Made by a program: the position numbers and the translations under genes. Below the pieces are notes generated by a model. The model did no database searches. It saw nothing but the letters and a program-made list of their open reading frames with translations, and was not told where the DNA came from. A stretch of DNA of 64,000 nt from Fibrobacter sp. (lineage in GTDB: Bacteria; Fibrobacterota; Fibrobacteria; Fibrobacterales; Fibrobacteraceae): contig JAKSIC010000006.1 of NCBI GenBank assembly GCA_024399015.1, positions 1 through 64,000 of the forward strand. The letters run 5' to 3'. The first letter of the stretch is position 1. Every line of letters starts with the position of its first letter. This document shows positions 1 to 64,000 of this stretch, piece after piece.

Positions 1-39
1 TATACGCTGCCATTCTTCTTCTGTGTGTTTCTTATACAT
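1..39 (-). CDS. 5' end of an unidentified gene, cut by the window start
   Basis: An ATG at 39 on the minus strand opens 13 codons (Met-Tyr-Lys-Lys-His-Thr-Glu-Glu-Glu-Trp-Gln-Arg-Ile) that run off the window without a stop. A GGGG stretch from the preceding hairpin lies about 4 nt before the ATG and could act as a weak ribosome-binding site. The fragment is too short to assign. It could equally be a chance open frame. Confidence 0.35.
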   Translation of the reverse strand, partial: MYKKHTEEEWQRI

Positions 40-42
40 GAA

Positions 43-74
43 AACCCCGAAAGTTATGTCCAACTTTCGGGGTT
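43..74 (-). terminator. Intrinsic terminator of the fibro-slime gene
   Basis: Perfect 13-bp inverted repeat (AACCCCGAAAGTT at 43-55, its complement at 62-74) around a 6-nt loop. Read on the minus strand it follows the stop of the gene at 118 and is followed by a short TTTT tract. The U-tract is short, so termination may be partial and the next gene (start 39) could be read through. Confidence 0.7.
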
Positions 75-117
75 CACATCACTTTCGCCAAGGGGCCTTT
101 TAAAAGCTTTCTACCAA

Positions 118-2811
118 TTAGTTCTTTTCTCTGCGGTAGCCGCGAGTATAGACATTGGAGGTTCTGGAGTAAAGAACGTTGCCTTCCTGAACCTGACCGC
201 TGGTCTTGATACAGGGGTAGTATTCTTCCTGAACCACGGTCACCTGGTAAATGTAGACGCCAGTTGCCAAAGCGCGACCATTCTGGGAAACCGGGTACAT
301 CTTGACAGTTGCAAGGAACACACCGGTCTGACCATAAAGCGGAGTATGGCAAGAGGACTGCGGTTCCGGAGCCTTCTGCTGAGAGAGAGCTGCATGGAGC
401 ATGTCTTCAGTAACGACCTGCTGGTACTGGCTTACGAAGTGACCAAGGTGGTCAAACACGCGAACGTTAATGCGGAACGGACCCTGCATTGCGAAGGACC
501 AGCTAGAGCAGCTTTCAGTACCATCAGCGAAGCACATGGAAGCATCGGTCTTAGCCACACCGCCAACGATAGCAGTAGTGTTATTGGAAAGAGCACCACC
601 AACACCTGCAGAACCGAAAGTCTTGGCATCGTCGTCGGTCAGGTTAAGCGGGTTACCATTCTTACCAACCAGCTTGCCATCCGGACCAACTTCCGGGAGC
701 GGAGCAAGGAGAAGGTCAGCAGTAAAGTTCATCGGCAATTCGCCACCGTTTTCTTCAGCCTTCTGAGTCAGCTGTTCGGCCTGTTCGTTGAAGTCCGGAC
801 GGGTAATTGCAGTGTCGAGGGCAAGGGGCTTAACATCGGTAGCACCGAAGAACTTAACAACAGCCCAATCAATCGGAGAATCCGGATAGCCAACCACGTT
901 CTTACCAGAAGAAGAAGCAATGGGGAATGCGAGCTTTTCGTTCCAAGCAAGCAGCTGATCCCAGAGGCCCGGAGAAGCAGCTTCATAAGCAGCTCTCAAG
1001 TCGGTATCAGCAGCAATGTCCTTGTCGTACGGGAAGTTGAAAGCCATCTGGTCGTTACCAAGGATACCGCCCTGAACAACCTGACCATTTTCGTCACGAA
1101 GTTCACCGGTCATCTGGTACAAGATACCGTTAGCACCCTTATCCACGTCACCGGAGATAGAGGTGATGTAGTAACCGTAGGTCTTAACAGATGTAGTACC
1201 ATCGGCGTTGGTAACAGTACGGATCACAACCATTGCCGGCTGAGCAACAGCAGGATTTGCTGCGGCAGCGTTAATGTAGGCGATGGTAGAATCAGCAAGC
1301 TTAGTATTCAGCAAGACACCAGTAACCTGATTGCCTTCTTCGTCAACCTTCACAGTCACGTTACCCACAGACGGCTGACCATAGCGAGACGGAGCAACTT
1401 CTGCAAGAGAAGAACGGATGTAAATGTTGGAACCATCGGTCTGACGGTCAGCATAGAAGAAGTGCAAGTGGTGCCAGGTGTTGTCAGCCCAACCGGCAGC
1501 GTCGGTAGCGCCATCGCAGTTGGTATAAGTGGAAAGGGGTTCACCAGCATGGCAACCATGGTTGTTCTGAGCCAAGGTCAAAATGTTCACGCTACCCGGA
1601 GCGGAAAGGTGGGTACCACCAAGGTCAACGACGAGCACACCGTCAACGAAGATCCACATGTCATCGTCACCAGCGAATTCAAAGACTTCCGGCTTGATAG
1701 CACCGCTCTTGTCGATCTGGTTTGCAACCTTGTACTTGAACTTAGCATAGCCCATCATGGTGAATGCATAGTTACGGAGGTGCTGCAAGCCCAAGGTGCC
1801 GCTAGCGCTAGCAGCAGCAGATGCTGCAGTAACATTACGAGGGCCACCATTCTTCAACCAAGACTGGCAGAGGGAGTAAGTGTTCTGCTTACGGTAGTCA
1901 GTCTGGGTGTTAGCATACTGATAGTTGTAAGGCGGGCAGAAAATGGAGAGGGACTGAGGGCCAAACTGTTCGCACTTGCCGTTAGGCTGAATACCTTCGT
2001 TACAAGCCTTCGGACCAACCCAAGTTCCAGTAGTCGGGTTAATGGAATCCAGCGGAGAATAACCACCGTTATTGTAGTTATAGTCGTAGATGTAGTAGCC
2101 ACTAGCCTTGTCTCTAGGAATATCCATGGTGGTGTTGGTTCTCAGGTTGATACCCGGGAAGTCCTTATACCACTGAGCGAAGAAACGGTTGTCGCAAAGT
2201 TCGCCGAGCTTCACAATTTCAACGCCATCATACATATCGTATTCACCGGTAGAGTCAGGCGGAGCAAAATTCAAGAACTGGCCGACCATGCCCGGAGTGT
2301 AGTACACAGGGTTTGCCCAAGCAGTGTTGTTACCGGCGCAGACGAAGCCCTGAACCAACGGATTGCCGGAGGCATCCTTCAAGACCTGCTTGTAACCACG
2401 CTGAGTAATACCCGGAGTGGAACTGTTCTGGCATTCACCATATTCAAGAACTGCAGCAGTAGAAGTGCCCTGCAAATAGGCCGGCAAAACGGGGTTTGCC
2501 TTGAACGGCTTACCATCCATACCAATCATGGAACCGGCCTTGGTAGCCATGTTACCACAGGTTGCGTGGTAAGCTGTAGCGCCATACCAGTCAGCATCGA
2601 AGCCATTAAGAGACATCGGCTGTCCAGCGTAGGAGTAATTAAAAATCTCGTTAAGATGAGAAAAAGCTTCTTCGGAGAAGTTTTCAAAGTCAGGGTGATT
2701 CGGCTGGAAGTCACGAATCACGATATCAAGCTGAGTAACATCGTTTGCTGCAAAGGCCACAGAAGAGCAGCCCATCAAAGCGCCCAGTGCCATCAATTTC
2801 TTTGCGTTCAT
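118..2811 (-). CDS. Secreted fibro-slime domain protein (TIGR02148/PA14-like)
   Basis: A predicted exported protein of 897 residues. The start at 2811 is chosen because AGGTGGAGA lies just upstream and the N-terminus then reads as a signal peptide (MNAKKLMALGALMG..., cleavage near VAFA-AN). Around residues 382-400 is the hallmark of the fibro-slime/PA14-like fold, DDDMWIFVDG followed by VLVVDLGGTH, usually the acidic, metal-binding part of that beta-sandwich. The N-terminal half is Cys-, Tyr- and Asn-rich. The C-terminus (IRVFDHLGHFVSQY..., GVYIYQVTV) resembles FlgD-Ig-like or sorting domains of FCB surface proteins. The fibro-slime family is strongly expanded in Fibrobacter. A role in surface adhesion or carbohydrate binding is plausible but inferred. 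It is transcribed alone, with a terminator at 43-74. Confidence 0.85.
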   Translation of the reverse strand: MNAKKLMALGALMGCSSVAFAANDVTQLDIVIRDFQPNHPDFENFSEEAFSHLNEIFNYSYAGQPMSLNGFDADWYGATAYHATCGNMATKAGSMIGMDGKPFKANPVLPAYLQGTSTAAVLEYGECQNSSTPGITQRGYKQVLKDASGNPLVQGFVCAGNNTAWANPVYYTPGMVGQFLNFAPPDSTGEYDMYDGVEIVKLGELCDNRFFAQWYKDFPGINLRTNTTMDIPRDKASGYYIYDYNYNNGGYSPLDSINPTTGTWVGPKACNEGIQPNGKCEQFGPQSLSIFCPPYNYQYANTQTDYRKQNTYSLCQSWLKNGGPRNVTAASAAASASGTLGLQHLRNYAFTMMGYAKFKYKVANQIDKSGAIKPEVFEFAGDDDMWIFVDGVLVVDLGGTHLSAPGSVNILTLAQNNHGCHAGEPLSTYTNCDGATDAAGWADNTWHHLHFFYADRQTDGSNIYIRSSLAEVAPSRYGQPSVGNVTVKVDEEGNQVTGVLLNTKLADSTIAYINAAAANPAVAQPAMVVIRTVTNADGTTSVKTYGYYITSISGDVDKGANGILYQMTGELRDENGQVVQGGILGNDQMAFNFPYDKDIAADTDLRAAYEAASPGLWDQLLAWNEKLAFPIASSSGKNVVGYPDSPIDWAVVKFFGATDVKPLALDTAITRPDFNEQAEQLTQKAEENGGELPMNFTADLLLAPLPEVGPDGKLVGKNGNPLNLTDDDAKTFGSAGVGGALSNNTTAIVGGVAKTDASMCFADGTESCSSWSFAMQGPFRINVRVFDHLGHFVSQYQQVVTEDMLHAALSQQKAPEPQSSCHTPLYGQTGVFLATVKMYPVSQNGRALATGVYIYQVTVVQEEYYPCIKTSGQVQEGNVLYSRTSNVYTRGYRREKN

Positions 2812-2992
2812 ATAATCCAATCTCCACCTATTATATAGGTTACGAATATTCAAACCTAAATATACACCATTTTTGGCCATTTTAATAATGTAAAATTCTA
2901 AAAAAGGGGTATTTTACGATTTTTGCAATTTTCCGTGACCATTTTCAAGCAATTTTCCCCAAAAACAGCCCTAAAAAGCTAAATAATGGGGT

Positions 2993-3613
2993 ATGTCTTT
3001 CTCAACAATCTTTACAATCGTCATCGCAGCGATCATTTTAAGGGCTCTTTGGCTCAGGCTCAAGGCTTCAGGAACAAAAACCGACAGCTTTAAGCAACTC
3101 CCCCTCAAGGACCAACTCTCCGTACTCAAGGAATGCCTGCTCAACAACCCAACCGAACGAAATCTCCAGAATTTGAAGAAATTCGGTGAAGAAAACGGTT
3201 TTTCCTTCGATGTGGAGACCTACCGACCCTTCATGTCCAAGCAGCTGGAAATTTCCAAGAAAAAAGACGCTTTGGTAGAAGACAACGAGTTATTCACCGA
3301 GGAAGCCCGCTGGTTCGACGCAATCCAACCTATGGAATTTGCCGAAGCCGAGGAAGCGAAAAAATCTGGCGACACGGCCGGCTACATCGAAAATTCCCTG
3401 GAAGGAATCGCAAGGCTTTATTCCGACGAAGCTATCAGGTCCGCCCTGGAAAAACTGATTCCCGACTACAAGAAGGCTGAAAGTCTCCTAAACGACTATA
3501 ATATATTAGTTGAGCAGAGAGAACAAAGCGGAGCCGACGAAGAATCTTTGGAAAAGCTTCGCAAGCTCCGAAACAAGTGGGACGAGGATCTGCTGAACAT
3601 CAGCGAAGAATAA
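2993..3613 (+). CDS. Membrane-anchored hypothetical protein, helical cytoplasmic or periplasmic tail
   Basis: A 206-residue protein I do not recognise. Residues 4-24 are one hydrophobic helix (FSTIFTIVIAAIILRALWL), followed by a charged, Glu/Lys-rich tail with no Cys and a strongly alpha-helical look, including a likely coiled coil near the C-terminus (EQREQSGADEESLEKLRKLRNKW). A type II anchored orientation is plausible. The start has GGGGT immediately upstream, and a TAAATAAT element ends only 5 nt before the ATG, so the transcript may be very short-leadered. It stands alone between a divergent fibro-slime gene and a convergent barrel gene, with a terminator at 3634-3663. No function is proposed. 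Confidence 0.75.
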   Translation: MSFSTIFTIVIAAIILRALWLRLKASGTKTDSFKQLPLKDQLSVLKECLLNNPTERNLQNLKKFGEENGFSFDVETYRPFMSKQLEISKKKDALVEDNELFTEEARWFDAIQPMEFAEAEEAKKSGDTAGYIENSLEGIARLYSDEAIRSALEKLIPDYKKAESLLNDYNILVEQREQSGADEESLEKLRKLRNKWDEDLLNISEE

Positions 3614-3633
3614 TCTTAACAGAAATAAAAACA

Positions 3634-3663
3634 AAAGAGACCGACGTTCATCGGCCTCTTTTA
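3634..3663 (+). terminator. Intrinsic terminator after the membrane-anchored protein
   Basis: AAGAGaCCGA / TCGGcCTCTT hairpin with a six-base loop and one mismatch, followed by TTTT. It starts about 20 nt after the stop codon at 3613. Confidence 0.65.
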
Positions 3664-3762
3664 ATTTCTCTTGAACTTACGCGCTCATCTCCTGAAAAGC
3701 AGCGAGGGTCGTCACAAGTTCTTTGCTTGACGAAAAGCGAGCGGTCTCCTGTGAGCCCAAGC

Positions 3763-3838
3763 GACAAATATCAATTTGTCGCGAAGGCGAGAGAACTGGC
3801 TTACGAGACGACTCTTGTCGGAACTCTAGCCAGTTCGG
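3763..3838. repeat. Intergenic paired inverted repeats between convergent genes
   Basis: The gap 3664-3844 holds no gene. It contains two perfect 8-bp inverted repeats: GCGACAAA at 3763-3770 with TTTGTCGC at 3777-3784, and GAACTGGC at 3795-3802 with GCCAGTTC at 3831-3838. It lies downstream of both flanking genes, so it would form the 3' end of either transcript. It resembles the hairpin element after argG (5470-5560). Confidence 0.55.
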
Positions 3839-3844
3839 TCTTTA

Positions 3845-4729
3845 TTAGAACCAGCGCCAGGTCACACCGAAGAGAACCATGCTCTTGTACTGTGCGTCCT
3901 TGGAGTGGTCGAAGTCGTAAGCCATGTCGAAACCAGCCTGGAGTTCAACGCCAGCGGTGAGGATAACGGAGAGGAGGTTTTCCCACTTACCGTCGATCTT
4001 TTCAACACCCTGGAAGTTGGTGAAGCCCCACAAGCGGCTCTTGAAGCTAACAACGTCAGAGAATGCATACTTGCCTTCCAAGATAACTTCGAGACCCGGT
4101 TCGTCACGGAAGGTTTCAACCTTGTCTTCGGTTTCCGGATCGTCAGCAAAGCCGTAACCATCAGAAATGGTCATACGGTTTGCAAAACCACCACGAGCGG
4201 AGAAGTTTTCGTTAGGAATGTAAGCGATACCAGCAACCTGGGTTTCGTAAGCCGGATCCATGAAGCAGGAAACAGCCTTAGCATGAGTCTTGCCATCGTC
4301 ATCGGTGGTGTAGTTGTAGCCGCTCATGATCTGAGTTTCGAAACGGTTACCGATGTAAGCCTTGATAACCGGGGAGAACGGCATGTTGAAGTCAACCATG
4401 GATTCCCAGAAGAGCTTATCGTTAGACTTACGCCAACCGAGTTCGTCGGTCCAAGTCTGACCGAGTTCTACGTCGATGAGGTTACGCCAGTTAGCAACAG
4501 ACCAGTTTCCCTGGAGGTCAGCATGATAGGTGAACAACCAGTTGTAGTTGGAGGTACCACCGCCCTGCCAGTTGTCACTGAAATTGTACCAGTTGATCTT
4601 AACAGCGGTAACAACGTCTGCCTTCCAGTTTTCCGGAAGAGCACCTTCGAAAGTGCCACCTTCAGCCATTGCGGGAGCGGTCATTGCGCAAGCAGCGGCG
4701 CAAGCCATAAGGAAAGATTTCAACTTCAT
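3845..4729 (-). CDS. DUF3078-like outer-membrane beta-barrel protein
   Basis: 294 residues with a clear Sec signal peptide (MKLKSFLMACAAACAMTAPAMA-EGG). The body alternates hydrophobic and polar residues as in beta-barrel strands. The segment WYNFSDNWQGGGTSNYNW followed by LIDVELGQTW resembles the conserved start of DUF3078 proteins of Bacteroidetes (Asn-Trp-x-x-Gly-Gly, then a strand ending in Gly-x-x-Trp). It ends in Trp-Arg-Trp-Phe, a C-terminal aromatic as recognised by the BAM machinery. Function is unknown for the family. The start has GAGGATC as ribosome-binding site, and a 6-bp inverted repeat (TCAAAG/CTTTGA, 4747-4763) sits in the leader. Confidence 0.75.
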   Translation of the reverse strand: MKLKSFLMACAAACAMTAPAMAEGGTFEGALPENWKADVVTAVKINWYNFSDNWQGGGTSNYNWLFTYHADLQGNWSVANWRNLIDVELGQTWTDELGWRKSNDKLFWESMVDFNMPFSPVIKAYIGNRFETQIMSGYNYTTDDDGKTHAKAVSCFMDPAYETQVAGIAYIPNENFSARGGFANRMTISDGYGFADDPETEDKVETFRDEPGLEVILEGKYAFSDVVSFKSRLWGFTNFQGVEKIDGKWENLLSVILTAGVELQAGFDMAYDFDHSKDAQYKSMVLFGVTWRWF

Positions 4730-4746
4730 ATTGATCCTCTATTTTG

Positions 4747-4763
4747 TCAAAGATTTACTTTGA
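4747..4763. promoter_or_regulatory. Inverted repeat in the leader of the DUF3078-like gene
   Basis: TCAAAG at 4747-4752 and CTTTGA at 4758-4763 form a perfect 6-bp inverted repeat with a 5-nt centre, just upstream of the ribosome-binding site of the gene starting at 4729. It could be a protein operator or a small RNA hairpin. The sequence alone does not decide. Confidence 0.35.
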
Positions 4764-4880
4764 TCGTGATTTGTCTGGAAAAATAGGAATATTTAAAAAA
4801 AGGTCAATTGAAATAAAAAGAAACATATCTTTTCGTGATAAGTTTCACTTGAAAATCTGTCCAATGCTATATTTAGAGCA

Positions 4881-5396
4881 ATGAAAATCCCGTTCAACTT
4901 CAAAATTCTATCTGCCGCGTTCGTTCTGTTGTTTGCAAGTGTTGCAAATGGCGCTGAAAAACCGTGGCATTTTGAAGCCGGCGTGGGAGTCCGCAATCTG
5001 ACACCAATGGTTCTTGTCGGGGGTGTTTCTTACGACAAATGGACTGTTCGTGTCCAAGGACTTGGTTTTCACAATGACGACAGGGATTTCTGGTGCGGGT
5101 TCCGTAGCAGTTTTCTTATGACTTTCTTCAGAAACTCCCCGTTCCACATTAGCCTAGGCATCGGCGCTGGTTACGAATACGCACAAGCCCCCAACAACAT
5201 GCACCAGGCATTGAATCAGGCAAACAACGCCCCCTACCTGTACCCCTATAACAACCGCGAAATGTTTGATGTGTCCGGAGAAATTTGGACCTACCTCCGC
5301 GGACTTTACACACAAATTAGCATTCCCGTCTATTACTTTATGGAACACAATGCTCCTAGACTTTCTTGGGGTATGGGTTACATGTACAACTTCTAG
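4881..5396 (+). CDS. Small exported barrel-like hypothetical protein
   Basis: 171 residues with a signal peptide (MKIPFNFKILSAAFVLLFASVANG-AEK). The mature part has repeated aromatic/Gly beta-strand patterns (FEAGVGVRNL, KWTVRVQGLG, FHISLGIGAGYEYA, RLSWGMGYMYNF) and ends in Phe, consistent with a small 8-strand-type outer-membrane barrel. I do not recognise a named family. A TATATTT element ends 6 nt before the ATG at 4881 and no Shine-Dalgarno sequence is visible, so the mRNA may be leaderless. It is divergent from the DUF3078-like gene and followed by a terminator. Confidence 0.7.
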   Translation: MKIPFNFKILSAAFVLLFASVANGAEKPWHFEAGVGVRNLTPMVLVGGVSYDKWTVRVQGLGFHNDDRDFWCGFRSSFLMTFFRNSPFHISLGIGAGYEYAQAPNNMHQALNQANNAPYLYPYNNREMFDVSGEIWTYLRGLYTQISIPVYYFMEHNAPRLSWGMGYMYNF

Positions 5397-5426
5397 TTTC
5401 CCTAATAAGCAAACTACATTGAACAA

Positions 5427-5458
5427 AAAAAGAGCCGCGATTTCTCGCGACTCTTTTT
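5427..5458 (+). terminator. Intrinsic terminator after the small barrel protein
   Basis: AAAGAGcCGCGA / TCGCGaCTCTTT hairpin with a 4-nt loop and one mismatch, flanked by A and T tracts (CTCTTTTT). The symmetric tracts make it potentially bidirectional, so it could also stop argG transcription coming from the other side. Confidence 0.7.
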
Positions 5459-5469
5459 AAGCTTTTATA

Positions 5470-5560
5470 GCCTTACGATTACTGGCACGCTTCGCGTGCA
5501 ATAGACATCGGCTCGGAAATGCGAACACAAGTGTTCGCGCTTCACTCGCCTTGCGATTAC
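5470..5560. repeat. Direct-repeat-flanked hairpin element at the argG 3' end
   Basis: Two 13-bp near-identical direct repeats (GCCTTACGATTAC at 5470-5482 and GCCTTGCGATTAC at 5548-5560) bracket about 65 bp with two perfect hairpins: GCACGC-TTC-GCGTGC (5485-5499) and GCGAACAC-AA-GTGTTCGC (5521-5538). The second direct repeat includes the argG stop codon (5557-5559). The arrangement resembles a small inserted element or a duplicated gene end. Confidence 0.55.
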
Positions 5561-6828
5561 TTCTTCGGGAGCTTGACCGGGGAACCGAAGTCCACGTTGG
5601 TCTTGTTGCCGAGGAGGAGAGCACGGGTCTTCAGCGGGAGGCCGAAGCAACGGATGAAGCCAGTTGCATCCTTCTGATCGTACATTTCGACGTCAGAGAA
5701 GCCACCCAGGTTCATGTCGTAGAGGCTGAAGGGGCTCTTCATGCCAGCCGGGATGATGTTGCCCTTATAGAGCTTGAGGGTAACTTCACCGGTAACAACC
5801 TTGTTCACTTCGTCGAAGAAGGCGTCCATGCACTGACGGAGCGGGGTGAACCACTGGCCATTGTAGACGAGGTTTGCATAGGTCATAGACATCTTCTGAG
5901 CTTCGAACAAGGTTTCCTTGTCGAGGACCAGCTGCTGGAGGCATTCGTGAGCCTTGTAAAGGAGGGTGCCACCCGGAGTTTCGTAAACGCCGCGGCTCTT
6001 GAGGCCGACGAGACGGTTTTCAACGATGTCCAGGAGACCGCAAGCATTTTCGCCACCGATCTTGTTCAAGGTTTCGAGGAGTTCGACAGCGCCCATCTTC
6101 TTGCCGTTGACAGAGACCGGAGTACCCTTGTCGAAGCCGATGGTAACGTGAGCCGGCTTGTTCGGAGCCTTTTCATAGGTAACGGTATGCTTAAGCATAT
6201 CGTACTGGTGTTCCTTATCCGGTTCTTCCAAGATGCCACCTTCGTGAGAGAGGTGCCAGAGGTTGCCGTCTTCGGAGTAGATCTTCTTCTTGCTGATGCC
6301 GTTCAGAGGAATCTTACGGGCCTGAGCGTAGTCGATAGCATCTTCGCGGCTGTGGATGTTCCACTTCGGGTCCTTCCACGGAGCGATGATTTCGAGCTTC
6401 GGGTTGAGAGCGGCGTAGGTCAGTTCGAAACGGACCTGGTCGTTACCCTTACCAGTTGCGCCATGGGAAACAGCGTATGCGCCTTCCTTTTCAGCGATCT
6501 TAACCTGGTACTTAGCGATAAGCGGACGAGCGAAAGAGGTACCCAGGAGGTAGGTGCTTTCGTACTTTGCACCGGCACGGACGGTCGGCCATACGTAGTC
6601 TTCGAGGAATTCCTTCTTGAGGTCGAGAACGTAGCACTTGGAAGCGCCAGTTGCGAGAGCCTTCTGTTCGAGAGCCTTTGCATCCGGGAAGTCATTCTGA
6701 CCGAGGTCAGCGGCGAAAGCGATCACTTCGCAGTCGTAGTTTTCCTTGAGCCAAGGAATGATGATGGAGGTATCGAGGCCACCGCTATAAGCGAGGACGA
6801 CTTTCTTCTTGGATTCTTTCTTTGCCAT
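5557..6828 (-). CDS. argG: Argininosuccinate synthase
   Basis: Ligates citrulline and aspartate with ATP to argininosuccinate, the seventh step of arginine synthesis, in the cytoplasm. The N-terminal AYSGGLDTS is the ATP-pyrophosphatase P-loop of the family, and the length (423 residues) is typical. Further family blocks are visible (AFAADLGQ, GATGKGNDQVRFE, and a C-terminal half that contributes to the tetramer). The start at 6828 is chosen for AAAGGAC just upstream and for alignment with the family N-terminus; the open frame extends further upstream but into poor sequence. No other arg genes are adjacent. A hairpin element lies directly after the stop. Confidence 0.97.
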   Translation of the reverse strand: MAKKESKKKVVLAYSGGLDTSIIIPWLKENYDCEVIAFAADLGQNDFPDAKALEQKALATGASKCYVLDLKKEFLEDYVWPTVRAGAKYESTYLLGTSFARPLIAKYQVKIAEKEGAYAVSHGATGKGNDQVRFELTYAALNPKLEIIAPWKDPKWNIHSREDAIDYAQARKIPLNGISKKKIYSEDGNLWHLSHEGGILEEPDKEHQYDMLKHTVTYEKAPNKPAHVTIGFDKGTPVSVNGKKMGAVELLETLNKIGGENACGLLDIVENRLVGLKSRGVYETPGGTLLYKAHECLQQLVLDKETLFEAQKMSMTYANLVYNGQWFTPLRQCMDAFFDEVNKVVTGEVTLKLYKGNIIPAGMKSPFSLYDMNLGGFSDVEMYDQKDATGFIRCFGLPLKTRALLLGNKTNVDFGSPVKLPKK

Positions 6829-6880
6829 TGTTATTGTCCTTTTTTTAGACAGTTGAATTTTGACTTGCAAAATATAGTAT

Positions 6881-7783
6881 CTAGTGGGCGGTTTGTGCAG
6901 TGGGTTTCCCGTTGCCACCCGTGGAAAGAGGTTGTACAGGCGGAGCAACAAGTTGCTTCAGGGAATCTACAAGCAAGCTATCCCTCTTGGGGAACATGTT
7001 CTGGTAGATAACCGCACGTCGTTTAGCCATAAACTGGCTTTCACGCATTCCCGGATGATGCTTGCCCGGACTTGCAAGAATCGCCGCCATGTTGATGGCC
7101 TGGTCCAGGCTGATTTTTGAACAACTTTTCTTGTAGTACAGTTTGCAGGCTTCCTGACAGCCAAACACATCCTTACCCCACTGGGCATAGTTCAAGTACA
7201 GTTCCAGGATACGGTCCTTACCCAGTTCTCGTTCCATCAGCACTGCGTAAGCCAGTTCCTTAAACTTTCGATTGAAAGAACGTTCACTACTCAAGAAAAC
7301 ATTTTTCGCCAACTGCTGCGTAATGGTAGAGCCACCAAACTTGGTCCTGCCGGCATTCTGATTTGCATCAAGAGCTTCGGCAATGGCACGAACATCAAAT
7401 CCCGGATGGAAATAGAAGCCAGCATCTTCGCTGGCAATCACAGCCTTGCGCAGGTAAGGACTGATAGAATCCAAGGGCACATAGGTATGCTTGATCTGGA
7501 TAGACGGATTGGAATCTACCAGAGCCTCCATGTACTTGCTCATTTCCGGTTGGGTTTCTTTCAACTGCTGCACGCCATCGTAGATTTCGTAACCGTAGGT
7601 AAACGCACGATAAAGCAGATAAGAAGCGCCAATGGAGAATGCAGCCGAATAGATAATCGCAATCAGCAAAGCCTGGCGAATAACGAAGTTGATGGTTCGG
7701 TACAACCACTTAAAAACGAAGCAGCAAACCTTCGTAAACTTACACTGGGAAAACCAGCAGAAAAAATCTTTCACCTTCCCCAT
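6881..7783 (-). CDS. mtgA: Monofunctional peptidoglycan glycosyltransferase
   Basis: Polymerises lipid II into glycan strands at the outer face of the cytoplasmic membrane. The protein has 300 residues. A cytoplasmic N-terminus is followed by one membrane helix (about residues 33-57), then a GT51 domain with the catalytic-Glu motif ASEDAGFYFHPGFD, the GGSTITQQLAKN motif and KFKELAYAVLMERELGKDRILELYLN. No transpeptidase domain follows, so it is monofunctional. The ATG at 7783 is preceded by GGGGGA and overlaps the stop of the upstream primase gene (TAATG), implying translational coupling. The C-terminus is a Pro/Gln/Gly-rich tail of unknown role. Confidence 0.92.
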   Translation of the reverse strand: MGKVKDFFCWFSQCKFTKVCCFVFKWLYRTINFVIRQALLIAIIYSAAFSIGASYLLYRAFTYGYEIYDGVQQLKETQPEMSKYMEALVDSNPSIQIKHTYVPLDSISPYLRKAVIASEDAGFYFHPGFDVRAIAEALDANQNAGRTKFGGSTITQQLAKNVFLSSERSFNRKFKELAYAVLMERELGKDRILELYLNYAQWGKDVFGCQEACKLYYKKSCSKISLDQAINMAAILASPGKHHPGMRESQFMAKRRAVIYQNMFPKRDSLLVDSLKQLVAPPVQPLSTGGNGKPTAQTAH

Positions 7784-8907
7784 TATTTTTTTCCCCCAAA
7801 CCAATCGTTAATGTCCTCGCCTTCCTTCATTGCTGTAGGCAAGCTTTCAAGGCCTTCTCCAAGGACAACGTTGCGGATACCAGCTTGATTAAACAAGCCT
7901 CCGATGTACTCCATGCCACTTCGCCCCGCTTCATCGTGATCCAGGCAAAGGACTACATTCTTGTTCTTGAACAGAGGAAGCCATTCCACTTTGAATGAGC
8001 GGACTCCAGGTATCCCCACCGCATTAATTTTCTGTCCAATAAAAGTCAGCGTATCAATGCAACCTTCGCACAGGTAAACCCACCCAGGAGTTCCATCCAG
8101 AGCAGCTACATTGTAGGGATAGGGAACTGTGCCACGCAAGAGCATTTCCTTAGGAACAATTCCACTTTCTATGGCACGAGCCTGGAAATACCAAGCACGG
8201 CGCTGAGCATCCAGATAAGGGAAAATCAAGGGGTATTTGTAATAACGAAGATTGCCCTTGTCATTATACAGGCCCACATATTTCAAGACCTCTTCACCAA
8301 ATTCTTCACGCAACTTACGGTTCAATTCGCCATAGTCTGTAATCGTACGAAGAAGCATTTTATCCCAGACAGGCTTATAAATTCGACGACGAGCAAGCCA
8401 GGCGGCCGCGGGGGTGTTATCCACCGGACTCAGATGTTTCAAGAAGGACAGAATCACACGTTTGCGTTCATCTTCCGAAATGAGTTCCTTCTTTTCTTCT
8501 ACAGGTGGCATTTCCTGAAGAACGGGAGCCGGGCGAGAATTTACAACCTTAGGAGCACCAGCTTTTGAGGCCGCACCTGTTGAAAAATTTTGAGCAGCAG
8601 GACGCTTTGCGCCATTGGGCACAAGGAAAGGATACTGTTCCATAAGCCAGTCTAGAGCTTCGGTGAAGGAGCAGTCCTTTATAAGCTGAACAAGGGAAAT
8701 GACGTCACCACGAACATCGTCGCAAACCCAGCAACGGAAAGTTCCTCGTTCCTCGGAAACGGAAACAGAAGGTGTGCGATCGCCATGGGAATGACGCTGC
8801 GGAAAGAAACATCTGCATTTTCCGCGCACGACGTCAACCCCCAGTGACTGGGCCACTGCGGTAATAGATATGGACGCCTTGAACTGTTTCAGCTCTTCGT
8901 TGGTCAT
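7783..8907 (-). CDS. Compact CHC2 zinc-finger/TOPRIM primase-like protein
   Basis: 374 residues. The N-terminal zinc finger has Cys31, Cys33, His39/His41, Cys59 and Cys62, with the DnaG-like context RTPSVSVSEERGTFRCWVC. A TOPRIM domain follows, with an acidic Glu in YLCEGCIDTL (near residue 276) and Asp/Asp in CLDHDEAG (near 320). The middle part (KYPLIFPYLDAQRRAWYFQARAI) resembles the catalytic core. Standard DnaG is about 600 residues, and there is no room here for its C-terminal helicase-binding domain. Such short primases are common in phages and plasmids, but no other phage genes are near. It starts 30 bp from divergent murB and is coupled to mtgA. Whether this is the replicative primase cannot be told. 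Confidence 0.8.
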   Translation of the reverse strand: MTNEELKQFKASISITAVAQSLGVDVVRGKCRCFFPQRHSHGDRTPSVSVSEERGTFRCWVCDDVRGDVISLVQLIKDCSFTEALDWLMEQYPFLVPNGAKRPAAQNFSTGAASKAGAPKVVNSRPAPVLQEMPPVEEKKELISEDERKRVILSFLKHLSPVDNTPAAAWLARRRIYKPVWDKMLLRTITDYGELNRKLREEFGEEVLKYVGLYNDKGNLRYYKYPLIFPYLDAQRRAWYFQARAIESGIVPKEMLLRGTVPYPYNVAALDGTPGWVYLCEGCIDTLTFIGQKINAVGIPGVRSFKVEWLPLFKNKNVVLCLDHDEAGRSGMEYIGGLFNQAGIRNVVLGEGLESLPTAMKEGEDINDWFGGKK

Positions 8908-8937
8908 TTCCCATAAATATATAACTAAATTTAAGGT
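8908..8937. promoter_or_regulatory. Very short divergent promoter region, primase/murB
   Basis: Only 30 bp separate the two start codons. On the plus strand TAAATTTA ends 4 nt before murB; on the minus strand TATATTTA ends 6 nt before the primase ATG. Both resemble Bacteroidetes-type -10 elements (TAnnTTTG). With a usual -10 to start-site distance, both transcripts would begin at or next to the start codon. Confidence 0.5.
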
Positions 8938-9864
8938 ATGGAAATCCTCGAAAATGAACTTATGAGCAAACACACCTCCTTTAAGGTGGGTGGTGCGTCC
9001 CGTTACTTTGTTAAGGCCGAATCCGTTGACGACATCAAGGATGCCAGTAAATTTGCAAAGGACAAAGGACTCCCTCATTTCATTTTAGGAAACGGAACCA
9101 ACCTCCTGGTTTCCGACAACGGTTTCAATGGTTTAATTACAACCTTGGGCAGAACCTTCTCCGAAGTAACGGACTTGGACAATGGAAAGTTCAAGGTGGG
9201 CGCCGCTACTCCCCTGGGAGGATTCGCCCGCAAAACCATCAAGTTTGGATTTGCAGGAATCCATAAGTTGGCTGGCATTCCCGGCACCTTAGGTGGAGCC
9301 ATCTACATGAACGCAGGAGCCTACGGCCAGGAAGTCAGCCAGACCTGCGTAGAAGTGGAAAGTCTTTGTTCCGACGGAACTGTACGAGTGAGAACTGCAG
9401 ACGAATGCGGTTTTGGATATCGTCACAGCCTGTTCCAGGAACTGGCAGCAAATCCGGAAACCGCGGAAATCATTTTGTCTGCAACATTCCAGTTACAGTC
9501 TGCAGAAGTTTCCGGCAAGGACAGTTACACGCTGGAAACAGAAATGCAGGAATGCATGGCCAAGCGCAAGGCAAGTCAGCCGCTGAATATGCCCAACGCA
9601 GGCTCCACCTTCAAGCGCCTCGACATCGGCGCCGCAGACATGCCGCAGCAAATCGCACCCGGCTACTACATTGAGCAATCCGGCCTCAAGGGCTATCGCA
9701 TTGGCGGCGCCGAGGTCAGCACCGTCCACGCCAACTTCATCGTGAATGCTAGCGGGGCAACCGCAAGCGACATCAAAGCCTTAAGCGAGTACGTTCAAAA
9801 AACGGTGGCAGAAAAATTCGGAATCCAGCTGAAGCGAGAAATTATACTGCTAGGCGAATTCTAA
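8938..9864 (+). CDS. murB: UDP-N-acetylenolpyruvoylglucosamine reductase
   Basis: FAD-dependent reduction of UDP-GlcNAc-enolpyruvate to UDP-MurNAc, the second committed step of peptidoglycan precursor synthesis. 308 residues. It has the conserved LSKHTSFKVGG-like N-terminus (here LMSKHTSFKVGG), GIPGTLGGAIYMNAGAYG, YRHSLFQE, GSTFKR (containing the catalytic Ser) and LKGYRIGGAEVSTVHANFI. These blocks point to the family without the type II deletion. It is separated from the dcw cluster, which contains murC, murE and murF but not murB. The start follows TAAATTTA by 4 nt and there is only a weak AAGGT signal. Confidence 0.97.
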   Translation: MEILENELMSKHTSFKVGGASRYFVKAESVDDIKDASKFAKDKGLPHFILGNGTNLLVSDNGFNGLITTLGRTFSEVTDLDNGKFKVGAATPLGGFARKTIKFGFAGIHKLAGIPGTLGGAIYMNAGAYGQEVSQTCVEVESLCSDGTVRVRTADECGFGYRHSLFQELAANPETAEIILSATFQLQSAEVSGKDSYTLETEMQECMAKRKASQPLNMPNAGSTFKRLDIGAADMPQQIAPGYYIEQSGLKGYRIGGAEVSTVHANFIVNASGATASDIKALSEYVQKTVAEKFGIQLKREIILLGEF

Positions 9865-9892
9865 CGTGCAAGAGGATTCTTTAAGAGGAACC

Positions 9893-10099
9893 ATGATTTG
9901 CAAGAAATGCGGGCAACATTACGAAGACGACATGCTAAAATGTCTTTGGTGCGACGCCCCTAACGAGAACTACGTCGCTCCTGAAAAAGAGCTGAGGAAA
10001 CTAGCGAAAAACACCCAACAGCAGTCACAAAACATCCCGCAGGGGAATTCATGTGGTGTGCGTTCATTTTGGGATTTGGATATCTCAGCTACTACATAG
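9893..10099 (+). CDS. Zinc-ribbon protein, possibly the N-terminal half of a split gene
   Basis: 68 residues starting at the ATG at 9893 behind a strong AAGAGGAA site. Cys3-x2-Cys6 and Cys17-x2-Cys20 form a zinc ribbon of the kind found at the N-terminus of many bacterial membrane proteins, followed by a Lys/Gln-rich linker. The last 49 bp overlap the next gene in another frame, and the final residues lose any pattern. A one-base change near the GGGG run at 10042-10045 would fuse it to the membrane protein at 10051. So either this is a frameshifted single gene or two coupled overlapping genes. It lies 28 nt after murB and could share its mRNA. Confidence 0.6.
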   Translation: MICKKCGQHYEDDMLKCLWCDAPNENYVAPEKELRKLAKNTQQQSQNIPQGNSCGVRSFWDLDISATT

Positions 10100-10473
10100 C
10101 ACCTCTTTTTATCGCTTTTTTCCATCGTGAAGAGCTAATGAAGAGAGCGAAAACAAAACGTTTTGTCTCTATAGGTATTTCTGCAAACACTGCGCTTATC
10201 CTCGCGACCAATAAAATTGCAGAACTAATCACAAAAACTGCAGTCGACATTTCTATTTCAGAAGAAACTGTCGCTATTATAGATGAAATTTCCGGATACA
10301 TCGCAGATTTAGCATGTCCTATCCTCATCGGATACGCCTCCGCTTTTCTGCTCCGAAGGATGACTCCAGGCTACGACGCCAACGAATACAAGTCAAATTC
10401 AAGATCGGCAGTTTTCTATTCAATCCCATTCATGATTGCCACGACAATCATTATTGACAAACTAATAAAATAA
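10051..10473 (+). CDS. Multi-pass membrane protein, possibly the C-terminal half of a split gene
   Basis: 140 residues with about four hydrophobic segments (LGFGYLSYYIAPLFIAFF, FVSIGISANTALILATNKI, IADLACPILIGYASAFLL, FYSIPFMIATTIIIDKL). No family recognised. The ATG has its own AGGGGA ribosome-binding site 5 nt upstream, which supports separate translation. Zinc-ribbon plus linker plus membrane helices is, however, a common single-protein design, so a frameshift between this frame and the one before it is a real alternative. The frame is open upstream only back to 9985. The stop abuts the convergent VanZ-like gene. Confidence 0.6.
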   Translation: MWCAFILGFGYLSYYIAPLFIAFFHREELMKRAKTKRFVSIGISANTALILATNKIAELITKTAVDISISEETVAIIDEISGYIADLACPILIGYASAFLLRRMTPGYDANEYKSNSRSAVFYSIPFMIATTIIIDKLIK

Positions 10474-10902
10474 CTATTCCTCTTTTTCCGGAGTAGGTTC
10501 CGGAAGGGGATCAAACTTATTTAGAAGTTTGCAAATCAAAGCGTAGACAGAGCCACCGATAAGGCCTCCGATAGAATCCGCCACAAGGTCCATGGCATCG
10601 CAGAAGCGGCCTTCCACATAACGCTGGTGGAATTCATCAGTGCAGCCATAAGCCAAAGTCAAAATCACAATCACCAAAATTCGAAGCCAGATCTTCTTGG
10701 ACCATTCCGCACGAGTCCACCACAGGCAAAAACATCCTGCAAGCGTTGCATATTCGCAGAAGTGAGCCAACTTGTCCCAAACCTGGGGTAAGTCCTGCAA
10801 ATCATCGCCCGTCATGGAAGACAGTTTAAAAATCACAGCCATGCAAAGAATTGCGGGGATGGTACGGAAGAAAGGGTACTTGGCAAACAGGGATTCGAAC
10901 AT
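10474..10902 (-). CDS. VanZ-like membrane protein
   Basis: 142 residues with about four membrane helices. The conserved VanZ-family pattern is visible: WDKLAHFCEYATLAG..., then YGCTDEFHQRYVEGRFCDAMDLVADSIGGLIGG. VanZ of enterococci raises teicoplanin resistance, but most homologues are of unknown function and nothing here suggests a van cluster. It overlaps nothing and ends back-to-back with the membrane protein at 10473. A copy of the CACGAGG-type intergenic repeat lies just upstream of its start. Confidence 0.85.
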   Translation of the reverse strand: MFESLFAKYPFFRTIPAILCMAVIFKLSSMTGDDLQDLPQVWDKLAHFCEYATLAGCFCLWWTRAEWSKKIWLRILVIVILTLAYGCTDEFHQRYVEGRFCDAMDLVADSIGGLIGGSVYALICKLLNKFDPLPEPTPEKEE

Positions 10903-11199
10903 TTAGGCTCCGTGCACGAGGCTCCAGGTACGAGGCTCGAGGTTACCACTAAATTAGAAATTTTAGACGTTCTGGGGGAAGCATCCAATGGACTTTACGC
11001 GCCCCTTCAATGTTATTTTATTTTTAATGGCGAGTATGGTAAGCTAAGGTAAAACCGACGAGAACAAAACGTATTCTTGGCTAGGATGAAAACTAAGGCA
11101 AACAATCCGCAGCAAAGCGAGGACCGTTTGGCGTGTTTTCTCCTAGACATTATAACCTGCATTTTCTTGATTTTCGACTTAGTTTCTATATTTCTCCGC
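10903..11199. other. 297-bp gap with a short repeat, no gene seen
   Basis: The gap between the VanZ-like gene and the methyltransferase has no convincing ORF. The plus-strand frame extending upstream of 11200 has no family similarity or ribosome-binding site, and a 62-codon minus-strand frame has no supporting signals. It contains the CACGAGG repeat (10912-10938) and, at its right end, a TATATT element 7 nt before the next start. Confidence 0.5.
10912..10938 (+). repeat. Dispersed CACGAGG intergenic repeat, copy 1
   Basis: Two imperfect units of the type (C/T)ACGAGGCTC with an intervening CAGG. The 26-nt block matches the block at 62317-62342 at about 21 positions, including the spacing of the three CGAGG cores. 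Both copies sit directly beside a small gene end or start. Confidence 0.55.
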
Positions 11200-12393
11200 A
11201 TGAAAGCAATTACATTGAAAGCCGGACGCGAAAAGTCCGCACTCCGTTATCATCCGTGGATTTTTAGTGGCGCCATTGACGAAGTTGTTGGCGACCCCGC
11301 CCTGGGCGACGTTGTCGAAGTTTATTCCTATCACAGCGATTTTCTCGGCCTTGCAGCCTATTCCCCCAAGTCCCAGATTCGTGGACGTTTCTGGACCTTT
11401 GGCGAAAAGCAGAACATCGACCGTGAATTCTTCAGCGACATTCTGGATCGCGCCATTGCCTCCCGCAAGAGCCGCGGTTTTGACATCGCCGACAAGGAAA
11501 TTGCTTTCCGTCTGGTTAACGCAGAAAACGACGGCATTCCGGGCTGCATCATCGACAAGTATGCAGACATCTACTCCGTAGAAATCCTCGCAGCCGGCGC
11601 CGAAGTCAACCGCAAGATTATTTACGAACTGTTGGCCGAAAAGACCGGCTGTCGCGGCATCTACGAACGCTGCGATTCCGACGTCCGCAAAAAGGAAGGT
11701 CTCCCCATCCGTACCGGCGTGGTCTACGGCGAGGTTCCCGACGAACCGGTCATCATCAACGAAAACGGCATTCTCTTCCCCATCGACGTGAAGAATGGCC
11801 ACAAGACCGGCTACTACCTGGACCAGCGCGACGCACGCCGCCGCGTGGGCGAACTGACCAAGGGCAAGAAGGTTCTCAACTGCTTCTGCTATACTGGCGG
11901 TTTCGGCCTCTACGCACTCCGCGGTGGTTGCGAAAAGGTTTACCAGGTGGATGTATCCAAGGACGCTCTGATGCTTGCCAAGGAAGGCATCATGCGCAAC
12001 AAGCTTTCTACCGCCCACGCCACCCATGTGGAAGCCGACGTGTTCCAGTACCTGCGCAAATGCCGCGACAAGGCAGAAACCTTCGACTTTATCGTTCTGG
12101 ACCCGCCTAAGTTCGTGGACTCCAAGGACAACCTGCAGAAGGGTTGCCGCGGTTATAAGGATATCAACCTTCTCGCCATGAAGCTTCTGGCAGAAGGCGG
12201 CATGCTGGCAACCTTCAGCTGCTCCGGCCTCATGGAAATGGATTTGTTCCAGAAGATTATCGCTGACGCCGCAGCAGATGCCCACCGTCGTTTCCAGATC
12301 ATTGAACGTTTCGGCCAGCCCGCCGACCATCCGGTGAACACCGCATTTCCCGAAGGTCAGTACCTCAAGGGCTTGCTGGTTCAAGTCATCTAG
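11200..12393 (+). CDS. RlmI-like class I SAM-dependent rRNA methyltransferase
   Basis: 397 residues. An N-terminal PUA-like domain (LKAGREKSALRYHPWIFSGAI) is followed by an EEHEE-like linker and a Rossmann methyltransferase domain with motif I NCFCYTGGFGLYAL and the catalytic-loop motif VLDPPKF. This is the architecture of RlmI and related enzymes that make 5-methylcytosine in 23S rRNA. The precise target base cannot be inferred, because paralogues act on different sites. The start at 11200 aligns with family N-termini. There is no Shine-Dalgarno sequence, but TATATT lies 7 nt upstream. The next gene begins 23 nt downstream and may be cotranscribed. Confidence 0.88.
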   Translation: MKAITLKAGREKSALRYHPWIFSGAIDEVVGDPALGDVVEVYSYHSDFLGLAAYSPKSQIRGRFWTFGEKQNIDREFFSDILDRAIASRKSRGFDIADKEIAFRLVNAENDGIPGCIIDKYADIYSVEILAAGAEVNRKIIYELLAEKTGCRGIYERCDSDVRKKEGLPIRTGVVYGEVPDEPVIINENGILFPIDVKNGHKTGYYLDQRDARRRVGELTKGKKVLNCFCYTGGFGLYALRGGCEKVYQVDVSKDALMLAKEGIMRNKLSTAHATHVEADVFQYLRKCRDKAETFDFIVLDPPKFVDSKDNLQKGCRGYKDINLLAMKLLAEGGMLATFSCSGLMEMDLFQKIIADAAADAHRRFQIIERFGQPADHPVNTAFPEGQYLKGLLVQVI

Positions 12394-12416
12394 TTTCCTC
12401 GCAGGAGATTGCCACA

Positions 12417-15188
12417 ATGAGATTTTCCACCACAAAAAGATTTATTCCCTTTCTTGCGGTAGCATCTCTTGTGGCCTGCTCCGACGACAGCCATTCCGCT
12501 TCTGGCGATTCCGGATTTAATGAGAAAAACACGTTGAAGTCCATGGTGACCATCGCGGCCACAGATTCAACGGTTTTCATCGGTACAAACAATCCCTCTT
12601 CCAAACTAGAAGAACGCCCGCAAATGGCTGTAAAGTTCACTTACGACTACAGTCTTTCCGAGCACGAAGTCACCTGTGGCGAATTCAAAACTCTTATGAG
12701 AAAAGAATTCGGCAGCGACCTTGGAACAACAAACTGCTCTGGCGACTCTCTACCCATTACCAGCGTCACCTTCTACGATGCAGTATTGTTTGCAAACGCT
12801 AGAAGCAAGGCTGAAAAATTTGACACAGCCTACACCTACACAAAGCTTTCATTCAACGATGCAGGCAATTGCATTAGAATGGATGGATTCAATTTCCATC
12901 CAGACAGGGAATCCTATAGACTTCCCACAGAAGCAGAATGGATGTACGCCGCCAGCCAAGACTGGAATATCGACAATTCCTGGAACGGCAGCAATTCCGA
13001 CTACGTTGCTCACAAAGTTTGCTCAAAGCCCGCCAACAAATTCGGGCTTTGCGACATGTCCGGCAATGTGAGGGAATGGGTCAACGATTGGAAAAGCAGT
13101 TTTAAAGACACCACCCTGCAAAATTTCATTGGAGCACCTGATGGAGGAAGCATTGGCGAAAGAGTCTTAAAGGGGGCCTATTATTTCCAGCCCACTGAAG
13201 CCATTAGCATTTTCTACAGAAGCGATGTCTACACTGTTACTTCAGTAACACAAAACAGTTATATCGGCTTCCGTCTAGCACACGGTTCTATTCCGAACCC
13301 ATCATGGCTAGACAAGAAAGGAAATTCCAGCAACAGCAGAATCGTCTCGCTGGTAAATTCCGCCACTATGCAAAATCTGACAGGCACATCAAAGGTAAAG
13401 CTTGCCTTCAGAAACGATATGACAGAAAATCTTGTCTACATAGATTACAAGGCGGGAGCAACGTCTGTCCATGAAATTCAAGATTCGTTGTCTGTGTACC
13501 ATCCAGAAATTTCCCCCGACGGAAACAAGGTCGCATTCTGCACCATGCTGGAAAGCGTTGATGAACCTTCCGAACTTTATGTTCGCGACCTAAACGAAAA
13601 TGGGGATCATCTTGTCAAGCTCGATGTCGAATCCGCAGCAATTCCTCGCTGGCGCGTACTTGACAATGGCGACACCGCAATCGTGTACGTGTCCTCCACC
13701 ATGTCTACAGAAGAAGAGGCCGCTTTCAAGTCCGCTTCCACCTGGCAAGTTATTTTCAAGGATGGAAAGTTCGGTACTCCCGAAAAACTTTTTGACGGGA
13801 ACTATCATGGCGGGATTAGCAGCGACAACAAGTTGGCTGTTTCCGGAGCCCCGTTCCTCCGCGCAAGAATCGCAACAGACAAAGACATTTTCCAAAGCTC
13901 AGCCATAGACACCGTCTGGTACAATGAAGAACAGGCATGCAATGTAAGCCTCGCCAAGGACCAAAGCAAGCGCACTTTGTTCTTAGATTTTAGTGGGAAA
14001 ACCGGACAAGACTTTGTGGGCTCCCGTTACAAAGTCCACGAAAGATTGTTCATCGCAGACAGCAACGGGAAAATCATCCAATCCATTAAAGCTCTGACAA
14101 ACTACACCTTTGACCACACGGAATGGGCATCAAGCAACCTTGTTGTTGCAACACTTACAAATAAGCACAGTGCACACGATAAAATCATTCTTATCGACAT
14201 TACCGATTCCTCCATCACAGAATTGGTAGATGGAGACGAACTGTGGCATCCGTCCCTCTGGGTGAACACAGCAAAACTCGATTTCGAAACGGAACTGGAT
14301 TTAGACAGCGCAGGCATGTACTTCTATTCCGGCGGCAGCGAACTTGCCATGATGCTTCGCTACAAAATGGAAATTCTCTGGGGTAACAGAGATTCCAAAC
14401 TTGCCATTGTCGGCTCATCCAGATCTCAAAACGGACTTATCCCTCTTCAAATGGATCCGTCGTTAAAGGCAATTAATCTTTCGCACATACCCAACTCCAT
14501 TTTCAACTCCAGATACATCTTTGAAAATTACTTGTTGAACAACCTCAAGGATTTGAAATACCTGGTCCTTTCGTTAGATATTGACATGTGGTGGAGAAGC
14601 AAGAATGATAGTTACGATTATTTCTTCGGCTCCGATTACAAGAAATACATCGGCTACGTCTACGATGAAAACCACAACTTCTGGAAAGACGGCTATCCAG
14701 AAGGACTGCTGGAACTCACCCACGAATCCCCCGGTTTTGAACTTTTTGAATCAAGATTTATGCCCACGCTTGGTTTTGACGGAGCAGAAGCTGGTGGCTG
14801 GGAAAGCGAGCCCTCTGTTGATTACGACAGCACCTGGGCAGACAAGGGAACTCTATACCAAGAAAACTTTGACGAACTAGAAACCATTCTCAGTTTAGCA
14901 AAGAAGCACAACATTACTGTTATTGGAATCATCTTCCCACAAAGTCCTGGTTACAAGAACACAGGTTCTTTCGCTAGGTATGGTTTCCGCAGAAGCCAGG
15001 CCAATGAAAGGATCCAAAAGATTTCTGATTTGTCCAAGGATTATCCGAACTTCATTTTGATGGACGAATATAAAATGGGTGATCACGACTATACAGATGA
15101 TATGGCCATCAACAAAGACCACCTAAGCATAAAGGGAGCCGAAGTGATTACTCACCGTCTCGACTCCCTCATAAGCACACTTGAATAG
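12417..15188 (+). CDS. TIGR02171-type Fibrobacter lipoprotein: SUMF1-like, beta-propeller-like and SGNH-like parts
   Basis: 923 residues, a lipoprotein with lipobox LVA-Cys21. The length and layout fit the Fibrobacter paralogous family TIGR02171, of unknown function. Residues about 40-300 form a formylglycine-generating-enzyme-like (SUMF1/FGE) domain (YRLPTEAEWMYAA, GLCDMSGNVREWVNDW). The next part has WD/TolB-like repeats (HPEISPDGNKVAFCTM...ELYVRDL). The last third has AIVGSSRSQNGL and a C-terminal NKDHLSIKGAEVI, which resemble blocks I and V of SGNH/GDSL hydrolases. The FGE-like part is probably structural or binding, since the active-site Cys pair is not evident to me. It is preceded by a GGAG ribosome-binding site. 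Confidence 0.82.
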   Translation: MRFSTTKRFIPFLAVASLVACSDDSHSASGDSGFNEKNTLKSMVTIAATDSTVFIGTNNPSSKLEERPQMAVKFTYDYSLSEHEVTCGEFKTLMRKEFGSDLGTTNCSGDSLPITSVTFYDAVLFANARSKAEKFDTAYTYTKLSFNDAGNCIRMDGFNFHPDRESYRLPTEAEWMYAASQDWNIDNSWNGSNSDYVAHKVCSKPANKFGLCDMSGNVREWVNDWKSSFKDTTLQNFIGAPDGGSIGERVLKGAYYFQPTEAISIFYRSDVYTVTSVTQNSYIGFRLAHGSIPNPSWLDKKGNSSNSRIVSLVNSATMQNLTGTSKVKLAFRNDMTENLVYIDYKAGATSVHEIQDSLSVYHPEISPDGNKVAFCTMLESVDEPSELYVRDLNENGDHLVKLDVESAAIPRWRVLDNGDTAIVYVSSTMSTEEEAAFKSASTWQVIFKDGKFGTPEKLFDGNYHGGISSDNKLAVSGAPFLRARIATDKDIFQSSAIDTVWYNEEQACNVSLAKDQSKRTLFLDFSGKTGQDFVGSRYKVHERLFIADSNGKIIQSIKALTNYTFDHTEWASSNLVVATLTNKHSAHDKIILIDITDSSITELVDGDELWHPSLWVNTAKLDFETELDLDSAGMYFYSGGSELAMMLRYKMEILWGNRDSKLAIVGSSRSQNGLIPLQMDPSLKAINLSHIPNSIFNSRYIFENYLLNNLKDLKYLVLSLDIDMWWRSKNDSYDYFFGSDYKKYIGYVYDENHNFWKDGYPEGLLELTHESPGFELFESRFMPTLGFDGAEAGGWESEPSVDYDSTWADKGTLYQENFDELETILSLAKKHNITVIGIIFPQSPGYKNTGSFARYGFRRSQANERIQKISDLSKDYPNFILMDEYKMGDHDYTDDMAINKDHLSIKGAEVITHRLDSLISTLE

Positions 15189-15204
15189 CTAAAGCGTCAA
15201 AAAA

Positions 15205-16653
15205 CTACTTATTGATTCTGCGACCCTTAAGGTTGTAAGCTTTAGCTTCACCAAATTCCACATAGAGCATTCCGTTCTTGCGGAACACCTGGCTTTGATA
15301 AACACGGCCTGCGATATCGTTATTGCCGCGAAGTTCACGAACACCAATAGACAAAGTGGAGTCCTGAGCCGTGGTATCCTTTACTGTAGAATCCGGCTTT
15401 GATTCTTCCGGCTTATATTCCGAAGGCTTCATAATACGCCACTTCTGGTTCCATTCCCAACTGGTATTCCAGTCCTGAACAACGCGCTGTCCATCAGAAG
15501 TAGAACGCAGATAATGACCGCTATGAAGCATCTTCAAACGGTACTGATTGCTGTACTGATTTTCAAGTACAACTTTCTGATGGTTCTTGCCGTTCCAAGT
15601 ATAAACTCCTGCAGTAACACCCGGATCAGTAGTTTCGTTGGGCATTTCCACCACCATATCACCGAAATTGATTCGGAACGTTGTAGCGGATAACGGAGTA
15701 ATCAAAGCAACAGCAGACTCATCAGCGCAATCACCGAGAACCAATTTCTTTTCGCTGTTAGGCATCATACAAGTCTTGAAGGCTTCATTATAAATCAAGA
15801 CCGTATCTGGCTTTGCCGGCTTAGCCTGCCACACGCGAACCCAGTCCGCTTCAAAGTAAGCAGGATTATTGGCTGTAACTTCAATATCATCTCCAGCCCA
15901 GCCGCCAATAGCCAGGTTCACAATGATATACTGAGCAGACAGCTGCTTAATTTCTGTGGGGCGATTATAGCTTGCAAACTTCTTATCGTCAAAGTAGAAG
16001 CTCAAGGTAGACTCATCCCATTCCACAGCGTAAGTGTGGAAGTCTGCAGAACGGTCTACATCATCATCCTTGTGACCACCGAAAGAAGCTTCGTGATCCC
16101 AGGCGGAGCCATGGCTATTGTACCAATCCGGAGTGGTGTAATGCAAGTAGTAATGGTGCTGCTTACGGGAGGCAGGAATTTCAAGAATATCAATTTCCGG
16201 AGGCCAGCCATCCTGCAGGGTCCAGAAGGCAGGCCAGGTTCCCTTATGCTTCGGAGCCTTGAATCGGCCTTCAATGTAGCCGTACTTCACTTCGAAATGG
16301 CCCTTGGTATCGATAGCTGCGGAAGTGTAATCTACAGGAATTTCCTTGCCGTTGAACTTGGCAGTGCCCGTTGCCTTGGGATGCTTTTTAGCTTCGCCCT
16401 TCAGCATCAGTTTGCCATCTTTCACAATGACGTTTTCTTCTGCACAATAGGCACGATGGTTGTGAGTGTGGCCCCAGTTGTAAGTGGGATTCCATTTTTT
16501 CAAATCAAGAGCATCGCCATCGAAGTTATCTTCGAAGACCAGATCCCATCCACTGTAATTTGACGGAGGATTGGCAACAGCAACAGCAGCCAATGCACAG
16601 ATTGTTCCTACGAAAGCCTTTGCACAAAGGCTCTTCACTCCAAAGTTTTTCAT
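15205..16653 (-). CDS. Secreted GH16 beta-glucanase with C-terminal accessory domains
   Basis: 482 residues, exported (signal peptide MKNFGVKSLCAKAFVG...VAVA). Residues about 34-290 are a glycoside hydrolase family 16 domain with the catalytic motif Glu153-Ile-Asp155-Ile-Leu-Glu158 (nucleophile and acid/base), so it cleaves beta-1,3 and/or beta-1,4 glucan or a related polysaccharide. The following about 130 residues end in WNQKWRI, a QxW-like pattern suggesting a ricin-type beta-trefoil (CBM13-like) module. A Thr/Ser/Asp linker (PDSTVKDTTAQDSTLS) then leads to a short C-terminal segment ending in basic residues, as in other Fibrobacter exo-enzymes. The start at 16653 is preferred because GAGG lies 6-7 nt upstream. 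Confidence 0.9.
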   Translation of the reverse strand: MKNFGVKSLCAKAFVGTICALAAVAVANPPSNYSGWDLVFEDNFDGDALDLKKWNPTYNWGHTHNHRAYCAEENVIVKDGKLMLKGEAKKHPKATGTAKFNGKEIPVDYTSAAIDTKGHFEVKYGYIEGRFKAPKHKGTWPAFWTLQDGWPPEIDILEIPASRKQHHYYLHYTTPDWYNSHGSAWDHEASFGGHKDDDVDRSADFHTYAVEWDESTLSFYFDDKKFASYNRPTEIKQLSAQYIIVNLAIGGWAGDDIEVTANNPAYFEADWVRVWQAKPAKPDTVLIYNEAFKTCMMPNSEKKLVLGDCADESAVALITPLSATTFRINFGDMVVEMPNETTDPGVTAGVYTWNGKNHQKVVLENQYSNQYRLKMLHSGHYLRSTSDGQRVVQDWNTSWEWNQKWRIMKPSEYKPEESKPDSTVKDTTAQDSTLSIGVRELRGNNDIAGRVYQSQVFRKNGMLYVEFGEAKAYNLKGRRINK

Positions 16654-16759
16654 ACCCATCCTCGCCTGCATCACCCATAAACACCACAATCCGCAGGCAG
16701 TACCCTAAATATAACGTCTAACGCGGACTTTTCAAAATGTGGACTTTTTCGTACAAATA

Positions 16760-16787
16760 AAAAAAGCCCCCTTTTCAGGGGACTTTC
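16760..16787 (-). terminator. Intrinsic terminator after the TPR protein
   Basis: On the minus strand AAGTCCCC-TGAAAA-GGGGGCTT is followed by TTTTT. It lies just downstream of the stop at 16810 and upstream of the GH16 gene. Confidence 0.8.
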
Positions 16788-16809
16788 TTAAACTTTGACC
16801 GTGAAAAAA

Positions 16810-18300
16810 CTAGCGCTTTCTCTTGGGCAATTCCTTGGCATGCTTTTCAAGCCAAACAGCGTCTTCCAAAGCGCGTTCTGCTTCGGTAGCCCAGTCGGAA
16901 TCCGGGAACTGCTGCACCACTTCGCGGTAACGAGTAACGGCACTGTGGAAGTCACGCATTTCGCGATAGATGTTACCCATCTGGAGCATAGTGAAATAAC
17001 GTTCTTCTGGATTCTGTTCTGTTTCCAGCAAAGTCTTGTACATCTGAAGAGCAGCTTCCAAACTACCAGAAGTTACCAACAAATTAGCGTTCTTCACAGA
17101 AGGTTCTACAGGAGCTTCAGCGGGAGCTGCTTCTGCAGTCTGTGTTTCAGTGGCAGCGGCCTGAGGCGCATTCTTTGCAGCAGTCTGAGCAGCCTTGTCC
17201 TTTGCAGGAGCTTCAGCAGTCTTGGTCTCTGCAGCCTTTTCTGCAGCTGCGGCCTTTTCTTCTGCGGCAGCCTTGTCTGCTTCAGCCTTTGCAGCCTTGA
17301 TGGCAGCCAAACGTTCTTCAGCATTTCTGCGATTCTTTGCAGCAGGACCAGCCTTCTTCAAGTAAGCAGCCAGGAACTTCTGTTCCTGATCCACCTTGGA
17401 ATTTTTCTGATAAATGAGAGACAAGTAGTAGTTGGCTTCGTTGCCTTCTTCCTTGTATTCCAAGCCCTTCTTCAAGTTGTATTCAGCCTTGTCCATTTCA
17501 CCCATTTCAAAACGGGTAAGACCGGCATAGAAGTAAGCACCAGCATGACCCGGTGTCTTCTTCAAAACTTCGCGCCAAGCCTTTGCTGCTTCGGCATAAT
17601 TCTGTTCTGCAAAGAGAGCCTTACCTCTTTCAAAAGGATCAATGGGAAGGGCCTTTTCTTCAACCGGAGCAGGAGCGGCGGCCTTCGGTTCTTCCTTCTT
17701 GGCTGGAGCAGCTTCGGCGACCTTGGCCGGTGCAGGTTCTGCAGCCTTCACCGATTCTGCAGCCTTTGCGGGAGCGGGTTCAGCAACCTTGGCAGATTCA
17801 GTCTTAGGTTCGGCCACGGGAGCCGGTTCAACCTTAGGTTCCGCCTTCGGAGCTTCAGCAACCTTCGCAGGTTCTGCAGCAGGAGTTTCTACAGAGGAAG
17901 CTTCAATCGGAGCTACGACAGGAGCTTCTGCCACTTCTTCCACCGGACGATTCTTCGGATCCTTAGCGCGTTCATCTGCAGCCTTGGACTTCTGGCCCAG
18001 AGCTTCGTAGACCTTGGCAGCACCTTCGTAGGCTGCGCTCATGGTCGGATCAAACTTGTATGCCAAACGGTAGTTGGCCAAAGCACCACTATAGTCCTTC
18101 ATCTTCACGCGGACTTCAGCGGCAGCAAAATATGCTTCGGAGTTCTTGGGATTTTCAGCCAGCATGGCACGGTATTCACCCAAAGCCATTTCATAGTTTC
18201 CCTTTGCCTCAAAAATTGCCCCCTGTTCCATGCGAGGGTCTGCGGCAAAGGAATAGCCAATCAAAAGAGACAAAGCAATTGCAGAAATTCGAATATTCAT
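16810..18300 (-). CDS. Exported TPR-repeat protein with long Ala/Pro/Glu linkers
   Basis: 496 residues with an N-terminal signal peptide (MNIRISAIALSLLIGYSFA-AD). Three TPR blocks are separated by low-complexity linkers: residues about 22-110 (GNYEMALGEYRAMLAENPKN, DYSGALANYRLAYKFDP), about 225-310 (FERGKALFAEQNYAEAAKAWREVLKKTP) and the C-terminal about 420-490 (EERYFTMLQMGNIYREMRDFHSAVTRYREVVQQFPDSDW, reminiscent of YbgF/CpoB-type repeats). The linkers are built of EPA, KAAEPAPAKVAE-like units. A periplasmic scaffold role, perhaps in envelope assembly, is an inference from export and repeats only. It is transcribed alone. Confidence 0.8.
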   Translation of the reverse strand: MNIRISAIALSLLIGYSFAADPRMEQGAIFEAKGNYEMALGEYRAMLAENPKNSEAYFAAAEVRVKMKDYSGALANYRLAYKFDPTMSAAYEGAAKVYEALGQKSKAADERAKDPKNRPVEEVAEAPVVAPIEASSVETPAAEPAKVAEAPKAEPKVEPAPVAEPKTESAKVAEPAPAKAAESVKAAEPAPAKVAEAAPAKKEEPKAAAPAPVEEKALPIDPFERGKALFAEQNYAEAAKAWREVLKKTPGHAGAYFYAGLTRFEMGEMDKAEYNLKKGLEYKEEGNEANYYLSLIYQKNSKVDQEQKFLAAYLKKAGPAAKNRRNAEERLAAIKAAKAEADKAAAEEKAAAAEKAAETKTAEAPAKDKAAQTAAKNAPQAAATETQTAEAAPAEAPVEPSVKNANLLVTSGSLEAALQMYKTLLETEQNPEERYFTMLQMGNIYREMRDFHSAVTRYREVVQQFPDSDWATEAERALEDAVWLEKHAKELPKRKR

Positions 18301-18499
18301 ACTACAAATTTAACTAATTTCCAAACACGCAAGTCATTGACACTCAATAAGTTACACGTTTTGCAGGTCTTTTTCTTGAAATCACCAGTTTCTCCCTATC
18401 TTACACCTTTTATAAAATCTTTTTACCCATAAAAACGGCGTTTTTTTGCCCATTAAAAGCTAAATTACAGGTACAACTTTCGACGTTAAAGGTTTTTTA

Positions 18500-18700
18500 A
18501 TGGGTAGACTGATTCAATACATCCTGGCGGGAGTCCTGGTGGACATCATCCTCTTCGCATTGCATTACGCCATTTCCGATGACTTTTTCGCCAATACCAT
18601 CGGAAACAACATCATGTTGGTTCTCTACCTTCTGGGCATCATTGTTCCCTGCGCCATCTATTACATCAAGATGCCTCCTGGACGAGATACCAGACCTTAA
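18500..18700 (+). CDS. Small two-helix membrane protein
   Basis: 66 residues with two hydrophobic helices (LIQYILAGVLVDIILFALHYAI and IMLVLYLLGIIVPCAIYYI) and a short basic tail. AAAGG lies 7-8 nt upstream of the ATG and a strong terminator follows, so this is a discrete gene. The upstream gap (18301-18499) holds only promoter-like AT-rich sequence, including a GCTAAATTA element also seen before 2993. Function unknown. Confidence 0.7.
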   Translation: MGRLIQYILAGVLVDIILFALHYAISDDFFANTIGNNIMLVLYLLGIIVPCAIYYIKMPPGRDTRP

Positions 18701-18705
18701 AGTTT

Positions 18706-18738
18706 AAAACCTCCCTCCTCGGGAGGTTTTCTTTTTTT
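18706..18738 (+). terminator. Intrinsic terminator after the small membrane protein
   Basis: AAAACCTCCC-TCCT-CGGGAGGTTTT hairpin (one-base offset) followed by CTTTTTTT. Confidence 0.85.
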
Positions 18739-18752
18739 GCCCACGAGTCAAA

Positions 18753-18783
18753 ACAAAAAACGCAATCCCAAGGACTGCGTTTT
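18753..18783 (-). terminator. Intrinsic terminator after the YfhO-like gene
   Basis: On the minus strand AAAACGCAgt / atTGCGTTTT with a short loop, followed by TTTTTTG. It lies 50-80 nt downstream of the stop at 18833. Confidence 0.75.
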
Positions 18784-18832
18784 CATTTTCAGCTCAACTC
18801 TGCGAAATGTCGCGGAACGCTATAGGCAACCG

Positions 18833-21652
18833 TTATGCCTTGCGGCTACGGACTGCAGCGAACACGCCAAGGCCAGCCAAAAGAATCAAGGCAACAATGC
18901 TCACCTTGACACTGGCGTGGAACGGAGCGCTTCGATATTCCATACGGACTTCAGACCTACCTGCAGGAATTTCTACAGCGCGAAGAGTTCCAAAAGCCTT
19001 GTAAACCTTAGCTTCAGAGCCATTCACATAAGCCTTCCAGTAAGGATGATAGTTGCCAGCAACCACCATAAAGCCCGGACGGTTAGCTTCTACACTAAAC
19101 ACCTGGGTATCCATCTTAGGACTAGCGATAAGCTTTGCTGAACCTTGGATGGGGCCGTTTGCAGCGACGCTTCCCTTATAGTCATTGGCGGGAGCTTCAG
19201 ACAAAATAACCTTTTCCTTGAAGAAGAACTTTCCTTCTTCATCAGCATACTTCGATGCAGCAGGCTTTGCAGCAACAGGAACAGCAGCAGTAGAATCCGC
19301 GGAGCCTTCAGCAACAGTGCTATCTGCGACATTTTCAGCAACCGGCTCTGCGACCGGTTCTTCAGTCTTTTCCACGCGCAAAGCAGACTGTTCATGCAAA
19401 GTCTTAAGGGCTGTTTCATCATCCATCACAACAGCTTCACCGAAGAGGTAAGCCTCACCCATTGCAGTAAAGTTTACGGTAACAGGCATATTCTGAGAGA
19501 AATCCTGAACGATAAATCTGATGTTCATCAAGTCAAGGAACGGACGCGGAATATTAGGATTGAGCGCACCCTGATTGATGTCATTCATGGTAAGGTTCAT
19601 CAAGTAGTTGGCATTTCTCTGACCGCCACGGAATTCGCGGTAACTTGCAAGTTCATTATCATGAATACCGTCGGCATTGCGCAGGTGGTACTGCGGAAGA
19701 ATGTTACCACTCAAAGCCTTGTTGCGGGAAATAGAAAGAATGCGAGGAGTATTCAGAGAATCTGCCTTATAAGGAGCCTTGATTGCAGCAGCAATGGGAT
19801 TGGTGGGCTGCAAGTATTCAGAAGCAGGAACGTTCTGAACGAAAGCTCCATTGATAAAGAACAGTTCTACACCAGCAAAAATGGCGAGTACAGCGGCCTT
19901 TGCAGCAACACCAGCCTTCCACTTGAACACGCCCCAAGTAGCGGCAATAACAACAAGAATCAAAATGAATCCAGGAATCACCTTGCCTGCAGTTGCGTTC
20001 ATCACCACTTCATTCAGAGGCTTGAAATAAGGAGCTGTAATAGGATCATTCATCAAGTTCTGACCGCTCATCAGCATCACGCCAATGAATGCGAAACCGA
20101 ACAAGATGCAAGCCTGAACACCGCGATGAGTTCCCGGCAAACCTGCCTTATAGGCATCCATAAGATTTGCAACAGAGAATTTCTTACCCTGGTCATCCAT
20201 ACTCATGACACCCAGGCAGAGAACCGCGTAGGCAATCATCACTACGAGACCGACGGGGCCGATAAAGGTGGTCCACGCAAAACGGGCAATCACAGCAAGC
20301 ACCAGCAAAATCACATACATTACAGAACCGTGCATCAAACCACGGCGGTCCTTTTCCAAAGCAGCAACTTCTTCCGGATTTTCTGTAGAAGCGGTTGCAG
20401 TCAAGGTCTTCAGCACAGGTCCGGCCATCATCACCAACAAGAGCGGCAACCAGAACAAAGCCATACCCGGGGCACGGAAATTCTTGACACCCGGCAAAAT
20501 ATTGTACCACAACTTGAACAAAGGAGAATGGTCGCCCATACCATAGCTAAGAGCAACCACGGCACCCATACCCCAGAAAGCGGCATAACGACGCTTACCC
20601 GGCAGGAACAGGCAGAGGAAACCAAGGAAAGTCAAGAGAGCGCCAGCATTGTTGTGGTCCAGCTTAAAGGCATTGTGACCCCAGTAGAACGGGGATCCTC
20701 CACCAGAAGCCATGCTGCGGTATTCATCCATGGTCACGTTCACAAAGGAACTGCCTTCCAGGTCGCCAGTCTTTTCATTCTGTTCGTAGACATCAACGCC
20801 GACAAAGCCCGGCAAAAGCATCTGAGCCATTTCTTCCTGATGCAGGGACCAGCTCACTGCGTGACCATAATTGGTATGGCTATCATCACCACGGACAGAC
20901 TGAGTGGTGGTGTAAAGATAAGGCGGAATAATCTGGAAGCAGGAAATTGCCAAGCCGAAAGCGAGACCGATAGCAGCAAGACCAATACGCTTGCCGCGGG
21001 TCTGAAGACCATTGCAATGGAAAGCGATTTCATAAAGAGTATAAAGGCCAGCGCCCCACAGGAACAAGTAAGTCAACTGCAAGTGGGAACCCAGAATCAT
21101 CCAGGCAACGCTCAAAGCAAGCACAATCATATAAGGAATGCTGCCGGTACGAACCACCTTACGGATTGCAAGCAAAGCCAAGGGAGCGATGGCGAACACC
21201 ATCATCTTACCATCGTGGCCACCGTAGAGGTAAGTGAAGAATTCCGGGGAGAAGGCATAAAGCATACCCAGAAGGCCAGCCCACCACTTGTTATCCGTCA
21301 GGTTCCAGGCCAAAGCCATGGCACTCATGAAAGCAACCCACAGGGTGAGGATAAACTTGAAACCTACGGCACGAGCCGGATCCATAAGGAACTGCACCCA
21401 GACCAGGGGATGATAGGCATCGGCGAAGAGAGCGTCGATAGTCGGCACACCGCCCAAGCGGCTATCGTCCCATTCTGTAAGGACAGCATTGAAGGTACGG
21501 AGGATTCGGCTACCGATACCATTCAGCTGGTCGCTATTCAGCATCAACTGAGTAGAATCAAAAGCGAATCCACGGAACACCACCAGAAGGATGGCGAAGA
21601 ACAGCACGGACATAGCCGCAAAAAACGCAGGTTTCTTTTCAAAAATCTTCAT
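18833..21652 (-). CDS. YfhO-like multi-pass membrane protein
   Basis: 939 residues with at least a dozen membrane helices in the first 600 residues, then a long Ala/Glu/Val-rich soluble region and a last helix near the C-terminus (VKVSIVALILLAGLGVFAAV) followed by a basic tail. The N-terminal part (NSDQLNGIGSRILRTFNAVL, WDDSRLGGVPTIDALFADAYHPL) and the C-terminal NRPGFMVVAGNYHPYWKAYVNGSEA segment fit the YfhO family, GT-C-like proteins linked in Gram-positives to glycosylation of teichoic acids. Here a role in surface glycan or lipid glycosylation is only inferred. The ATG at 21652 is preferred over a TTG three codons upstream. TAAATTG lies 6 nt before it. Confidence 0.82.
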   Translation of the reverse strand: MKIFEKKPAFFAAMSVLFFAILLVVFRGFAFDSTQLMLNSDQLNGIGSRILRTFNAVLTEWDDSRLGGVPTIDALFADAYHPLVWVQFLMDPARAVGFKFILTLWVAFMSAMALAWNLTDNKWWAGLLGMLYAFSPEFFTYLYGGHDGKMMVFAIAPLALLAIRKVVRTGSIPYMIVLALSVAWMILGSHLQLTYLFLWGAGLYTLYEIAFHCNGLQTRGKRIGLAAIGLAFGLAISCFQIIPPYLYTTTQSVRGDDSHTNYGHAVSWSLHQEEMAQMLLPGFVGVDVYEQNEKTGDLEGSSFVNVTMDEYRSMASGGGSPFYWGHNAFKLDHNNAGALLTFLGFLCLFLPGKRRYAAFWGMGAVVALSYGMGDHSPLFKLWYNILPGVKNFRAPGMALFWLPLLLVMMAGPVLKTLTATASTENPEEVAALEKDRRGLMHGSVMYVILLVLAVIARFAWTTFIGPVGLVVMIAYAVLCLGVMSMDDQGKKFSVANLMDAYKAGLPGTHRGVQACILFGFAFIGVMLMSGQNLMNDPITAPYFKPLNEVVMNATAGKVIPGFILILVVIAATWGVFKWKAGVAAKAAVLAIFAGVELFFINGAFVQNVPASEYLQPTNPIAAAIKAPYKADSLNTPRILSISRNKALSGNILPQYHLRNADGIHDNELASYREFRGGQRNANYLMNLTMNDINQGALNPNIPRPFLDLMNIRFIVQDFSQNMPVTVNFTAMGEAYLFGEAVVMDDETALKTLHEQSALRVEKTEEPVAEPVAENVADSTVAEGSADSTAAVPVAAKPAASKYADEEGKFFFKEKVILSEAPANDYKGSVAANGPIQGSAKLIASPKMDTQVFSVEANRPGFMVVAGNYHPYWKAYVNGSEAKVYKAFGTLRAVEIPAGRSEVRMEYRSAPFHASVKVSIVALILLAGLGVFAAVRSRKA

Positions 21653-21682
21653 GGCAGACAATTTAGTAAAGGTGCGCGGGAA

Positions 21683-21713
21683 TAAAAAAAACGCCCCGTT
21701 TTTAACGAGGCGT
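21683..21713 (-). terminator. Intrinsic terminator after the 36-residue peptide gene
   Basis: On the minus strand ACGCCtCGTT-AAA-AACGgGGCGT followed by TTTTTTT. It closes the small unit at 21738-21848 and lies just upstream of the YfhO-like start. Confidence 0.85.
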
Positions 21714-21737
21714 ACAAAGAACTATTTGCGGGACCAA

Positions 21738-21848
21738 TTAGTCAACGGTGTTTTCGTCGGTCACGGTAGTCTTCATGAGGCAATAGACACCAAAAGCGGA
21801 AATAACGCAAGCGGCGATAATTGCAACATACTTAATGATTCTGGCCAT
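21738..21848 (-). CDS. 36-residue single-helix membrane peptide
   Basis: A small gene below usual length cut-offs. It begins MARIIKYVAIIAACVISAFG, continues VYCLMKTTVTDENTVD and stops at 21738. Residues 4-25 form one hydrophobic helix with a basic N-terminus, so it is probably inner-membrane with its acidic C-terminus outside. Support comes from a strong AAGGAG site 7 nt before the ATG, a -35/-10 pair with 17-bp spacing upstream (21882-21910), and a strong terminator downstream. Two Cys residues (14 and 23) lie within the helix. There is no similarity to a family I know; function unknown. Confidence 0.72.
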   Translation of the reverse strand: MARIIKYVAIIAACVISAFGVYCLMKTTVTDENTVD

Positions 21849-21881
21849 ACTTAAACTCCTTAATGTTTATTTCTGTTTCAC

Positions 21882-21910
21882 AAAATATTTGTTTTTCCAA
21901 AAAAATGCAA
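21882..21910 (-). promoter_or_regulatory. Promoter of the 36-residue peptide gene
   Basis: On the minus strand TTGCAT (21905-21910), a 17-bp spacer, then TATTTT followed by G (21882-21887). This would give a leader of roughly 25-30 nt containing the AAGGAG site. It is one of the few promoters here with a normal-length leader. Confidence 0.55.
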
Positions 21911-21936
21911 GTCGGGTCTGTTAAAAATCACACTTT

Positions 21937-22887
21937 TTAATCGTTTTTCGTCAAAATCATGCAAATAACAGGCAACTTCTTGTCCACCTCGTTTTCGCTG
22001 GGGATGATTTCGCTTTCGAGAACGGTGCAGTTCAGTTCCTTCACGAAAAATTCCAGCTGAGAACGGTCGAAACCAAGCCAAATATGACCGTGGGTGGTGC
22101 GGAAGGATTCTTCCTTGTGCTGAGCCAAGTCCAGCAAGGCAAGCATTCCACCCGGTTTCAAGATGCGGACGGCTTCCTTGAGAGCCAGTCGCGGGTCCAT
22201 AGCATGATGGAGCACCTGACTCATGAGGACCAAGTCCGCAAAATCTGCAGGAAGGCCAGTCTTTACCATGTCTGCAACCTTGGGAGACACATTGGTAATA
22301 CCCTTCTGCTTCAAGATCTTCTGGAAGCCACTAATGACCTTGGGATCGCAGTCCAGGGAGGTCACGTGCTTGCAACGTCCACAAAGCATCAAGGACAAGT
22401 CGCCGCCTTCGCCGCAGCCCACGTCCACAGCGTTTTCAAAAGGCTGCATCAACTTGCTGAAGAGGCTGATCTGGGCCTTGAGGCTACCGCCTGCCTGGTC
22501 CAGCTTATGAATCTGGTTCTTGGTGTTATCGGAACGTTCTTCCAAGGCCTGGGCAGCACGGCACTTAAGGATTTCCTTGTCCGGAAGTTCCTCGTAGGCT
22601 TCGCGGATCATGGAAAGCATGCGGTTGCTCAGGTAAAGTTCTTCACTCAGGCGATAGTAGGCCTTGATACCGTCGCGGCGGTCCTTCAGCAAGTTGCAGG
22701 AGGAAAGCTTGGCCAGGTGGCGGCTGGCGTTACTCTGGTGAATATCCAGAATATCCTTGATTTCGTTGACGGTGAATTCAGCCTGGTCCAACAGCAAAAG
22801 AATCTTCAGGCGCATTTCGTCGGAAATGGTGCCGAAGAGGTCCATGCTAGGAACGATAGGTTCGCGAGTGTAATTTGAATTTGCCAC
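21937..22887 (-). CDS. ArsR-family DNA-binding domain fused to a SAM-dependent methyltransferase
   Basis: 316 residues, GTG start behind CGGAG. Residues about 15-85 form an ArsR-type winged helix (LFGTISDEMRLKILLLLDQAEFTVNEI, DIHQSNASRHLAKLSSCNLLKDRRDGIKAYYRL). Residues about 140-270 are a class I methyltransferase (motif I VDVGCGEGG at 154-162; VLMSQVLHHAMDP; LKPGGMLALLDL). Cys residues occur, but no classical CxC metal site is evident in the recognition helix. The fusion family is widespread; it may sense SAM or a methyl-acceptor substrate rather than a metal, which is inference. It is monocistronic and divergent from the PAP2 gene, with which it shares a 52-bp promoter region. Confidence 0.88.
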   Translation of the reverse strand: MANSNYTREPIVPSMDLFGTISDEMRLKILLLLDQAEFTVNEIKDILDIHQSNASRHLAKLSSCNLLKDRRDGIKAYYRLSEELYLSNRMLSMIREAYEELPDKEILKCRAAQALEERSDNTKNQIHKLDQAGGSLKAQISLFSKLMQPFENAVDVGCGEGGDLSLMLCGRCKHVTSLDCDPKVISGFQKILKQKGITNVSPKVADMVKTGLPADFADLVLMSQVLHHAMDPRLALKEAVRILKPGGMLALLDLAQHKEESFRTTHGHIWLGFDRSQLEFFVKELNCTVLESEIIPSENEVDKKLPVICMILTKND

Positions 22888-22939
22888 AAAAACTCCGTAG
22901 GAAGTTATACTGCCAATATAATTTTTTTAGTTTAGGCCT

Positions 22940-23761
22940 GTGGAAAAACGAAGTTCAATCATACGCTCTCTGGCCCTATCCGCCATTTTATGCCTGTGGT
23001 GTACCCCATCCAAGGCTTCCGCAGAGATTGAATACGAACTCTCCCCCACCTTGGATATTACACTTTCTGTATTAGGAGCCGCTGCCCAGGGAATCGGTTC
23101 CTACCTTCACAGCCAGATGGAAATCAAGGACCGCGACGCTTTGCGCCCTGCCAAAGACTTCCTCCCCTGGGATAGAAAGTTCATGGGCCGTTACAGCGAA
23201 ACTGCAGATTTAATGAGCGATATTGGATCCGTTATCGCAGTTGCACCCTTGGCCATCGGTGGTTATGCATGGTATAGTGGAGCGTCCAACGGAAAAGAAT
23301 TCGCCACATTCTCCCTTATGTTCTTCCAATCCGTATTATTCCAAAGCGGAATAAACCTGGCGACCCGCTCTTTGGAAATTTGGCCGCGCCCTTACATCTA
23401 TTCTGAATGCGAAAAGGGAAAAGAGGCAGCCCAAAATGCCAAGGGGGAAGCCTACGGTTCCTTCTTTTCGGGCCATGCTTCCGCCGCTTTTACGGTAGCG
23501 GTTTTCGCCTCGGAATGGTATGACCAAGTCTTCCCCAACTCAGCAAATACGGGGCTTGTACGAGCATTGGCATTTTCCTTGGCAGGATTCGAAAGCGTGC
23601 TTCGTGTAGCCGCAGGAAAGCATTACCCCACCGATATTCTTATAGGGGCATTAGTCGGAACCGGTGTAAGTTACGGAGTTCTTACATTGCATAAAAATCG
23701 GAACAAAAAGTTCTCCTTGTGGGCATTTCCAGGTGTAGCAGGCGCCACATTTTTGTTTTGA
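22940..23761 (+). CDS. PAP2-family membrane phosphatase
   Basis: 273 residues, GTG start, signal peptide or first helix MEKRSSIIRSLALSAILCLWC. The three phosphatase signatures are present in adapted form: TRSLEIWPRPYIY (basic residues plus Arg-Pro), SFFSGHASAAF (Ser-Gly-His) and SVLRVAAGKHYPTDILIG (Arg, His and the following Thr-Asp). The family removes phosphate from lipids such as undecaprenyl pyrophosphate or phosphatidic acid on the periplasmic side. The substrate here is unknown. TAGTTTAG lies 4 nt before the start codon and no Shine-Dalgarno sequence is visible. Confidence 0.87.
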   Translation: MEKRSSIIRSLALSAILCLWCTPSKASAEIEYELSPTLDITLSVLGAAAQGIGSYLHSQMEIKDRDALRPAKDFLPWDRKFMGRYSETADLMSDIGSVIAVAPLAIGGYAWYSGASNGKEFATFSLMFFQSVLFQSGINLATRSLEIWPRPYIYSECEKGKEAAQNAKGEAYGSFFSGHASAAFTVAVFASEWYDQVFPNSANTGLVRALAFSLAGFESVLRVAAGKHYPTDILIGALVGTGVSYGVLTLHKNRNKKFSLWAFPGVAGATFLF

Positions 23762-23776
23762 AAACTTTTTATAACA

Positions 23777-23870
23777 ACTAGTTTCAAAATCCTCGGTATA
23801 TATTAAAACCAAGATGGCGCGGGACCGTAAGTTTCAGTCCACAATGTGCGCCTTAAAGGATTAGGCTAGT
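23777..23870 (+). promoter_or_regulatory. Structured leader able to mask the ribosome-binding site of the FISUMP gene
   Basis: Nested perfect pairings lead right up to the start codon. ACTAG (23777-23781) pairs with CTAGT (23866-23870). AATCCT (23788-23793) pairs with AGGATT (23857-23862), which contains the ribosome-binding site. Inside are hairpin GGT/ACC (23795-23810) and a longer hairpin with GGCGC/GCGCC (23816-23852) and inner GGAC/GTCC. It matches no riboswitch consensus I know. A TATATATT sequence at 23797-23804 could instead be a promoter, in which case only the inner hairpin is transcribed. Confidence 0.5.
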
Positions 23871-24563
23871 ATGTTCGTTATTTCTCCAAAGCACATCGTT
23901 ACCGCTTTAGTCGTGTCTGCGTTTTTCGCAAGCACAGGCTTTGCTGCACCCCACAAGATGGGCGTAAAGAAATCCGTGAAGATGAGCAAGGCTAAGACCC
24001 AGATGACTCACCAGAAGAGCGAAGCCTTGGAACAGCCGGCCGCAAATATGTCCGAAGAAGAACTTTTCAAGATGGCCCTGGAAAGCAAGAACATTTCCAT
24101 GGACGGCAAGACCCTCACCGACAAGCGTGACGGCAAGAAGTATTCCATTGAAATTCGCGGGGACAAGGCTTGGATGAAGAAGAACCTTGCATTCAGCATT
24201 TCCACTCCCCGCCAGTGCCTCATGGAAAACGAAGATTTCTGCAAGAAGTATGGTCGTTTCTACAGCCACCAGGAAGCAAACAAGGCTTGCCCCGCAGGCT
24301 GGCACCTTCCCGACGATGGCGAATGGCGCGATTACCAGAAAGATCGTTCCAAGCTTGATTGGAAGGATCTTGGCCAAGGTGGCTGCAAGGATTGGGACGG
24401 CTACTGCGAAAGCTCTACCACAGGTCACTACTGGTCCGCTTCCACCGTCAAGAAGAACACCGGCCGTTCCTGGGAATTCAAGAGCGAAGCCAAGAGCATC
24501 AACCGCACCGACGAAAGCGCAAGCAAGGGCCTCTACGTTCGCTGCGTCGCCGACCTCCGCTAA
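23871..24563 (+). CDS. Exported FISUMP-domain protein (TIGR02145 type)
   Basis: 230 residues with a signal peptide (about residues 1-26, ...STGFA-APH), a Lys/Met/Gln-rich spacer to about residue 75, then the Fibrobacter succinogenes major paralogous (FISUMP) domain. Its signatures are DKRDGKKYSIEIRGDKAWMKKNLAF, RFYSHQEANKACPAGWHLPDDGEWRDY, the Cys-Trp-rich GGCKDWDGYCESSTTGHYWSAS and a final GLYVRCVADLR. The domain is related to SUMF1/C-type-lectin-like surface folds and is extracellular or periplasmic; its function is unknown. It is a monocistronic gene with a structured leader and a strong terminator. Confidence 0.88.
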   Translation: MFVISPKHIVTALVVSAFFASTGFAAPHKMGVKKSVKMSKAKTQMTHQKSEALEQPAANMSEEELFKMALESKNISMDGKTLTDKRDGKKYSIEIRGDKAWMKKNLAFSISTPRQCLMENEDFCKKYGRFYSHQEANKACPAGWHLPDDGEWRDYQKDRSKLDWKDLGQGGCKDWDGYCESSTTGHYWSASTVKKNTGRSWEFKSEAKSINRTDESASKGLYVRCVADLR

Positions 24564-24591
24564 AACGAATTTTTCTCTCCTCCTATAGAAT

Positions 24592-24623
24592 AAAAAGGCT
24601 CCGCGAAAGCGGGGCCTTTTTTT
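24592..24623. terminator. Bidirectional terminator between FISUMP gene and znuC
   Basis: AAAAAGGCtCCGC-GAAA-GCGGgGCCTTTTTTT, a stable GNRA-loop hairpin with A and T tracts on both sides. It can end the plus-strand FISUMP mRNA and the minus-strand znuA-znuC mRNA. Confidence 0.88.
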
Positions 24624-24643
24624 ATCAATGATTTTGTTATCTA

Positions 24644-25444
24644 TTAATGTTCGTGACCATGCTCGTGATGGTGTTCATGATGATGTTCATGATGATGTTC
24701 ACAGCAACCCCCGTGTGTGTGATCATGACTGCCCAAAACGCGATGAGGAATACCATGGGCAATCAAGTCCACTTCACAGCCATAGGCATCGGTAATCATT
24801 TCGCGAGTAAGGTTGGAACCTTCGTGGTAATGGACATCCTTGTTGACGCAGACGATGCTCTTCACGCGATTGGAAAGAGCCATCAGGTCGTGTGTCACCA
24901 CCACAATGGTCATGCTGGAACTGAATTCAGCCAGCATATTATAAAGGTTTTCCTGGCCGGCAGCGTCGATATTATTGCTGGGCTCATCCAGGAAGAGAAT
25001 GCGGGGATTACACACCAGGGAGCGGGCAATAAGGACACGCTGGCGTTCGCCGCCGCTCAGTTCCCCAAGACGACGATCCAGGTAGCCCTCCATGTGCACC
25101 TTGGAAAGAGCGGCGGAAACCTCCGGAGACTTCGGCTTAAGACCGATTTTGCCCAGGGCAACGCACTCGCCCACCGTTATGGGGAATTCAATATTCTTGT
25201 TGGTATTCTGGGGAACATACCCCACCGCCACCTTGTTGGACGGAACCTTTTCGCCAAAGAGGCGAACTTCACCAGACTGGGGTTTGAGAAGACCCACGAT
25301 CAAACGCATCAAGGTAGACTTGCCACCGCCATTGGGGCCGATAATGGCAACGAAATCATTTTCCTCGATTTCCAAGTTCACATTGGAAAGCACCGGGGTC
25401 TTGCCGTAGGCGAAAGAAAGATTCTTGATTTCAATGGCGTTCAT
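24644..25444 (-). CDS. znuC: Zinc/manganese-type ABC transporter ATPase with His-rich tail
   Basis: 266 residues. ABC ATPase with Walker A GPNGGGKST (36-44), signature LSGGERQR (129-136), Walker B ILFLDEP and the H-loop VVTHD. It couples ATP hydrolysis to metal import across the inner membrane. The C-terminus is a striking His/Glu tail made of HHHE units (12-bp tandem repeats near 24665-24705) after HDHTHGGCC, likely zinc-binding. It follows znuA after 15 bp with no clear Shine-Dalgarno sequence. No permease (znuB) gene lies in the operon. The symbol is given by family and context; manganese cannot be excluded. Confidence 0.85.
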   Translation of the reverse strand: MNAIEIKNLSFAYGKTPVLSNVNLEIEENDFVAIIGPNGGGKSTLMRLIVGLLKPQSGEVRLFGEKVPSNKVAVGYVPQNTNKNIEFPITVGECVALGKIGLKPKSPEVSAALSKVHMEGYLDRRLGELSGGERQRVLIARSLVCNPRILFLDEPSNNIDAAGQENLYNMLAEFSSSMTIVVVTHDLMALSNRVKSIVCVNKDVHYHEGSNLTREMITDAYGCEVDLIAHGIPHRVLGSHDHTHGGCCEHHHEHHHEHHHEHGHEH

Positions 25445-25459
25445 CGTTTACCAATATAG

Positions 25460-26371
25460 TTAGTCCTTGCGGTTTCCGTCTATGGCGAAAAGCAAAGCCC
25501 TGATGTTCTTTTCGTATTCAAAGGACAGCGGGTCCGTATCCAGAATGACGGCATCCAGTTCACGGGCGATGGTTGTGGCGGCACGCTTGCTGAACTGAGG
25601 CTGCACAAACACGATATGGACGTTATTTGATTTGCCCGTCTTTGCCAGGTTGAACAAGTCACGGGGCTTCGGTTCCTTGCCGTTCACTTCCACAGTCAGC
25701 TGCGTCATTCCGTAGTCCCGGGCGAAGTAGCCGTAAGACGGATGGAATACGATAAAGGTTCTTGCCTGCTGGGGCAGCTTTGCAATGGAGGCGCGCAACT
25801 CGGCATCAAGCTTTTTCAAACGTTCCGTCAGGTCAAACCATCTTTCAATATACAAATCAGCGTTTGCAGAATCCAATTGCACCAGGGCATCGCAAATATT
25901 GCGAGCAACCTGCATCATCTGCAAGGGCGAAGTCCACAGGTGGGGATCCAGTTCCTCCCCTTCGTCGTGATCATCATGTTCTGCGACGGATTTTTCACCT
26001 GCGTGAATTGCGGCAGATTCTACTTCGTGGTGATGATGTTCGTCTTCCTCCATCCAGTTGATATCCTTGGACAGGGAGACAATTTGAACGTTCTTGTTCA
26101 CTCCCTTGAAACGAGGAAGCCAGGCTTCGTCCATGCCGGAACCATCGCTGAAATAAACAGAGGCCTTGGCGAAATCCTTCAAGGTGGATGGCTTAGGCTC
26201 AAAGGTATGGGGATCGGCCCCAGGAGGCAACAAGGTTACCACCTCCAGCTGGTCACCGCCGATTTCAGAAACCACGTTAGCGTAAGGCTGCAAAGTCACA
26301 GCCACAGTCAACTTGGCTGCGGAAACAGAAACGCAAAAAATTGCGAGGATGACGGCAACAAAAAAGCGCAC
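25460..26371 (-). CDS. znuA: Periplasmic zinc-binding protein of a metal ABC transporter
   Basis: 303 residues, GTG start overlapping the stop of the upstream HAD gene. Signal peptide MRFFVAVILAIFCVSVSA-AK. Cluster A-I solute-binding fold: LLPPGADPHTFEPKP supplies the first His ligand, the His/Asp/Glu-rich loop EEDEHHHHE...HDDHDEGEELDPHLW the charged flap and second His, FIVFHPSYGYFARDYG the third His, and the C-terminal Asp in ILDTDPLSFEYEKNI the last ligand. The charged loop is typical of zinc-specific members. It delivers the metal to a permease encoded elsewhere. Confidence 0.92.
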   Translation of the reverse strand: MRFFVAVILAIFCVSVSAAKLTVAVTLQPYANVVSEIGGDQLEVVTLLPPGADPHTFEPKPSTLKDFAKASVYFSDGSGMDEAWLPRFKGVNKNVQIVSLSKDINWMEEDEHHHHEVESAAIHAGEKSVAEHDDHDEGEELDPHLWTSPLQMMQVARNICDALVQLDSANADLYIERWFDLTERLKKLDAELRASIAKLPQQARTFIVFHPSYGYFARDYGMTQLTVEVNGKEPKPRDLFNLAKTGKSNNVHIVFVQPQFSKRAATTIARELDAVILDTDPLSFEYEKNIRALLFAIDGNRKD

Positions 26372-27171
26372 TAAAGGCGTCCTTCGAAAAAGCCTTCAAA
26401 GTCGATATCGCTGACCATTTCCACCACATACTCGGGCTTTTCGGTCAACTTTTCCAGGTCTTCGCGCTTGGTTTCGCCACAGAGGGGCAGCACGAAACGG
26501 CAGCCAGAACGGCGTGCCAGTTCGTAGTCCGTGTAAAGGCGGTCGCCCACAAAAAGGATTTCTGACCGTTCGTACTTTTTCAAAAGGTCCGAAAGCATGG
26601 CCGGGTTGGGCTTACCAAAACTCCTTTCCGGTTCCACACCGTAGGCGGTCTTCAGGAGGGCCATGAAACTTCCGATATCGGGCACAGGACCGTTGGCATC
26701 GGGGCAAACGAAGTCCGTGTGGGTCACCCAGAAGGGAATCTTGCGCTGCACGCGGAAGGAAAGTTCGCAAAGTTCGCGGTAGTCAAAGGAGTTGTGGTAC
26801 GCAATAAGCACCAGTTCAGTATCGGCCACGCTGGGGTGCAAGTTCAAGCTAGGATCCTGGGCAGCGAACCATTCCGTAACTTCGGGGTTGGCAAAGAAGA
26901 AAACGTTCTTGATGCCTTCTTCGTGAATCGCATCCAGGGAAAGGTACAACGCAGAGATAATAGCCTCGTCAGTGAGAGGCAGGCCCATAACCTTTAAACG
27001 GTTCTCGTAGAACACCGGGGACTTGCTGGTGTTGTTACTCAGGTAGTAGACCGGAACCTGGCTAGCCACACGGTTCACCGTCTTTACTGCCTTCGGGTAC
27101 GGGCGACCACTGAGGTAGAGGGTACCGTCCAGATCAAACACCACTGCTTTTACAGGCTTATGACTTTGCAT
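26371..27171 (-). CDS. HAD-IIA family phosphatase (NagD-like)
   Basis: 266 residues. HAD motifs: I FDLDGTLYLSG with the nucleophile Asp, II YLSNNTSKS, III/IV LFVGDRLYTDYELARRSGC, and a C2-type cap in between. Family members dephosphorylate nucleotides, phosphoglycolate or sugar phosphates; the substrate is not predictable. First gene of an operon with znuA and znuC (TAGTG overlap). The reason for pairing with zinc uptake is unclear. The ATG lies 5 nt after TATCTTTG in the palindromic region shared with rsmE. Confidence 0.87.
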   Translation of the reverse strand: MQSHKPVKAVVFDLDGTLYLSGRPYPKAVKTVNRVASQVPVYYLSNNTSKSPVFYENRLKVMGLPLTDEAIISALYLSLDAIHEEGIKNVFFFANPEVTEWFAAQDPSLNLHPSVADTELVLIAYHNSFDYRELCELSFRVQRKIPFWVTHTDFVCPDANGPVPDIGSFMALLKTAYGVEPERSFGKPNPAMLSDLLKKYERSEILFVGDRLYTDYELARRSGCRFVLPLCGETKREDLEKLTEKPEYVVEMVSDIDFEGFFEGRL

Positions 27172-27208
27172 GGGTTCAAAGATAGCAAAATAAGCTATCT
27201 TTAACCCT
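27172..27208. promoter_or_regulatory. Palindromic divergent promoter, HAD phosphatase/rsmE
   Basis: The 37-bp spacer is almost a perfect palindrome: GGGTTcAAAGATAGC, a 7-bp AT centre, then GCTATCTTTaACCC. Each arm contains a -10-like octamer, TATCTTTG (27177-27184, minus) and TATCTTTA (27196-27203, plus), and each octamer ends exactly 5 nt before a start codon. No Shine-Dalgarno sequence fits between them. Confidence 0.65.
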
Positions 27209-27919
27209 ATGAAAACTCCTGACAGTCGTTTCTATTGTCCCTTAATTACAGTTGGAACCCTGGTGCTGGACGAAAATGAAAGCACCCACGCCATTCGCGT
27301 CTGCCGCGCAGCCATTGGCGACGTTTTACAGCTTTCCGACGGATTGGGCCATTACGCCGACGCAACCATCGTCAAGGCCGACGCCAAGGCCTGCGAAGTC
27401 CAAGTGAACGTGGTAGAAAACGCATCTGCGGAACGACCCAAGGTTTCCCTCGCAATCGCTTGTCTGAAAGACGACGCATTGGAAGAAGTGGTTTTCCATG
27501 CAGCACAGACAGAAATTGACAGCATCATTTTCTTGCGCACCGACTATTCCCAGGAACCCAAGAATTCCGACCTAAAGAAGACCGTACGCCGCGCCGAATT
27601 GAAGGCGCTGGTCAGCCTGAAGCAGTCCAAGAAGCCCTGGCTTACCAAGGTGGAAGGTCCCATCGAGTTTTCCGAATGGTTAAAGAGCTATAAAGGCGAC
27701 CTGGTCCTTTGCGACATGGACGGTGATGCCGCTCCCAGCGCCCAGGACTTGACCACCACAACCACATTGCTGGTTGGCCCCGAAGGCGGATTCTCCCCCA
27801 AGGAAATCGACGCCGTCAAGAATTTCGGTGCCGGCAAGGTTCATCTCATGAAACTGGGCAACACCCGCCTACGCGCACGCACCGCTGCGATAATTGCTCT
27901 AGGCAAGATCGTTTGCTAG
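27209..27919 (+). CDS. rsmE: 16S rRNA (uracil-1498-N3)-methyltransferase
   Basis: 236 residues. SPOUT (trefoil-knot) methyltransferase acting on U1498 of 16S rRNA in the assembled 30S subunit. The C-terminal knot signature LLVGPEGGFSPKEI and LGNTRLRARTAAI are unmistakable, and the N-terminal PUA-like domain (HAIRVCRAAIGDVLQLSDG) is present. Length is normal. It is monocistronic, probably leaderless, starting 5 nt after TATCTTTA. A weak hairpin with T-tract (27954-27976) may end the transcript. Confidence 0.94.
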   Translation: MKTPDSRFYCPLITVGTLVLDENESTHAIRVCRAAIGDVLQLSDGLGHYADATIVKADAKACEVQVNVVENASAERPKVSLAIACLKDDALEEVVFHAAQTEIDSIIFLRTDYSQEPKNSDLKKTVRRAELKALVSLKQSKKPWLTKVEGPIEFSEWLKSYKGDLVLCDMDGDAAPSAQDLTTTTTLLVGPEGGFSPKEIDAVKNFGAGKVHLMKLGNTRLRARTAAIIALGKIVC

Positions 27920-27989
27920 TTTTTTTGTAAATAATTATGTATAATTTCTTACAGACGTGATTCTTTTCACGTTTTAGAGGAGTTTTGTT

Positions 27990-29681
27990 TTGATTTACTA
28001 TTTGCTGGCTGCGCTTATTATATCGTTCATCAATATCGGCTTGTTGATGATCATCAACTCCAAAAGAACAACATCTTACTATACAGCAATGTTCTATGTA
28101 ATGACCATTCAAATCGCTGGTCATTACTTCCTGGCCCAATCGACCAATGTAAGCGAAGCTTTGCTCGCAAATAAGATTGCCTACGTTGGTGCAGTCTACG
28201 TGCCACTCCTGTTTTTCCTTGGCGAATTGACCATCTGCAACATCAAGGTCACCAAGGCACTGCGAATTACGCTTTTCGCCATCAGCTCCATTATCTTTGC
28301 GTTCGCCTCAACCGCAGGCTACAGCGATATTTTCTATAAGAGCATTACCCTGGTACAACGCAACGGAATGACGGACTTTATCCCGGTATTCGGTCCTACC
28401 CACATTCTGTTCAACATCATGCTGTTCGGTTACCTGATTTCTGGCAGCGCAGTTCTCATTTACTCCCTCCTGAAAAAAAAGAACTTTTCCTACCGCAATC
28501 TCTGGGGTCTTGCCGCCATAGGATTTTTCAGCATTGGTTCCTTCTTCATTTTCAGAGAACTTGGTTGCGACATGCTGGCCATGCCCGCCATCTATATCGC
28601 CGTTGAATTTATCATGCTTTGCATTATCCATCGCATCGGCCGTTACGACATTGAGGGAACAATCCGAGACACCCTTGAATACCAAAACGAAAACGCATAC
28701 CTGTCCGTTTCCACAGACAAGGAATACCTTGGATGCAATGACATCGCCTCTCACTACTTCCCTGTCCTGAAGACTTTCCGCGTAGATTCAAAGATCCGCG
28801 AAGCCGATGAATTTGGCAGCATCCTGATTCGGCAGATTGAAAAATTCAATCCACAGGACGGTTGCCTCATTGATTACTTCCAATACGGGAACAAGCATTA
28901 CAAGAGTGTCTTAAGACCTCTGCATCACGGTCCCAAGGCGTGCGGTTATCTATTCCGCATCGAAGATGACACCAAGATCCAGCGCTACATCAAGCTTCTT
29001 GACAAGTACAATACCGACCTGGCTACCGACGTTCAAAACAAGGATGAACATATCCAGGTGATCCAGGAACAGATGATCATCGGCATGGCCAACATGGTGG
29101 AAAACCGCGACAGCAATACCGGTGGTCATATCAAGCGCACCAGTCAGGTTGTTAAGATTCTCATCAACGAAATGAAGAAGGACGAAGCCTACCGCAACAT
29201 GAACAAGTTCTTCAATGCTGTGGTTAAGGTCGCTCCCATGCATGACCTTGGCAAGATCGCTGTCGATGACGTCATTTTACGTAAGCCCGGCAAATATACC
29301 GCAGAAGAATTCAACAATATGAAAACCCATTCGGAAAAGGGAGCCTACATTGTTGAAAATCTTTTGAGGGATGTGGAATCTCAGGAACTGGTGAACATCG
29401 CAAGAAACGTCACCCATTACCATCATGAACGTTACGACGGTTCCGGTTACCCCAACGGATTGAAAGGCAACAGCATTCCACTGGAAGCTCGCATTATGGC
29501 CATTGCCGATGTTTACGACGCCCTCGTCAGCCGTAGATGCTACAAGGAAAAGATGTCTTATGCAGAAGCCTACGACATCATCGTAAGCTCCATGGGAACC
29601 CATTTCGATCCGGGTCTGAAGAAGTACTTCATCAATTGCCACAAGGAATTGGAAGCCTTCTACGAAAGCTGCGGAGAATAA
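27990..29681 (+). CDS. 7TM-sensor HD-GYP protein (cyclic-di-GMP phosphodiesterase candidate)
   Basis: 563 residues, TTG start 8 nt after AGAGGAG. The N-terminal about 220 residues hold seven hydrophobic helices resembling the 7TM region found in some histidine kinases. A PAS-like middle part (about 230-340) follows, then a short coiled coil (KLLDKYNTDLATDVQNKDEHIQVIQEQ), then an HD-GYP domain with MHDLGKIAV near residue 417, HHERYDGSGYPNGLKG near 477 and IADVYDAL. All key HD and GYP residues are present, so hydrolysis of cyclic-di-GMP is likely. No GGDEF partner is nearby. It shares the bidirectional terminator at 29742-29769 with purT. Confidence 0.9.
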   Translation: MIYYLLAALIISFINIGLLMIINSKRTTSYYTAMFYVMTIQIAGHYFLAQSTNVSEALLANKIAYVGAVYVPLLFFLGELTICNIKVTKALRITLFAISSIIFAFASTAGYSDIFYKSITLVQRNGMTDFIPVFGPTHILFNIMLFGYLISGSAVLIYSLLKKKNFSYRNLWGLAAIGFFSIGSFFIFRELGCDMLAMPAIYIAVEFIMLCIIHRIGRYDIEGTIRDTLEYQNENAYLSVSTDKEYLGCNDIASHYFPVLKTFRVDSKIREADEFGSILIRQIEKFNPQDGCLIDYFQYGNKHYKSVLRPLHHGPKACGYLFRIEDDTKIQRYIKLLDKYNTDLATDVQNKDEHIQVIQEQMIIGMANMVENRDSNTGGHIKRTSQVVKILINEMKKDEAYRNMNKFFNAVVKVAPMHDLGKIAVDDVILRKPGKYTAEEFNNMKTHSEKGAYIVENLLRDVESQELVNIARNVTHYHHERYDGSGYPNGLKGNSIPLEARIMAIADVYDALVSRRCYKEKMSYAEAYDIIVSSMGTHFDPGLKKYFINCHKELEAFYESCGE

Positions 29682-29708
29682 ATAACGAGGGAGGGGCGAT
29701 CTTTAATT

Positions 29709-29735
29709 ATGAAGTACGATTTAAAAAGTATGAGA
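29709..29735. repeat. AATTAYGAAGTAYGA-type intergenic repeat, copy 1
   Basis: AATTATGAAGTACGA followed by a degenerate unit (AAAAAGTATGAGATGACG). It belongs to the same family as the copies at 29772-29795, 31056-31075 and 31081-31104. Confidence 0.5.
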
Positions 29736-29741
29736 TGACGT

Positions 29742-29769
29742 AAAAAAGCTCGGCGAGGCCGAGCTTTTT
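29742..29769. terminator. Bidirectional terminator between HD-GYP gene and purT
   Basis: AAAAAAGCTCGGC-GAG-GCCGAGCTTTTT, a perfect 8-bp hairpin with A and T tracts. The GCTCGGC core recurs in the terminator at 62372-62396. Confidence 0.88.
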
Positions 29770-29771
29770 CT

Positions 29772-29795
29772 AATTACGAAGTACGAATTACGAGA
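29772..29795 (+). repeat. AATTAYGAAGTAYGA-type intergenic repeat, copy 2 (left of purT)
   Basis: Contains AATTACGAAGTACGAATTACGA as one run. Its 15-nt core AAGTACGAATTACGA (29779-29793) is identical and in the same orientation as the core at 31056-31070, on the other side of purT. Confidence 0.65.
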
Positions 29796-29817
29796 ATTCG
29801 CGGGTCCGAACCATTTT

Positions 29818-31002
29818 TTACAACGTGATTTTCACCTTTTCACGCATAGCCATGACAGCGTCCTTGGCTTCGTCCACAGTGCCCCTGCGAGCCAGGAGAA
29901 CGCCCATACGGCGGTGACCCTTCAGCTCCGGCTTACCGAAGAGGCGGAGGCCCGTATCCGGTTCTGCGAGAACTTCTTCGAGACCGCTGAACTTCACCTG
30001 AGTGGAGTTGCCATCGCAAACGATTGCCTTGGAAGCGCTGGGGCCGTGGAAAGCAATGTTGGGAATGGGCAGGCCGAGAATAGCGCGTGCATGAAGAGCA
30101 AATTCAGAGAGATCCTGAGAAATCAAGGTCACCATACCGGTGTCATGGGGTCTCGGGCTCACTTCGCTAAACAAGACTTCATCCTTGCAGACGAAGAGTT
30201 CAACACCGAAGATACCGCGGCCACCGAGAGCGTCGGTAACCTTCTTAGCGATCACCTTGGCCTGTTCCAGAAGTTCCGGCTTCATGGGCTGGGGCTGCCA
30301 GGATTCCTGATAGTCACCGCCAACCTGATGGTGGCCGATGGGTTCCAAGAATGCGGTACCTGCCACGTGGCGGACAGTGAGCAAAGTAATTTCGTAATCG
30401 AAGGGAACGAAGCCTTCGATAATCACGCGGCTAGCCTTACCGGTGCGGCCTTCGTTCTGGGAAATGTTCCAGGAATTTTCGATGTCAGCTTCGGTCTTGA
30501 TGACGCTCTGGCCATGACCGGAAGAACTCATTACAGGCTTGATGACGCAAGGAATACCGATTGCCTTGACGGCAGCCTTGAAGTCTTCGAAATTATCTGC
30601 AAACTTGTAGGGGCTGGTCTTGATGCCAAGTTCTTCGGCAGCGAGACGACGGATGCCTTCGCGGTTCATAGTCAGCTTGGTAGCCTTGGCAGTCGGAATC
30701 ACGGTGTAGCCTTCGGATTCCATCTGGACCAGAGTATCGGTAGCAATAGCTTCCACTTCCGGAACGATGTAGTCCGGCTTTTCCAGTTCAATGACGCGAC
30801 GCAGTTCTGCACCATCCAGCATGTTGATCACATGAGAGCGGTGAGCCACCTGCATGCCCGGGGCATTTGCATAACGGTCAACGGCAATGACTTCCACGCC
30901 GAGACGCATCATTTCGATGATGACTTCCTTACCCAGTTCACCTGCACCGCAGAAGAGAACCTTAGTTGCACTAGAGCTAAGCGGGGTACCGATTTCAGCC
31001 AT
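29818..31002 (-). CDS. purT: Formate-dependent phosphoribosylglycinamide formyltransferase
   Basis: 394 residues. ATP-grasp enzyme making formyl-GAR from GAR, formate and ATP in purine synthesis, the folate-independent alternative to PurN. The N-terminal [40 protein letters not shown], central ATP-grasp ([17 protein letters not shown]) and [39 protein letters not shown] are typical, as is the length. It has an AGGAG site and TATCTTTA about 20 nt before the ATG. No other pur genes are nearby, and the gene is bracketed by directly repeated 15-nt intergenic repeats. Confidence 0.96.
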
Positions 31003-31055
31003 AAAAAACTCCTGTTAAAGGCCCTATAAAGATAGATAATAATGATGGATGGGCC

Positions 31056-31104
31056 AAGTACGAATTACGAATTATATTCTCATAATTCATACTTCATAAT
31101 TCAC
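31056..31104. repeat. AATTAYGAAGTAYGA-type repeats in inverted arrangement (right of purT)
   Basis: The direct core AAGTACGAATTACGA at 31056-31070 is followed by a reverse-oriented copy at about 31081-31104 (CATAATTCATACTTCATAATTC, split here as CATAATTCATACTT plus CATAATTC). Together they form an imperfect inverted repeat that could fold as a hairpin between the purT promoter and the stop of the outer-membrane gene. Confidence 0.6.
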
Positions 31105-31106
31105 AA

Positions 31107-32723
31107 TTAAAATCTGTAGTCCACAGGGTTGAGGATAAACTTCACGCCGGCACGAATCCAGCCATCGGCGCCATTTTCACCCTTGATGTGGTCCAAATTA
31201 TCATAAATGCGAAATCCGCCACCCAGATAGTATTCAAACCAACTTTTGAGTTTATCCTTATACAGGACATCAAAGACATACTGGGTTTCTTCCACACCGG
31301 AAGTAGAGCCCTTGGTATTTACAGCAGAAGTGTAGTCAGAATAAAGTTCCTTATCACCTTGCTGCAACCATGCAAAGCTAAAGTCTACGGACCTGTTCTT
31401 GTACTTCCAATTGACATCCAACCACAAATCCAAGGCATCGGGACCGCGGCGATAACCCACCGGATAATCTACGAAATAGGAATCAGCGTAGTCCACATCC
31501 TTCTGTTCACGATAATTGCTACGGTACAACTTACGGCCGGTATACTTGAGCAAAGGCATCTTGCTGTTATTTGAAGCAGGATCTGTAAGCACTACGTCCA
31601 GCCGTGTCGTGAAGAGGCCGTACTTTTCCGTAGGAATTTCCTGGGTGTAGCCGACCATATAATTGATGATGGATCTGCTGGTTCCATAGCCATCATCCTC
31701 TCCCACCGGGCTGTTCAAATCTTCCATATTCATCTGGCCATAGAATTTTGCACCAGGAATAGGCTTGAAGCCCACTTCAAAAGATGTAGCGGCCGAAGTA
31801 TAGCCGGAGCCATAGTTATCATGCAAGAACATGAAAGGATTGAAAGAACGGAACTCCAGAGGCTTTCCGCCCACCATGCTGGTTTCAATAACGTAAGCCC
31901 AAAGCTTGGAGGTTTCCAATCCAAAACGATGGAACACCAAGTTCTTTACGTTATCACCATAAATTCTGCCACGTTGGTTATCCACCTGCTGGCTGGGCTC
32001 GGTGCATTTCTGAACATAAGCTTCGGTACCCTTGGCCGGACAGCCCGTAGTGCGATCAATCATATCACCATAAAGCCACGGGTTGAGAGAGCTCAGCATA
32101 AAGTCATAGCGGAAAATGCCCGGATTGAACTTCCAGTGGATACCGTCATGATAAGGGATTCCGCTTATGGTAACGTCATTGGGCGATGTTGCCACATCAG
32201 CCACAAATCGGCCAAACTGAACATAACCCACAGGATTGTTCCAACGCGCATAGGCGTTTGTCGGCACATTGATGTCCAACTCGCTGGGCTTATAGGTCAA
32301 ATTGGTTTTAGTGGTGCTGTTATACCAAGCTTCGATATCCTTACGAAGGGGGGCTTCCAACAGGAAATGGAAATCCTTATAGCCAGCACGGAAACTCAAG
32401 GTAAAGAAAGGATGAATACTTTCTTCGTAATTACGGCCTGTTTCCAAAGGAATCTGAAGACCGCGCCAGTTTCCGCCATAGCGTTCCGCCGTATCCGCGG
32501 CAAAATAAGACGCCGTGGGACCGCCATTAAAACCGAATTCAAAATCTGTCCCAACCTGCACGTAACCTTTGTGCTTGGAGGAATCCTGCCAAAGGCCGGT
32601 GCGCCACTGTTCTACAATTACGGAACTATCTACAGAAACGGCAGACGGAACAACCGTAGATGCCTGAACAGCGGAGGCAACTCCTAAAAAAGCAAGTGAG
32701 ATTTTGAAAAAATTGCGAATCAT
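31107..32723 (-). CDS. Large outer-membrane beta-barrel protein of unknown function
   Basis: 538 residues from the ATG at 32723, which gives a signal peptide (MIRNFFKISLAFLGVASAVQA-STV). The body has many alternating aromatic strands (FFTLSFRAGYKDFHFLLEAPL, YVQFGRFVADVA, AKFYGQMNMEDLNS, SWFEYYLGGGFRIYD) and ends VDYRF, an outer-membrane insertion-type C-terminus. It resembles capsule-assembly Wzi-like or porin-like barrels in general character, but I cannot name a family. It is monocistronic, downstream of the dcw cluster but separated from ftsZ by a terminator and 200 bp. Confidence 0.72.
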   Translation of the reverse strand: MIRNFFKISLAFLGVASAVQASTVVPSAVSVDSSVIVEQWRTGLWQDSSKHKGYVQVGTDFEFGFNGGPTASYFAADTAERYGGNWRGLQIPLETGRNYEESIHPFFTLSFRAGYKDFHFLLEAPLRKDIEAWYNSTTKTNLTYKPSELDINVPTNAYARWNNPVGYVQFGRFVADVATSPNDVTISGIPYHDGIHWKFNPGIFRYDFMLSSLNPWLYGDMIDRTTGCPAKGTEAYVQKCTEPSQQVDNQRGRIYGDNVKNLVFHRFGLETSKLWAYVIETSMVGGKPLEFRSFNPFMFLHDNYGSGYTSAATSFEVGFKPIPGAKFYGQMNMEDLNSPVGEDDGYGTSRSIINYMVGYTQEIPTEKYGLFTTRLDVVLTDPASNNSKMPLLKYTGRKLYRSNYREQKDVDYADSYFVDYPVGYRRGPDALDLWLDVNWKYKNRSVDFSFAWLQQGDKELYSDYTSAVNTKGSTSGVEETQYVFDVLYKDKLKSWFEYYLGGGFRIYDNLDHIKGENGADGWIRAGVKFILNPVDYRF

Positions 32724-32732
32724 TACTTTGAA

Positions 32733-32747
32733 TGTAGAAAATCTACA
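32733..32747. promoter_or_regulatory. Inverted repeat before the outer-membrane protein gene
   Basis: TGTAGA-AAA-TCTACA, a perfect 6-bp inverted repeat 10 nt upstream of the ATG at 32723. It could be an operator overlapping the promoter or a leader hairpin. Confidence 0.35.
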
Positions 32748-32757
32748 AAAGCAAAAA

Positions 32758-32789
32758 GGATTGCCCAGGCAGGGAGACCCAGGCAATCC
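32758..32789 (-). terminator. Terminator of the dcw operon after ftsZ
   Basis: Perfect 8-bp arms GGATTGCC (32758-32765) and GGCAATCC (32782-32789). On the minus strand the hairpin is followed by TTTTT. It lies about 140 nt beyond the ftsZ stop. Confidence 0.8.
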
Positions 32790-32803
32790 CTTTGTGTTGT
32801 GTT

Positions 32804-32907
32804 GAATGCGCACTCGCGCATTCGTGTGTGTGTGTGTTCCTTTTAAGGCGCATTTGGCGTACCCTGCCGAAAGAAATTCAGCAAGGAACAGGGAACTAAG
32901 CCAAATG
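32804..32907 (-). other. Structured 3' untranslated region of ftsZ
   Basis: Between the ftsZ stop and the terminator are two further hairpins: CATTTGGC (32851-32858) pairs perfectly with GCCAAATG (32900-32907), enclosing CCCTG/CAGGG (32862-32866 with 32889-32893), and GAATGCGC-ACTC-GCGCATTC is a perfect hairpin around 32804-32823. A GT/CA dinucleotide run separates them. No coding capacity is seen. Confidence 0.5.
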
Positions 32908-32924
32908 GTCTTGATATTTTTTGA

Positions 32925-34583
32925 TTAGAAGTCCCTTCCGGAGTTCATACGCATGTATGCGGGCAGGCTATAGTCAACGTCAGCCTGCTTCAGGGAGTCT
33001 TCCGGTTCCTGACGGCCAGCAACAACTGTCTGACGTGCTGCAACAGCAGGTTCAGCAATGGTGTTCTGACGCTGCCAAGCCGGAACTTCCAAACCAGCGG
33101 TACCGCCGTTCATGACATCGTCATCAGCGACAGCGGAGAATTCGGAAGTTTCAGAACTGCGGAAAGTTGTTTCTTCAGCAGTTGCAGTGGCGTTGAAGCC
33201 CGGATCTGCAAACATTGCTGCGCCAACAGCGCGCATTACCTGGGAATCGGTGAGAGACGGAAGTTCCTGTACAGGAGCCGGTGCTACGGGAGCAGCCTGC
33301 TGTGCGGGCATCTGGCGAGTGAACATTTCAGGAGCCGGTGCCGGAGCTACGGGAGCAACAGCGGGAGCAGCCTGAGTCTGAGCCAGAGCAACGAAGTTCA
33401 TAGAAGTGGGACGAGGACGAGCCTGCTGAACGCCATTCTGAGCAACCGGAGCCTGAACTGCAGGAGCAGCAACAGTCTGTGCAGTCGGGATAACCGGAGC
33501 ACCGAAACCGCTCTGCATCATGGTCTGCTGCATTGCGCTCATTGCGGGAGCCTGCGGAACCGGAGCTGCAGAGGTGCCACCGCAACCAGTTGCGATAATG
33601 GTGATGCAAACCTTGTCGCCCATTTCCGGAATGGTGATGTCGCCGATGATGATGTTCGGATCGCCTTCTTCACCAACCTTTTCATAAATGTGTTCCATAG
33701 CTTCGCTATGTTCGATCAAGGAGTAGTTTTCACCATGAGCCACGTTGATGAGCACGCCGGATGCACCCTTGACGTCAATATCTTCCAGAAGCGGAGAAGC
33801 GAGGGCCATGTCTGCTGCCATAATGCCGCGGTTTTCACCCTGAGCGAAACCGGTACCCATGAGAGCGCTGCCGCCCTTGAGCATAACCTTACGAATATCA
33901 GCAAAGTCAACATGGACGAGGCCGTGGTGGAACATAATGTTGCAAATGCTCTGCACTGCGTTGCCGAGGATTTCGTCAGCCATCTTGAAGGCTTCTTCCA
34001 TGGTAGCCTTCTGGTTGGAAGCCTGGAGGAGGGTCAAGAGTTTCTTGTTTTCAACAACGATGATGGTGTCCACTGCTGCGCGGAGGTTAGTGATACCCTG
34101 CTGAGCAATCTTGGAACGTGCATTACCTTCGAAGCGGAACGGCTTGGTCACAACGCCGACAGTGAGGATGCCAAGTTCGCGAGCAACGCTAGCAACGATC
34201 GGAGCAGCACCAGTACCGGTACCACCGCCCATACCAGCGGTAACGAACACCATGTCAGCACCCTTCATGGCTTCCTTAAGTTCTTCAATGTTTTCTTCAA
34301 CAGCCTTGCTTGCCTTTTCCGGTTCCATACCAGCGCCGAGACCCTTAGTGGTCTTTTCGCCGATGGAGATCTTATGATCAGCCAAGCTCATGTCCAAAGC
34401 CATGATATCGGTATTGACAGCGTAGTATTCAACGCCTTCGATATTCATCTGCTTCATACGGTTAACAGTGTTACCACCTGCGCCACCGACGCCGAACACC
34501 TTAACCTTAGCGTTTCTGAAAGAGTTGTCGTCACCGACGATGCGGGACTTGGCCTCGAAATTGATATTGTCGAATTCACTCAT
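32925..34583 (-). CDS. ftsZ: Cell division GTPase FtsZ with a long C-terminal linker
   Basis: Forms the cytokinetic ring under the membrane. 552 residues against about 380-400 in most bacteria. The tubulin signature GGGTGTGAAP starts at residue 119 and the GTPase and C-terminal domains end near residue 330. A roughly 200-residue linker rich in Ala, Pro, Gln and Val follows, then the conserved C-terminal peptide DYSLPAYMRMNSGRDF that binds FtsA and other tethers. The long linker is the odd feature; its composition resembles the Ala/Pro linkers of IF-2 and the TPR protein in this window. Last gene of the dcw cluster, 34 bp after ftsA. Confidence 0.97.
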   Translation of the reverse strand: MSEFDNINFEAKSRIVGDDNSFRNAKVKVFGVGGAGGNTVNRMKQMNIEGVEYYAVNTDIMALDMSLADHKISIGEKTTKGLGAGMEPEKASKAVEENIEELKEAMKGADMVFVTAGMGGGTGTGAAPIVASVARELGILTVGVVTKPFRFEGNARSKIAQQGITNLRAAVDTIIVVENKKLLTLLQASNQKATMEEAFKMADEILGNAVQSICNIMFHHGLVHVDFADIRKVMLKGGSALMGTGFAQGENRGIMAADMALASPLLEDIDVKGASGVLINVAHGENYSLIEHSEAMEHIYEKVGEEGDPNIIIGDITIPEMGDKVCITIIATGCGGTSAAPVPQAPAMSAMQQTMMQSGFGAPVIPTAQTVAAPAVQAPVAQNGVQQARPRPTSMNFVALAQTQAAPAVAPVAPAPAPEMFTRQMPAQQAAPVAPAPVQELPSLTDSQVMRAVGAAMFADPGFNATATAEETTFRSSETSEFSAVADDDVMNGGTAGLEVPAWQRQNTIAEPAVAARQTVVAGRQEPEDSLKQADVDYSLPAYMRMNSGRDF

Positions 34584-34617
34584 GATTTAATCTCCCTGAT
34601 TTTGAGTGTTGATGTTG

Positions 34618-35859
34618 TTATAGATAAGCTTTGATGATGTCAACAAAACGTTGGAATCCTTTCTTGACGGAAACTGCAATCTGGGTGCCTGTTTCGTTTC
34701 TCTTCTTTTCGCGATACTGCTTATTGGCGTAGTAAAGAAGGCCGATACCTGTTGCATAGGACGGATTCTGGTATGCTTCCTGAATACCGCTCATGCCCTT
34801 GGGGCGACCAATACGAACCGGCTTGCCAAATGCCTTGGAAGCCACGTTGTCAATACCATCCAAAGAGCAGCAGCCGCCAGTCAAGACGATGCCACCGTTG
34901 ATGATAGAATCCAATTGATGTTTCTTGAGGTCCTTTGCCAGCAACTGGAAGATTTCATTTACACGAGCCGTGATCACCTGAGCCAAAAGCTTGCGGGAGC
35001 ACGGAACGTCACCACGGTCACCAACAGCGGGAACCGGGAAAGTTTCATCTTCAATCAGGTTGCTGATAACGCAGGTACCATACTTTTTCTTGACTTCTTC
35101 AGCCTTGGAAAGAGCGATAGGAACCTGCAGACACTTACAAATGTCACTGGTAATCACGTTACCAGCCAAATCCAGAGATGCCGTATAGCGAACAGAGTCA
35201 TTGACAAAGACGGCAATGTCAGCAGAGCCAGCACCGATATCCACCAAGGCAACGCCTAATTCGCGTTCGTCATCGGTAAGAACTGCGCTAGCTGCTGCTA
35301 ACGGTTCGAGCACGAAGCCTGCCACATTGAGGCCAGCCTTCTGAATGCACTTTGCCAAATTCTGCATAGCGTTCTGGCGGGAGGTGACCACCTGAACGTT
35401 AGCTTTCAAACGACGGCCGGAACGACCCTTCGGGTTGCGAATGGGGCCTTCGTCGTCGAGAGTGTATTCGCCCGGGAATACATGGATAATTTCACCAGCA
35501 GAAGCCGGAAGGGTGCTAGCCTGCTTCTGCACGTTTTCAATATCTTCTTCACGAACTTCGCCAGTAGGCAAAGTAATGATGCCTTCAAAACCGATGGACT
35601 GGACATGCTTACCAGCAATGCCCACATACACGTCACGGACGTCCACACCTGCGGAAAGTTCCAGCTGAGAAGTAGCCTTCTGCAAGGTTTCGACGATCAA
35701 GTCGAATTCCTCGGCATTTGCCAACGGAAAGTCACCGCATTCGACGACGCGAACGGAACTTCCTTCGGAAATACCGACAAACAGATTCACCTTGGACGCC
35801 CCGATATCAAGGCCGAAGATGTAATCTTCCTTCTTTATGGTTTGCTTGTTATCATCCAT
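34618..35859 (-). CDS. ftsA: Cell division protein FtsA
   Basis: Actin-like ATPase that tethers FtsZ filaments to the inner membrane. 413 residues with FGLDIGASKVNLFVG (phosphate 1), VALVDIGAGSADIAVF (phosphate 2) and GGIVLTGGCCSLDGI (adenosine motif), plus the SHS2/1C domain insertion. A C-terminal amphipathic segment (KKGFQRFVDIIKAYL) fits the membrane-targeting helix. The start at 35859 follows AGAGGTG and overlaps the ftsQ end by 8 nt. Confidence 0.96.
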   Translation of the reverse strand: MDDNKQTIKKEDYIFGLDIGASKVNLFVGISEGSSVRVVECGDFPLANAEEFDLIVETLQKATSQLELSAGVDVRDVYVGIAGKHVQSIGFEGIITLPTGEVREEDIENVQKQASTLPASAGEIIHVFPGEYTLDDEGPIRNPKGRSGRRLKANVQVVTSRQNAMQNLAKCIQKAGLNVAGFVLEPLAAASAVLTDDERELGVALVDIGAGSADIAVFVNDSVRYTASLDLAGNVITSDICKCLQVPIALSKAEEVKKKYGTCVISNLIEDETFPVPAVGDRGDVPCSRKLLAQVITARVNEIFQLLAKDLKKHQLDSIINGGIVLTGGCCSLDGIDNVASKAFGKPVRIGRPKGMSGIQEAYQNPSYATGIGLLYYANKQYREKKRNETGTQIAVSVKKGFQRFVDIIKAYL

Positions 35860-36694
35860 TGACGCACCTCTTATCAAAATTCCTTACATAGGCAAAGCCA
35901 TGAAATCTCATGTCCACCTCCCCTGCGCAATGCAGGTCCTTGGCAAAACCTTCACCCAAAGATTCATAAAGGGCGAAATCTTCCTTTTGCCAACCTGACG
36001 CCGGATAAAGAACACGATATCCGACATCTCTAAAAAACACTTCCACGGCCTTATTCTCTTCATCCCAACCCACCTGGGAAACATCTTCGTACAAGGCGTT
36101 ATCCATCTTCCTCATGGTATCCAGGAACGTAGCGATCACTTCCACCTTGTCCAAGGATCCGTTGTCCAGGACCGGCAAGCGCATTGCTGTTGCCATGGAG
36201 AGAGGCATGGAAATTCCCTTTTCAGAGAAAACCTTGGCCTTGCCCTGATCCAGCACGGAAAGCACCGGTGAAGATTCCTGCAGCTTGATGTACAAAGAAG
36301 ACGGGAACCTCTTTTCAACTTCCACAGAGCTAATCAACGGAATCAACATCAAGTTGGAAGCCACAGAATCAGCATTCAGTTCAGACATAAGCATGCCAGT
36401 TTCCACCTGAGCATTCTGCATCACGTCTTCCCAAGAAAGCATTCGGTTGCCTTCGATTTCCACATACTGCAAATGACGAAGTTCCAGAGGATTGAAGCGC
36501 TGGAGATAGAAACGTTCCTGCCAGAGGACAACAGCGATAGCTACGACGGCTACGAGCAAAACCCAGCCACCACGCTTAAACCAGCGAGCCACGCGAGCCG
36601 TGCCAGACTTTACCTTCTGGACACGAGCTTCCTTGCGCTTACGCTCGTTGTAGCCAATTCTACGGCCAAGCAATGTAGTATCACGTTGACTCAA
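35852..36694 (-). CDS. ftsQ: Cell division protein FtsQ/DivIB
   Basis: 280 residues, TTG start. A basic cytoplasmic N-terminus and one membrane helix (GGWVLLVAVVAIAVVLW) precede a POTRA domain (LQYVEIEGNRMLSWEDVMQNAQVETGMLMSELNADSVASNLMLIPLISSVEVEKRFPSSLYIKLQE) and the beta domain. It links FtsA/FtsZ to the periplasmic divisome with FtsL and FtsB. Sequence is divergent, but the position between murC and ftsA and the POTRA pattern support the call. No ddl gene precedes it. Confidence 0.88.
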   Translation of the reverse strand: MSQRDTTLLGRRIGYNERKRKEARVQKVKSGTARVARWFKRGGWVLLVAVVAIAVVLWQERFYLQRFNPLELRHLQYVEIEGNRMLSWEDVMQNAQVETGMLMSELNADSVASNLMLIPLISSVEVEKRFPSSLYIKLQESSPVLSVLDQGKAKVFSEKGISMPLSMATAMRLPVLDNGSLDKVEVIATFLDTMRKMDNALYEDVSQVGWDEENKAVEVFFRDVGYRVLYPASGWQKEDFALYESLGEGFAKDLHCAGEVDMRFHGFAYVRNFDKRCVNG

Positions 36695-36712
36695 GTTCTT
36701 TGTTCCTGTATC

Positions 36713-38095
36713 CTAGATGCATTCCTCGAGAATAGTTTCGCCAAGCTTGTAGATGCTGCCTGCACCCATCAGAACAACCACATCGCCTTCGCGAAGTTCT
36801 TTCTTCAAAATGGGGAGCAAGTTCATCTGGTCGCCAATGAAACGGGCATCGCGGTGGCCGCGGGCGGTGGCGCTATCAGCAACCAAGGCACCGGTAACAC
36901 CTTCAATGGGCTTTTCACGGGCAGGATAAATGTCAGTTGCAAGCAGAACATCGCAGTTGGCAAATGCGCTACCAAAAGCTTCGTGCTGGTCGCGGGTACG
37001 AGTGAAAAGGTGCGGCTGGAAAGCAACGATGATTCGCTTGTCCGGGAAAGCATCGCGGAAGCCAAGCAAAGTTGCGGTTGCTTCAGTCGGATGATGTGCA
37101 TAGTCATCAAAGACCATTACACCATTCTTTTCACCGATAAATTCAAAGCGGCGCTTGACGCCTTCGAAGGCTGCCACAGCCTTGCGAGCAATATCCGGGG
37201 AAATGCCTTCTTCCACAGCCAAAGCCACAGCGGCAGTTGCATTCAGCACGTTATGACGGCCAGGAATCTGCAGGCGGAATTCGCCGAGGCTTACGCCATC
37301 GTTCAAAATTTCGAATACCGGGAAACCCTTTTCGAAACGGAGGTTGTCCACGCGGTACTTTGCCTGACGAGAGAAACCGTAAGTAATCACTGGCTTCTTC
37401 AAGCGTGCCAAAATCTGCTGCACATTGGAATCGTCCAGGCAGAGGATAATCTGACCGTAGAACGGGATCTTGTTAGCAAACTGTACGAAAGCATCCTTGA
37501 TGTCTTCGATATTTTCGTAGGTATCCAAGTGGTCTGCGTCAATGTTGGTAATGATTGCAGAAGACGGCATCATGGAAAGGAAGCTACGGTCAAATTCATC
37601 GGATTCAGCAATAAGGTAATTGCCCTTACCGACCTTAGCGCCACTACCGTGACCCTTCACCACACCGCCCACGATGATGGTGGGATCCAAACCAGCTTCT
37701 TCCCAGATCTGGCCAACGATAGAAGTGGTGGTAGTCTTGCCGTGAGTACCTGCGATAGACAGCGTATACTTCATACGCATCAATTCGCCCAGCATTTCTG
37801 CGCGCTTGATTACGGGAATACGACGGTTGCGAGCTTCCATCAATTCCGGATTGTCATGAGGAACTGCAGAGGAATAAACAACCAGGTCGGCATCTTCAAC
37901 ATTCTTTGCATCGTGCTTCGGGTCAACGCGAATGCCCAAACTTCTAAGGTAGTCCACGACAGCGCTTTCGCTCATGTCGGAACCGCTAACAATAAAACCA
38001 TTAGCGTGAAGCACTTCGGCGATACCGGACATACCGGCGCCACCGATACCCACGAAATGCAGGCGGCGAACACGTTTGCAATCATTAATCTGCAT
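36713..38095 (-). CDS. murC: UDP-N-acetylmuramate--L-alanine ligase
   Basis: Adds L-Ala to UDP-MurNAc. 460 residues with the N-terminal Rossmann motif HFVGIGGAGMSGIAEVL, the Mur-ligase ATP loop IAGTHGKTTTTS, the central YAHHPTEATATL and the C-terminal QPHLFTRT. All are diagnostic for MurC. The murG stop overlaps its start by one base (TAATG type), so translation is probably coupled. Only 18 bp separate it from ftsQ. Confidence 0.97.
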   Translation of the reverse strand: MQINDCKRVRRLHFVGIGGAGMSGIAEVLHANGFIVSGSDMSESAVVDYLRSLGIRVDPKHDAKNVEDADLVVYSSAVPHDNPELMEARNRRIPVIKRAEMLGELMRMKYTLSIAGTHGKTTTTSIVGQIWEEAGLDPTIIVGGVVKGHGSGAKVGKGNYLIAESDEFDRSFLSMMPSSAIITNIDADHLDTYENIEDIKDAFVQFANKIPFYGQIILCLDDSNVQQILARLKKPVITYGFSRQAKYRVDNLRFEKGFPVFEILNDGVSLGEFRLQIPGRHNVLNATAAVALAVEEGISPDIARKAVAAFEGVKRRFEFIGEKNGVMVFDDYAHHPTEATATLLGFRDAFPDKRIIVAFQPHLFTRTRDQHEAFGSAFANCDVLLATDIYPAREKPIEGVTGALVADSATARGHRDARFIGDQMNLLPILKKELREGDVVVLMGAGSIYKLGETILEECI

Positions 38096-39165
38096 TATGC
38101 ATTCTCCTTATCCAGGATAATTTTTGCAATCTGGTCGGCAGCATCAGGCATACCCAAAGTCTTTGCTGCAGCAGCCATATCGGCCAAACGTTTTTCGTCG
38201 GCCAGAAGTGTTTCCACCTTTTCCCACAAATGATTTTCTTCTGCATCCAGTTCAACGAGTGCTGCACCAGCCTTTTCCACAACGCGAGCGTTATGTTCCT
38301 GATGGTTTGCAGTAGCGTGCGGGAACGGAAGCAAGATAGACGGCTTACCGAAAGCCAAAATTTCAGCAAGAGCAGATGCACCAGCACGGCTGATGATCAA
38401 GTCTGCATGTTTCATATAAGAGTAGATGCCATCAAGGAAGCCGCGAACAGCAACATTGGGCATTTCACCGAGGCGAGCGTTGATAGCGTCAACGTTCTTT
38501 ACGCCAACCTGCCATACCACGGAAACATCTTCACGAGCGGTAATGGCCTTGATGCTTTCTTCAATCTTGTTGTTGATGCCAGCAGCGCCCTGAGAGCCAC
38601 CAACGATAAACACAGCCTTCTTGCCAGCAGCAAATTCTGCCGGACGAGCCAAGGAGTCTTCGGTCGGCAATTCGCGAACCGGGTTACCCAAGATGCGGAT
38701 CTTTTCGATGGGGAAAGACTTGCCAGCTTCTTCGGAGGTTACAAAGATTGTCTTTGCATAGCGAGAACCAACCTTGTTTGCAATACCAGCAACAGCATTT
38801 TGTTCCTGCAAATAAACAGGAATACCCATAGAACCTGCAGCCAGAACAATCGGCAAGGAAACATAGCCACCAGTTGCCACAACAACGTCCGGGTTCACTT
38901 TCTTAATAACGCTCTTAGCGCGAACAAGAGACTTGGTCAGCTTAAAGGGCAAAGCCAAATTCTTAAGGAACGGACCACGGTGAAGAGGTTCGGCAGAGAT
39001 ATATTCATAGGGCCAGTTCTTTGCAACCAGGCGTTCTTCCATAGAACCCTTACGGCCAGCAAAAGTAATGTCGGTCACGCCCATCTTCTTCAGGCTATCG
39101 GCAATAGCTACTGCCGGGAAAATGTGACCACCGGTACCACCGCATACGAAAAGAAACTTCTTCAT
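38095..39165 (-). CDS. murG: Lipid II synthase MurG (UDP-GlcNAc transferase)
   Basis: Transfers GlcNAc to lipid I at the inner leaflet. 356 residues, GT28 fold with GGTGGHIFPAVAIAD at the N-terminus, the C-terminal LIISRAGASALAEILAFGKPSILLPFPHATANHQEHNA block that binds UDP-GlcNAc, and GGSQGA in the middle. Its start overlaps the ftsW stop by 4 nt. Confidence 0.97.
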   Translation of the reverse strand: MKKFLFVCGGTGGHIFPAVAIADSLKKMGVTDITFAGRKGSMEERLVAKNWPYEYISAEPLHRGPFLKNLALPFKLTKSLVRAKSVIKKVNPDVVVATGGYVSLPIVLAAGSMGIPVYLQEQNAVAGIANKVGSRYAKTIFVTSEEAGKSFPIEKIRILGNPVRELPTEDSLARPAEFAAGKKAVFIVGGSQGAAGINNKIEESIKAITAREDVSVVWQVGVKNVDAINARLGEMPNVAVRGFLDGIYSYMKHADLIISRAGASALAEILAFGKPSILLPFPHATANHQEHNARVVEKAGAALVELDAEENHLWEKVETLLADEKRLADMAAAAKTLGMPDAADQIAKIILDKENA

Positions 39166-40337
39166 ACGCCACTCCTTGTAAATTCAAAATTCCTGAGTAC
39201 GCTGCTTTCAAGGGAAGCTCTGCTGGAAAAAGATTCCTTGATCTTTCGACCAGAGCTGGGGCGAGAAATGTTCAGCAAAATTCCAATTGCAGCAGATGTG
39301 TAAAGCAAGTTGGTTCCGCCAAAGCTGAAGAAAGGCAAAGGCTGACCCGTTGTGGGGAAAAGACCAACGCAAACACAAACATGCACGCAGAAGTTAAAGA
39401 ACAGAGAAAGGGTAAGACCAAGAGCCAGATACTTGCCAAAACGGGTAGAAGCATTCTGAGCAATCTTAAAGCCCTGGGCAAACAGCAAGGTGAACAAGAT
39501 CAGCACGAGCATGGTTCCTACAAAGCCGAATTCTTCACCGATAACCGCATAAACAACGTCCTTATGGGATTCCGGCAGGTAACCCAATTTCTGGACACCT
39601 TGGCCAAAACCGGTACCAAAGAGACCGCCGTTTCCAAGAGCCTGCAAGGCATGATCGCCCTGCCAGTTGGAAGCAGCCATTTCACCATCTTCTGCAAAGA
39701 ATGCAAGAATTCGTGCACGAGAATGGGTCGATGTCATCAAACGAATCAAGGCCAAAGGAATTGCGCCTGCGGCAACATATCCCAAATACTTCATATTCAC
39801 GCCAGCCGTAATCATTACGCACACCACAATTGCAGTGACCATGATAAGCATGGAGTAGTTCGGCTGCATAATAAGAACAAAAGCGCAAAGTACAAAGGGA
39901 ATTCCCGGCTGGACCAAAGAGCAGGCGACACTCTTGATGTTATCACCAGCCTCGGAAAGCTTGGCACTGATCCAAATGATTAATCCCAACTTCATAAATT
40001 CAGAAGGCTGAATGCCCCAGATCCAACGGTTTGCACCTTTCACGGAACCGCCCTTAAGCAAGGCTGCAACAGAAAGAACGAAGAACAGGACAAATACGAC
40101 TCGACCCAGCCATTTCCAATGGCCATAGTCAACAAAGCGACCAAGAACCAACATTCCCACAACGCCGCCAATAGCCTTGGGCAAGTGAGACAACATGTAG
40201 TGTTCTGCAGGACGGCCGTTTGCCAAGGCATAAGGAGCGGATGCGGAATACACCACAGCCACACCAAAGCTGACAAGGATCAAGACCACCACTAGGAGGA
40301 TCTTGTTCATGCCGTTATTTTGAGCAGAATTACTCAC
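39162..40337 (-). CDS. ftsW: SEDS-family peptidoglycan polymerase FtsW
   Basis: 391 residues with about ten membrane helices. SEDS hallmarks: GANRWIWGIQPSEFMKLGLIIW (external loop and helix), QPNYSMLIM, GDHALQALGNGGLFGTGFGQGVQKLGYLPESHKDVVYAVIGEEFGF (loop 7) and LPFFSFGGTNLL. It polymerises lipid II with the transpeptidase FtsI in the septum. The dcw position makes FtsW rather than RodA the better name. Confidence 0.95.
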   Translation of the reverse strand: MSNSAQNNGMNKILLVVVLILVSFGVAVVYSASAPYALANGRPAEHYMLSHLPKAIGGVVGMLVLGRFVDYGHWKWLGRVVFVLFFVLSVAALLKGGSVKGANRWIWGIQPSEFMKLGLIIWISAKLSEAGDNIKSVACSLVQPGIPFVLCAFVLIMQPNYSMLIMVTAIVVCVMITAGVNMKYLGYVAAGAIPLALIRLMTSTHSRARILAFFAEDGEMAASNWQGDHALQALGNGGLFGTGFGQGVQKLGYLPESHKDVVYAVIGEEFGFVGTMLVLILFTLLFAQGFKIAQNASTRFGKYLALGLTLSLFFNFCVHVCVCVGLFPTTGQPLPFFSFGGTNLLYTSAAIGILLNISRPSSGRKIKESFSSRASLESSVLRNFEFTRSGV

Positions 40338-40350
40338 GATTATCGATTCC

Positions 40351-41733
40351 TTAAGCCTTTACAGAAGTGAGACGAAGCATTGCATCCACAACTTGTTCCA
40401 TGTGCATGCCGCGGCTACCCTTGATCAAGAGGACATCGCCTTCAGCAACAACTTCGGTCAAGCTGTCAATAAGTTCCTGAACACTGTTAAAGTGATAAGC
40501 CTTCTTCATGCCCTTGGACTTTGCGCCCTTCACATAGAGCTTTGCCTTTTCACCAACAGTAAGCAGCATGTCAAAGTTCATTTCGGGAACAAGTTCACCC
40601 ATTTCAACGTGAAGCTGGTCGGTCATCTTGCCAAGTTCCAACATATCACCGAGAATTGCGATACGGCGAGAAACCTTCATGTTACCAATGGTCTGCAGAG
40701 CCATCTTGGTAGAAGACGGGTTTGCATTGTAGCAGTCAGAGACAATCTGGAAGCCGTTAGCCTTCTTCAGTTCCATACGCATGTTTGTGGAGCGGAAGCC
40801 AGCCAGAGCCTTGGCGATTTCAGTCTTGGAAATCTTGAAGGCTTCACCAACAGCGATTGCAGCCAGCGCATTATAAACATTATGAATGCCGGGAACGTTC
40901 AAGGTGAACTTGGTACGGCCCAGGTAGAATGTTGCGCAGTTATCTTCGTTGTAGCTAAGCTTTTCAGGCTTGTAGATGCCACGCTTGATACCGAAAGTCA
41001 CCACCTTGTAGCTGCTATTGGTACGGCACTTGCAAAGACGAGGATCATCGGCATTCACAATGAGAACGCCACCCTTCTTAAGGCCTGCAGTAATAGTTTT
41101 CTTTTCAGCAAAGACACCGTCCAAATCGCCAAGACGTTCCAAGTGGCTAGCGCCGATGTTGGTAATCACAGCAACATCGGGTTCAGTAGCCAGGGAAAGG
41201 GGGCGGATTTCATCGGGACCGCTAGTACCCATTTCAACTACAGCAGCTTCATGAGAATGCTTCAACTGGAACAAGGTCATGGGAACGCCAATATGGTTAT
41301 TGAAGTTACCAGCAGTAGCATGGGTGTTGTACTTGGCAGAAAGAACAGCCTTGGTCATTTCCTTGGTAGTAGTTTTGCCATTGGAGCCGGTAATAGCAAC
41401 TTTCTTGACCTTGAAGTTACGCTGATAACCCTTAGCGAGCTTCAACAGAGCCTTGGTGGTATCATCCACCGGTGCATACATCTTGAAAGTTTCGATACCT
41501 GCGGCATCCTGATTCACAACGCTCATCAGCGCTCCATCCTTTTCCATCTGAGGTACAAACTGGTGGGCGTCAAAACGTGCGCCCTTGATCGGCCAAAAGA
41601 CAACACCCTTGGCCGGTTCTCTGGAATCCATGCAGAGATTCACCTTGCGGTTCATGGTACGTCCGTTGACGCCCACCGCGGTGGTCTCCAGGATTTCAAG
41701 CATTTCCTTAATTTTCAATTCAAGCTTAAACAT
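40351..41733 (-). CDS. murF: UDP-MurNAc-tripeptide--D-alanyl-D-alanine ligase
   Basis: Adds D-Ala-D-Ala to complete the pentapeptide precursor. 460 residues with ATP loop ITGSNGKTTTKEM, MGTSGPDEIRPLS and VSDCYNANPSSTKMAL, the latter typical of MurF. In most dcw clusters mraY and murD follow directly, but here ftsW follows after 13 bp. The N-terminus overlaps the murE end by 8 nt. Confidence 0.96.
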   Translation of the reverse strand: MFKLELKIKEMLEILETTAVGVNGRTMNRKVNLCMDSREPAKGVVFWPIKGARFDAHQFVPQMEKDGALMSVVNQDAAGIETFKMYAPVDDTTKALLKLAKGYQRNFKVKKVAITGSNGKTTTKEMTKAVLSAKYNTHATAGNFNNHIGVPMTLFQLKHSHEAAVVEMGTSGPDEIRPLSLATEPDVAVITNIGASHLERLGDLDGVFAEKKTITAGLKKGGVLIVNADDPRLCKCRTNSSYKVVTFGIKRGIYKPEKLSYNEDNCATFYLGRTKFTLNVPGIHNVYNALAAIAVGEAFKISKTEIAKALAGFRSTNMRMELKKANGFQIVSDCYNANPSSTKMALQTIGNMKVSRRIAILGDMLELGKMTDQLHVEMGELVPEMNFDMLLTVGEKAKLYVKGAKSKGMKKAYHFNSVQELIDSLTEVVAEGDVLLIKGSRGMHMEQVVDAMLRLTSVKA

Positions 41734-43168
41734 TTGCCATTGCCTTCACCACTTCCTCGTGGTCGTCAAAATGATGCTTTGTCTTGCCGATAATCTGATA
41801 GTCTTCGTGGCCCTTACCGGCAACAACCAGCCAATCACCATCCTTGAGCTCAGCGCAAGCGCGAGCGATAGCTTCGGCACGGTTTTCAACAACTTCAAAC
41901 TTTTCAGTTTTCATACCAGTGCGAACATCATTGATGATGTCGGCGGGATTTTCGGTACGAGGATTATCGGAGGTGAGCCAAGCCTTATCAGCCAGCTTTT
42001 CTGCGATAGCACCCATAATCGGGCGCTTGGTCTTATCGCGGTCGCCACCACAGCCAAATACGGTGGAGAGTTTGCCGCGGCAAAGAGAACGAGCAGTCAT
42101 CAATACACGTTCCAAGGCATCCGGAGTATGAGCGTAGTCCACAACCACATGGACACCATTCTTGTTCCAGACCTTTTCAAAACGACCAGGAACACGGACA
42201 GTGGCAAGAGCCTTGTCCATAGCATCCTTGGAAAGACCGATTGCATTTGCCCAGGAAAGAACCAACATCACGTTGTCCACATTGAAATCACCACAGAGAG
42301 CGGTTTCAAAATGAGCGTCAGCGCCAAAGCCTGCGGTACCGAAACCTGCCAAATCAAACTTCAAGCCGTCTTCAGTATTTTCCACAACGCCATTGGGCTT
42401 TACATCAGCCTTTGCTACACCCAAGCGAGAAACACCCACAACCTTACGGCCAGCAGCTTTCAGTTCTTCACAAAGCTTTGCGCCATGTTCGTCATCGATG
42501 TTAATGACAGAAACACCATCGGCAGCCTGATACTTTGTAAAAAGCAACTTCTTTGCTTCAAAGTAGGCTTCCATGGTCTTGTGATAATCCAAGTGATCCT
42601 GAGTCAGATTGCTGAACAATCCGCTCTTGTAGCTAATGCCAGCCACACGGCCCTGATGCAATGCGTGAGAAGAGGCTTCCATCACCAAGTCAGTACAACC
42701 AACTTCCACAGCCTTTGCTGCAAAAGCGAACAAATCCAAAAGGCCCGGGGTAGTCAAGTTGGCAGGAACGGAAACGTCACCCACCTTGTTCTTGATGGTA
42801 CCAAGAAGAGCAACCTTGCGACCGGATGCGGTAAGCATGGCGTCCATAAGGAAAGCGCTGGTAGTCTTGCCGTTGGTGCCTGTGATTGCATGGCAAGAGA
42901 GCTTAGCAAAGGGATCCTTGTAGAAAATCTTTGCTGCTTCAAGGCGTGCTGCGCGAACGTCGGAAACCTGAATCCACTTGGAGGTCAAACCCTCGGGGGC
43001 TACGGTTTCGGCAACGACAGCAACAGCACCCGCAGCAATTGCGTTACGGGCGAAAACATCGGCTCCTTCAGCAGGAATCGAGAAGAACAAATCGTTTGCC
43101 TTCACGCGGCGGGAATCGTCGCACAAACCTTGAACATTCAAGTTCTTCATCAAAGTATCAGACAGCAT
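41726..43168 (-). CDS. murE: UDP-MurNAc-L-Ala-D-Glu--meso-diaminopimelate ligase
   Basis: Adds the third residue of the stem peptide. 480 residues from the ATG at 43168, which overlaps the ftsI stop (TAATG) and has GGAGAGAGG upstream. ATP loop ITGTNGKTTSAFL; substrate motif TSDNPRTENPADII, whose Asp-Asn-Pro-Arg marks the meso-diaminopimelate enzymes rather than the lysine-adding ones. VVDYAHTPDAL and VFGCGGDRDKTKRPIMG are typical. Confidence 0.96.
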   Translation of the reverse strand: MLSDTLMKNLNVQGLCDDSRRVKANDLFFSIPAEGADVFARNAIAAGAVAVVAETVAPEGLTSKWIQVSDVRAARLEAAKIFYKDPFAKLSCHAITGTNGKTTSAFLMDAMLTASGRKVALLGTIKNKVGDVSVPANLTTPGLLDLFAFAAKAVEVGCTDLVMEASSHALHQGRVAGISYKSGLFSNLTQDHLDYHKTMEAYFEAKKLLFTKYQAADGVSVINIDDEHGAKLCEELKAAGRKVVGVSRLGVAKADVKPNGVVENTEDGLKFDLAGFGTAGFGADAHFETALCGDFNVDNVMLVLSWANAIGLSKDAMDKALATVRVPGRFEKVWNKNGVHVVVDYAHTPDALERVLMTARSLCRGKLSTVFGCGGDRDKTKRPIMGAIAEKLADKAWLTSDNPRTENPADIINDVRTGMKTEKFEVVENRAEAIARACAELKDGDWLVVAGKGHEDYQIIGKTKHHFDDHEEVVKAMANV

Positions 43169-45057
43169 TAGCCTCTCTCCTTCAACGTCAGTTTGCAAAT
43201 CTGCCCTTTACGTAATTCTTCATCGGCTTTCGGGGATTGGGCAACAACGCGACCCTTGCCTGTATATTCAACATTCATGCGGATGTTTCCGGCAATTTCC
43301 AGAGCATCCTTCAAAGAAAGACCTTTAAGATCCGGCATCTTGCCTGCGGTCATTTCACCAAGCATCAAGGTGAGTTCGAGACTATCACTCATATCCCTGC
43401 GTTCGGAAATAACGCGGCTGCCTTCACCTTCAAATTTCACCGGGCAATTTCTGGATGCGGCCAAGGACTTTGCTGCATCAGCCTTCATACCAACGAAATC
43501 ACCCTTGCAACGATTCTTGGAATCCACAACGGCCAAGCCATAGGAAGCAGGAGACAGTTCCGGATGATAGTAGATGCCTTCCATAATGCGACGGAAAATC
43601 GGTCCAGCGGTGTTACCACCGTGCTTCTGAGCGGTCTGCGGATCGTCCACAAGAACCATGCAAACAAAGCGAGCATTTTCAACAGGAGCGAGTCCAATGA
43701 AAGAAGCTACCTGATGATCGCGGTCATACTTGTGGGTTTCCTGGTTGTACTTTTCTGCAGTACCAGTCTTGCCACCGAAAACCACATCCGGAATCTTCTT
43801 GCTCATGACCTTCTTTGCAGTACCATTGTTCACAACACGGTGAAGCATCTGGCGAATGTCTGCAGCAGTCTTTTCAGAAATCACACGACGAACTTCCACC
43901 GGTTCTCTCTTTTCCACGAGATTACCCTTGGAGTCACGCCATTCCTTCACAATCATGGGTTCCATCAGCTTACCACCATTAGCCACTGCAGAGTAAGCCA
44001 TCACCAGCTGAATCGGCGTAGCCATCAATGCGTGACCAAAGCCCATGGTTTTCAAAGTACGGTCATCACGAGTCAATTCATAAGGCTGAAGGATCTTTCC
44101 GGATTCTTCACCATAGAATGCGTCAGAAGTTCTCATGCCAAAGCCGAAGTTTCGAGCCATGAGGTAAAGCTTTTCTGCACCAACCTTGTCTGCGATCTTG
44201 CCATAAACAATGTTGGAAGACTGAACCATGGCTTCTGCCATATCCATATCACCATAGATGTGGGTATCACAAATCTTTTCGGATTTTTCGCTCCACTTCC
44301 AGCACTTGCCTTCGTTTTCAAAAACAGAATCCGGAGAGACCACGCTATTTTCCAAGGCAGCAGCAGCGGTAATAACCTTGAAGGTAGAGCCCGGTTCGTA
44401 AGACATGGCGACGATATCATTCTTAGCCATGCTACCCACACCCTGTTTTTTGGAATTGGGGTCGAAAGTGGGATAGCTCGCCATGGCAAGAACTTCTCCG
44501 GTATAAGGATCAATAACAACAGCACTTGCGCTTGTTGCCTTGAATTCGCTAACGCCAGCCTTCAATTCCTTTTCAACGATTTCCTGCATATTGCGGTCAA
44601 TGGTCAGCACCAAGTTGTTACCCGGCTCAGCCTCGGCCACGTTTTCAGAACGGCCATAAATTTCACGGCTCTTTGCATCCTGAATACTGACGCGGAAACC
44701 TTCGCTACCACGGAGACGCAAGTCGAAGATGCGTTCCATACCCATGCTACCCACGCCATTGTAACCAACCTTGCCCACAATTTGGGAAGCAAGCTTGCCC
44801 TGCAAAAATACGCGGGTAAAATCTTCAGTCTTCACAGAATCACGGAGGTTATCTGCAAAGACAACTCCGTTGCGGTCCATAATCTGGCCGCGTTCTGCAT
44901 AAATGTTCTTGGTACGGGTCACCATGGTCTTGGTTTCGGCCTGGTAAACTTCACGATTGAGAACCTGGATAAGGAAGGTCTGGATAACCAGAATTCCAAT
45001 AACCCCGTACACCACCAACTTGATGAAGAACAAGGGACCAATATTGATCATTTTCAT
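43168..45057 (-). CDS. ftsI: Septal transpeptidase FtsI (PBP3) with a PASTA domain
   Basis: 629 residues. An N-terminal membrane helix and dimerisation domain precede the transpeptidase, which has the Ser-x-x-Lys motif STFK at 224-227, SSN at 280-282 and KTG at 430-432. After the catalytic domain a single PASTA domain closes the protein (MPDLKGLSLKDALEIAGNIRMNV...VVAQSPKADEELRKGQ). It cross-links septal peptidoglycan with FtsW. PASTA-bearing FtsI is more typical of FCB and Gram-positive lineages than of Proteobacteria. The start overlaps ftsL by 4 nt. Confidence 0.95.
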   Translation of the reverse strand: MKMINIGPLFFIKLVVYGVIGILVIQTFLIQVLNREVYQAETKTMVTRTKNIYAERGQIMDRNGVVFADNLRDSVKTEDFTRVFLQGKLASQIVGKVGYNGVGSMGMERIFDLRLRGSEGFRVSIQDAKSREIYGRSENVAEAEPGNNLVLTIDRNMQEIVEKELKAGVSEFKATSASAVVIDPYTGEVLAMASYPTFDPNSKKQGVGSMAKNDIVAMSYEPGSTFKVITAAAALENSVVSPDSVFENEGKCWKWSEKSEKICDTHIYGDMDMAEAMVQSSNIVYGKIADKVGAEKLYLMARNFGFGMRTSDAFYGEESGKILQPYELTRDDRTLKTMGFGHALMATPIQLVMAYSAVANGGKLMEPMIVKEWRDSKGNLVEKREPVEVRRVISEKTAADIRQMLHRVVNNGTAKKVMSKKIPDVVFGGKTGTAEKYNQETHKYDRDHQVASFIGLAPVENARFVCMVLVDDPQTAQKHGGNTAGPIFRRIMEGIYYHPELSPASYGLAVVDSKNRCKGDFVGMKADAAKSLAASRNCPVKFEGEGSRVISERRDMSDSLELTLMLGEMTAGKMPDLKGLSLKDALEIAGNIRMNVEYTGKGRVVAQSPKADEELRKGQICKLTLKERG

Positions 45058-45368
45058 TTTGATCCCCCGGACAAGCGCACCTTGGTAGGCACAGAGTTCA
45101 AGTCATAACCGGCTTCTTCAGCGAAAACAGAAAGGTTTTCCAAAGAAGTCAGCTTGTTAATTTCAAGTTCCTGCAAAAGGATCTGACGATTCAAGAGGCT
45201 TACCTGCTTGGTAAGGTCATGAGACTTTTCGTACAAACGAGTCAAACGGTTCTGCATATACAACGGCAAAATCAACAGGAAGGCCACAAGAGTGACCACA
45301 CCAACGAAGCCGTGCACGATGGAACGGTTGGATCCGGAAATGGTGATGTTGTTTGCAGAATCACTCAT
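45054..45368 (-). CDS. ftsL: Cell division protein FtsL-like
   Basis: 104 residues. One membrane helix (HGFVGVVTLVAFLLILPLYM) is followed by a coiled coil with Leu heptads (LTRLYEKSHDLTKQVSLLNRQILLQELEINKLTSLENL). Sequence conservation in FtsL is low; the call rests on topology, size and the invariant place between rsmH and ftsI. It overlaps both neighbours by 4 nt. Confidence 0.85.
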   Translation of the reverse strand: MSDSANNITISGSNRSIVHGFVGVVTLVAFLLILPLYMQNRLTRLYEKSHDLTKQVSLLNRQILLQELEINKLTSLENLSVFAEEAGYDLNSVPTKVRLSGGSK

Positions 45369-46450
45369 ACCCTTTCGTAGACCCTCAGTTTTGCAGAGCG
45401 AGCTCTGCTATTCACGGCAATTTCATTTTCAGAAGGAAGAATCGGTTTGCGGTTCACCTTCTTAAGGCGCTGATGGTTGCCACCGCACATGCATACAGGC
45501 AAGTGTTCCGGACAAATGCAGGCCTTTTCAAATTCAGCACAAACATCCTTGACGCAGCGGTCTTCTACAGAATGGTAGCTCATGACCACCAGACGGCCGC
45601 CCACCTTGAGGCAATCCACTGCAGAACGGATGCTTGTTTCAATCTGGCGAAGTTCGCCATTCACTTCCATACGGACTGCCTGGAACACACGAGCCATAAG
45701 ACTGTTGGCATCACGACGCTTATCCGGGAAGACAGCTTCCACAGCAGCCTTGATATCGCTGGGCAGAATGTCGCGGCCTTCGCGAGCAGTTTCTGCAGCA
45801 ATTTCAATAATGCGGGTAGCAAGCTTAAATGCACGATCCATATCGGCGTTCTTACGAAGAGCTTCGGCAAGATCATCTGCACTTACAGTGCGGAGCCATT
45901 CCTGGGCGGAAACTTCTTCACGACGATCCATGCGGAGGTCCAGCGGATTGTTACCAACGAAGGTAAAACCGCGAGAGGAATCATCAACCTGATGGCTGCT
46001 GATTCCAAGATCGTAGAGGACACCATCAATAGCGTCGGCAGAAATTTCGTTACCCAATTCGCTGAACGGAACCGGATGGACAATAAACTGAGGGGCAACA
46101 CCTGCGAGGCGCTTGGTAGCAAACTTTACAGCGTCATCGTCGCGGTCGAAGGCGTGCAAAGTACCTGCAGCAGTAAGGCGAGTTGCGATTGCGTAAGAGT
46201 GACCGCCACCACCGAGGGTGCAATCAACGAAAGTACCGTCAGCGAGAATTTCACCGGACTTGTTCAGTTCGGCACCGCTTTCAAGACGGAGGCCTTCGAG
46301 GCACTGCTTAAGCATCACGGGATCGTGATAGAAGATGCCATTTTCCACACCGGCAGTTGCAGCATCGGTGCAGGAGCGAACCACGCCACCGGCGCTATTC
46401 AAAATTTCATTTGTCTGTAAGGATTTTACTTGAGGATCACTTTTGGACAT
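45365..46450 (-). CDS. rsmH: 16S rRNA (cytosine-1402-N4)-methyltransferase
   Basis: 361 residues. SAM-dependent enzyme with FVDCTLGGGGHSYAIATRL (motif I), HAFDRDDDAVKFA, VLYDLGISSHQVDDSSRGFTF and MSYHSVEDRCVKD, all diagnostic of RsmH (MraW). The first about 35 residues are an unusual extension before YHDPVMLKQCLEGL, where the family normally begins. GGGGGATTGA precedes the ATG at 46450, so the extension seems translated. It overlaps mraZ by 14 nt. Confidence 0.96.
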   Translation of the reverse strand: MSKSDPQVKSLQTNEILNSAGGVVRSCTDAATAGVENGIFYHDPVMLKQCLEGLRLESGAELNKSGEILADGTFVDCTLGGGGHSYAIATRLTAAGTLHAFDRDDDAVKFATKRLAGVAPQFIVHPVPFSELGNEISADAIDGVLYDLGISSHQVDDSSRGFTFVGNNPLDLRMDRREEVSAQEWLRTVSADDLAEALRKNADMDRAFKLATRIIEIAAETAREGRDILPSDIKAAVEAVFPDKRRDANSLMARVFQAVRMEVNGELRQIETSIRSAVDCLKVGGRLVVMSYHSVEDRCVKDVCAEFEKACICPEHLPVCMCGGNHQRLKKVNRKPILPSENEIAVNSRARSAKLRVYERV

Positions 46451-46916
46451 TCAATCCCCCCGCAAAACCAGCATTGAAACAGAGCTTGTTGAAACGAGCC
46501 TTGGCTTCTTCTGTATGAGAAGCACGACGAGCTTCGTACTTGTCTGTATTCCACAATTCCAGAGACTTGCCGCGGTATTCTACGAACGTAATGCTGTTCG
46601 TAAGACCGGCATATTGGATTTTATCCTTAGGGAGTAAAATGCGATTCTGAGCATCCAGTTCCACCAAAGAGGAACATAGATCCAGTCGGAATTGTTCTGC
46701 GGTTTCACGGTCGGGCCATTGGTCCAACTCGTCCATGAACTTTTCGTATTCAGACCTGACGAACAAACGGAGTCTACCGTCTGCCCAAATGGTCACTACG
46801 AATTCAGTACCATCTTCAACAGTCATTTGACGACGGAATTCCCGAGGGAAGGCGCACCTTCCCTTTCCGTCGATAGCCGACTTGGCCTGACCTATGAAGC
46901 GTTTACTTTCGTTCAT
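46437..46916 (-). CDS. mraZ: Transcriptional regulator MraZ
   Basis: 159 residues with two AbrB-like SpoVT domains: GQAKSAIDGKGRCAFPREFRRQM (first) and SSLVELDAQNRILLPKDKIQYAGL (second, with the conserved LDxxGRI-like pattern). In other bacteria MraZ binds direct repeats upstream of its own operon and represses dcw transcription. The cognate repeats are visible just upstream (46978-47074). First gene of the cluster, about 20 residues longer than average because of its C-terminal tail. Confidence 0.94.
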   Translation of the reverse strand: MNESKRFIGQAKSAIDGKGRCAFPREFRRQMTVEDGTEFVVTIWADGRLRLFVRSEYEKFMDELDQWPDRETAEQFRLDLCSSLVELDAQNRILLPKDKIQYAGLTNSITFVEYRGKSLELWNTDKYEARRASHTEEAKARFNKLCFNAGFAGGLNVQK

Positions 46917-46952
46917 TACACACTATTCCATCACAATTACACAACACATGGA

Positions 46953-46982
46953 ATTATATACACACAAGGTAAATATACCCAC
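46953..46982 (-). promoter_or_regulatory. Promoter of the dcw cluster before mraZ
   Basis: On the minus strand the -10 TATAAT (46953-46958) lies 18 bp downstream of a -35-like GTGGGT (46977-46982). The -35 coincides with the proximal GTGGG repeat, so a bound MraZ would block RNA polymerase. The leader is about 30 nt. Confidence 0.6.
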
Positions 46983-47074
46983 TTCACCCCACTTTGGCAA
47001 GATAACCTACCATTTTATTGCACAATAGCCCCACTTTCACCCACCAAATTTGATTTCACCCACTTTTCACCACC
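46978..47074 (-). promoter_or_regulatory. MraZ-type operator repeats
   Basis: Three clusters of GTGGG in the minus strand. Cluster 1 is AAAGTGGGGTGAAGTGGG (46978-46995, two units 10 bp apart). Cluster 2 is GGTGGGTGAAAGTGGGG (47029-47045, two units 10 bp apart). Cluster 3 is GGTGGTGAAAAGTGGGTG (47057-47074, units 11 bp apart). The approximately helical-turn spacing matches MraZ binding to tandem repeats with a TGGG or AAAGTGG core. The SNF2 promoter lies on the other side, so it might also be affected. Confidence 0.7.
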
Positions 47075-47189
47075 AAAATCAGAACCCAAAATCGCACCGC
47101 GACCCTAGGTCCGCCCAATTTTGTACTGCACAAAAAAGCACATTCGTGTCATTTTTTTGCATGCTTTTATTTCTATATTGCCACCGACA

Positions 47190-50100
47190 ATGGATTTTGG
47201 ATTTTCCGGAAATACTTGGTGGAGCAAAAAATGGTTGGAAACTCTGTTGCAGGATGTACAGAGCGAGACCATCACTACAGCCCTTAGATACCAGGGCAGG
47301 GGCCAGCTCGTCAGCCTCCAGATCAGCGATAACAGGATCATCTCCACCGTCAAGGGCCCCAACGGAGGCTCCCACGACAACTACATCGTCTTCCCCAAAA
47401 TCCCCAAGGAAAAGACCGACGTCTTTGTCAGCCTTTTAAAACAGCAACCCACCGAACTGAGGGCTCTTTCCAACGACACCCTGAATCAATCGTTGGAATT
47501 GCTTCTGGAAAAATGCGGCATCACGCTGTTCGATACCGCCGATGCAGTCAAAATGGGCTGCGATTGCAAGGACCCACAACCTTGCAAGTACGTCATCACC
47601 ACATTCCTGGGTATCGCCAAGGAAATGGTGGACAATCCCTTCGTGCTGTTCAAGATTCACGGAATGGACATTGAGTTCCTAAAGGATTTTAAGATTGAGC
47701 AGTCTGAAGTTATGGAAGCACCTTATGAAAGAGCCCTTGTACAAGGAATTAGGGGTGTTCCCGTAGGAACGGGCGAAAATTCGGAAGACACCCAAAGTTC
47801 AAGTGGCCGAATCCCCGAAATCAATTTCGACGAGTGGCACGACTACTCCAGAATCCTCCCAGCCATGTTGCAGAACTGTCCGGACTTCTGCCCCACCGGC
47901 AATTTCCGCAAAAGCTTCGCCGATGAAATGGAGTTCTGCCGCAAATACTATTCCGAATTCGAGACCTTCTACGATTTCGCGGAACAGTTCCGCCTATATA
48001 ATAATAAGACCTTCATGATGGAAGGCGAATCCCTGCAGGTGGTTCACTCCGACGGTTGGAAATGGCATTTCATCCAGGCCAAGGACGGCCAGGTCATCAG
48101 TTCCGATCTTTCCGTAGAAACAGCCATGGGCGCCCTCTGTGCCTTGAGCCGGGGAAACTTCTTTATGCATCACGTGACGGTGCGCTTTTTGCACCGTGCC
48201 CTGATGGCAGCATTCCATCTGGTAAAAACAGGCGCCATCTACCCCCAGGTTTTCTGGATCGGCAAGGATGTAGCCCAAATGCGCTGGCTGCCCGCCGAGA
48301 TGCTTCCCGACGTTTTGGCTGTTGTTGCGGAATTCGAGAAGTTCGCCCCCGCAAATATTGCGTTGTTGGACAGAGACGAAGATCGCCAGCTCCTGGTCTC
48401 CCCTGCCGAACACATTCTTTCCCTTTTCATCGGGCAGCTGTTACGATTCGCCCGAAAGTTCAAGCCCCAAAACCAGAAGAGCAAGCACGAAAACTTGCTA
48501 GTGTTCTTCTTCAACTGCATTTCCGGTAAGTTGGCCAACAACGCCCACGCCATTCCTGGAAAAATTCAGCAGTGGTTCTCCGTCTACAGTTCCTTGGATT
48601 TCCGCGCCCAGATTCTTTTTGTCTGTTCCGAAGTCGGCAAGGAAATCGCACTGGATGTTTTCGTTCTCGACGATACAGGAACCGGAAGCGTACGCACGCC
48701 TCTCGCAGCACTATTCGAAAGCAACGATTCCAGACTGCTTTCCATCCTCAGCATTTTGAACGGCATCGCCGAAGCCTTCAAACCCATGGAGAAATACCTG
48801 GAGCGCAAGGCCAGCAGTTCCATCATCATGCACGGTGCAGAACTTCTGGACTTTTTGCAGAACTCCCTCAAGAAACTGGAAGTTCTTGGAATCCAGACGG
48901 AACTGCCCAAGTCCTTGATGAACGTGGGACGTCCCAAGACCCAGATGCGTGTGCAGGGCACCATGAGCTACGGCGCTTTCAAGGCCCAAGACCTCCTGGA
49001 TTTCGATTGGGAAGTGGCCATCGGCGACGAAGAAATTTCCGCTGAAGAATTCTTGAAGCTTGCAAAGAATGCCGAAGGACTTTTGAAATACAAGTCCCAG
49101 TACATCCGCATTACCGACGAGGATTTGAAGAACCTCCAGGAACGCGTCGAGAAGAAACAGTCCGGAGAGCCGGACAAGGAAATCACCCAGGCAAAACTGG
49201 TACAGGCATGCCTTACCGGCCAATGCGAAAGCGTGGGCGTCACCCTCACCGACCAGATGAAAAGCCAGATCGAAGCCTGGCGCGGCGAATCGGAAATTGA
49301 ATTGCCCACAGGTCTCAACGCCACATTGCGCCCCTACCAGTTGCGCGGTTATTCCTGGATGTACAAGAACCTGGATATGGGATTCGGTTGCATTCTTGCC
49401 GACGACATGGGCTTGGGCAAAACCTTGCAGGTCATCACCTACCTTCTGAAAATCAAGCAGGAAGGAAAGTTCAACGAGAACAAGGCCCTGGTGGTGTTGC
49501 CCGCAGGTCTTTTGTGCAACTGGCAAATGGAAATCAAGAAGTTCGCTCCGGAACTCACCTTTATGCCATACCACGGTGGCTCCAGAGATTTGCAGAAGTT
49601 TAACGCCGATGTTCTGCTTACCACCTACGCCACCTTCCGCAAGGATGTGGACAAGCTTAAGGAACGTCAGTGGCAGGCCGTTATCATTGATGAAGCCCAG
49701 AACATCAAGAACGCAGACAGCGATCAAAGTAGGTTGCTGCGTTCCATGCAGGCCCCCATGAAAATTGCCATGAGTGGTACTCCCGTGGAAAACCGTCTCC
49801 TTGAATTCTGGACCATTATGGATTTCTGCAACCGCGGCATCCTCCCCAGCGCTTCCGAATTCCATGAACGTTTTGAAATTCCTATCCAGAAGAACGGTAG
49901 CCAACCTGTAGCAGAACAGTTCCGCAAGATTACGGCACCCTTTATGTTGCGCCGTCTCAAGACCGACAAGTCCATCATTAGCGACCTGCCGGACAAGATC
50001 ATTCAAGACGAATACGCTGAACTCACCAAGTCCCAGGCGATCCTGTACAAGACAACCTTGGACAAGTTCCTCGCCGACTTGGAACTTGAGGAAATGATGC

Positions 50101-50846
50101 GCGAGCAAGCCGCAGCCACATCCGGCGTAAGCGACGGCGGCGCTGGCAACTCCTCCTTCAAGCGCAAGGGAATCATCTTGCAGATGATTCTTGCCCTCAA
50201 GCAAATTTGCAACCACCCCGCAACCTATTTGAAGCTGGGTCGCAAACCTGCTCCGGCAACATCTAACAACGGAGACGCAGCTACCGATCTCGAAGCCGCG
50301 CCCACGTTGGAATCCGGCAAACTGCAGATGCTTATTGACTTGCTAAGAACTATTCAGGAACAAGGCGAAAAGACCATCATCTTTACCCAGTTCACCGAAA
50401 TGGGCAAGTTGCTGCAAAGTTCCATCAAGGAGGAACTGGGCATTGACGCAAACTTCTATCACGGCGGTTGCACCCAGACCCAGCGAAACTTCATGGTGAA
50501 GGACTTCCAGGAAAATCCAGAATCCAAGGTTCTGATTCTTTCCCTGAAGGCTGCAGGCACCGGCCTCAACCTTACCGCAGCAAGCCAGGTCATTCATTAC
50601 GATCTTTGGTGGAACCCCGCCATCGAAGCCCAGGCTACCGACCGAGCATTCCGTATCGGCCAAAAGAAGAACGTCCAGGTTCATCGATTCATCACCAAGG
50701 GAACCTTTGAAGAAAAGATCAACGCCTTGCTGGAATCTAAGAAGGCCATCGCAGAACTTACGGTGAACGCCGGCGAAACCTGGATCGCAGATCTGGACGA
50801 CTCCGCCCTCAGCGAAGTCTTCGGTCTGGACAACAGTGTGGTTTAA
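47190..50846 (+). CDS. SNF2-family DNA-dependent ATPase/helicase with degenerate SWIM finger
   Basis: 1218 residues. The N-terminus has a SWIM-like zinc finger (MGCDCKDPQPCKYV near residue 123) where the final His ligand is Tyr. A long middle region follows, then a Swi2/Snf2 motor: motif I DDMGLGKTLQ near 737, DEAQNIKN near 833, SGTPVENRLLEFW, ALKQICNHP, and motif VI in ATDRAFRIGQKKNVQVHRFI. It remodels protein-DNA complexes or the transcription machinery (RapA-related); no biological role is known. The start at 47190 is TATATTG plus 9 nt, without a Shine-Dalgarno sequence. There are no defence genes beside it. Transcribed alone, divergent from mraZ. Confidence 0.92.
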   Translation: MDFGFSGNTWWSKKWLETLLQDVQSETITTALRYQGRGQLVSLQISDNRIISTVKGPNGGSHDNYIVFPKIPKEKTDVFVSLLKQQPTELRALSNDTLNQSLELLLEKCGITLFDTADAVKMGCDCKDPQPCKYVITTFLGIAKEMVDNPFVLFKIHGMDIEFLKDFKIEQSEVMEAPYERALVQGIRGVPVGTGENSEDTQSSSGRIPEINFDEWHDYSRILPAMLQNCPDFCPTGNFRKSFADEMEFCRKYYSEFETFYDFAEQFRLYNNKTFMMEGESLQVVHSDGWKWHFIQAKDGQVISSDLSVETAMGALCALSRGNFFMHHVTVRFLHRALMAAFHLVKTGAIYPQVFWIGKDVAQMRWLPAEMLPDVLAVVAEFEKFAPANIALLDRDEDRQLLVSPAEHILSLFIGQLLRFARKFKPQNQKSKHENLLVFFFNCISGKLANNAHAIPGKIQQWFSVYSSLDFRAQILFVCSEVGKEIALDVFVLDDTGTGSVRTPLAALFESNDSRLLSILSILNGIAEAFKPMEKYLERKASSSIIMHGAELLDFLQNSLKKLEVLGIQTELPKSLMNVGRPKTQMRVQGTMSYGAFKAQDLLDFDWEVAIGDEEISAEEFLKLAKNAEGLLKYKSQYIRITDEDLKNLQERVEKKQSGEPDKEITQAKLVQACLTGQCESVGVTLTDQMKSQIEAWRGESEIELPTGLNATLRPYQLRGYSWMYKNLDMGFGCILADDMGLGKTLQVITYLLKIKQEGKFNENKALVVLPAGLLCNWQMEIKKFAPELTFMPYHGGSRDLQKFNADVLLTTYATFRKDVDKLKERQWQAVIIDEAQNIKNADSDQSRLLRSMQAPMKIAMSGTPVENRLLEFWTIMDFCNRGILPSASEFHERFEIPIQKNGSQPVAEQFRKITAPFMLRRLKTDKSIISDLPDKIIQDEYAELTKSQAILYKTTLDKFLADLELEEMMREQAAATSGVSDGGAGNSSFKRKGIILQMILALKQICNHPATYLKLGRKPAPATSNNGDAATDLEAAPTLESGKLQMLIDLLRTIQEQGEKTIIFTQFTEMGKLLQSSIKEELGIDANFYHGGCTQTQRNFMVKDFQENPESKVLILSLKAAGTGLNLTAASQVIHYDLWWNPAIEAQATDRAFRIGQKKNVQVHRFITKGTFEEKINALLESKKAIAELTVNAGETWIADLDDSALSEVFGLDNSVV

Positions 50847-50881
50847 ACAAAGCTATCCAAACAAAACAATTGACTTTCCAC

Positions 50882-50916
50882 AAAAAAAGGACGCCCTTCG
50901 GCATCCCTTTCTTTCT
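50882..50916. terminator. Bidirectional terminator between SNF2 gene and the GLUG-repeat gene
   Basis: AAAAAGGaCGCC-CTTC-GGCaTCCCTTTCTTTC, a hairpin with A and T tracts, about 40 nt after both convergent stops (50846 and 50958). Confidence 0.75.
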
Positions 50917-50957
50917 TAATCGTTAGCACCAAGCGGAACTTTCCGCTGCACTTCAAA

Positions 50958-53900
50958 TTACGGAACGTTAATGCGCTGGGTGGCTGTTTGGCTGCCGACG
51001 CGAACGCGAAGCATATAGACACCGCGCTTGGGGACAACCAATTCGAAGGCGTTGGAGCCGGCAGCCGTTGTGGCCTGCATAGCGGCCTCAACCTTGCCGG
51101 AAATACTGACGAGATCCACCTTCATATTCTTTCCGGCAAGAACAGCCGCCACGTCAAAGCGGACATCGAGACCGTTTCCAGTGCGAGCCACGTGTAGTTT
51201 TCCCAACGGATTCTTCAGTAGTTCCATAGATTCTGCAGTGACAGTCACCTTTGCTGTTACAGAGCCCTTCTTCAAAGCAACCTTCAAAGAGGAACCTTCC
51301 TTCATTTCAGTGGTGTTGCCATCAATGGTTACATAGACGTGCTTACCATTACGATTTACCTGGTCAACACCATTCAGTTGCAGATAGACGTCACCCACAG
51401 TAGTAGCACCAAGTCGGATAGCCCATTCCATTTTTTCCGTTTCAGGCTTCAGGCTCTTTGCCAAGGCTCGCTTACCTTCTATGATAGCAAGACTTACATG
51501 GTCGCCCATTGCCGTTGGCGGTTCCGGATTTTCAACAACACAAGAGCTGGTACCCATCACATTTCTGGAATCCTGCTTACCATATTTGTCAGTAAGGATT
51601 GCTCGCAAAGACCAACCATCAGCAGACTTGGCCTCAGCCTTTTGTGCAGCCACTCTCGGTGCCTTGGCAGTAAATTTCAACGGTTTATGAGAATCGGTCC
51701 AAACCCAGGCTGCCTCGAAAGGCTTCAGCGACCTGGCATAATCATAACCACTACCATCATAGCGGAAAATTCTTTCCGGGTCGATGCCGTCGATCTGAGA
51801 AACATCAATGGTCCAGGCATAGGGATTAGCCACCATATTCCAACCGCTATAGACGCTATCGACATTCCATTCGACTTTGAGTCCTTCGGGAATAGGTCCG
51901 ACTTCCTCAACAGTAACTTCGTCAGCGGTGTAAACCCAGGCGCCACGGGACTCCTCGATTTCGTCGCCAGTTCCATAAACCTGGTACTGCCAGAATTCGC
52001 CTATGGAGTTGGATTCATCCCACCAGTAAATGGGAGATGTCGTACTAGGAACCACACCTGCATTTTCCAAGCCCTTAATAGAGGCCATACGCCATTCAGC
52101 CTTTTTTTTAACGCTAGAGGAACTAACCTGAACGTCATCAGAAGAACTGCTAAACGAAACCACAATACCATTACTGGAAGAACTGTTCCCAAGATTAACG
52201 CCCCCACTACTGGAGGACTCAGGAATTACAGCCCCACTGCTGGAAGAAGCGGAGTCAGCACCGCCATTGGGCGATTCAGGATCAACGACAGGCTTTTCCA
52301 CAGGAAGCAGTTCCAGCAAGTACGGCAGATCATCGTTCTTCCCCTTTTCATAGCCCCACGTCTTCGTTCCATTTCCATCCTGAAGATTCCACGCCGCATT
52401 CAGGGACTGCAACAAATTGGACGGATCCTTCATCTGAACATCATTAATGGTTCCGTTCTCATAGTTACTTACATCATACTTGGAACCATTGCGGTAGTTG
52501 TACCAGATATCCCAACAAGGATAACTAGAACTGCATTTATTTTCAAATTCGTACCATTTTGAGCTATTGCCAGTATCAAAGAAACCGATGGCGTCGTTTA
52601 CAATAACATAATCATCGCCAAAATGGTAATTGGACTTTATGGTATAGGGAACGCCGTTCACTCTCATACGAATTGCGCCAATCAAATAACCCAGTTTCAC
52701 CCCACCCTGGGAAACTTCGGAAACACTAATTTTGCCAACATGATAGGTATTCGTAAGATTAAACTCAAGGTTATTGCTACCATTCGCACCAGTAGTCACC
52801 CCACCGAGGATACCGCCCACAAACAGGGAATCACCAGCACCAGCGATACTGCGAGAAATATCAAAGTCACCCTTCACTTCAATATTATCAACGATTCTCG
52901 GAGTTCTACAGAAGCCGCACAAGCCGGCGGCATATCCCGAGTTCTTGGCTCCAGAAGCGGCTCCTGCCAAGGTGATCAAGGGAGAACCAGAAATCCTTAC
53001 TTTTTCAAAGTCAATAAAGTTTCCCGACTCGCCCGTATAGAACCTGCCGATACCGCCAGCGACATAGGCCGCAACAGCATCGCCGTCTATCTTGAGTTTG
53101 CCTTCGAAAATGGATTTTTCCACCTTCAAGCCGGCGTTCATATTTTGATGAATGCCAGCCTTTCCCACAAAGCCGCCCACGTAGACGGAATCAGCCTTTG
53201 AAGAACCATTCAGGGCCACACTGATATCGACCTTCACCGTATCTTCAAAAATTGGACTGGCATCAACAGCAAAACCACCATAGCCAACAAGTCCGCCAGC
53301 GCTGATTTTTTCAAAGGCCTGGGAACTTTCCGCTCCAGAAGCAACATTGATCGAACCCATCACACTTGACTGGGTAATGGAAATCAATTCACTTTTGCCG
53401 GTTCCTGTATTAATATCGTACATACCGCCAACGACACCGCCAAAATGGTGGTTCTTACCCGAGGCAAAACTGGACTTCAAGCTAATATCGCTAGTACACT
53501 TACTGATCTTGAACGCAATATTGGACATGGCGTTAAAGCCCACAAGACCACCAACATAAACATCGCCATTGGTATTCGGGTCGGACAAATCGCCAACAAA
53601 GGAGGATTCCTCAATATTTATATCCGCAGTAGCGGTAGTCTTCTTGATGTAGCCGATAAGGCCACCCATGTGGGCACCACCGCCAATAACAGCACGTGCG
53701 GTCTCGGAACCAACTTTCACGTTCTTGATGAATAGGGGGTCAGTAGCCTGATTGTGAAGGAAATAACCCACGACACCGCCAATAGCGGCAACCCCATCAA
53801 CATCCTGGCTTTGCATAACCACATTTACGTCAATGTCGGAAAACGACGGATCAGCAATAAAGCCGGCAACACCGCCCAGGTAGGCCGAATAATTGGAACC

Positions 53901-54629
53901 GTAAGATGTGCCCTGAACGCTACCCACGCTAACCATGGATGCACCAGAAATAACAATCGGGTCGGAACTGGTCACATTGTTGATGGAAGTATTTTCGCCG
54001 TAGCCCAGAACGCCACCGACCATCACGCCCGTCAGCTTAACATTTTCCAGGGAGACTCCACTTATCCGGGATTCCTTGACATTACCGGCCAAAGTGCCCA
54101 TGGAGCGGAAGTTTGCAGCGGAAATCGCAGTGGCGCCAGCAACCTTGACCGTCAAGGAGATATTCTTGAAGCCCACATTGGAAACCTTGACAGACTGAAG
54201 ACTGCCGAAGAAGCCCACGGGAACGCTCATGGTGGAAGTGGAACGAACCGTCTGGTCGTAGCACATATTGCTAATCACATTTCCATTTCCAGCGAATTCA
54301 TTGACGTTGCTAGGCAATGCCAGAGGTATATGGTTCCTGACGCAGGAGCCTTCGGCATTCAATTCACCCAAATCAAGGGACGATTCCAGGTTCAGCGTTA
54401 CAGGCTTACTGGGTTTCCAATTTTTGAGAAGAGTGTTGAGGCCAGAGGAAACGTCCCCATCCGTGATTTCCATGGAAACTGCACAGTTACTGCACTTATC
54501 TGCGGATTGGGAAATAAAACCATTGCCGGAGCTGTCTTCCCTAAGATTCAGATACACGGAATCCTGGGCCACGGCATACGTGGTCAACAAGCTAAACAAA
54601 ATTCCAGAAAAAATGTATCTACTATTCAT
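50958..54629 (-). CDS. Very large GLUG-repeat surface protein with Ser-rich linker and sorting-like C-terminus
   Basis: 1223 residues, signal peptide MNSRYIFSGILFSLLTTYAVA-QDS from the ATG at 54629. Residues about 100-720 contain at least ten Gly-Gly-x-(Val/Ile/Leu)-Gly units (GGVAGF, GGVVGY, GGLIGY, GGLVGF, GGLVGY, GGFVGK, GGILGG) of the GLUG type, expected to form a right-handed beta-solenoid. A Ser-rich linker (SSSSGAV, ESSSSGGV, SFSSSSDDV) leads to a domain with GWNMVANPYAW, and the C-terminus (VDLVSISGKVEAAMQ...FELVVPKRGVYMLRVRVGS) resembles a type IX secretion sorting domain. An adhesin or surface-fibre role is plausible. TATCTTTA and a TACATCAC inverted repeat lie upstream. Confidence 0.82.
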   Translation of the reverse strand: MNSRYIFSGILFSLLTTYAVAQDSVYLNLREDSSGNGFISQSADKCSNCAVSMEITDGDVSSGLNTLLKNWKPSKPVTLNLESSLDLGELNAEGSCVRNHIPLALPSNVNEFAGNGNVISNMCYDQTVRSTSTMSVPVGFFGSLQSVKVSNVGFKNISLTVKVAGATAISAANFRSMGTLAGNVKESRISGVSLENVKLTGVMVGGVLGYGENTSINNVTSSDPIVISGASMVSVGSVQGTSYGSNYSAYLGGVAGFIADPSFSDIDVNVVMQSQDVDGVAAIGGVVGYFLHNQATDPLFIKNVKVGSETARAVIGGGAHMGGLIGYIKKTTATADINIEESSFVGDLSDPNTNGDVYVGGLVGFNAMSNIAFKISKCTSDISLKSSFASGKNHHFGGVVGGMYDINTGTGKSELISITQSSVMGSINVASGAESSQAFEKISAGGLVGYGGFAVDASPIFEDTVKVDISVALNGSSKADSVYVGGFVGKAGIHQNMNAGLKVEKSIFEGKLKIDGDAVAAYVAGGIGRFYTGESGNFIDFEKVRISGSPLITLAGAASGAKNSGYAAGLCGFCRTPRIVDNIEVKGDFDISRSIAGAGDSLFVGGILGGVTTGANGSNNLEFNLTNTYHVGKISVSEVSQGGVKLGYLIGAIRMRVNGVPYTIKSNYHFGDDYVIVNDAIGFFDTGNSSKWYEFENKCSSSYPCWDIWYNYRNGSKYDVSNYENGTINDVQMKDPSNLLQSLNAAWNLQDGNGTKTWGYEKGKNDDLPYLLELLPVEKPVVDPESPNGGADSASSSSGAVIPESSSSGGVNLGNSSSSNGIVVSFSSSSDDVQVSSSSVKKKAEWRMASIKGLENAGVVPSTTSPIYWWDESNSIGEFWQYQVYGTGDEIEESRGAWVYTADEVTVEEVGPIPEGLKVEWNVDSVYSGWNMVANPYAWTIDVSQIDGIDPERIFRYDGSGYDYARSLKPFEAAWVWTDSHKPLKFTAKAPRVAAQKAEAKSADGWSLRAILTDKYGKQDSRNVMGTSSCVVENPEPPTAMGDHVSLAIIEGKRALAKSLKPETEKMEWAIRLGATTVGDVYLQLNGVDQVNRNGKHVYVTIDGNTTEMKEGSSLKVALKKGSVTAKVTVTAESMELLKNPLGKLHVARTGNGLDVRFDVAAVLAGKNMKVDLVSISGKVEAAMQATTAAGSNAFELVVPKRGVYMLRVRVGSQTATQRINVP

Positions 54630-54654
54630 AGGCACACGACTCACAACACTTAAA

Positions 54655-54684
54655 TAAAGATACTTTATTTAAAAAAGTAATCAA
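54655..54684 (-). promoter_or_regulatory. Promoter of the GLUG-repeat gene
   Basis: On the minus strand TTGATT (54679-54684), a 16-bp spacer, then TATCTTTA (54655-54662), about 25 nt before the ATG at 54629. A 6-bp inverted repeat TACTTT/AAAGTA (54661-54679) overlaps the spacer. Confidence 0.5.
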
Positions 54685-54689
54685 GTACA

Positions 54690-54720
54690 TACATCACACT
54701 CTCTATTCCAAAGTGATGTA
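54690..54720. promoter_or_regulatory. Inverted repeat TACATCAC upstream of the GLUG-repeat promoter
   Basis: TACATCAC (54690-54697) and GTGATGTA (54713-54720) are perfect inverted 8-mers with a 15-bp centre, placed just upstream of the -35 element. They could be a regulator's operator or the 3' end of the ribF transcript; the loop is large for a terminator and no T-tract is present. Confidence 0.4.
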
Positions 54721-54825
54721 GTCTAAACAACTTAATGGGAATTCGCGTGATCCAGCTTACTCCGGGAACGGCGAGCAAGTTTTGTAAGTTTTGCGTAAGT
54801 AAAAGTTATATCGTTCGGGAATAAC

Positions 54826-55725
54826 CTATTCCGCCCAATGGTTGCCGTTATAATTACGGGCTGTATTGGCATCCATGCCAATTTGTCGGACCAGGTCATC
54901 AATGCTTCCGAATTTCTGTTCCGGACGCAGATAAGCCATAAGATCCAGAACCAGCTGCTGGCCGTAGATATCCTCATTGAAATCCAGCAGGAAGGCTTCA
55001 ATCGCCATAAAGTGGGTCCCCGGCGTCGTAGGCTGGGTACCAATATTCAAAACGGAACGGAAAATGCGGCCATCAGCCAAGCGGGCATTTGCAACATACA
55101 CGCCACCCTTGGGCAGGAACTTGAATTCCTCCACCTTCAGGTTTGCTGTGGGGAAACCCAGGGTGCGCCCCATGCGTTTGCCCACCACCACTTCACCAGT
55201 CAGACGATACGGGCGGCCAAGATAAGTCTGGGCACGTTCCACGTCACCCATCTGGAGGGCGGTTCGTACAGCGGAGGAGCTGACACGTTCACCCTTGTGC
55301 AAGACAATGCTGAGCATCTGGGTGGAAAGTTCCGGGAATGCTGCCGTAATGGTTTCGTAGTTGCCCTTGCCGCCGGCGCCAAAGTTATGGTCGTGACCAA
55401 AGAACATGGAGCTGACGTTCAGCTTTTCAATAAGTTCCCTTCGGATAAACTCGTCGAAAGGCAAGCCCATCAATTCGCGGGTAAAGGGCAACACTACAAA
55501 ATCAAGACCAAGGCTTTCAATAAAATCACGTTTTTCCGCAGTTGTCGTCAGCAGCAACGGATCGCCGGGACCTCGAAGAACGTAATTGGAATGAGGCTCG
55601 AAACTGATCACCGTGGGGCGCAAATTATTGGCTTCCGCAACCGCCTTCAAGGAACGGAAAAGAGCCTGGTGGCCAAGATGGCAACCATCAAAGTTTCCCA
55701 TGGTCACTGCGCGTTTTACGTTCAT
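54826..55725 (-). CDS. ribF: Bifunctional riboflavin kinase/FAD synthetase
   Basis: 299 residues. The N-terminal FAD synthetase (nucleotidyltransferase) has TMGNFDGCHLGHQALF and FFGHDHNFG; the C-terminal riboflavin kinase has KRMGRTLGFPTANL, GVYVANARL and VLNIGTQPT. It makes FMN and FAD from riboflavin. The start at 55725 is preferred since it places MNVKRAVTMGNFDG at the family N-terminus. Last gene of the rimP operon, 32 bp after truB, an order seen in many bacteria. Confidence 0.96.
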   Translation of the reverse strand: MNVKRAVTMGNFDGCHLGHQALFRSLKAVAEANNLRPTVISFEPHSNYVLRGPGDPLLLTTTAEKRDFIESLGLDFVVLPFTRELMGLPFDEFIRRELIEKLNVSSMFFGHDHNFGAGGKGNYETITAAFPELSTQMLSIVLHKGERVSSSAVRTALQMGDVERAQTYLGRPYRLTGEVVVGKRMGRTLGFPTANLKVEEFKFLPKGGVYVANARLADGRIFRSVLNIGTQPTTPGTHFMAIEAFLLDFNEDIYGQQLVLDLMAYLRPEQKFGSIDDLVRQIGMDANTARNYNGNHWAE

Positions 55726-55757
55726 CTTTTGTCTCTCATCCTTGCCCGATTCTGCGA

Positions 55758-56693
55758 CTATTCGTCCGCAGCCAGGTAAATCTTTGGCCGAATGCGGCCC
55801 GGTTCGTAGTGGCAATAGCTAAGGACTTCGCCTTTGAGGTTCGCCACAAAAACATTTCCCTCGGCGTCAACGCCTTCAATCGGCGTTTTCCAAGGCAGGT
55901 AATTTCCCTGACGGATCACAGCCACCTGGGAATCGTCCAGACGCACCACCGGGAAATCAAGAATCTGGTCCACAGGAATAAGGTGTTCGCGAGTCAAATC
56001 TTCACCGCGTACGGCCCTGTCCAAGGTGACGTTGCCAATACGGTGACGGCGGATTCCGGAAACACAACCGCAAGTGCCAAGAGCCCGGGCAATATCACGG
56101 CCCAAGGCGCGAATGTAAGTACCCTTGGAGCATTCGCAGATCAGGTCGAAAGTAGCGATGCACTTACCGGAGCAACCTTCGGTAGCGTCGTTCGCCACAA
56201 CATCCAGAACCTTCAGGGAGCTGATGTTGATTTTGCGGGGTTTCAACTCAATGTTGCGACCACGTTCCATCAGGTCACTGGCGCGGACGCCGTTGATCTT
56301 GACTGCGCAATACTTGGGAGGAATCTGTTCGATGTCGCCGGTGAACTGGGGCAACACAGCCTCCAGAGCCTCGCGGGTAATCTGAACAGCGGACGCGCTG
56401 GCACTATCAGCGGCGCGGGAATCCTGCTCCAGGACTTCCCCATCCCATTCCAAAGTGTCGGTTTCATAACCCAAGTGCAGTCTAAAGCTATAGCACTTGT
56501 CCTTCGCTTCCACAAAGGGCAACAATCGGGTGACACGACCTGTGGCTGCAATAATCAAGCCGGAGGCGCGCAAATCCAGCGTGCCGGCGTGGCCTACCCT
56601 CTTCGTAGAAAAGACCCTTTTCAGAGGGAAAAGGGCCTTAAAAGAAGTTTCACCAGCAATCTTGTCTAACAGGACAAAGCCAGAGTTGGACAA
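55758..56693 (-). CDS. truB: tRNA pseudouridine-55 synthase
   Basis: 311 residues. It isomerises U55 in the T-loop of tRNAs. The catalytic motif RVGHAGTLDLRASGLI holds the essential Asp, and KYCAVKINGVRASDLMERGR and ECSKGTYIRALGRDIARALG are conserved TruB blocks. The C-terminal part is a short PUA-like tail. It starts directly after the rbfA stop. Confidence 0.96.
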   Translation of the reverse strand: MSNSGFVLLDKIAGETSFKALFPLKRVFSTKRVGHAGTLDLRASGLIIAATGRVTRLLPFVEAKDKCYSFRLHLGYETDTLEWDGEVLEQDSRAADSASASAVQITREALEAVLPQFTGDIEQIPPKYCAVKINGVRASDLMERGRNIELKPRKINISSLKVLDVVANDATEGCSGKCIATFDLICECSKGTYIRALGRDIARALGTCGCVSGIRRHRIGNVTLDRAVRGEDLTREHLIPVDQILDFPVVRLDDSQVAVIRQGNYLPWKTPIEGVDAEGNVFVANLKGEVLSYCHYEPGRIRPKIYLAADE

Positions 56694-57047
56694 TTACAAA
56701 TCCCCTTTCTGCTTCAGTTCTGCAAGAATGCTTTCGATATGCATGGCGTGTTCCAGGTTTTCGTCCAACACGAAATTCAATTCCGGAATCTTACGGATCT
56801 TCAGGGCCTTGCCCAGGACCGTGCGGATATAACCGGCAGAATTCTTGAGGCCGATGAGGGAATCACGCTTTTCCTTGTCGGAGCCCATCACAGAAACCAT
56901 GATCTTTGCATAGCTCAGATCATCGGTGATTTCCACGCGGGTGATGCTCGCAAGGGAGCTGACGCGAGGGTCCTTAAGACCCTTCTGCATCATCTTGGAG
57001 ATTTCCTCACGGAACTGTTCGTCCAAACGATCGGTTCTACGACTCAT
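56694..57047 (-). CDS. rbfA: Ribosome-binding factor A
   Basis: 117 residues. KH-like protein needed for late 30S maturation and cold adaptation. SRRTDRLDEQFREEISKMMQKGLKDPRVSSLASITRVEITDDLSYAKIMVSV is the family core, and PELNFVLDENLEHAMHIESIL is near the C-terminus. It overlaps the infB stop by one base. Confidence 0.95.
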   Translation of the reverse strand: MSRRTDRLDEQFREEISKMMQKGLKDPRVSSLASITRVEITDDLSYAKIMVSVMGSDKEKRDSLIGLKNSAGYIRTVLGKALKIRKIPELNFVLDENLEHAMHIESILAELKQKGDL

Positions 57048-60000
57048 TAAGCGTTATCCCCTTCGTTAGCCTTCTTAGCCTTTTCTTCAGCTTCTTCACG
57101 AGCAACATCCTTCAAGGTACGAGCAACAGTGACTTCCTTGAAGAAGATCAAGCTATCGCCTTCACGAATATCATCGTAACCCTTAAGACCGATACCGCAT
57201 TCAAAGCCACGAGCAACAGACTTGACGTCGTCCTTCATACGCTTCAAAGACTGAACCACGGTAGTACCCAGTTCTACGCCATTGCGGTATACGCGGACGT
57301 GGCTTTCGCGGTCCACGGAACCATCGGTAACCATACAGCCGGCAATGAGACCAACCTTGGGAACCTTGAAGACCTGACGGATTTCAGCTTCACCGCTGAG
57401 TTCTTCACGGAGGGTGGGCTTCAAGAGGCCTTCCACAGCGTTGGTGATATCTTCAATGCAGTCATAAATCACGCGGTAATTACGGATTTCGATGCCTTCC
57501 TTCTGGGCCATTTCACGTACGGAAAGAGACGGCATCAAGTGGAAGGAGATAATGATAGCCTTAGCGGTAGTTGCCAAGAGAATATCGGATTCGGTAATGG
57601 TACCCACACCCTTGCGGATGATGCTGACCTTGACTTCCTTGTTGGAAAGCTTTTCGAGAGAAGCGGCCAATGCTTCTGCAGAACCACCCACGTCGGCCTT
57701 GACGATAAGGTTGAGTTCGGAGAGCTTGCCTTCCTTCTGTTCGTTGTACATGTTTTCCAGGGAGATGGTGCTACGAGCACGGAGGTCGCGTTCACGAGCA
57801 GCCATACGACGCTTGGAAGCGATTTCACGTGCGGCCTTTTCGTCGTCAACAACGATAAGGTCGTCACCTGCCTGAGGAGTACCGTCGAAACCAAGAACCT
57901 GGCAAGGAGCGGAAGGCGGAACTTCCTTCAGCTGTTCGCCACGTTCGTTAAACATTGCACGGACACGACCTGCGTAGATACCGCAGACGAACGGGTCACC
58001 CACATGGAGGGTACCGTTCTGCACGAGGATGGTAGCCATGGAACCCTTACCGATATCCAGCTTGGATTCAACAACGGCACCGCGTGCGTGAGCATCCGGA
58101 TTTGCCTTAAGTTCAAGCACTTCAGCTTCAAGAGCCAAAGTTTCCAAGAGCTGTTCCATACCCTGACCGGTACGAGCAGAGACTTCGATACAGCTAGTGG
58201 TACCGCCCCACTGTTCCACTTCCACACCACGTTCAGCGAGCTGGGCGCGGATCTTGTCCGGGTTAGCAGTCGGGAGGTCAATCTTGGTAATAGCCACAAC
58301 CATCGGAACCTTTTCGCGCTTGGCAAGTTCGATGGATTCAACAGTCTGGGGCATGACCATAGAGTCAGCAGCCACAACCAGCACGATAACGTCGGTCACC
58401 TGAGAACCACGGGCACGCATAGCACTGAATGCTTCATGACCCGGAGTATCGAGGAAGGTAACCTTACCCTGGCTGGTGGTAACTTCGTATGCACCGATAT
58501 GCTGAGTAATGCCGCCGGATTCGCCAGCCACAACGTGGGTCTTACGAATCCAGTCGAGGAGAGAAGTCTTACCGTGGTCAACGTGACCCATCACGGTAAC
58601 CACCGGATGACGAGGCTGGAGGTTTTCTTCCTGTTCCTCTTCAACACCGAGAGCTTCTTCTTCGTATTCTTCCATCAACTGTGCTTCGAAGCCGAATTCA
58701 TCGGCAAGGAGCTGGATGGTTTCAAAGTCGAGACGAGCATTGATGGTCACCATCATGCCCATTTCCATGCACTTTGCGATAACGCGTGCAGGCATCTGTT
58801 CCATAAGGCCAGCGAGTTCGCCAACGGTAATGAAGTCAGAAGTCTTGAGGATCTTCTTTTCATCACCAGTTTCGCCTTCGTTCTTTTCCTTACGGTAAAC
58901 TTTCTTGACAGGCTTCTTGGAGAGGTCAGCCATCACACGGGAAACGTTCTGACGAACTGCTTCCTGCTGCTGTTCTCTCTGCTGTTCCATGCGGTCCTTG
59001 CCATTGCCACGACGGTTCTTGTCGTTCTGGCCATGACGACCATTCTGCTGGCCACCCTTGCCGCCCTTACCGCCCTGGCCTGCGCCAAAGCCGCCCTGGG
59101 CTGCGTTGTTGCTAGCATTGAAGGCGTCCTGCATGGAGGAGCCAGTAAAGCCGCTGGTGCGACCGGTAAAGGTACGGCCGCCATTATTGTTGTTACGATC
59201 GTTGTTACGATCGCCACCCGGACCACCCTGGCCAGGACGACGGTTGCCGCCATTGCGATTGTCCTGACCGTTGTTCAAACGGCCGAAGGTACCAGTATAG
59301 CCCTGCTGGTTGCCACCGTTACCACGGGGGCCACCCTGACCAGGACGACGGTTGCCACCGCGATTTGCTGCGGCAGCCTGCTGGGACTTCTGGATACGGG
59401 CAAGGATAGCTGCATCAGGCTGGAACACCTGAGCCTTCATAGGCGGCTGCTTCAATTCAACATTGGAAACATTGGTAGCAGGTTCAGCCTTGGGAGCAGC
59501 GGCAGGTGCAGCCGGTTTTGCTTCGACAGGCTTCGGGGCCGGTTCAGCCTTAGGTGCGGGCTTCGGTTCGGCCTTCGGGGCAGCGGGAGCTGCGGCAGGT
59601 GCAGCAGGCTTGACTTCAGCGGGCTTGGCAGGTTCTGCCTTAGGTGCTTCAGGAGCAACGGCCTTCGTTTCAACAGGCTTTTCAGTAACAGGTGCAGCGG
59701 GCTTTTCTGCGGCAACCGGTTTGACTTCAGCCGGCTTAACTTCAGCCTTCGGAGCTGCTGGAGCTGCGGCCTTCGGAGCAGGAGCTTCAGTCTTTGCTGC
59801 AGCAGGAGCTTCAGCCTTTGCGGCAACAGGCTTAACAGTAGCCTTCACCTTGGCGGCCGGATTTGCACCCTTGATCAAAGTAGCCTTGAGAGTGCGACCA
59901 CCGATGGTCACACCAGACTTTGCCTTGCTAGTTGTTGCGCTAGGAGCATCGGATGTAGTGTTCTTCTTCAAGTTCTTGTTGCGAGCTTCAGCTTTCTGTT

Positions 60001-60169
60001 TTTCAGCTTCTGCAGCGGCTTCGATCTTCTCATAGTCCTTGGCATCGACCTTGGACATATGGGTACGGACAGTGACGCCCGCGTCGCGAAGCAACTTCAT
60101 CACAACGTCCACCTTAACGCCGTGAGATTCAGCCCAATCTGTTGGTTTTATTTGATTTTCACTTACCAT
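57047..60169 (-). CDS. infB: Translation initiation factor IF-2 with long low-complexity N-terminus
   Basis: 1040 residues. An IF2N-like segment opens the protein (residues 1-55). Next come an Ala/Pro/Lys/Glu-rich region (about 105-235) and a Gly/Asn/Arg-rich region (about 265-395) of the GGNRRPGQGG type. A second IF2N-like block follows (about 440-500), then the GTPase with G1 GHVDHGKT at 528-535, DTPGHEAF and AITKID, domain II and the C-terminal fMet-tRNA-binding domains. It positions initiator tRNA on the 30S subunit. The RGG-like stretch could bind RNA, which is inference. Confidence 0.97.
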   Translation of the reverse strand: MVSENQIKPTDWAESHGVKVDVVMKLLRDAGVTVRTHMSKVDAKDYEKIEAAAEAEKQKAEARNKNLKKNTTSDAPSATTSKAKSGVTIGGRTLKATLIKGANPAAKVKATVKPVAAKAEAPAAAKTEAPAPKAAAPAAPKAEVKPAEVKPVAAEKPAAPVTEKPVETKAVAPEAPKAEPAKPAEVKPAAPAAAPAAPKAEPKPAPKAEPAPKPVEAKPAAPAAAPKAEPATNVSNVELKQPPMKAQVFQPDAAILARIQKSQQAAAANRGGNRRPGQGGPRGNGGNQQGYTGTFGRLNNGQDNRNGGNRRPGQGGPGGDRNNDRNNNNGGRTFTGRTSGFTGSSMQDAFNASNNAAQGGFGAGQGGKGGKGGQQNGRHGQNDKNRRGNGKDRMEQQREQQQEAVRQNVSRVMADLSKKPVKKVYRKEKNEGETGDEKKILKTSDFITVGELAGLMEQMPARVIAKCMEMGMMVTINARLDFETIQLLADEFGFEAQLMEEYEEEALGVEEEQEENLQPRHPVVTVMGHVDHGKTSLLDWIRKTHVVAGESGGITQHIGAYEVTTSQGKVTFLDTPGHEAFSAMRARGSQVTDVIVLVVAADSMVMPQTVESIELAKREKVPMVVAITKIDLPTANPDKIRAQLAERGVEVEQWGGTTSCIEVSARTGQGMEQLLETLALEAEVLELKANPDAHARGAVVESKLDIGKGSMATILVQNGTLHVGDPFVCGIYAGRVRAMFNERGEQLKEVPPSAPCQVLGFDGTPQAGDDLIVVDDEKAAREIASKRRMAARERDLRARSTISLENMYNEQKEGKLSELNLIVKADVGGSAEALAASLEKLSNKEVKVSIIRKGVGTITESDILLATTAKAIIISFHLMPSLSVREMAQKEGIEIRNYRVIYDCIEDITNAVEGLLKPTLREELSGEAEIRQVFKVPKVGLIAGCMVTDGSVDRESHVRVYRNGVELGTTVVQSLKRMKDDVKSVARGFECGIGLKGYDDIREGDSLIFFKEVTVARTLKDVAREEAEEKAKKANEGDNA

Positions 60170-60214
60170 GAATTGCCTATTCCAATGTTCCTTTTATTCT
60201 CAAACCTTTCAAGA

Positions 60215-60233
60215 CCCACACCCCTTGTGTGGG
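60215..60233 (-). promoter_or_regulatory. Hairpin in the nusA-infB spacer
   Basis: CCCACAC (60215-60221), 5-nt loop, GTGTGGG (60227-60233): a perfect 7-bp stem in the 81-bp spacer. No T-tract follows on the minus strand (next bases TCTTGAAAGG), so it is not a standard terminator. It could be an mRNA processing or stabilising hairpin. Confidence 0.45.
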
Positions 60234-60250
60234 CCTAGTATAGCCTCTGG

Positions 60251-61426
60251 TTAGCGGCTGGCGCGACGGCCGTTTGCGTGAGCGAGGTCAGCAGCAGACG
60301 GAGTGGTAATCTTTGCCTTGGTTTCATCGTCCTTTTCAGACCATTCCTTTTCACCAAAGACATCGAGATTACGCTGGACCAGTTCTGCAGCCAGCTTAAC
60401 GTTCTGGCCATTCTTACCGATGGCGAGAGCGAGGTTTTCATCGCTGATGATCACAACAGTGCGGCGGGTTTCGGGCACGTGGATCAGCTTGATGACGTTA
60501 GCCGGTGCGAGAGCACGCTGGATGAACACGTCCAGATCCGGGTTCCACTGTACGATATCGATACGTTCGTTGCCCAGTTCACGGACGATAGTCTGAACAC
60601 GAGCCCCCTTCATACCGACGCATGCGCCAACCGGGTCGATCTTTTCGTCGCGGGAGTAAACTGCAATCTTAGCGCGGAAGCCCGGTTCACGAGCAACGCC
60701 CTTGATTTCAACAGTGTTTTCGTAGATTTCCGGAACTTCCTGACGGAAGAGTTCCTTGAGGAAATCGCCGTTGGAGCGGGACAGGATAACCTGAGCACCG
60801 TTCTTGGAAGATTCTTCGACGCGAGCAATAACAGCCTTGATGGAGTTGCCCTGAGCCCAGCGTTCGCGCTTGATCTGTTCGCGGTACGGGATCATGGCTT
60901 CGGTCTGCTTGCCGAGGCGTACGATGATGTTACTTTGTTCCAAACGGATCACTTCGCCGCTGACCATAGAACCGATACGGCTGCGGTAGGTGTCCATGAT
61001 CTTCTGACGTTCAGCGTCGCGGATCTGCTGGTTCAAAAGCTGCTTTGCAGTCTGGATAGCCTGACGGCCAAATGCTGCAATAGGAATTTCCATTTCGAGG
61101 AAGTCACCCGGCTGAGCGTCTTCGTTGAAGTCGCGAGCTTCTTCAACCAGCATATAGCCCTTGTCCAGTTCTTCGACTTCGTCGGCGGTCATGTTCGGGT
61201 CGTAGTCCGGATAGTCATCCACAACGGCCACGCGGAGGAACACGTGCACTTCGTTAGCTTCTTCATCGAAGTCCACTTCAATCTTCTTCTCGATGTGCAG
61301 GTACTTGCGAGCTGCGGTGATCAAGGCTTCCTTAAGGGCGTTCAGCACCAGGGAATCTTCCATGTCCTTAGCTTCGACAACCTTCTTAAGCACGTCAAGC
61401 AAGTTTTCTTTCGGTTCGTTTTTCAT
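60251..61426 (-). CDS. nusA: Transcription elongation/termination factor NusA, short form
   Basis: 391 residues. The N-terminal RNA polymerase-binding domain is followed by an S1 domain (MVSGEVIRLEQSNIIVRLGKQTEAMIPYREQI) and two KH domains (DPVGACVGMKGARVQTIVRELGNERIDIVQW and VVIISDENLALAIGKNGQNVKLAAELV). It lacks the C-terminal acidic repeats found in E. coli NusA, as in most other phyla. It modulates pausing, termination and antitermination of rRNA transcription. The start at 61426 is 15 bp after rimP. Confidence 0.96.
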   Translation of the reverse strand: MKNEPKENLLDVLKKVVEAKDMEDSLVLNALKEALITAARKYLHIEKKIEVDFDEEANEVHVFLRVAVVDDYPDYDPNMTADEVEELDKGYMLVEEARDFNEDAQPGDFLEMEIPIAAFGRQAIQTAKQLLNQQIRDAERQKIMDTYRSRIGSMVSGEVIRLEQSNIIVRLGKQTEAMIPYREQIKRERWAQGNSIKAVIARVEESSKNGAQVILSRSNGDFLKELFRQEVPEIYENTVEIKGVAREPGFRAKIAVYSRDEKIDPVGACVGMKGARVQTIVRELGNERIDIVQWNPDLDVFIQRALAPANVIKLIHVPETRRTVVIISDENLALAIGKNGQNVKLAAELVQRNLDVFGEKEWSEKDDETKAKITTPSAADLAHANGRRASR

Positions 61427-61441
61427 AACATGACCTTCCTA

Positions 61442-61888
61442 TTAGATTTGTACATCCACTTTTGCCACAAGCACTTCGTCACGAGGAATGACTTCTTCCT
61501 CTTTCTTGCCCTTAAGTGCCAGGGTTAAATTCTTTTCATCCACTTCAATCAACTTACCGACCACCGGCTTACCTGCGGGGCGGGTCACACGAATAAAGCG
61601 GCCCTTGTTTCTGATGAAGTCAGCGTCCGACTTCAAGGGGCGGTCCAAGCCCGGGGAAGAAACTTCCAGGGTGTAGGCGCCTTCAATAATTTCGGGATCA
61701 AGGTCCAGAGCATCAGACAGGAAATGACTTACGTTGGTGCAGTCATCGATGGAAACACCTTCCGGCTTGTCAATATAAAGGCGGAGCGTCTTGCGCTTGC
61801 CAGCACGGAACATGTCCTGTTCCACCAGAGAAACTCCGGCGGCTTCGCATGCCTGAGCGATCAGCGAATCCAACTTTTGGTTTGCCAA
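61442..61888 (-). CDS. rimP: Ribosome maturation factor RimP
   Basis: 148 residues, TTG start with AAGAGGT 6-7 nt upstream. RimP binds the 30S subunit and assists assembly. LIAQACEAAGVSLVEQDMFRAGKRKTLRLYIDKPEGVSIDDCTNVSHFLSDALDLDPEIIEGAYTLEVSSPGLDRPLKSDADF is the canonical RimP core and the SPGLDRPL motif is diagnostic. First gene of the rimP-nusA-infB-rbfA-truB-ribF operon, preceded by a structured leader. Confidence 0.94.
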   Translation of the reverse strand: MANQKLDSLIAQACEAAGVSLVEQDMFRAGKRKTLRLYIDKPEGVSIDDCTNVSHFLSDALDLDPEIIEGAYTLEVSSPGLDRPLKSDADFIRNKGRFIRVTRPAGKPVVGKLIEVDEKNLTLALKGKKEEEVIPRDEVLVAKVDVQI

Positions 61889-61911
61889 ATAAACCTCTTA
61901 TAAAAAATGCC

Positions 61912-61972
61912 GTCCGCTAACGGTCGCGACTCCACCTGAAAACTCGTTCTAGGTAAGGCTACGACCACGGAC
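61912..61972 (-). promoter_or_regulatory. Structured leader of the rimP operon
   Basis: Nested perfect stems: GTCCG (61912-61916) with CGGAC (61968-61972), GGTCG (61922-61926) with CGACC (61962-61966), and ACCT (61934-61937) with AGGT (61951-61954). The structure ends about 24 nt before the TTG start. An upstream TTTTTTTT run on the minus strand is also present. It could be an autoregulatory element of the operon; no known motif recognised. Confidence 0.45.
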
Positions 61973-62089
61973 AGTCTTAAAACCAGGAACAAATAGAGAA
62001 AAAAAAGAGGTCTCGGGCAACTACGCTTTAAAGAATAATACCCTTTATAGGCTCATTTTTACCTTTTTTGAATGTGAAATAACTATTTT

Positions 62090-62308
62090 ATGGCCACTAT
62101 GGCATACGTATTAGTTATTCTCGCATCTCTTATCGGTCTCGCAGGCTGCGCCTACTACTGTCGCATCAACGTTCTCGCCATCAACGAAAAGAACAAGAAC
62201 GAGCCCAAAGCCTATAAGCGAGTTTGGAACCACGTATTGAACGCACTTTGGTACGGCTACTTAATCATTTTCTTCGTAGGCCTTACCGTGAATAATCTTT
62301 TCTTTTAG
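62090..62308 (+). CDS. Small membrane protein, two helices
   Basis: 72 residues. Helix one MAYVLVILASLIGLAGCAYYC and helix two LWYGYLIIFFVGLTVNNLFF flank a basic cytoplasmic loop (NEKNKNEPKAYKRVWNH). The ATG at 62090 and a second one at 62099 are both possible. No Shine-Dalgarno sequence is seen, and TATTTT directly precedes the first ATG. It is divergent from the rimP operon, 201 bp away. No family recognised. Confidence 0.6.
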   Translation: MATMAYVLVILASLIGLAGCAYYCRINVLAINEKNKNEPKAYKRVWNHVLNALWYGYLIIFFVGLTVNNLFF

Positions 62309-62316
62309 GCGCGAGG

Positions 62317-62342
62317 CACGAGGTTCCAGGCACGAGGTGCGA
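62317..62342 (+). repeat. Dispersed CACGAGG intergenic repeat, copy 2
   Basis: CACGAGGTTCCAGG then CACGAGGTGCGA, immediately after the stop of the small membrane protein. It matches the copy at 10912-10938 with the same unit spacing. A small GCGCC-TTC-GGCGC hairpin follows at 62354-62366. Confidence 0.55.
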
Positions 62343-62371
62343 AACTTGATTTGGCGCCTTCGGCGCATTAT

Positions 62372-62396
62372 AAAAAAAGCTCGGCAACGCCGAGCC
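62372..62396 (-). terminator. Intrinsic terminator after the NUDIX gene
   Basis: GCTCGGC-AAC-GCCGAGC hairpin; on the minus strand it is followed by seven T. Its core equals that of the terminator at 29742-29769. Confidence 0.85.
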
Positions 62397-62414
62397 ATTA
62401 TTTTATCTCATACA

Positions 62415-63146
62415 TCATACTTGCTCAAGGCTTCTGCCTTGAGCGCGTAGCCAGCGTTCGTACATAAACAAGGCAATCAGATTCTTGCCGTCCACAAATT
62501 TGCGGGCGGCTTCTTCGTAAGGAAGCACCTCGGTACGGATCCATTCAATTTCCTCGGTGTACTTCTGGTCTTTACCATCCATGGCTTCCAGCTCTTCGCG
62601 GGTCACATCACGTTCGATTGCATACAAACGAATACGTTCATCCAGAAGACCGCAGCTACCGGCAAATCCAACAGAAGCACCCTGGTACCAGAATTCCGTT
62701 AAATCGATGAGTTCGGAATCTTCCGCCACAATCTGGGCTTCCTCTTCCAATTCAGAAAGAGCCACCTTGCGATAGTCACCAGTCCAATCCAGAATGCCTG
62801 CGGGAATTTCCAGGGAAGCCTGTTCGGAAATTGCAAAGCGAGGCTGACGAACCAGCAGCAAGTAAGGCTTGCCTTCGCAACGAAGCACCACGAGAACGCC
62901 CACCGCATTTCCGCGAACAAGAACAATACCGTGAACCGGACGACCATCAGGCAGGAACGCAGTTGCCTCCAGCTTAATGAACAAGGGCTGACGACCCTTC
63001 AGCAGAAAATCCGCAGAAGCGAAGTGAACCTTCTTCACCGTAAACTTCTCCTGGGACTTTTCCAGCCATTCCTTATAAATTCTGGAATTCAAGAGAATGG
63101 ACTTGTCAGCTTCAGCAATTTCAGCAGCAAAGGTATACTCAATCAT
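62415..63146 (-). CDS. NUDIX hydrolase with a divergent NUDIX box
   Basis: 243 residues. A NUDIX fold is indicated by LLLVRQPRFAISEQASLEIPAGILDWTGDYRKVALSELEEEA, in the style of ADP-ribose or nucleotide-sugar pyrophosphatases. The box keeps the metal-binding Glu residues of the E-x-x-E-E core, but the usual Arg before it is Ser and the usual Gly after it is Gln (SELEEEAQI instead of REUxEExGU). Activity may be altered. The N-terminal about 75 residues are a family-atypical extension. It follows the truncated upstream gene after a single base (TAG-G-ATG), so translation is probably coupled. Confidence 0.8.
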   Translation of the reverse strand: MIEYTFAAEIAEADKSILLNSRIYKEWLEKSQEKFTVKKVHFASADFLLKGRQPLFIKLEATAFLPDGRPVHGIVLVRGNAVGVLVVLRCEGKPYLLLVRQPRFAISEQASLEIPAGILDWTGDYRKVALSELEEEAQIVAEDSELIDLTEFWYQGASVGFAGSCGLLDERIRLYAIERDVTREELEAMDGKDQKYTEEIEWIRTEVLPYEEAARKFVDGKNLIALFMYERWLRAQGRSLEQV

Positions 63147-63147
63147 C

Positions 63148-64000
63148 CTACTCTTCCTTAGCGATCAAGGTGTCCGGAGCAACGGCAGCATTTTCCCAGG
63201 ACTCAAGCAATTTTTCAACAACTTGAACAGAATCCGAGTCTAAAACCATCCGACCATTCACATTGAAAATCATCCATTCCGTAGCACTTGACGGACCACA
63301 GGATTTTTCCGTTTCGTCAGGTATCATCAACTGACGGCTAATCCGCCAATTCTGGCCATAGCCCGTTGTACTTACGCTGAAACTATTGAAAGATGCGCAC
63401 GTGGGAATCTTCTCCACGAAGTAAGTGGAGTAATACCAAATCGTATCGGGGCGCTCCTGGAGATCACCTAGAGATGTAGAATCATTTTCCCATTTATTAT
63501 TAATACAGTACATCAAATTGGAATCGGCACAGGAGTAATGTATCGGCACAAGAATTGTGTCATTGATGCTCCAGCTGCTTGGATAAACCGTATCCGCCAC
63601 CACGTCATCACACATATCTACTCGGTGTGTACAATTGGAACGCATTGTTCGCCAATAAAACACTCGGGGAGTCAGAGAATCCAGCACACGCAAAATCGTC
63701 GGAACCGAGTCACGGCCTTTCAATTCCTTTGTTCGAAGAGGGAAATTATGGGCATCAGCAAAGGAGGAGTCTACAAACACACTGAACGTATCGTTAACAA
63801 AACGGCCTCGACGGACCAAGATGGAATCCAAGGTAGAATCAACGTCGTTCTTCACATTGATCTGAGCTACACCATCCAATGTTCCATCATCCAGCAAAAG
63901 CTTGAAAACAGAATCCGGTCTATAGAAAGGAGCAGCACATTCCTCTTCGGTTACACGGATGTCGATAGTCGGCGCAATCCAAAGGACCTCTCCCTGCTTA
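63148..64000 (-). CDS. Putative surface or lipoprotein, 5' end beyond the window
   Basis: The frame stays open from the window edge (64000) to the stop at 63148, at least 283 residues, so the N-terminus lies outside. The visible part is rich in Asp, Ser, Thr and Cys (CTHRVDMCDDVVADTVYPSSW, YSCADSNLMYCINNKWENDSTS), with beta-strand-like segments and no membrane helix. This fits an exported protein with disulfides. I do not recognise a family. Its last codons provide the ribosome-binding site of the NUDIX gene. Confidence 0.6.
   Translation of the reverse strand, partial: KQGEVLWIAPTIDIRVTEEECAAPFYRPDSVFKLLLDDGTLDGVAQINVKNDVDSTLDSILVRRGRFVNDTFSVFVDSSFADAHNFPLRTKELKGRDSVPTILRVLDSLTPRVFYWRTMRSNCTHRVDMCDDVVADTVYPSSWSINDTILVPIHYSCADSNLMYCINNKWENDSTSLGDLQERPDTIWYYSTYFVEKIPTCASFNSFSVSTTGYGQNWRISRQLMIPDETEKSCGPSSATEWMIFNVNGRMVLDSDSVQVVEKLLESWENAAVAPDTLIAKEE

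Follow-up and report, generated by a model that had tools for sequence, protein, structure and literature searches.

A hairpin in the leader of the FISUMP gene of a Fibrobacter sp. (23816–23852, plus strand) is, to judge from the comparison of related leaders, a real but modest cis-acting RNA element that is absent from Rfam. All positions refer to the window, that is, the whole stretch of 64 000 nucleotides that was analysed. A preliminary description had drawn the hairpin as part of a 94-nt fold that hides the ribosome-binding site (RBS). The helices of that drawing are two separate things, an inner hairpin and a set of RBS-masking helices, and the larger ribosome-hiding fold probably sits mostly in the promoter and not in the main transcript.

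Gene locus and neighbouring genes

The FISUMP-domain protein gene (23871–24563, plus strand; start codon ATG at 23871) encodes a product of 230 aa with a signal peptide-like N-terminus and represents the short form of the gene, which occurs among Fibrobacter in two lengths (∼230 aa and ∼340 aa). The preliminary description had placed the leader in front of a lineage-specific FISUMP gene, and this assignment was confirmed by a domain match of the product (Fib_succ_major/TIGR02145). Of 80 genomes of the genus, 79 each contained a single strong match to the gene; its named relatives came from Fibrobacter MAGs of horse-faecal, sheep and rumen origin. The 5′ side of the gene is adjoined by a PAP2-superfamily gene of the same direction (22940–23761, plus strand), and a PAP2-like gene was found immediately 5′ of the FISUMP gene in most clade representatives. 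No terminator was seen between the PAP2 gene and the FISUMP promoter; a weak terminator-like match at 23732–23746, obtained by pattern scan, lies inside the PAP2 coding sequence. A terminator-like hairpin with a T run was read by eye from the sequence 3′ of the FISUMP gene (24594–24624, plus strand) and was not returned by the pattern scan for terminators.

Adjacent genes on the minus strand (24644–26371) resemble, from reading of their translations alone, a zinc-type ABC ATPase whose tail is rich in His and a ZnuA-like binding protein that contains a His-rich stretch. A catalogued RNA, ftsZ-DE (RF02985), lies on the same 64-kb stretch (32754–32823, minus strand; 87.4 bits, above the gathering score) and is unrelated to the FISUMP leader element.

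Helices and single-sequence fold

All helices named in the preliminary description are present on the plus strand without mismatch: the outer helix CTAG/CTAG (23778–23781/23866–23869), the masking helix AATCCT/AGGATT (23788–23793/23857–23862), GGT/ACC (23795–23797/23808–23810), GGCGC/GCGCC (23816–23820/23848–23852) and the inner helix GGAC/GTCC (23822–23825/23837–23840). The minimum free energy fold of 23770–23890 is the drawn structure with a longer outer helix, which comprises up to 18 pairs and extends into the AUG. As a single sequence the fold is only mildly better than chance (−27 kcal mol−1, z −2.1, equalled by 6 of 200 shuffles), and z came to −0.3 to −0.5 when other sequence ends were chosen. 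The CCTT/AAGG pairing offered as the switched state would require a 1-nt loop and is sterically impossible as a hairpin. Rfam searches at gathering and relaxed thresholds gave no match at the leader, in agreement with the earlier statement that no known riboswitch class is recognisable.

Promoter and transcription start

The octamer TATATATT (23797–23804, plus strand) recurs at the corresponding position in nearly every locus that was read; GTATATT or GGTATATT stands there in a few long-form loci. It contains TATATT (23799–23804), the putative −10 box. Among 166 upstream regions from 400 kb of the same genome TATATT was counted 46 times and TATAAT 7 times, and TATATT lay 10–59 nt before a start codon in 36 of its 46 occurrences; because of this dominance and this siting TATATT was taken as the −10 box, apparently that of the genus. 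A scan with the sigma-70 consensus gave no hit. The conserved element TTRTAAS (TTATAAC, 23769–23775, plus strand) stands at the same position in the leaders of both short-form groups (A and B) and was also present in many long-form loci. It is a possible upstream promoter element; its distance of ∼21 nt 5′ of TATATATT does not match the −35 spacing of sigma-70. A search of the available literature for Fibrobacter transcription starts or FISUMP regulation returned nothing.

From the position of the −10 box we infer that the FISUMP transcript starts near 23811, so that the CTAG and AATCCT arms would fall in the promoter, outside the main transcript. The start is probably downstream of 23793, which the preliminary description had itself named as an argument against its fold.

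Conserved hairpin in the leader

The hairpin consists of P1 (23816–23821/23847–23852), P2 (23822–23825/23837–23840) and the 3′ bulge ACAAUG (23841–23846, plus strand). Eleven distinct leaders were compared (the window, L087, L042, L043, L051, L008, L049, L014, L097, L090 and L094); common to them were six pairs in P1, four to six pairs in P2 and a 3′ bulge of 6–7 nt with the sequence RCAA(A)KG. An alignment of seven leaders was paired in 100 % of its cells and contained two-sided changes at six pairs; its covariation score was reached by none of 500 shuffles, and slid controls were flat. The alignment of 11 leaders, including four held-out members, was 98.2 % paired, a value obtained with an alignment that had been fitted to the model. 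Alignment by hand agrees and gave additional covariation in the upper P2 pairs.

The covariance model (R1) had a single match in the genome of origin, at the FISUMP leader (E 4e-10), and its strong matches in other genomes were all to this same leader. Held-out leaders were matched at the expected place (L049, 9e-7; L094, 4e-5; L008, 0.002), L090 weakly (E 0.83). Weaker R1 matches elsewhere overlapped coding ORFs in the cases inspected and were set aside as chance-like; a loose degenerate DNA pattern applied to 61 genomes matched about as often as the reversed-pattern control and was uninformative. The preliminary description had proposed a covariance-model scan of Fibrobacter genomes for the whole leader, in particular upstream of other FISUMP genes; with R1 the hairpin was found once per genome and only before this FISUMP gene.

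The helix sequences change freely while the pairing stays, which points to RNA and away from a DNA operator. In all 11 leaders the fourth (A) and last (G) columns of the bulge are invariant, and its second and third columns change hardly at all; the apical loop varies freely. The structure, its restriction to the FISUMP gene and the conservation of the bulge are established by comparison of sequences. For the short transcript the pairing probability of P1 was ∼0.1–0.5 and the leader z was +0.6; energy models thus favour P1 only weakly, and the case for the hairpin is made by covariation, not by energy.

The −10 box is separated from the stem by 10–15 nt and the stem from the ATG by 18–25 nt; in the window the stem lies ∼5 nt from the predicted 5′ end (23811). 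The leaders of group B, the second clade, carry a smaller AGGC/GCCU hairpin at the same spot, and in some long-form orthologs the leader is very short and has no evident hairpin. Unrelated hairpins occur right after the −10 box in the long-form orthologs L034, L036 and L037 (for example AGGCUUAC-UUCG-GUAAGUCU in L037), which suggests that a 5′ stem-loop at the FISUMP gene is recurrent.

RBS mask and promoter spacer

The 5′ arm of the proposed mask (CTAG and AATCCT, 23778–23793, plus strand) lies within the promoter spacer and is complementary to 23857–23869; the Shine-Dalgarno region is AAAGGATT (23855–23862, plus strand). The five closest leaders retain the three masking helices to very different extents: 13 of 13 pairs in the window, 10 of 13 in L087, the ortholog of which is 99 % identical as a protein, and 6, 7 and 5 of 13 in the 80 % relatives L042, L043 and L051. 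The inner hairpin has 10 of 10 pairs in each of the same five. A cis-acting structure, as the preliminary description supposed, is supported for the inner hairpin, which covaries; the masking helices are not retained in the nearest relatives.

The predicted cost of opening the Shine-Dalgarno region is 0.3–0.5 kcal mol−1 for an RNA that starts at 23811, against ∼4 kcal mol−1 for starts at 23750–23777; the region is predicted to be closed for the latter and open for starts from 23790 on. The mask would therefore matter only for RNA that starts upstream, and the RBS is expected to be open in the main transcript. The computed probability of the mask was ∼1 for RNA starts at 23750–23777 and 0.2–0.9 with longer PAP2 sequence.

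Complementarity across the genus was assessed by pairing the 25 nt before the −10 box with the RBS of the same locus and, for comparison, with RBSs permuted between loci. Own-locus pairing exceeded permuted pairing (z −4.7 for 26 representatives; z −3.8, p 0.0004, for 30 clade representatives) in a test that is inflated by species relatedness. The signal peaked for spacer positions −20 to −1 against −20 to +9 of the ATG; neighbouring windows were flat except for a second peak at +100 to +129. No such complementarity was seen for 19 other promoters of the same genome. After removal of groups A and B p was 0.04, and 16 further loci, drawn mostly from clades that lack the mask, gave no significant excess (z −0.8, p 0.20); the mask is absent in about half of the clades. 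Different clades pair with different sequences (CTCGATT/AATCGAG with CCCAT/ATGGG in L025; CCTCTGCAAA/TTTTGTAGAGG in L029), and L040 (CGAAAAATCC/GGTTTTTCG) differs from L150 (CAAAAATCC/GGTTTTTG). The mean RBS opening energy was 8.3 kcal mol−1 in read-through RNA, 6.8 kcal mol−1 with shuffled spacers and 5.2 kcal mol−1 in RNA from the own promoter (p 0.007). In each of the 30 representatives the nearest upstream gene is co-directional with the FISUMP gene. Only L029, the locus with the strongest mask, showed a terminator-like site a short way upstream.

Discussion

The observations can be assembled into a model, to which we give an even chance, in which FISUMP is transcribed from a separate promoter (−10 TATATATT) in the short gap after the PAP2 gene. 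The mRNA would begin near 23811 with a leader of ∼60 nt and an open RBS, and the conserved stem-loop near its 5′ end, two stacked helices with the bulge on the 3′ side, would set the lifetime and hence the output of the single FISUMP mRNA. The stem-loop might protect the 5′ end against RNase E/G-type decay, in the manner of the ompA leader, or its bulge might be recognised by an RNA-binding factor. Stabilisation of mRNA by a 5′ stem-loop is known (review PMC7509114), and the presence of RNase E/G homologues in the genome of origin (PF10150, E 7e-79) makes 5′-end-dependent decay plausible. Stabilisers of this type are the E. coli ompA leader and those of recA of Acinetobacter and vacA of Helicobacter. 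The FISUMP leader is like the ompA type in having its hairpin near the presumed 5′ end, a secreted-protein gene and a free Shine-Dalgarno region; unlike that type it has a conserved 3′ bulge and an unrelated sequence, and its stabilising role is a presumed one.

An ORF of ∼1030 aa in the same genome (L132; genome G000, contig C6, 23050–25440, minus strand) contains two RNase E/G domains in tandem. The catalytic DVNTG motif is intact in the first; the second has KVNCK and looks catalytically dead.

The outer inverted repeat, as distinct from the hairpin, may well be functionless and due to chance or to template switching at nearby quasi-palindromes, a reading that we hold to be only slightly short of an even bet. 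The low significance of the window fold, the absence of the repeat from about half of the clades and its absence from the sister species are all consistent with such an origin; the locus-specific excess over permuted pairs, which is mainly confined to the RBS, argues against it.

It is conceivable, if rather doubtful, that the hairpin is a binding site for an RNA-binding protein or, in an autoregulatory manner, for the FISUMP product, and that occupancy blocks or helps the ribosome 18–25 nt downstream. Stabilisation alone would not call for a conserved bulge, so that the conservation of RCAA(A)KG amid varying helix sequences and loop points to a binder, and the occurrence of one site per genome, before one gene, fits as well. 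Against this stands the lack of a candidate binder and of a match so far between the bulge and a known protein site.

A role for the mask in read-through RNA, which could hold together with the proposed role of the hairpin, is in our estimation unlikely, at about one chance in four. The promoter spacer carried on PAP2 transcripts would pair with the RBS and start codon and silence FISUMP, and RNA from the internal promoter, which lacks the arm, would be translated. That the Fibrobacter promoter doubles as an anti-RBS in this way, with read-through RNA silent and internal-promoter RNA active, is equally tentative; on this reading the two arms would be maintained by changing together in several lineages. 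Since the upstream gene is co-directional throughout and a terminator-like site precedes the promoter only in L029, insulation against read-through would be a natural mechanism for the spacer–RBS signal, which the 19 other promoters lack, and the opening energies and predicted closure of the Shine-Dalgarno region for upstream starts point the same way. The precedent is gene e (lysozyme) of phage T4 (PMC3014915), in which an internal promoter separates the RBS from an anti-RBS arm further upstream, the long RNA being masked and the short one open. The layout is the same here, with a putative promoter between the arms and an upstream gene that runs in the same direction and lacks a terminator, and the same behaviour is predicted; unlike gene e, the Fibrobacter locus belongs to a bacterial operon and its masking, a predicted one, is patchy across species. 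Points against insulation are the loss of the window mask in the closest relatives, the mask-less clades with the non-significant added loci, the weakening of the signal without groups A and B, the terminator-like site upstream of the strongest mask, and the uncertainty of the window mask with longer PAP2 sequence.

The proposal that the whole 94-nt leader is a translational riboswitch or thermosensor with a promoter upstream of 23777 is highly improbable. As in such elements, pairing of the Shine-Dalgarno region with sequence upstream of it is possible, and the single-sequence fold and the near-certain mask for starts at 23750–23777 favour the proposal. Against it, the leader as proposed would include the conserved −10-like TATATATT, with the 5′ arms upstream of this box and probably untranscribed from the own promoter, the mask decays from 13 to 10 to 5–7 of 13 pairs among near relatives, the PAP2 stop codon (23761) is only ∼15 nt from the arm so that the promoter needed would overlap the PAP2 gene, and neither a conserved ligand core, a temperature-sensing feature nor an Rfam class was seen.

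The hairpin is an additional structured leader RNA, supported by covariation, from a phylum in which few regulatory RNAs have been described, and it belongs to a Fibrobacter-specific gene that is carried by nearly every genome of the genus. The locus also offers a testable case of promoter spacers that may have been co-opted in bacteria, as in phage T4, to silence read-through messages.
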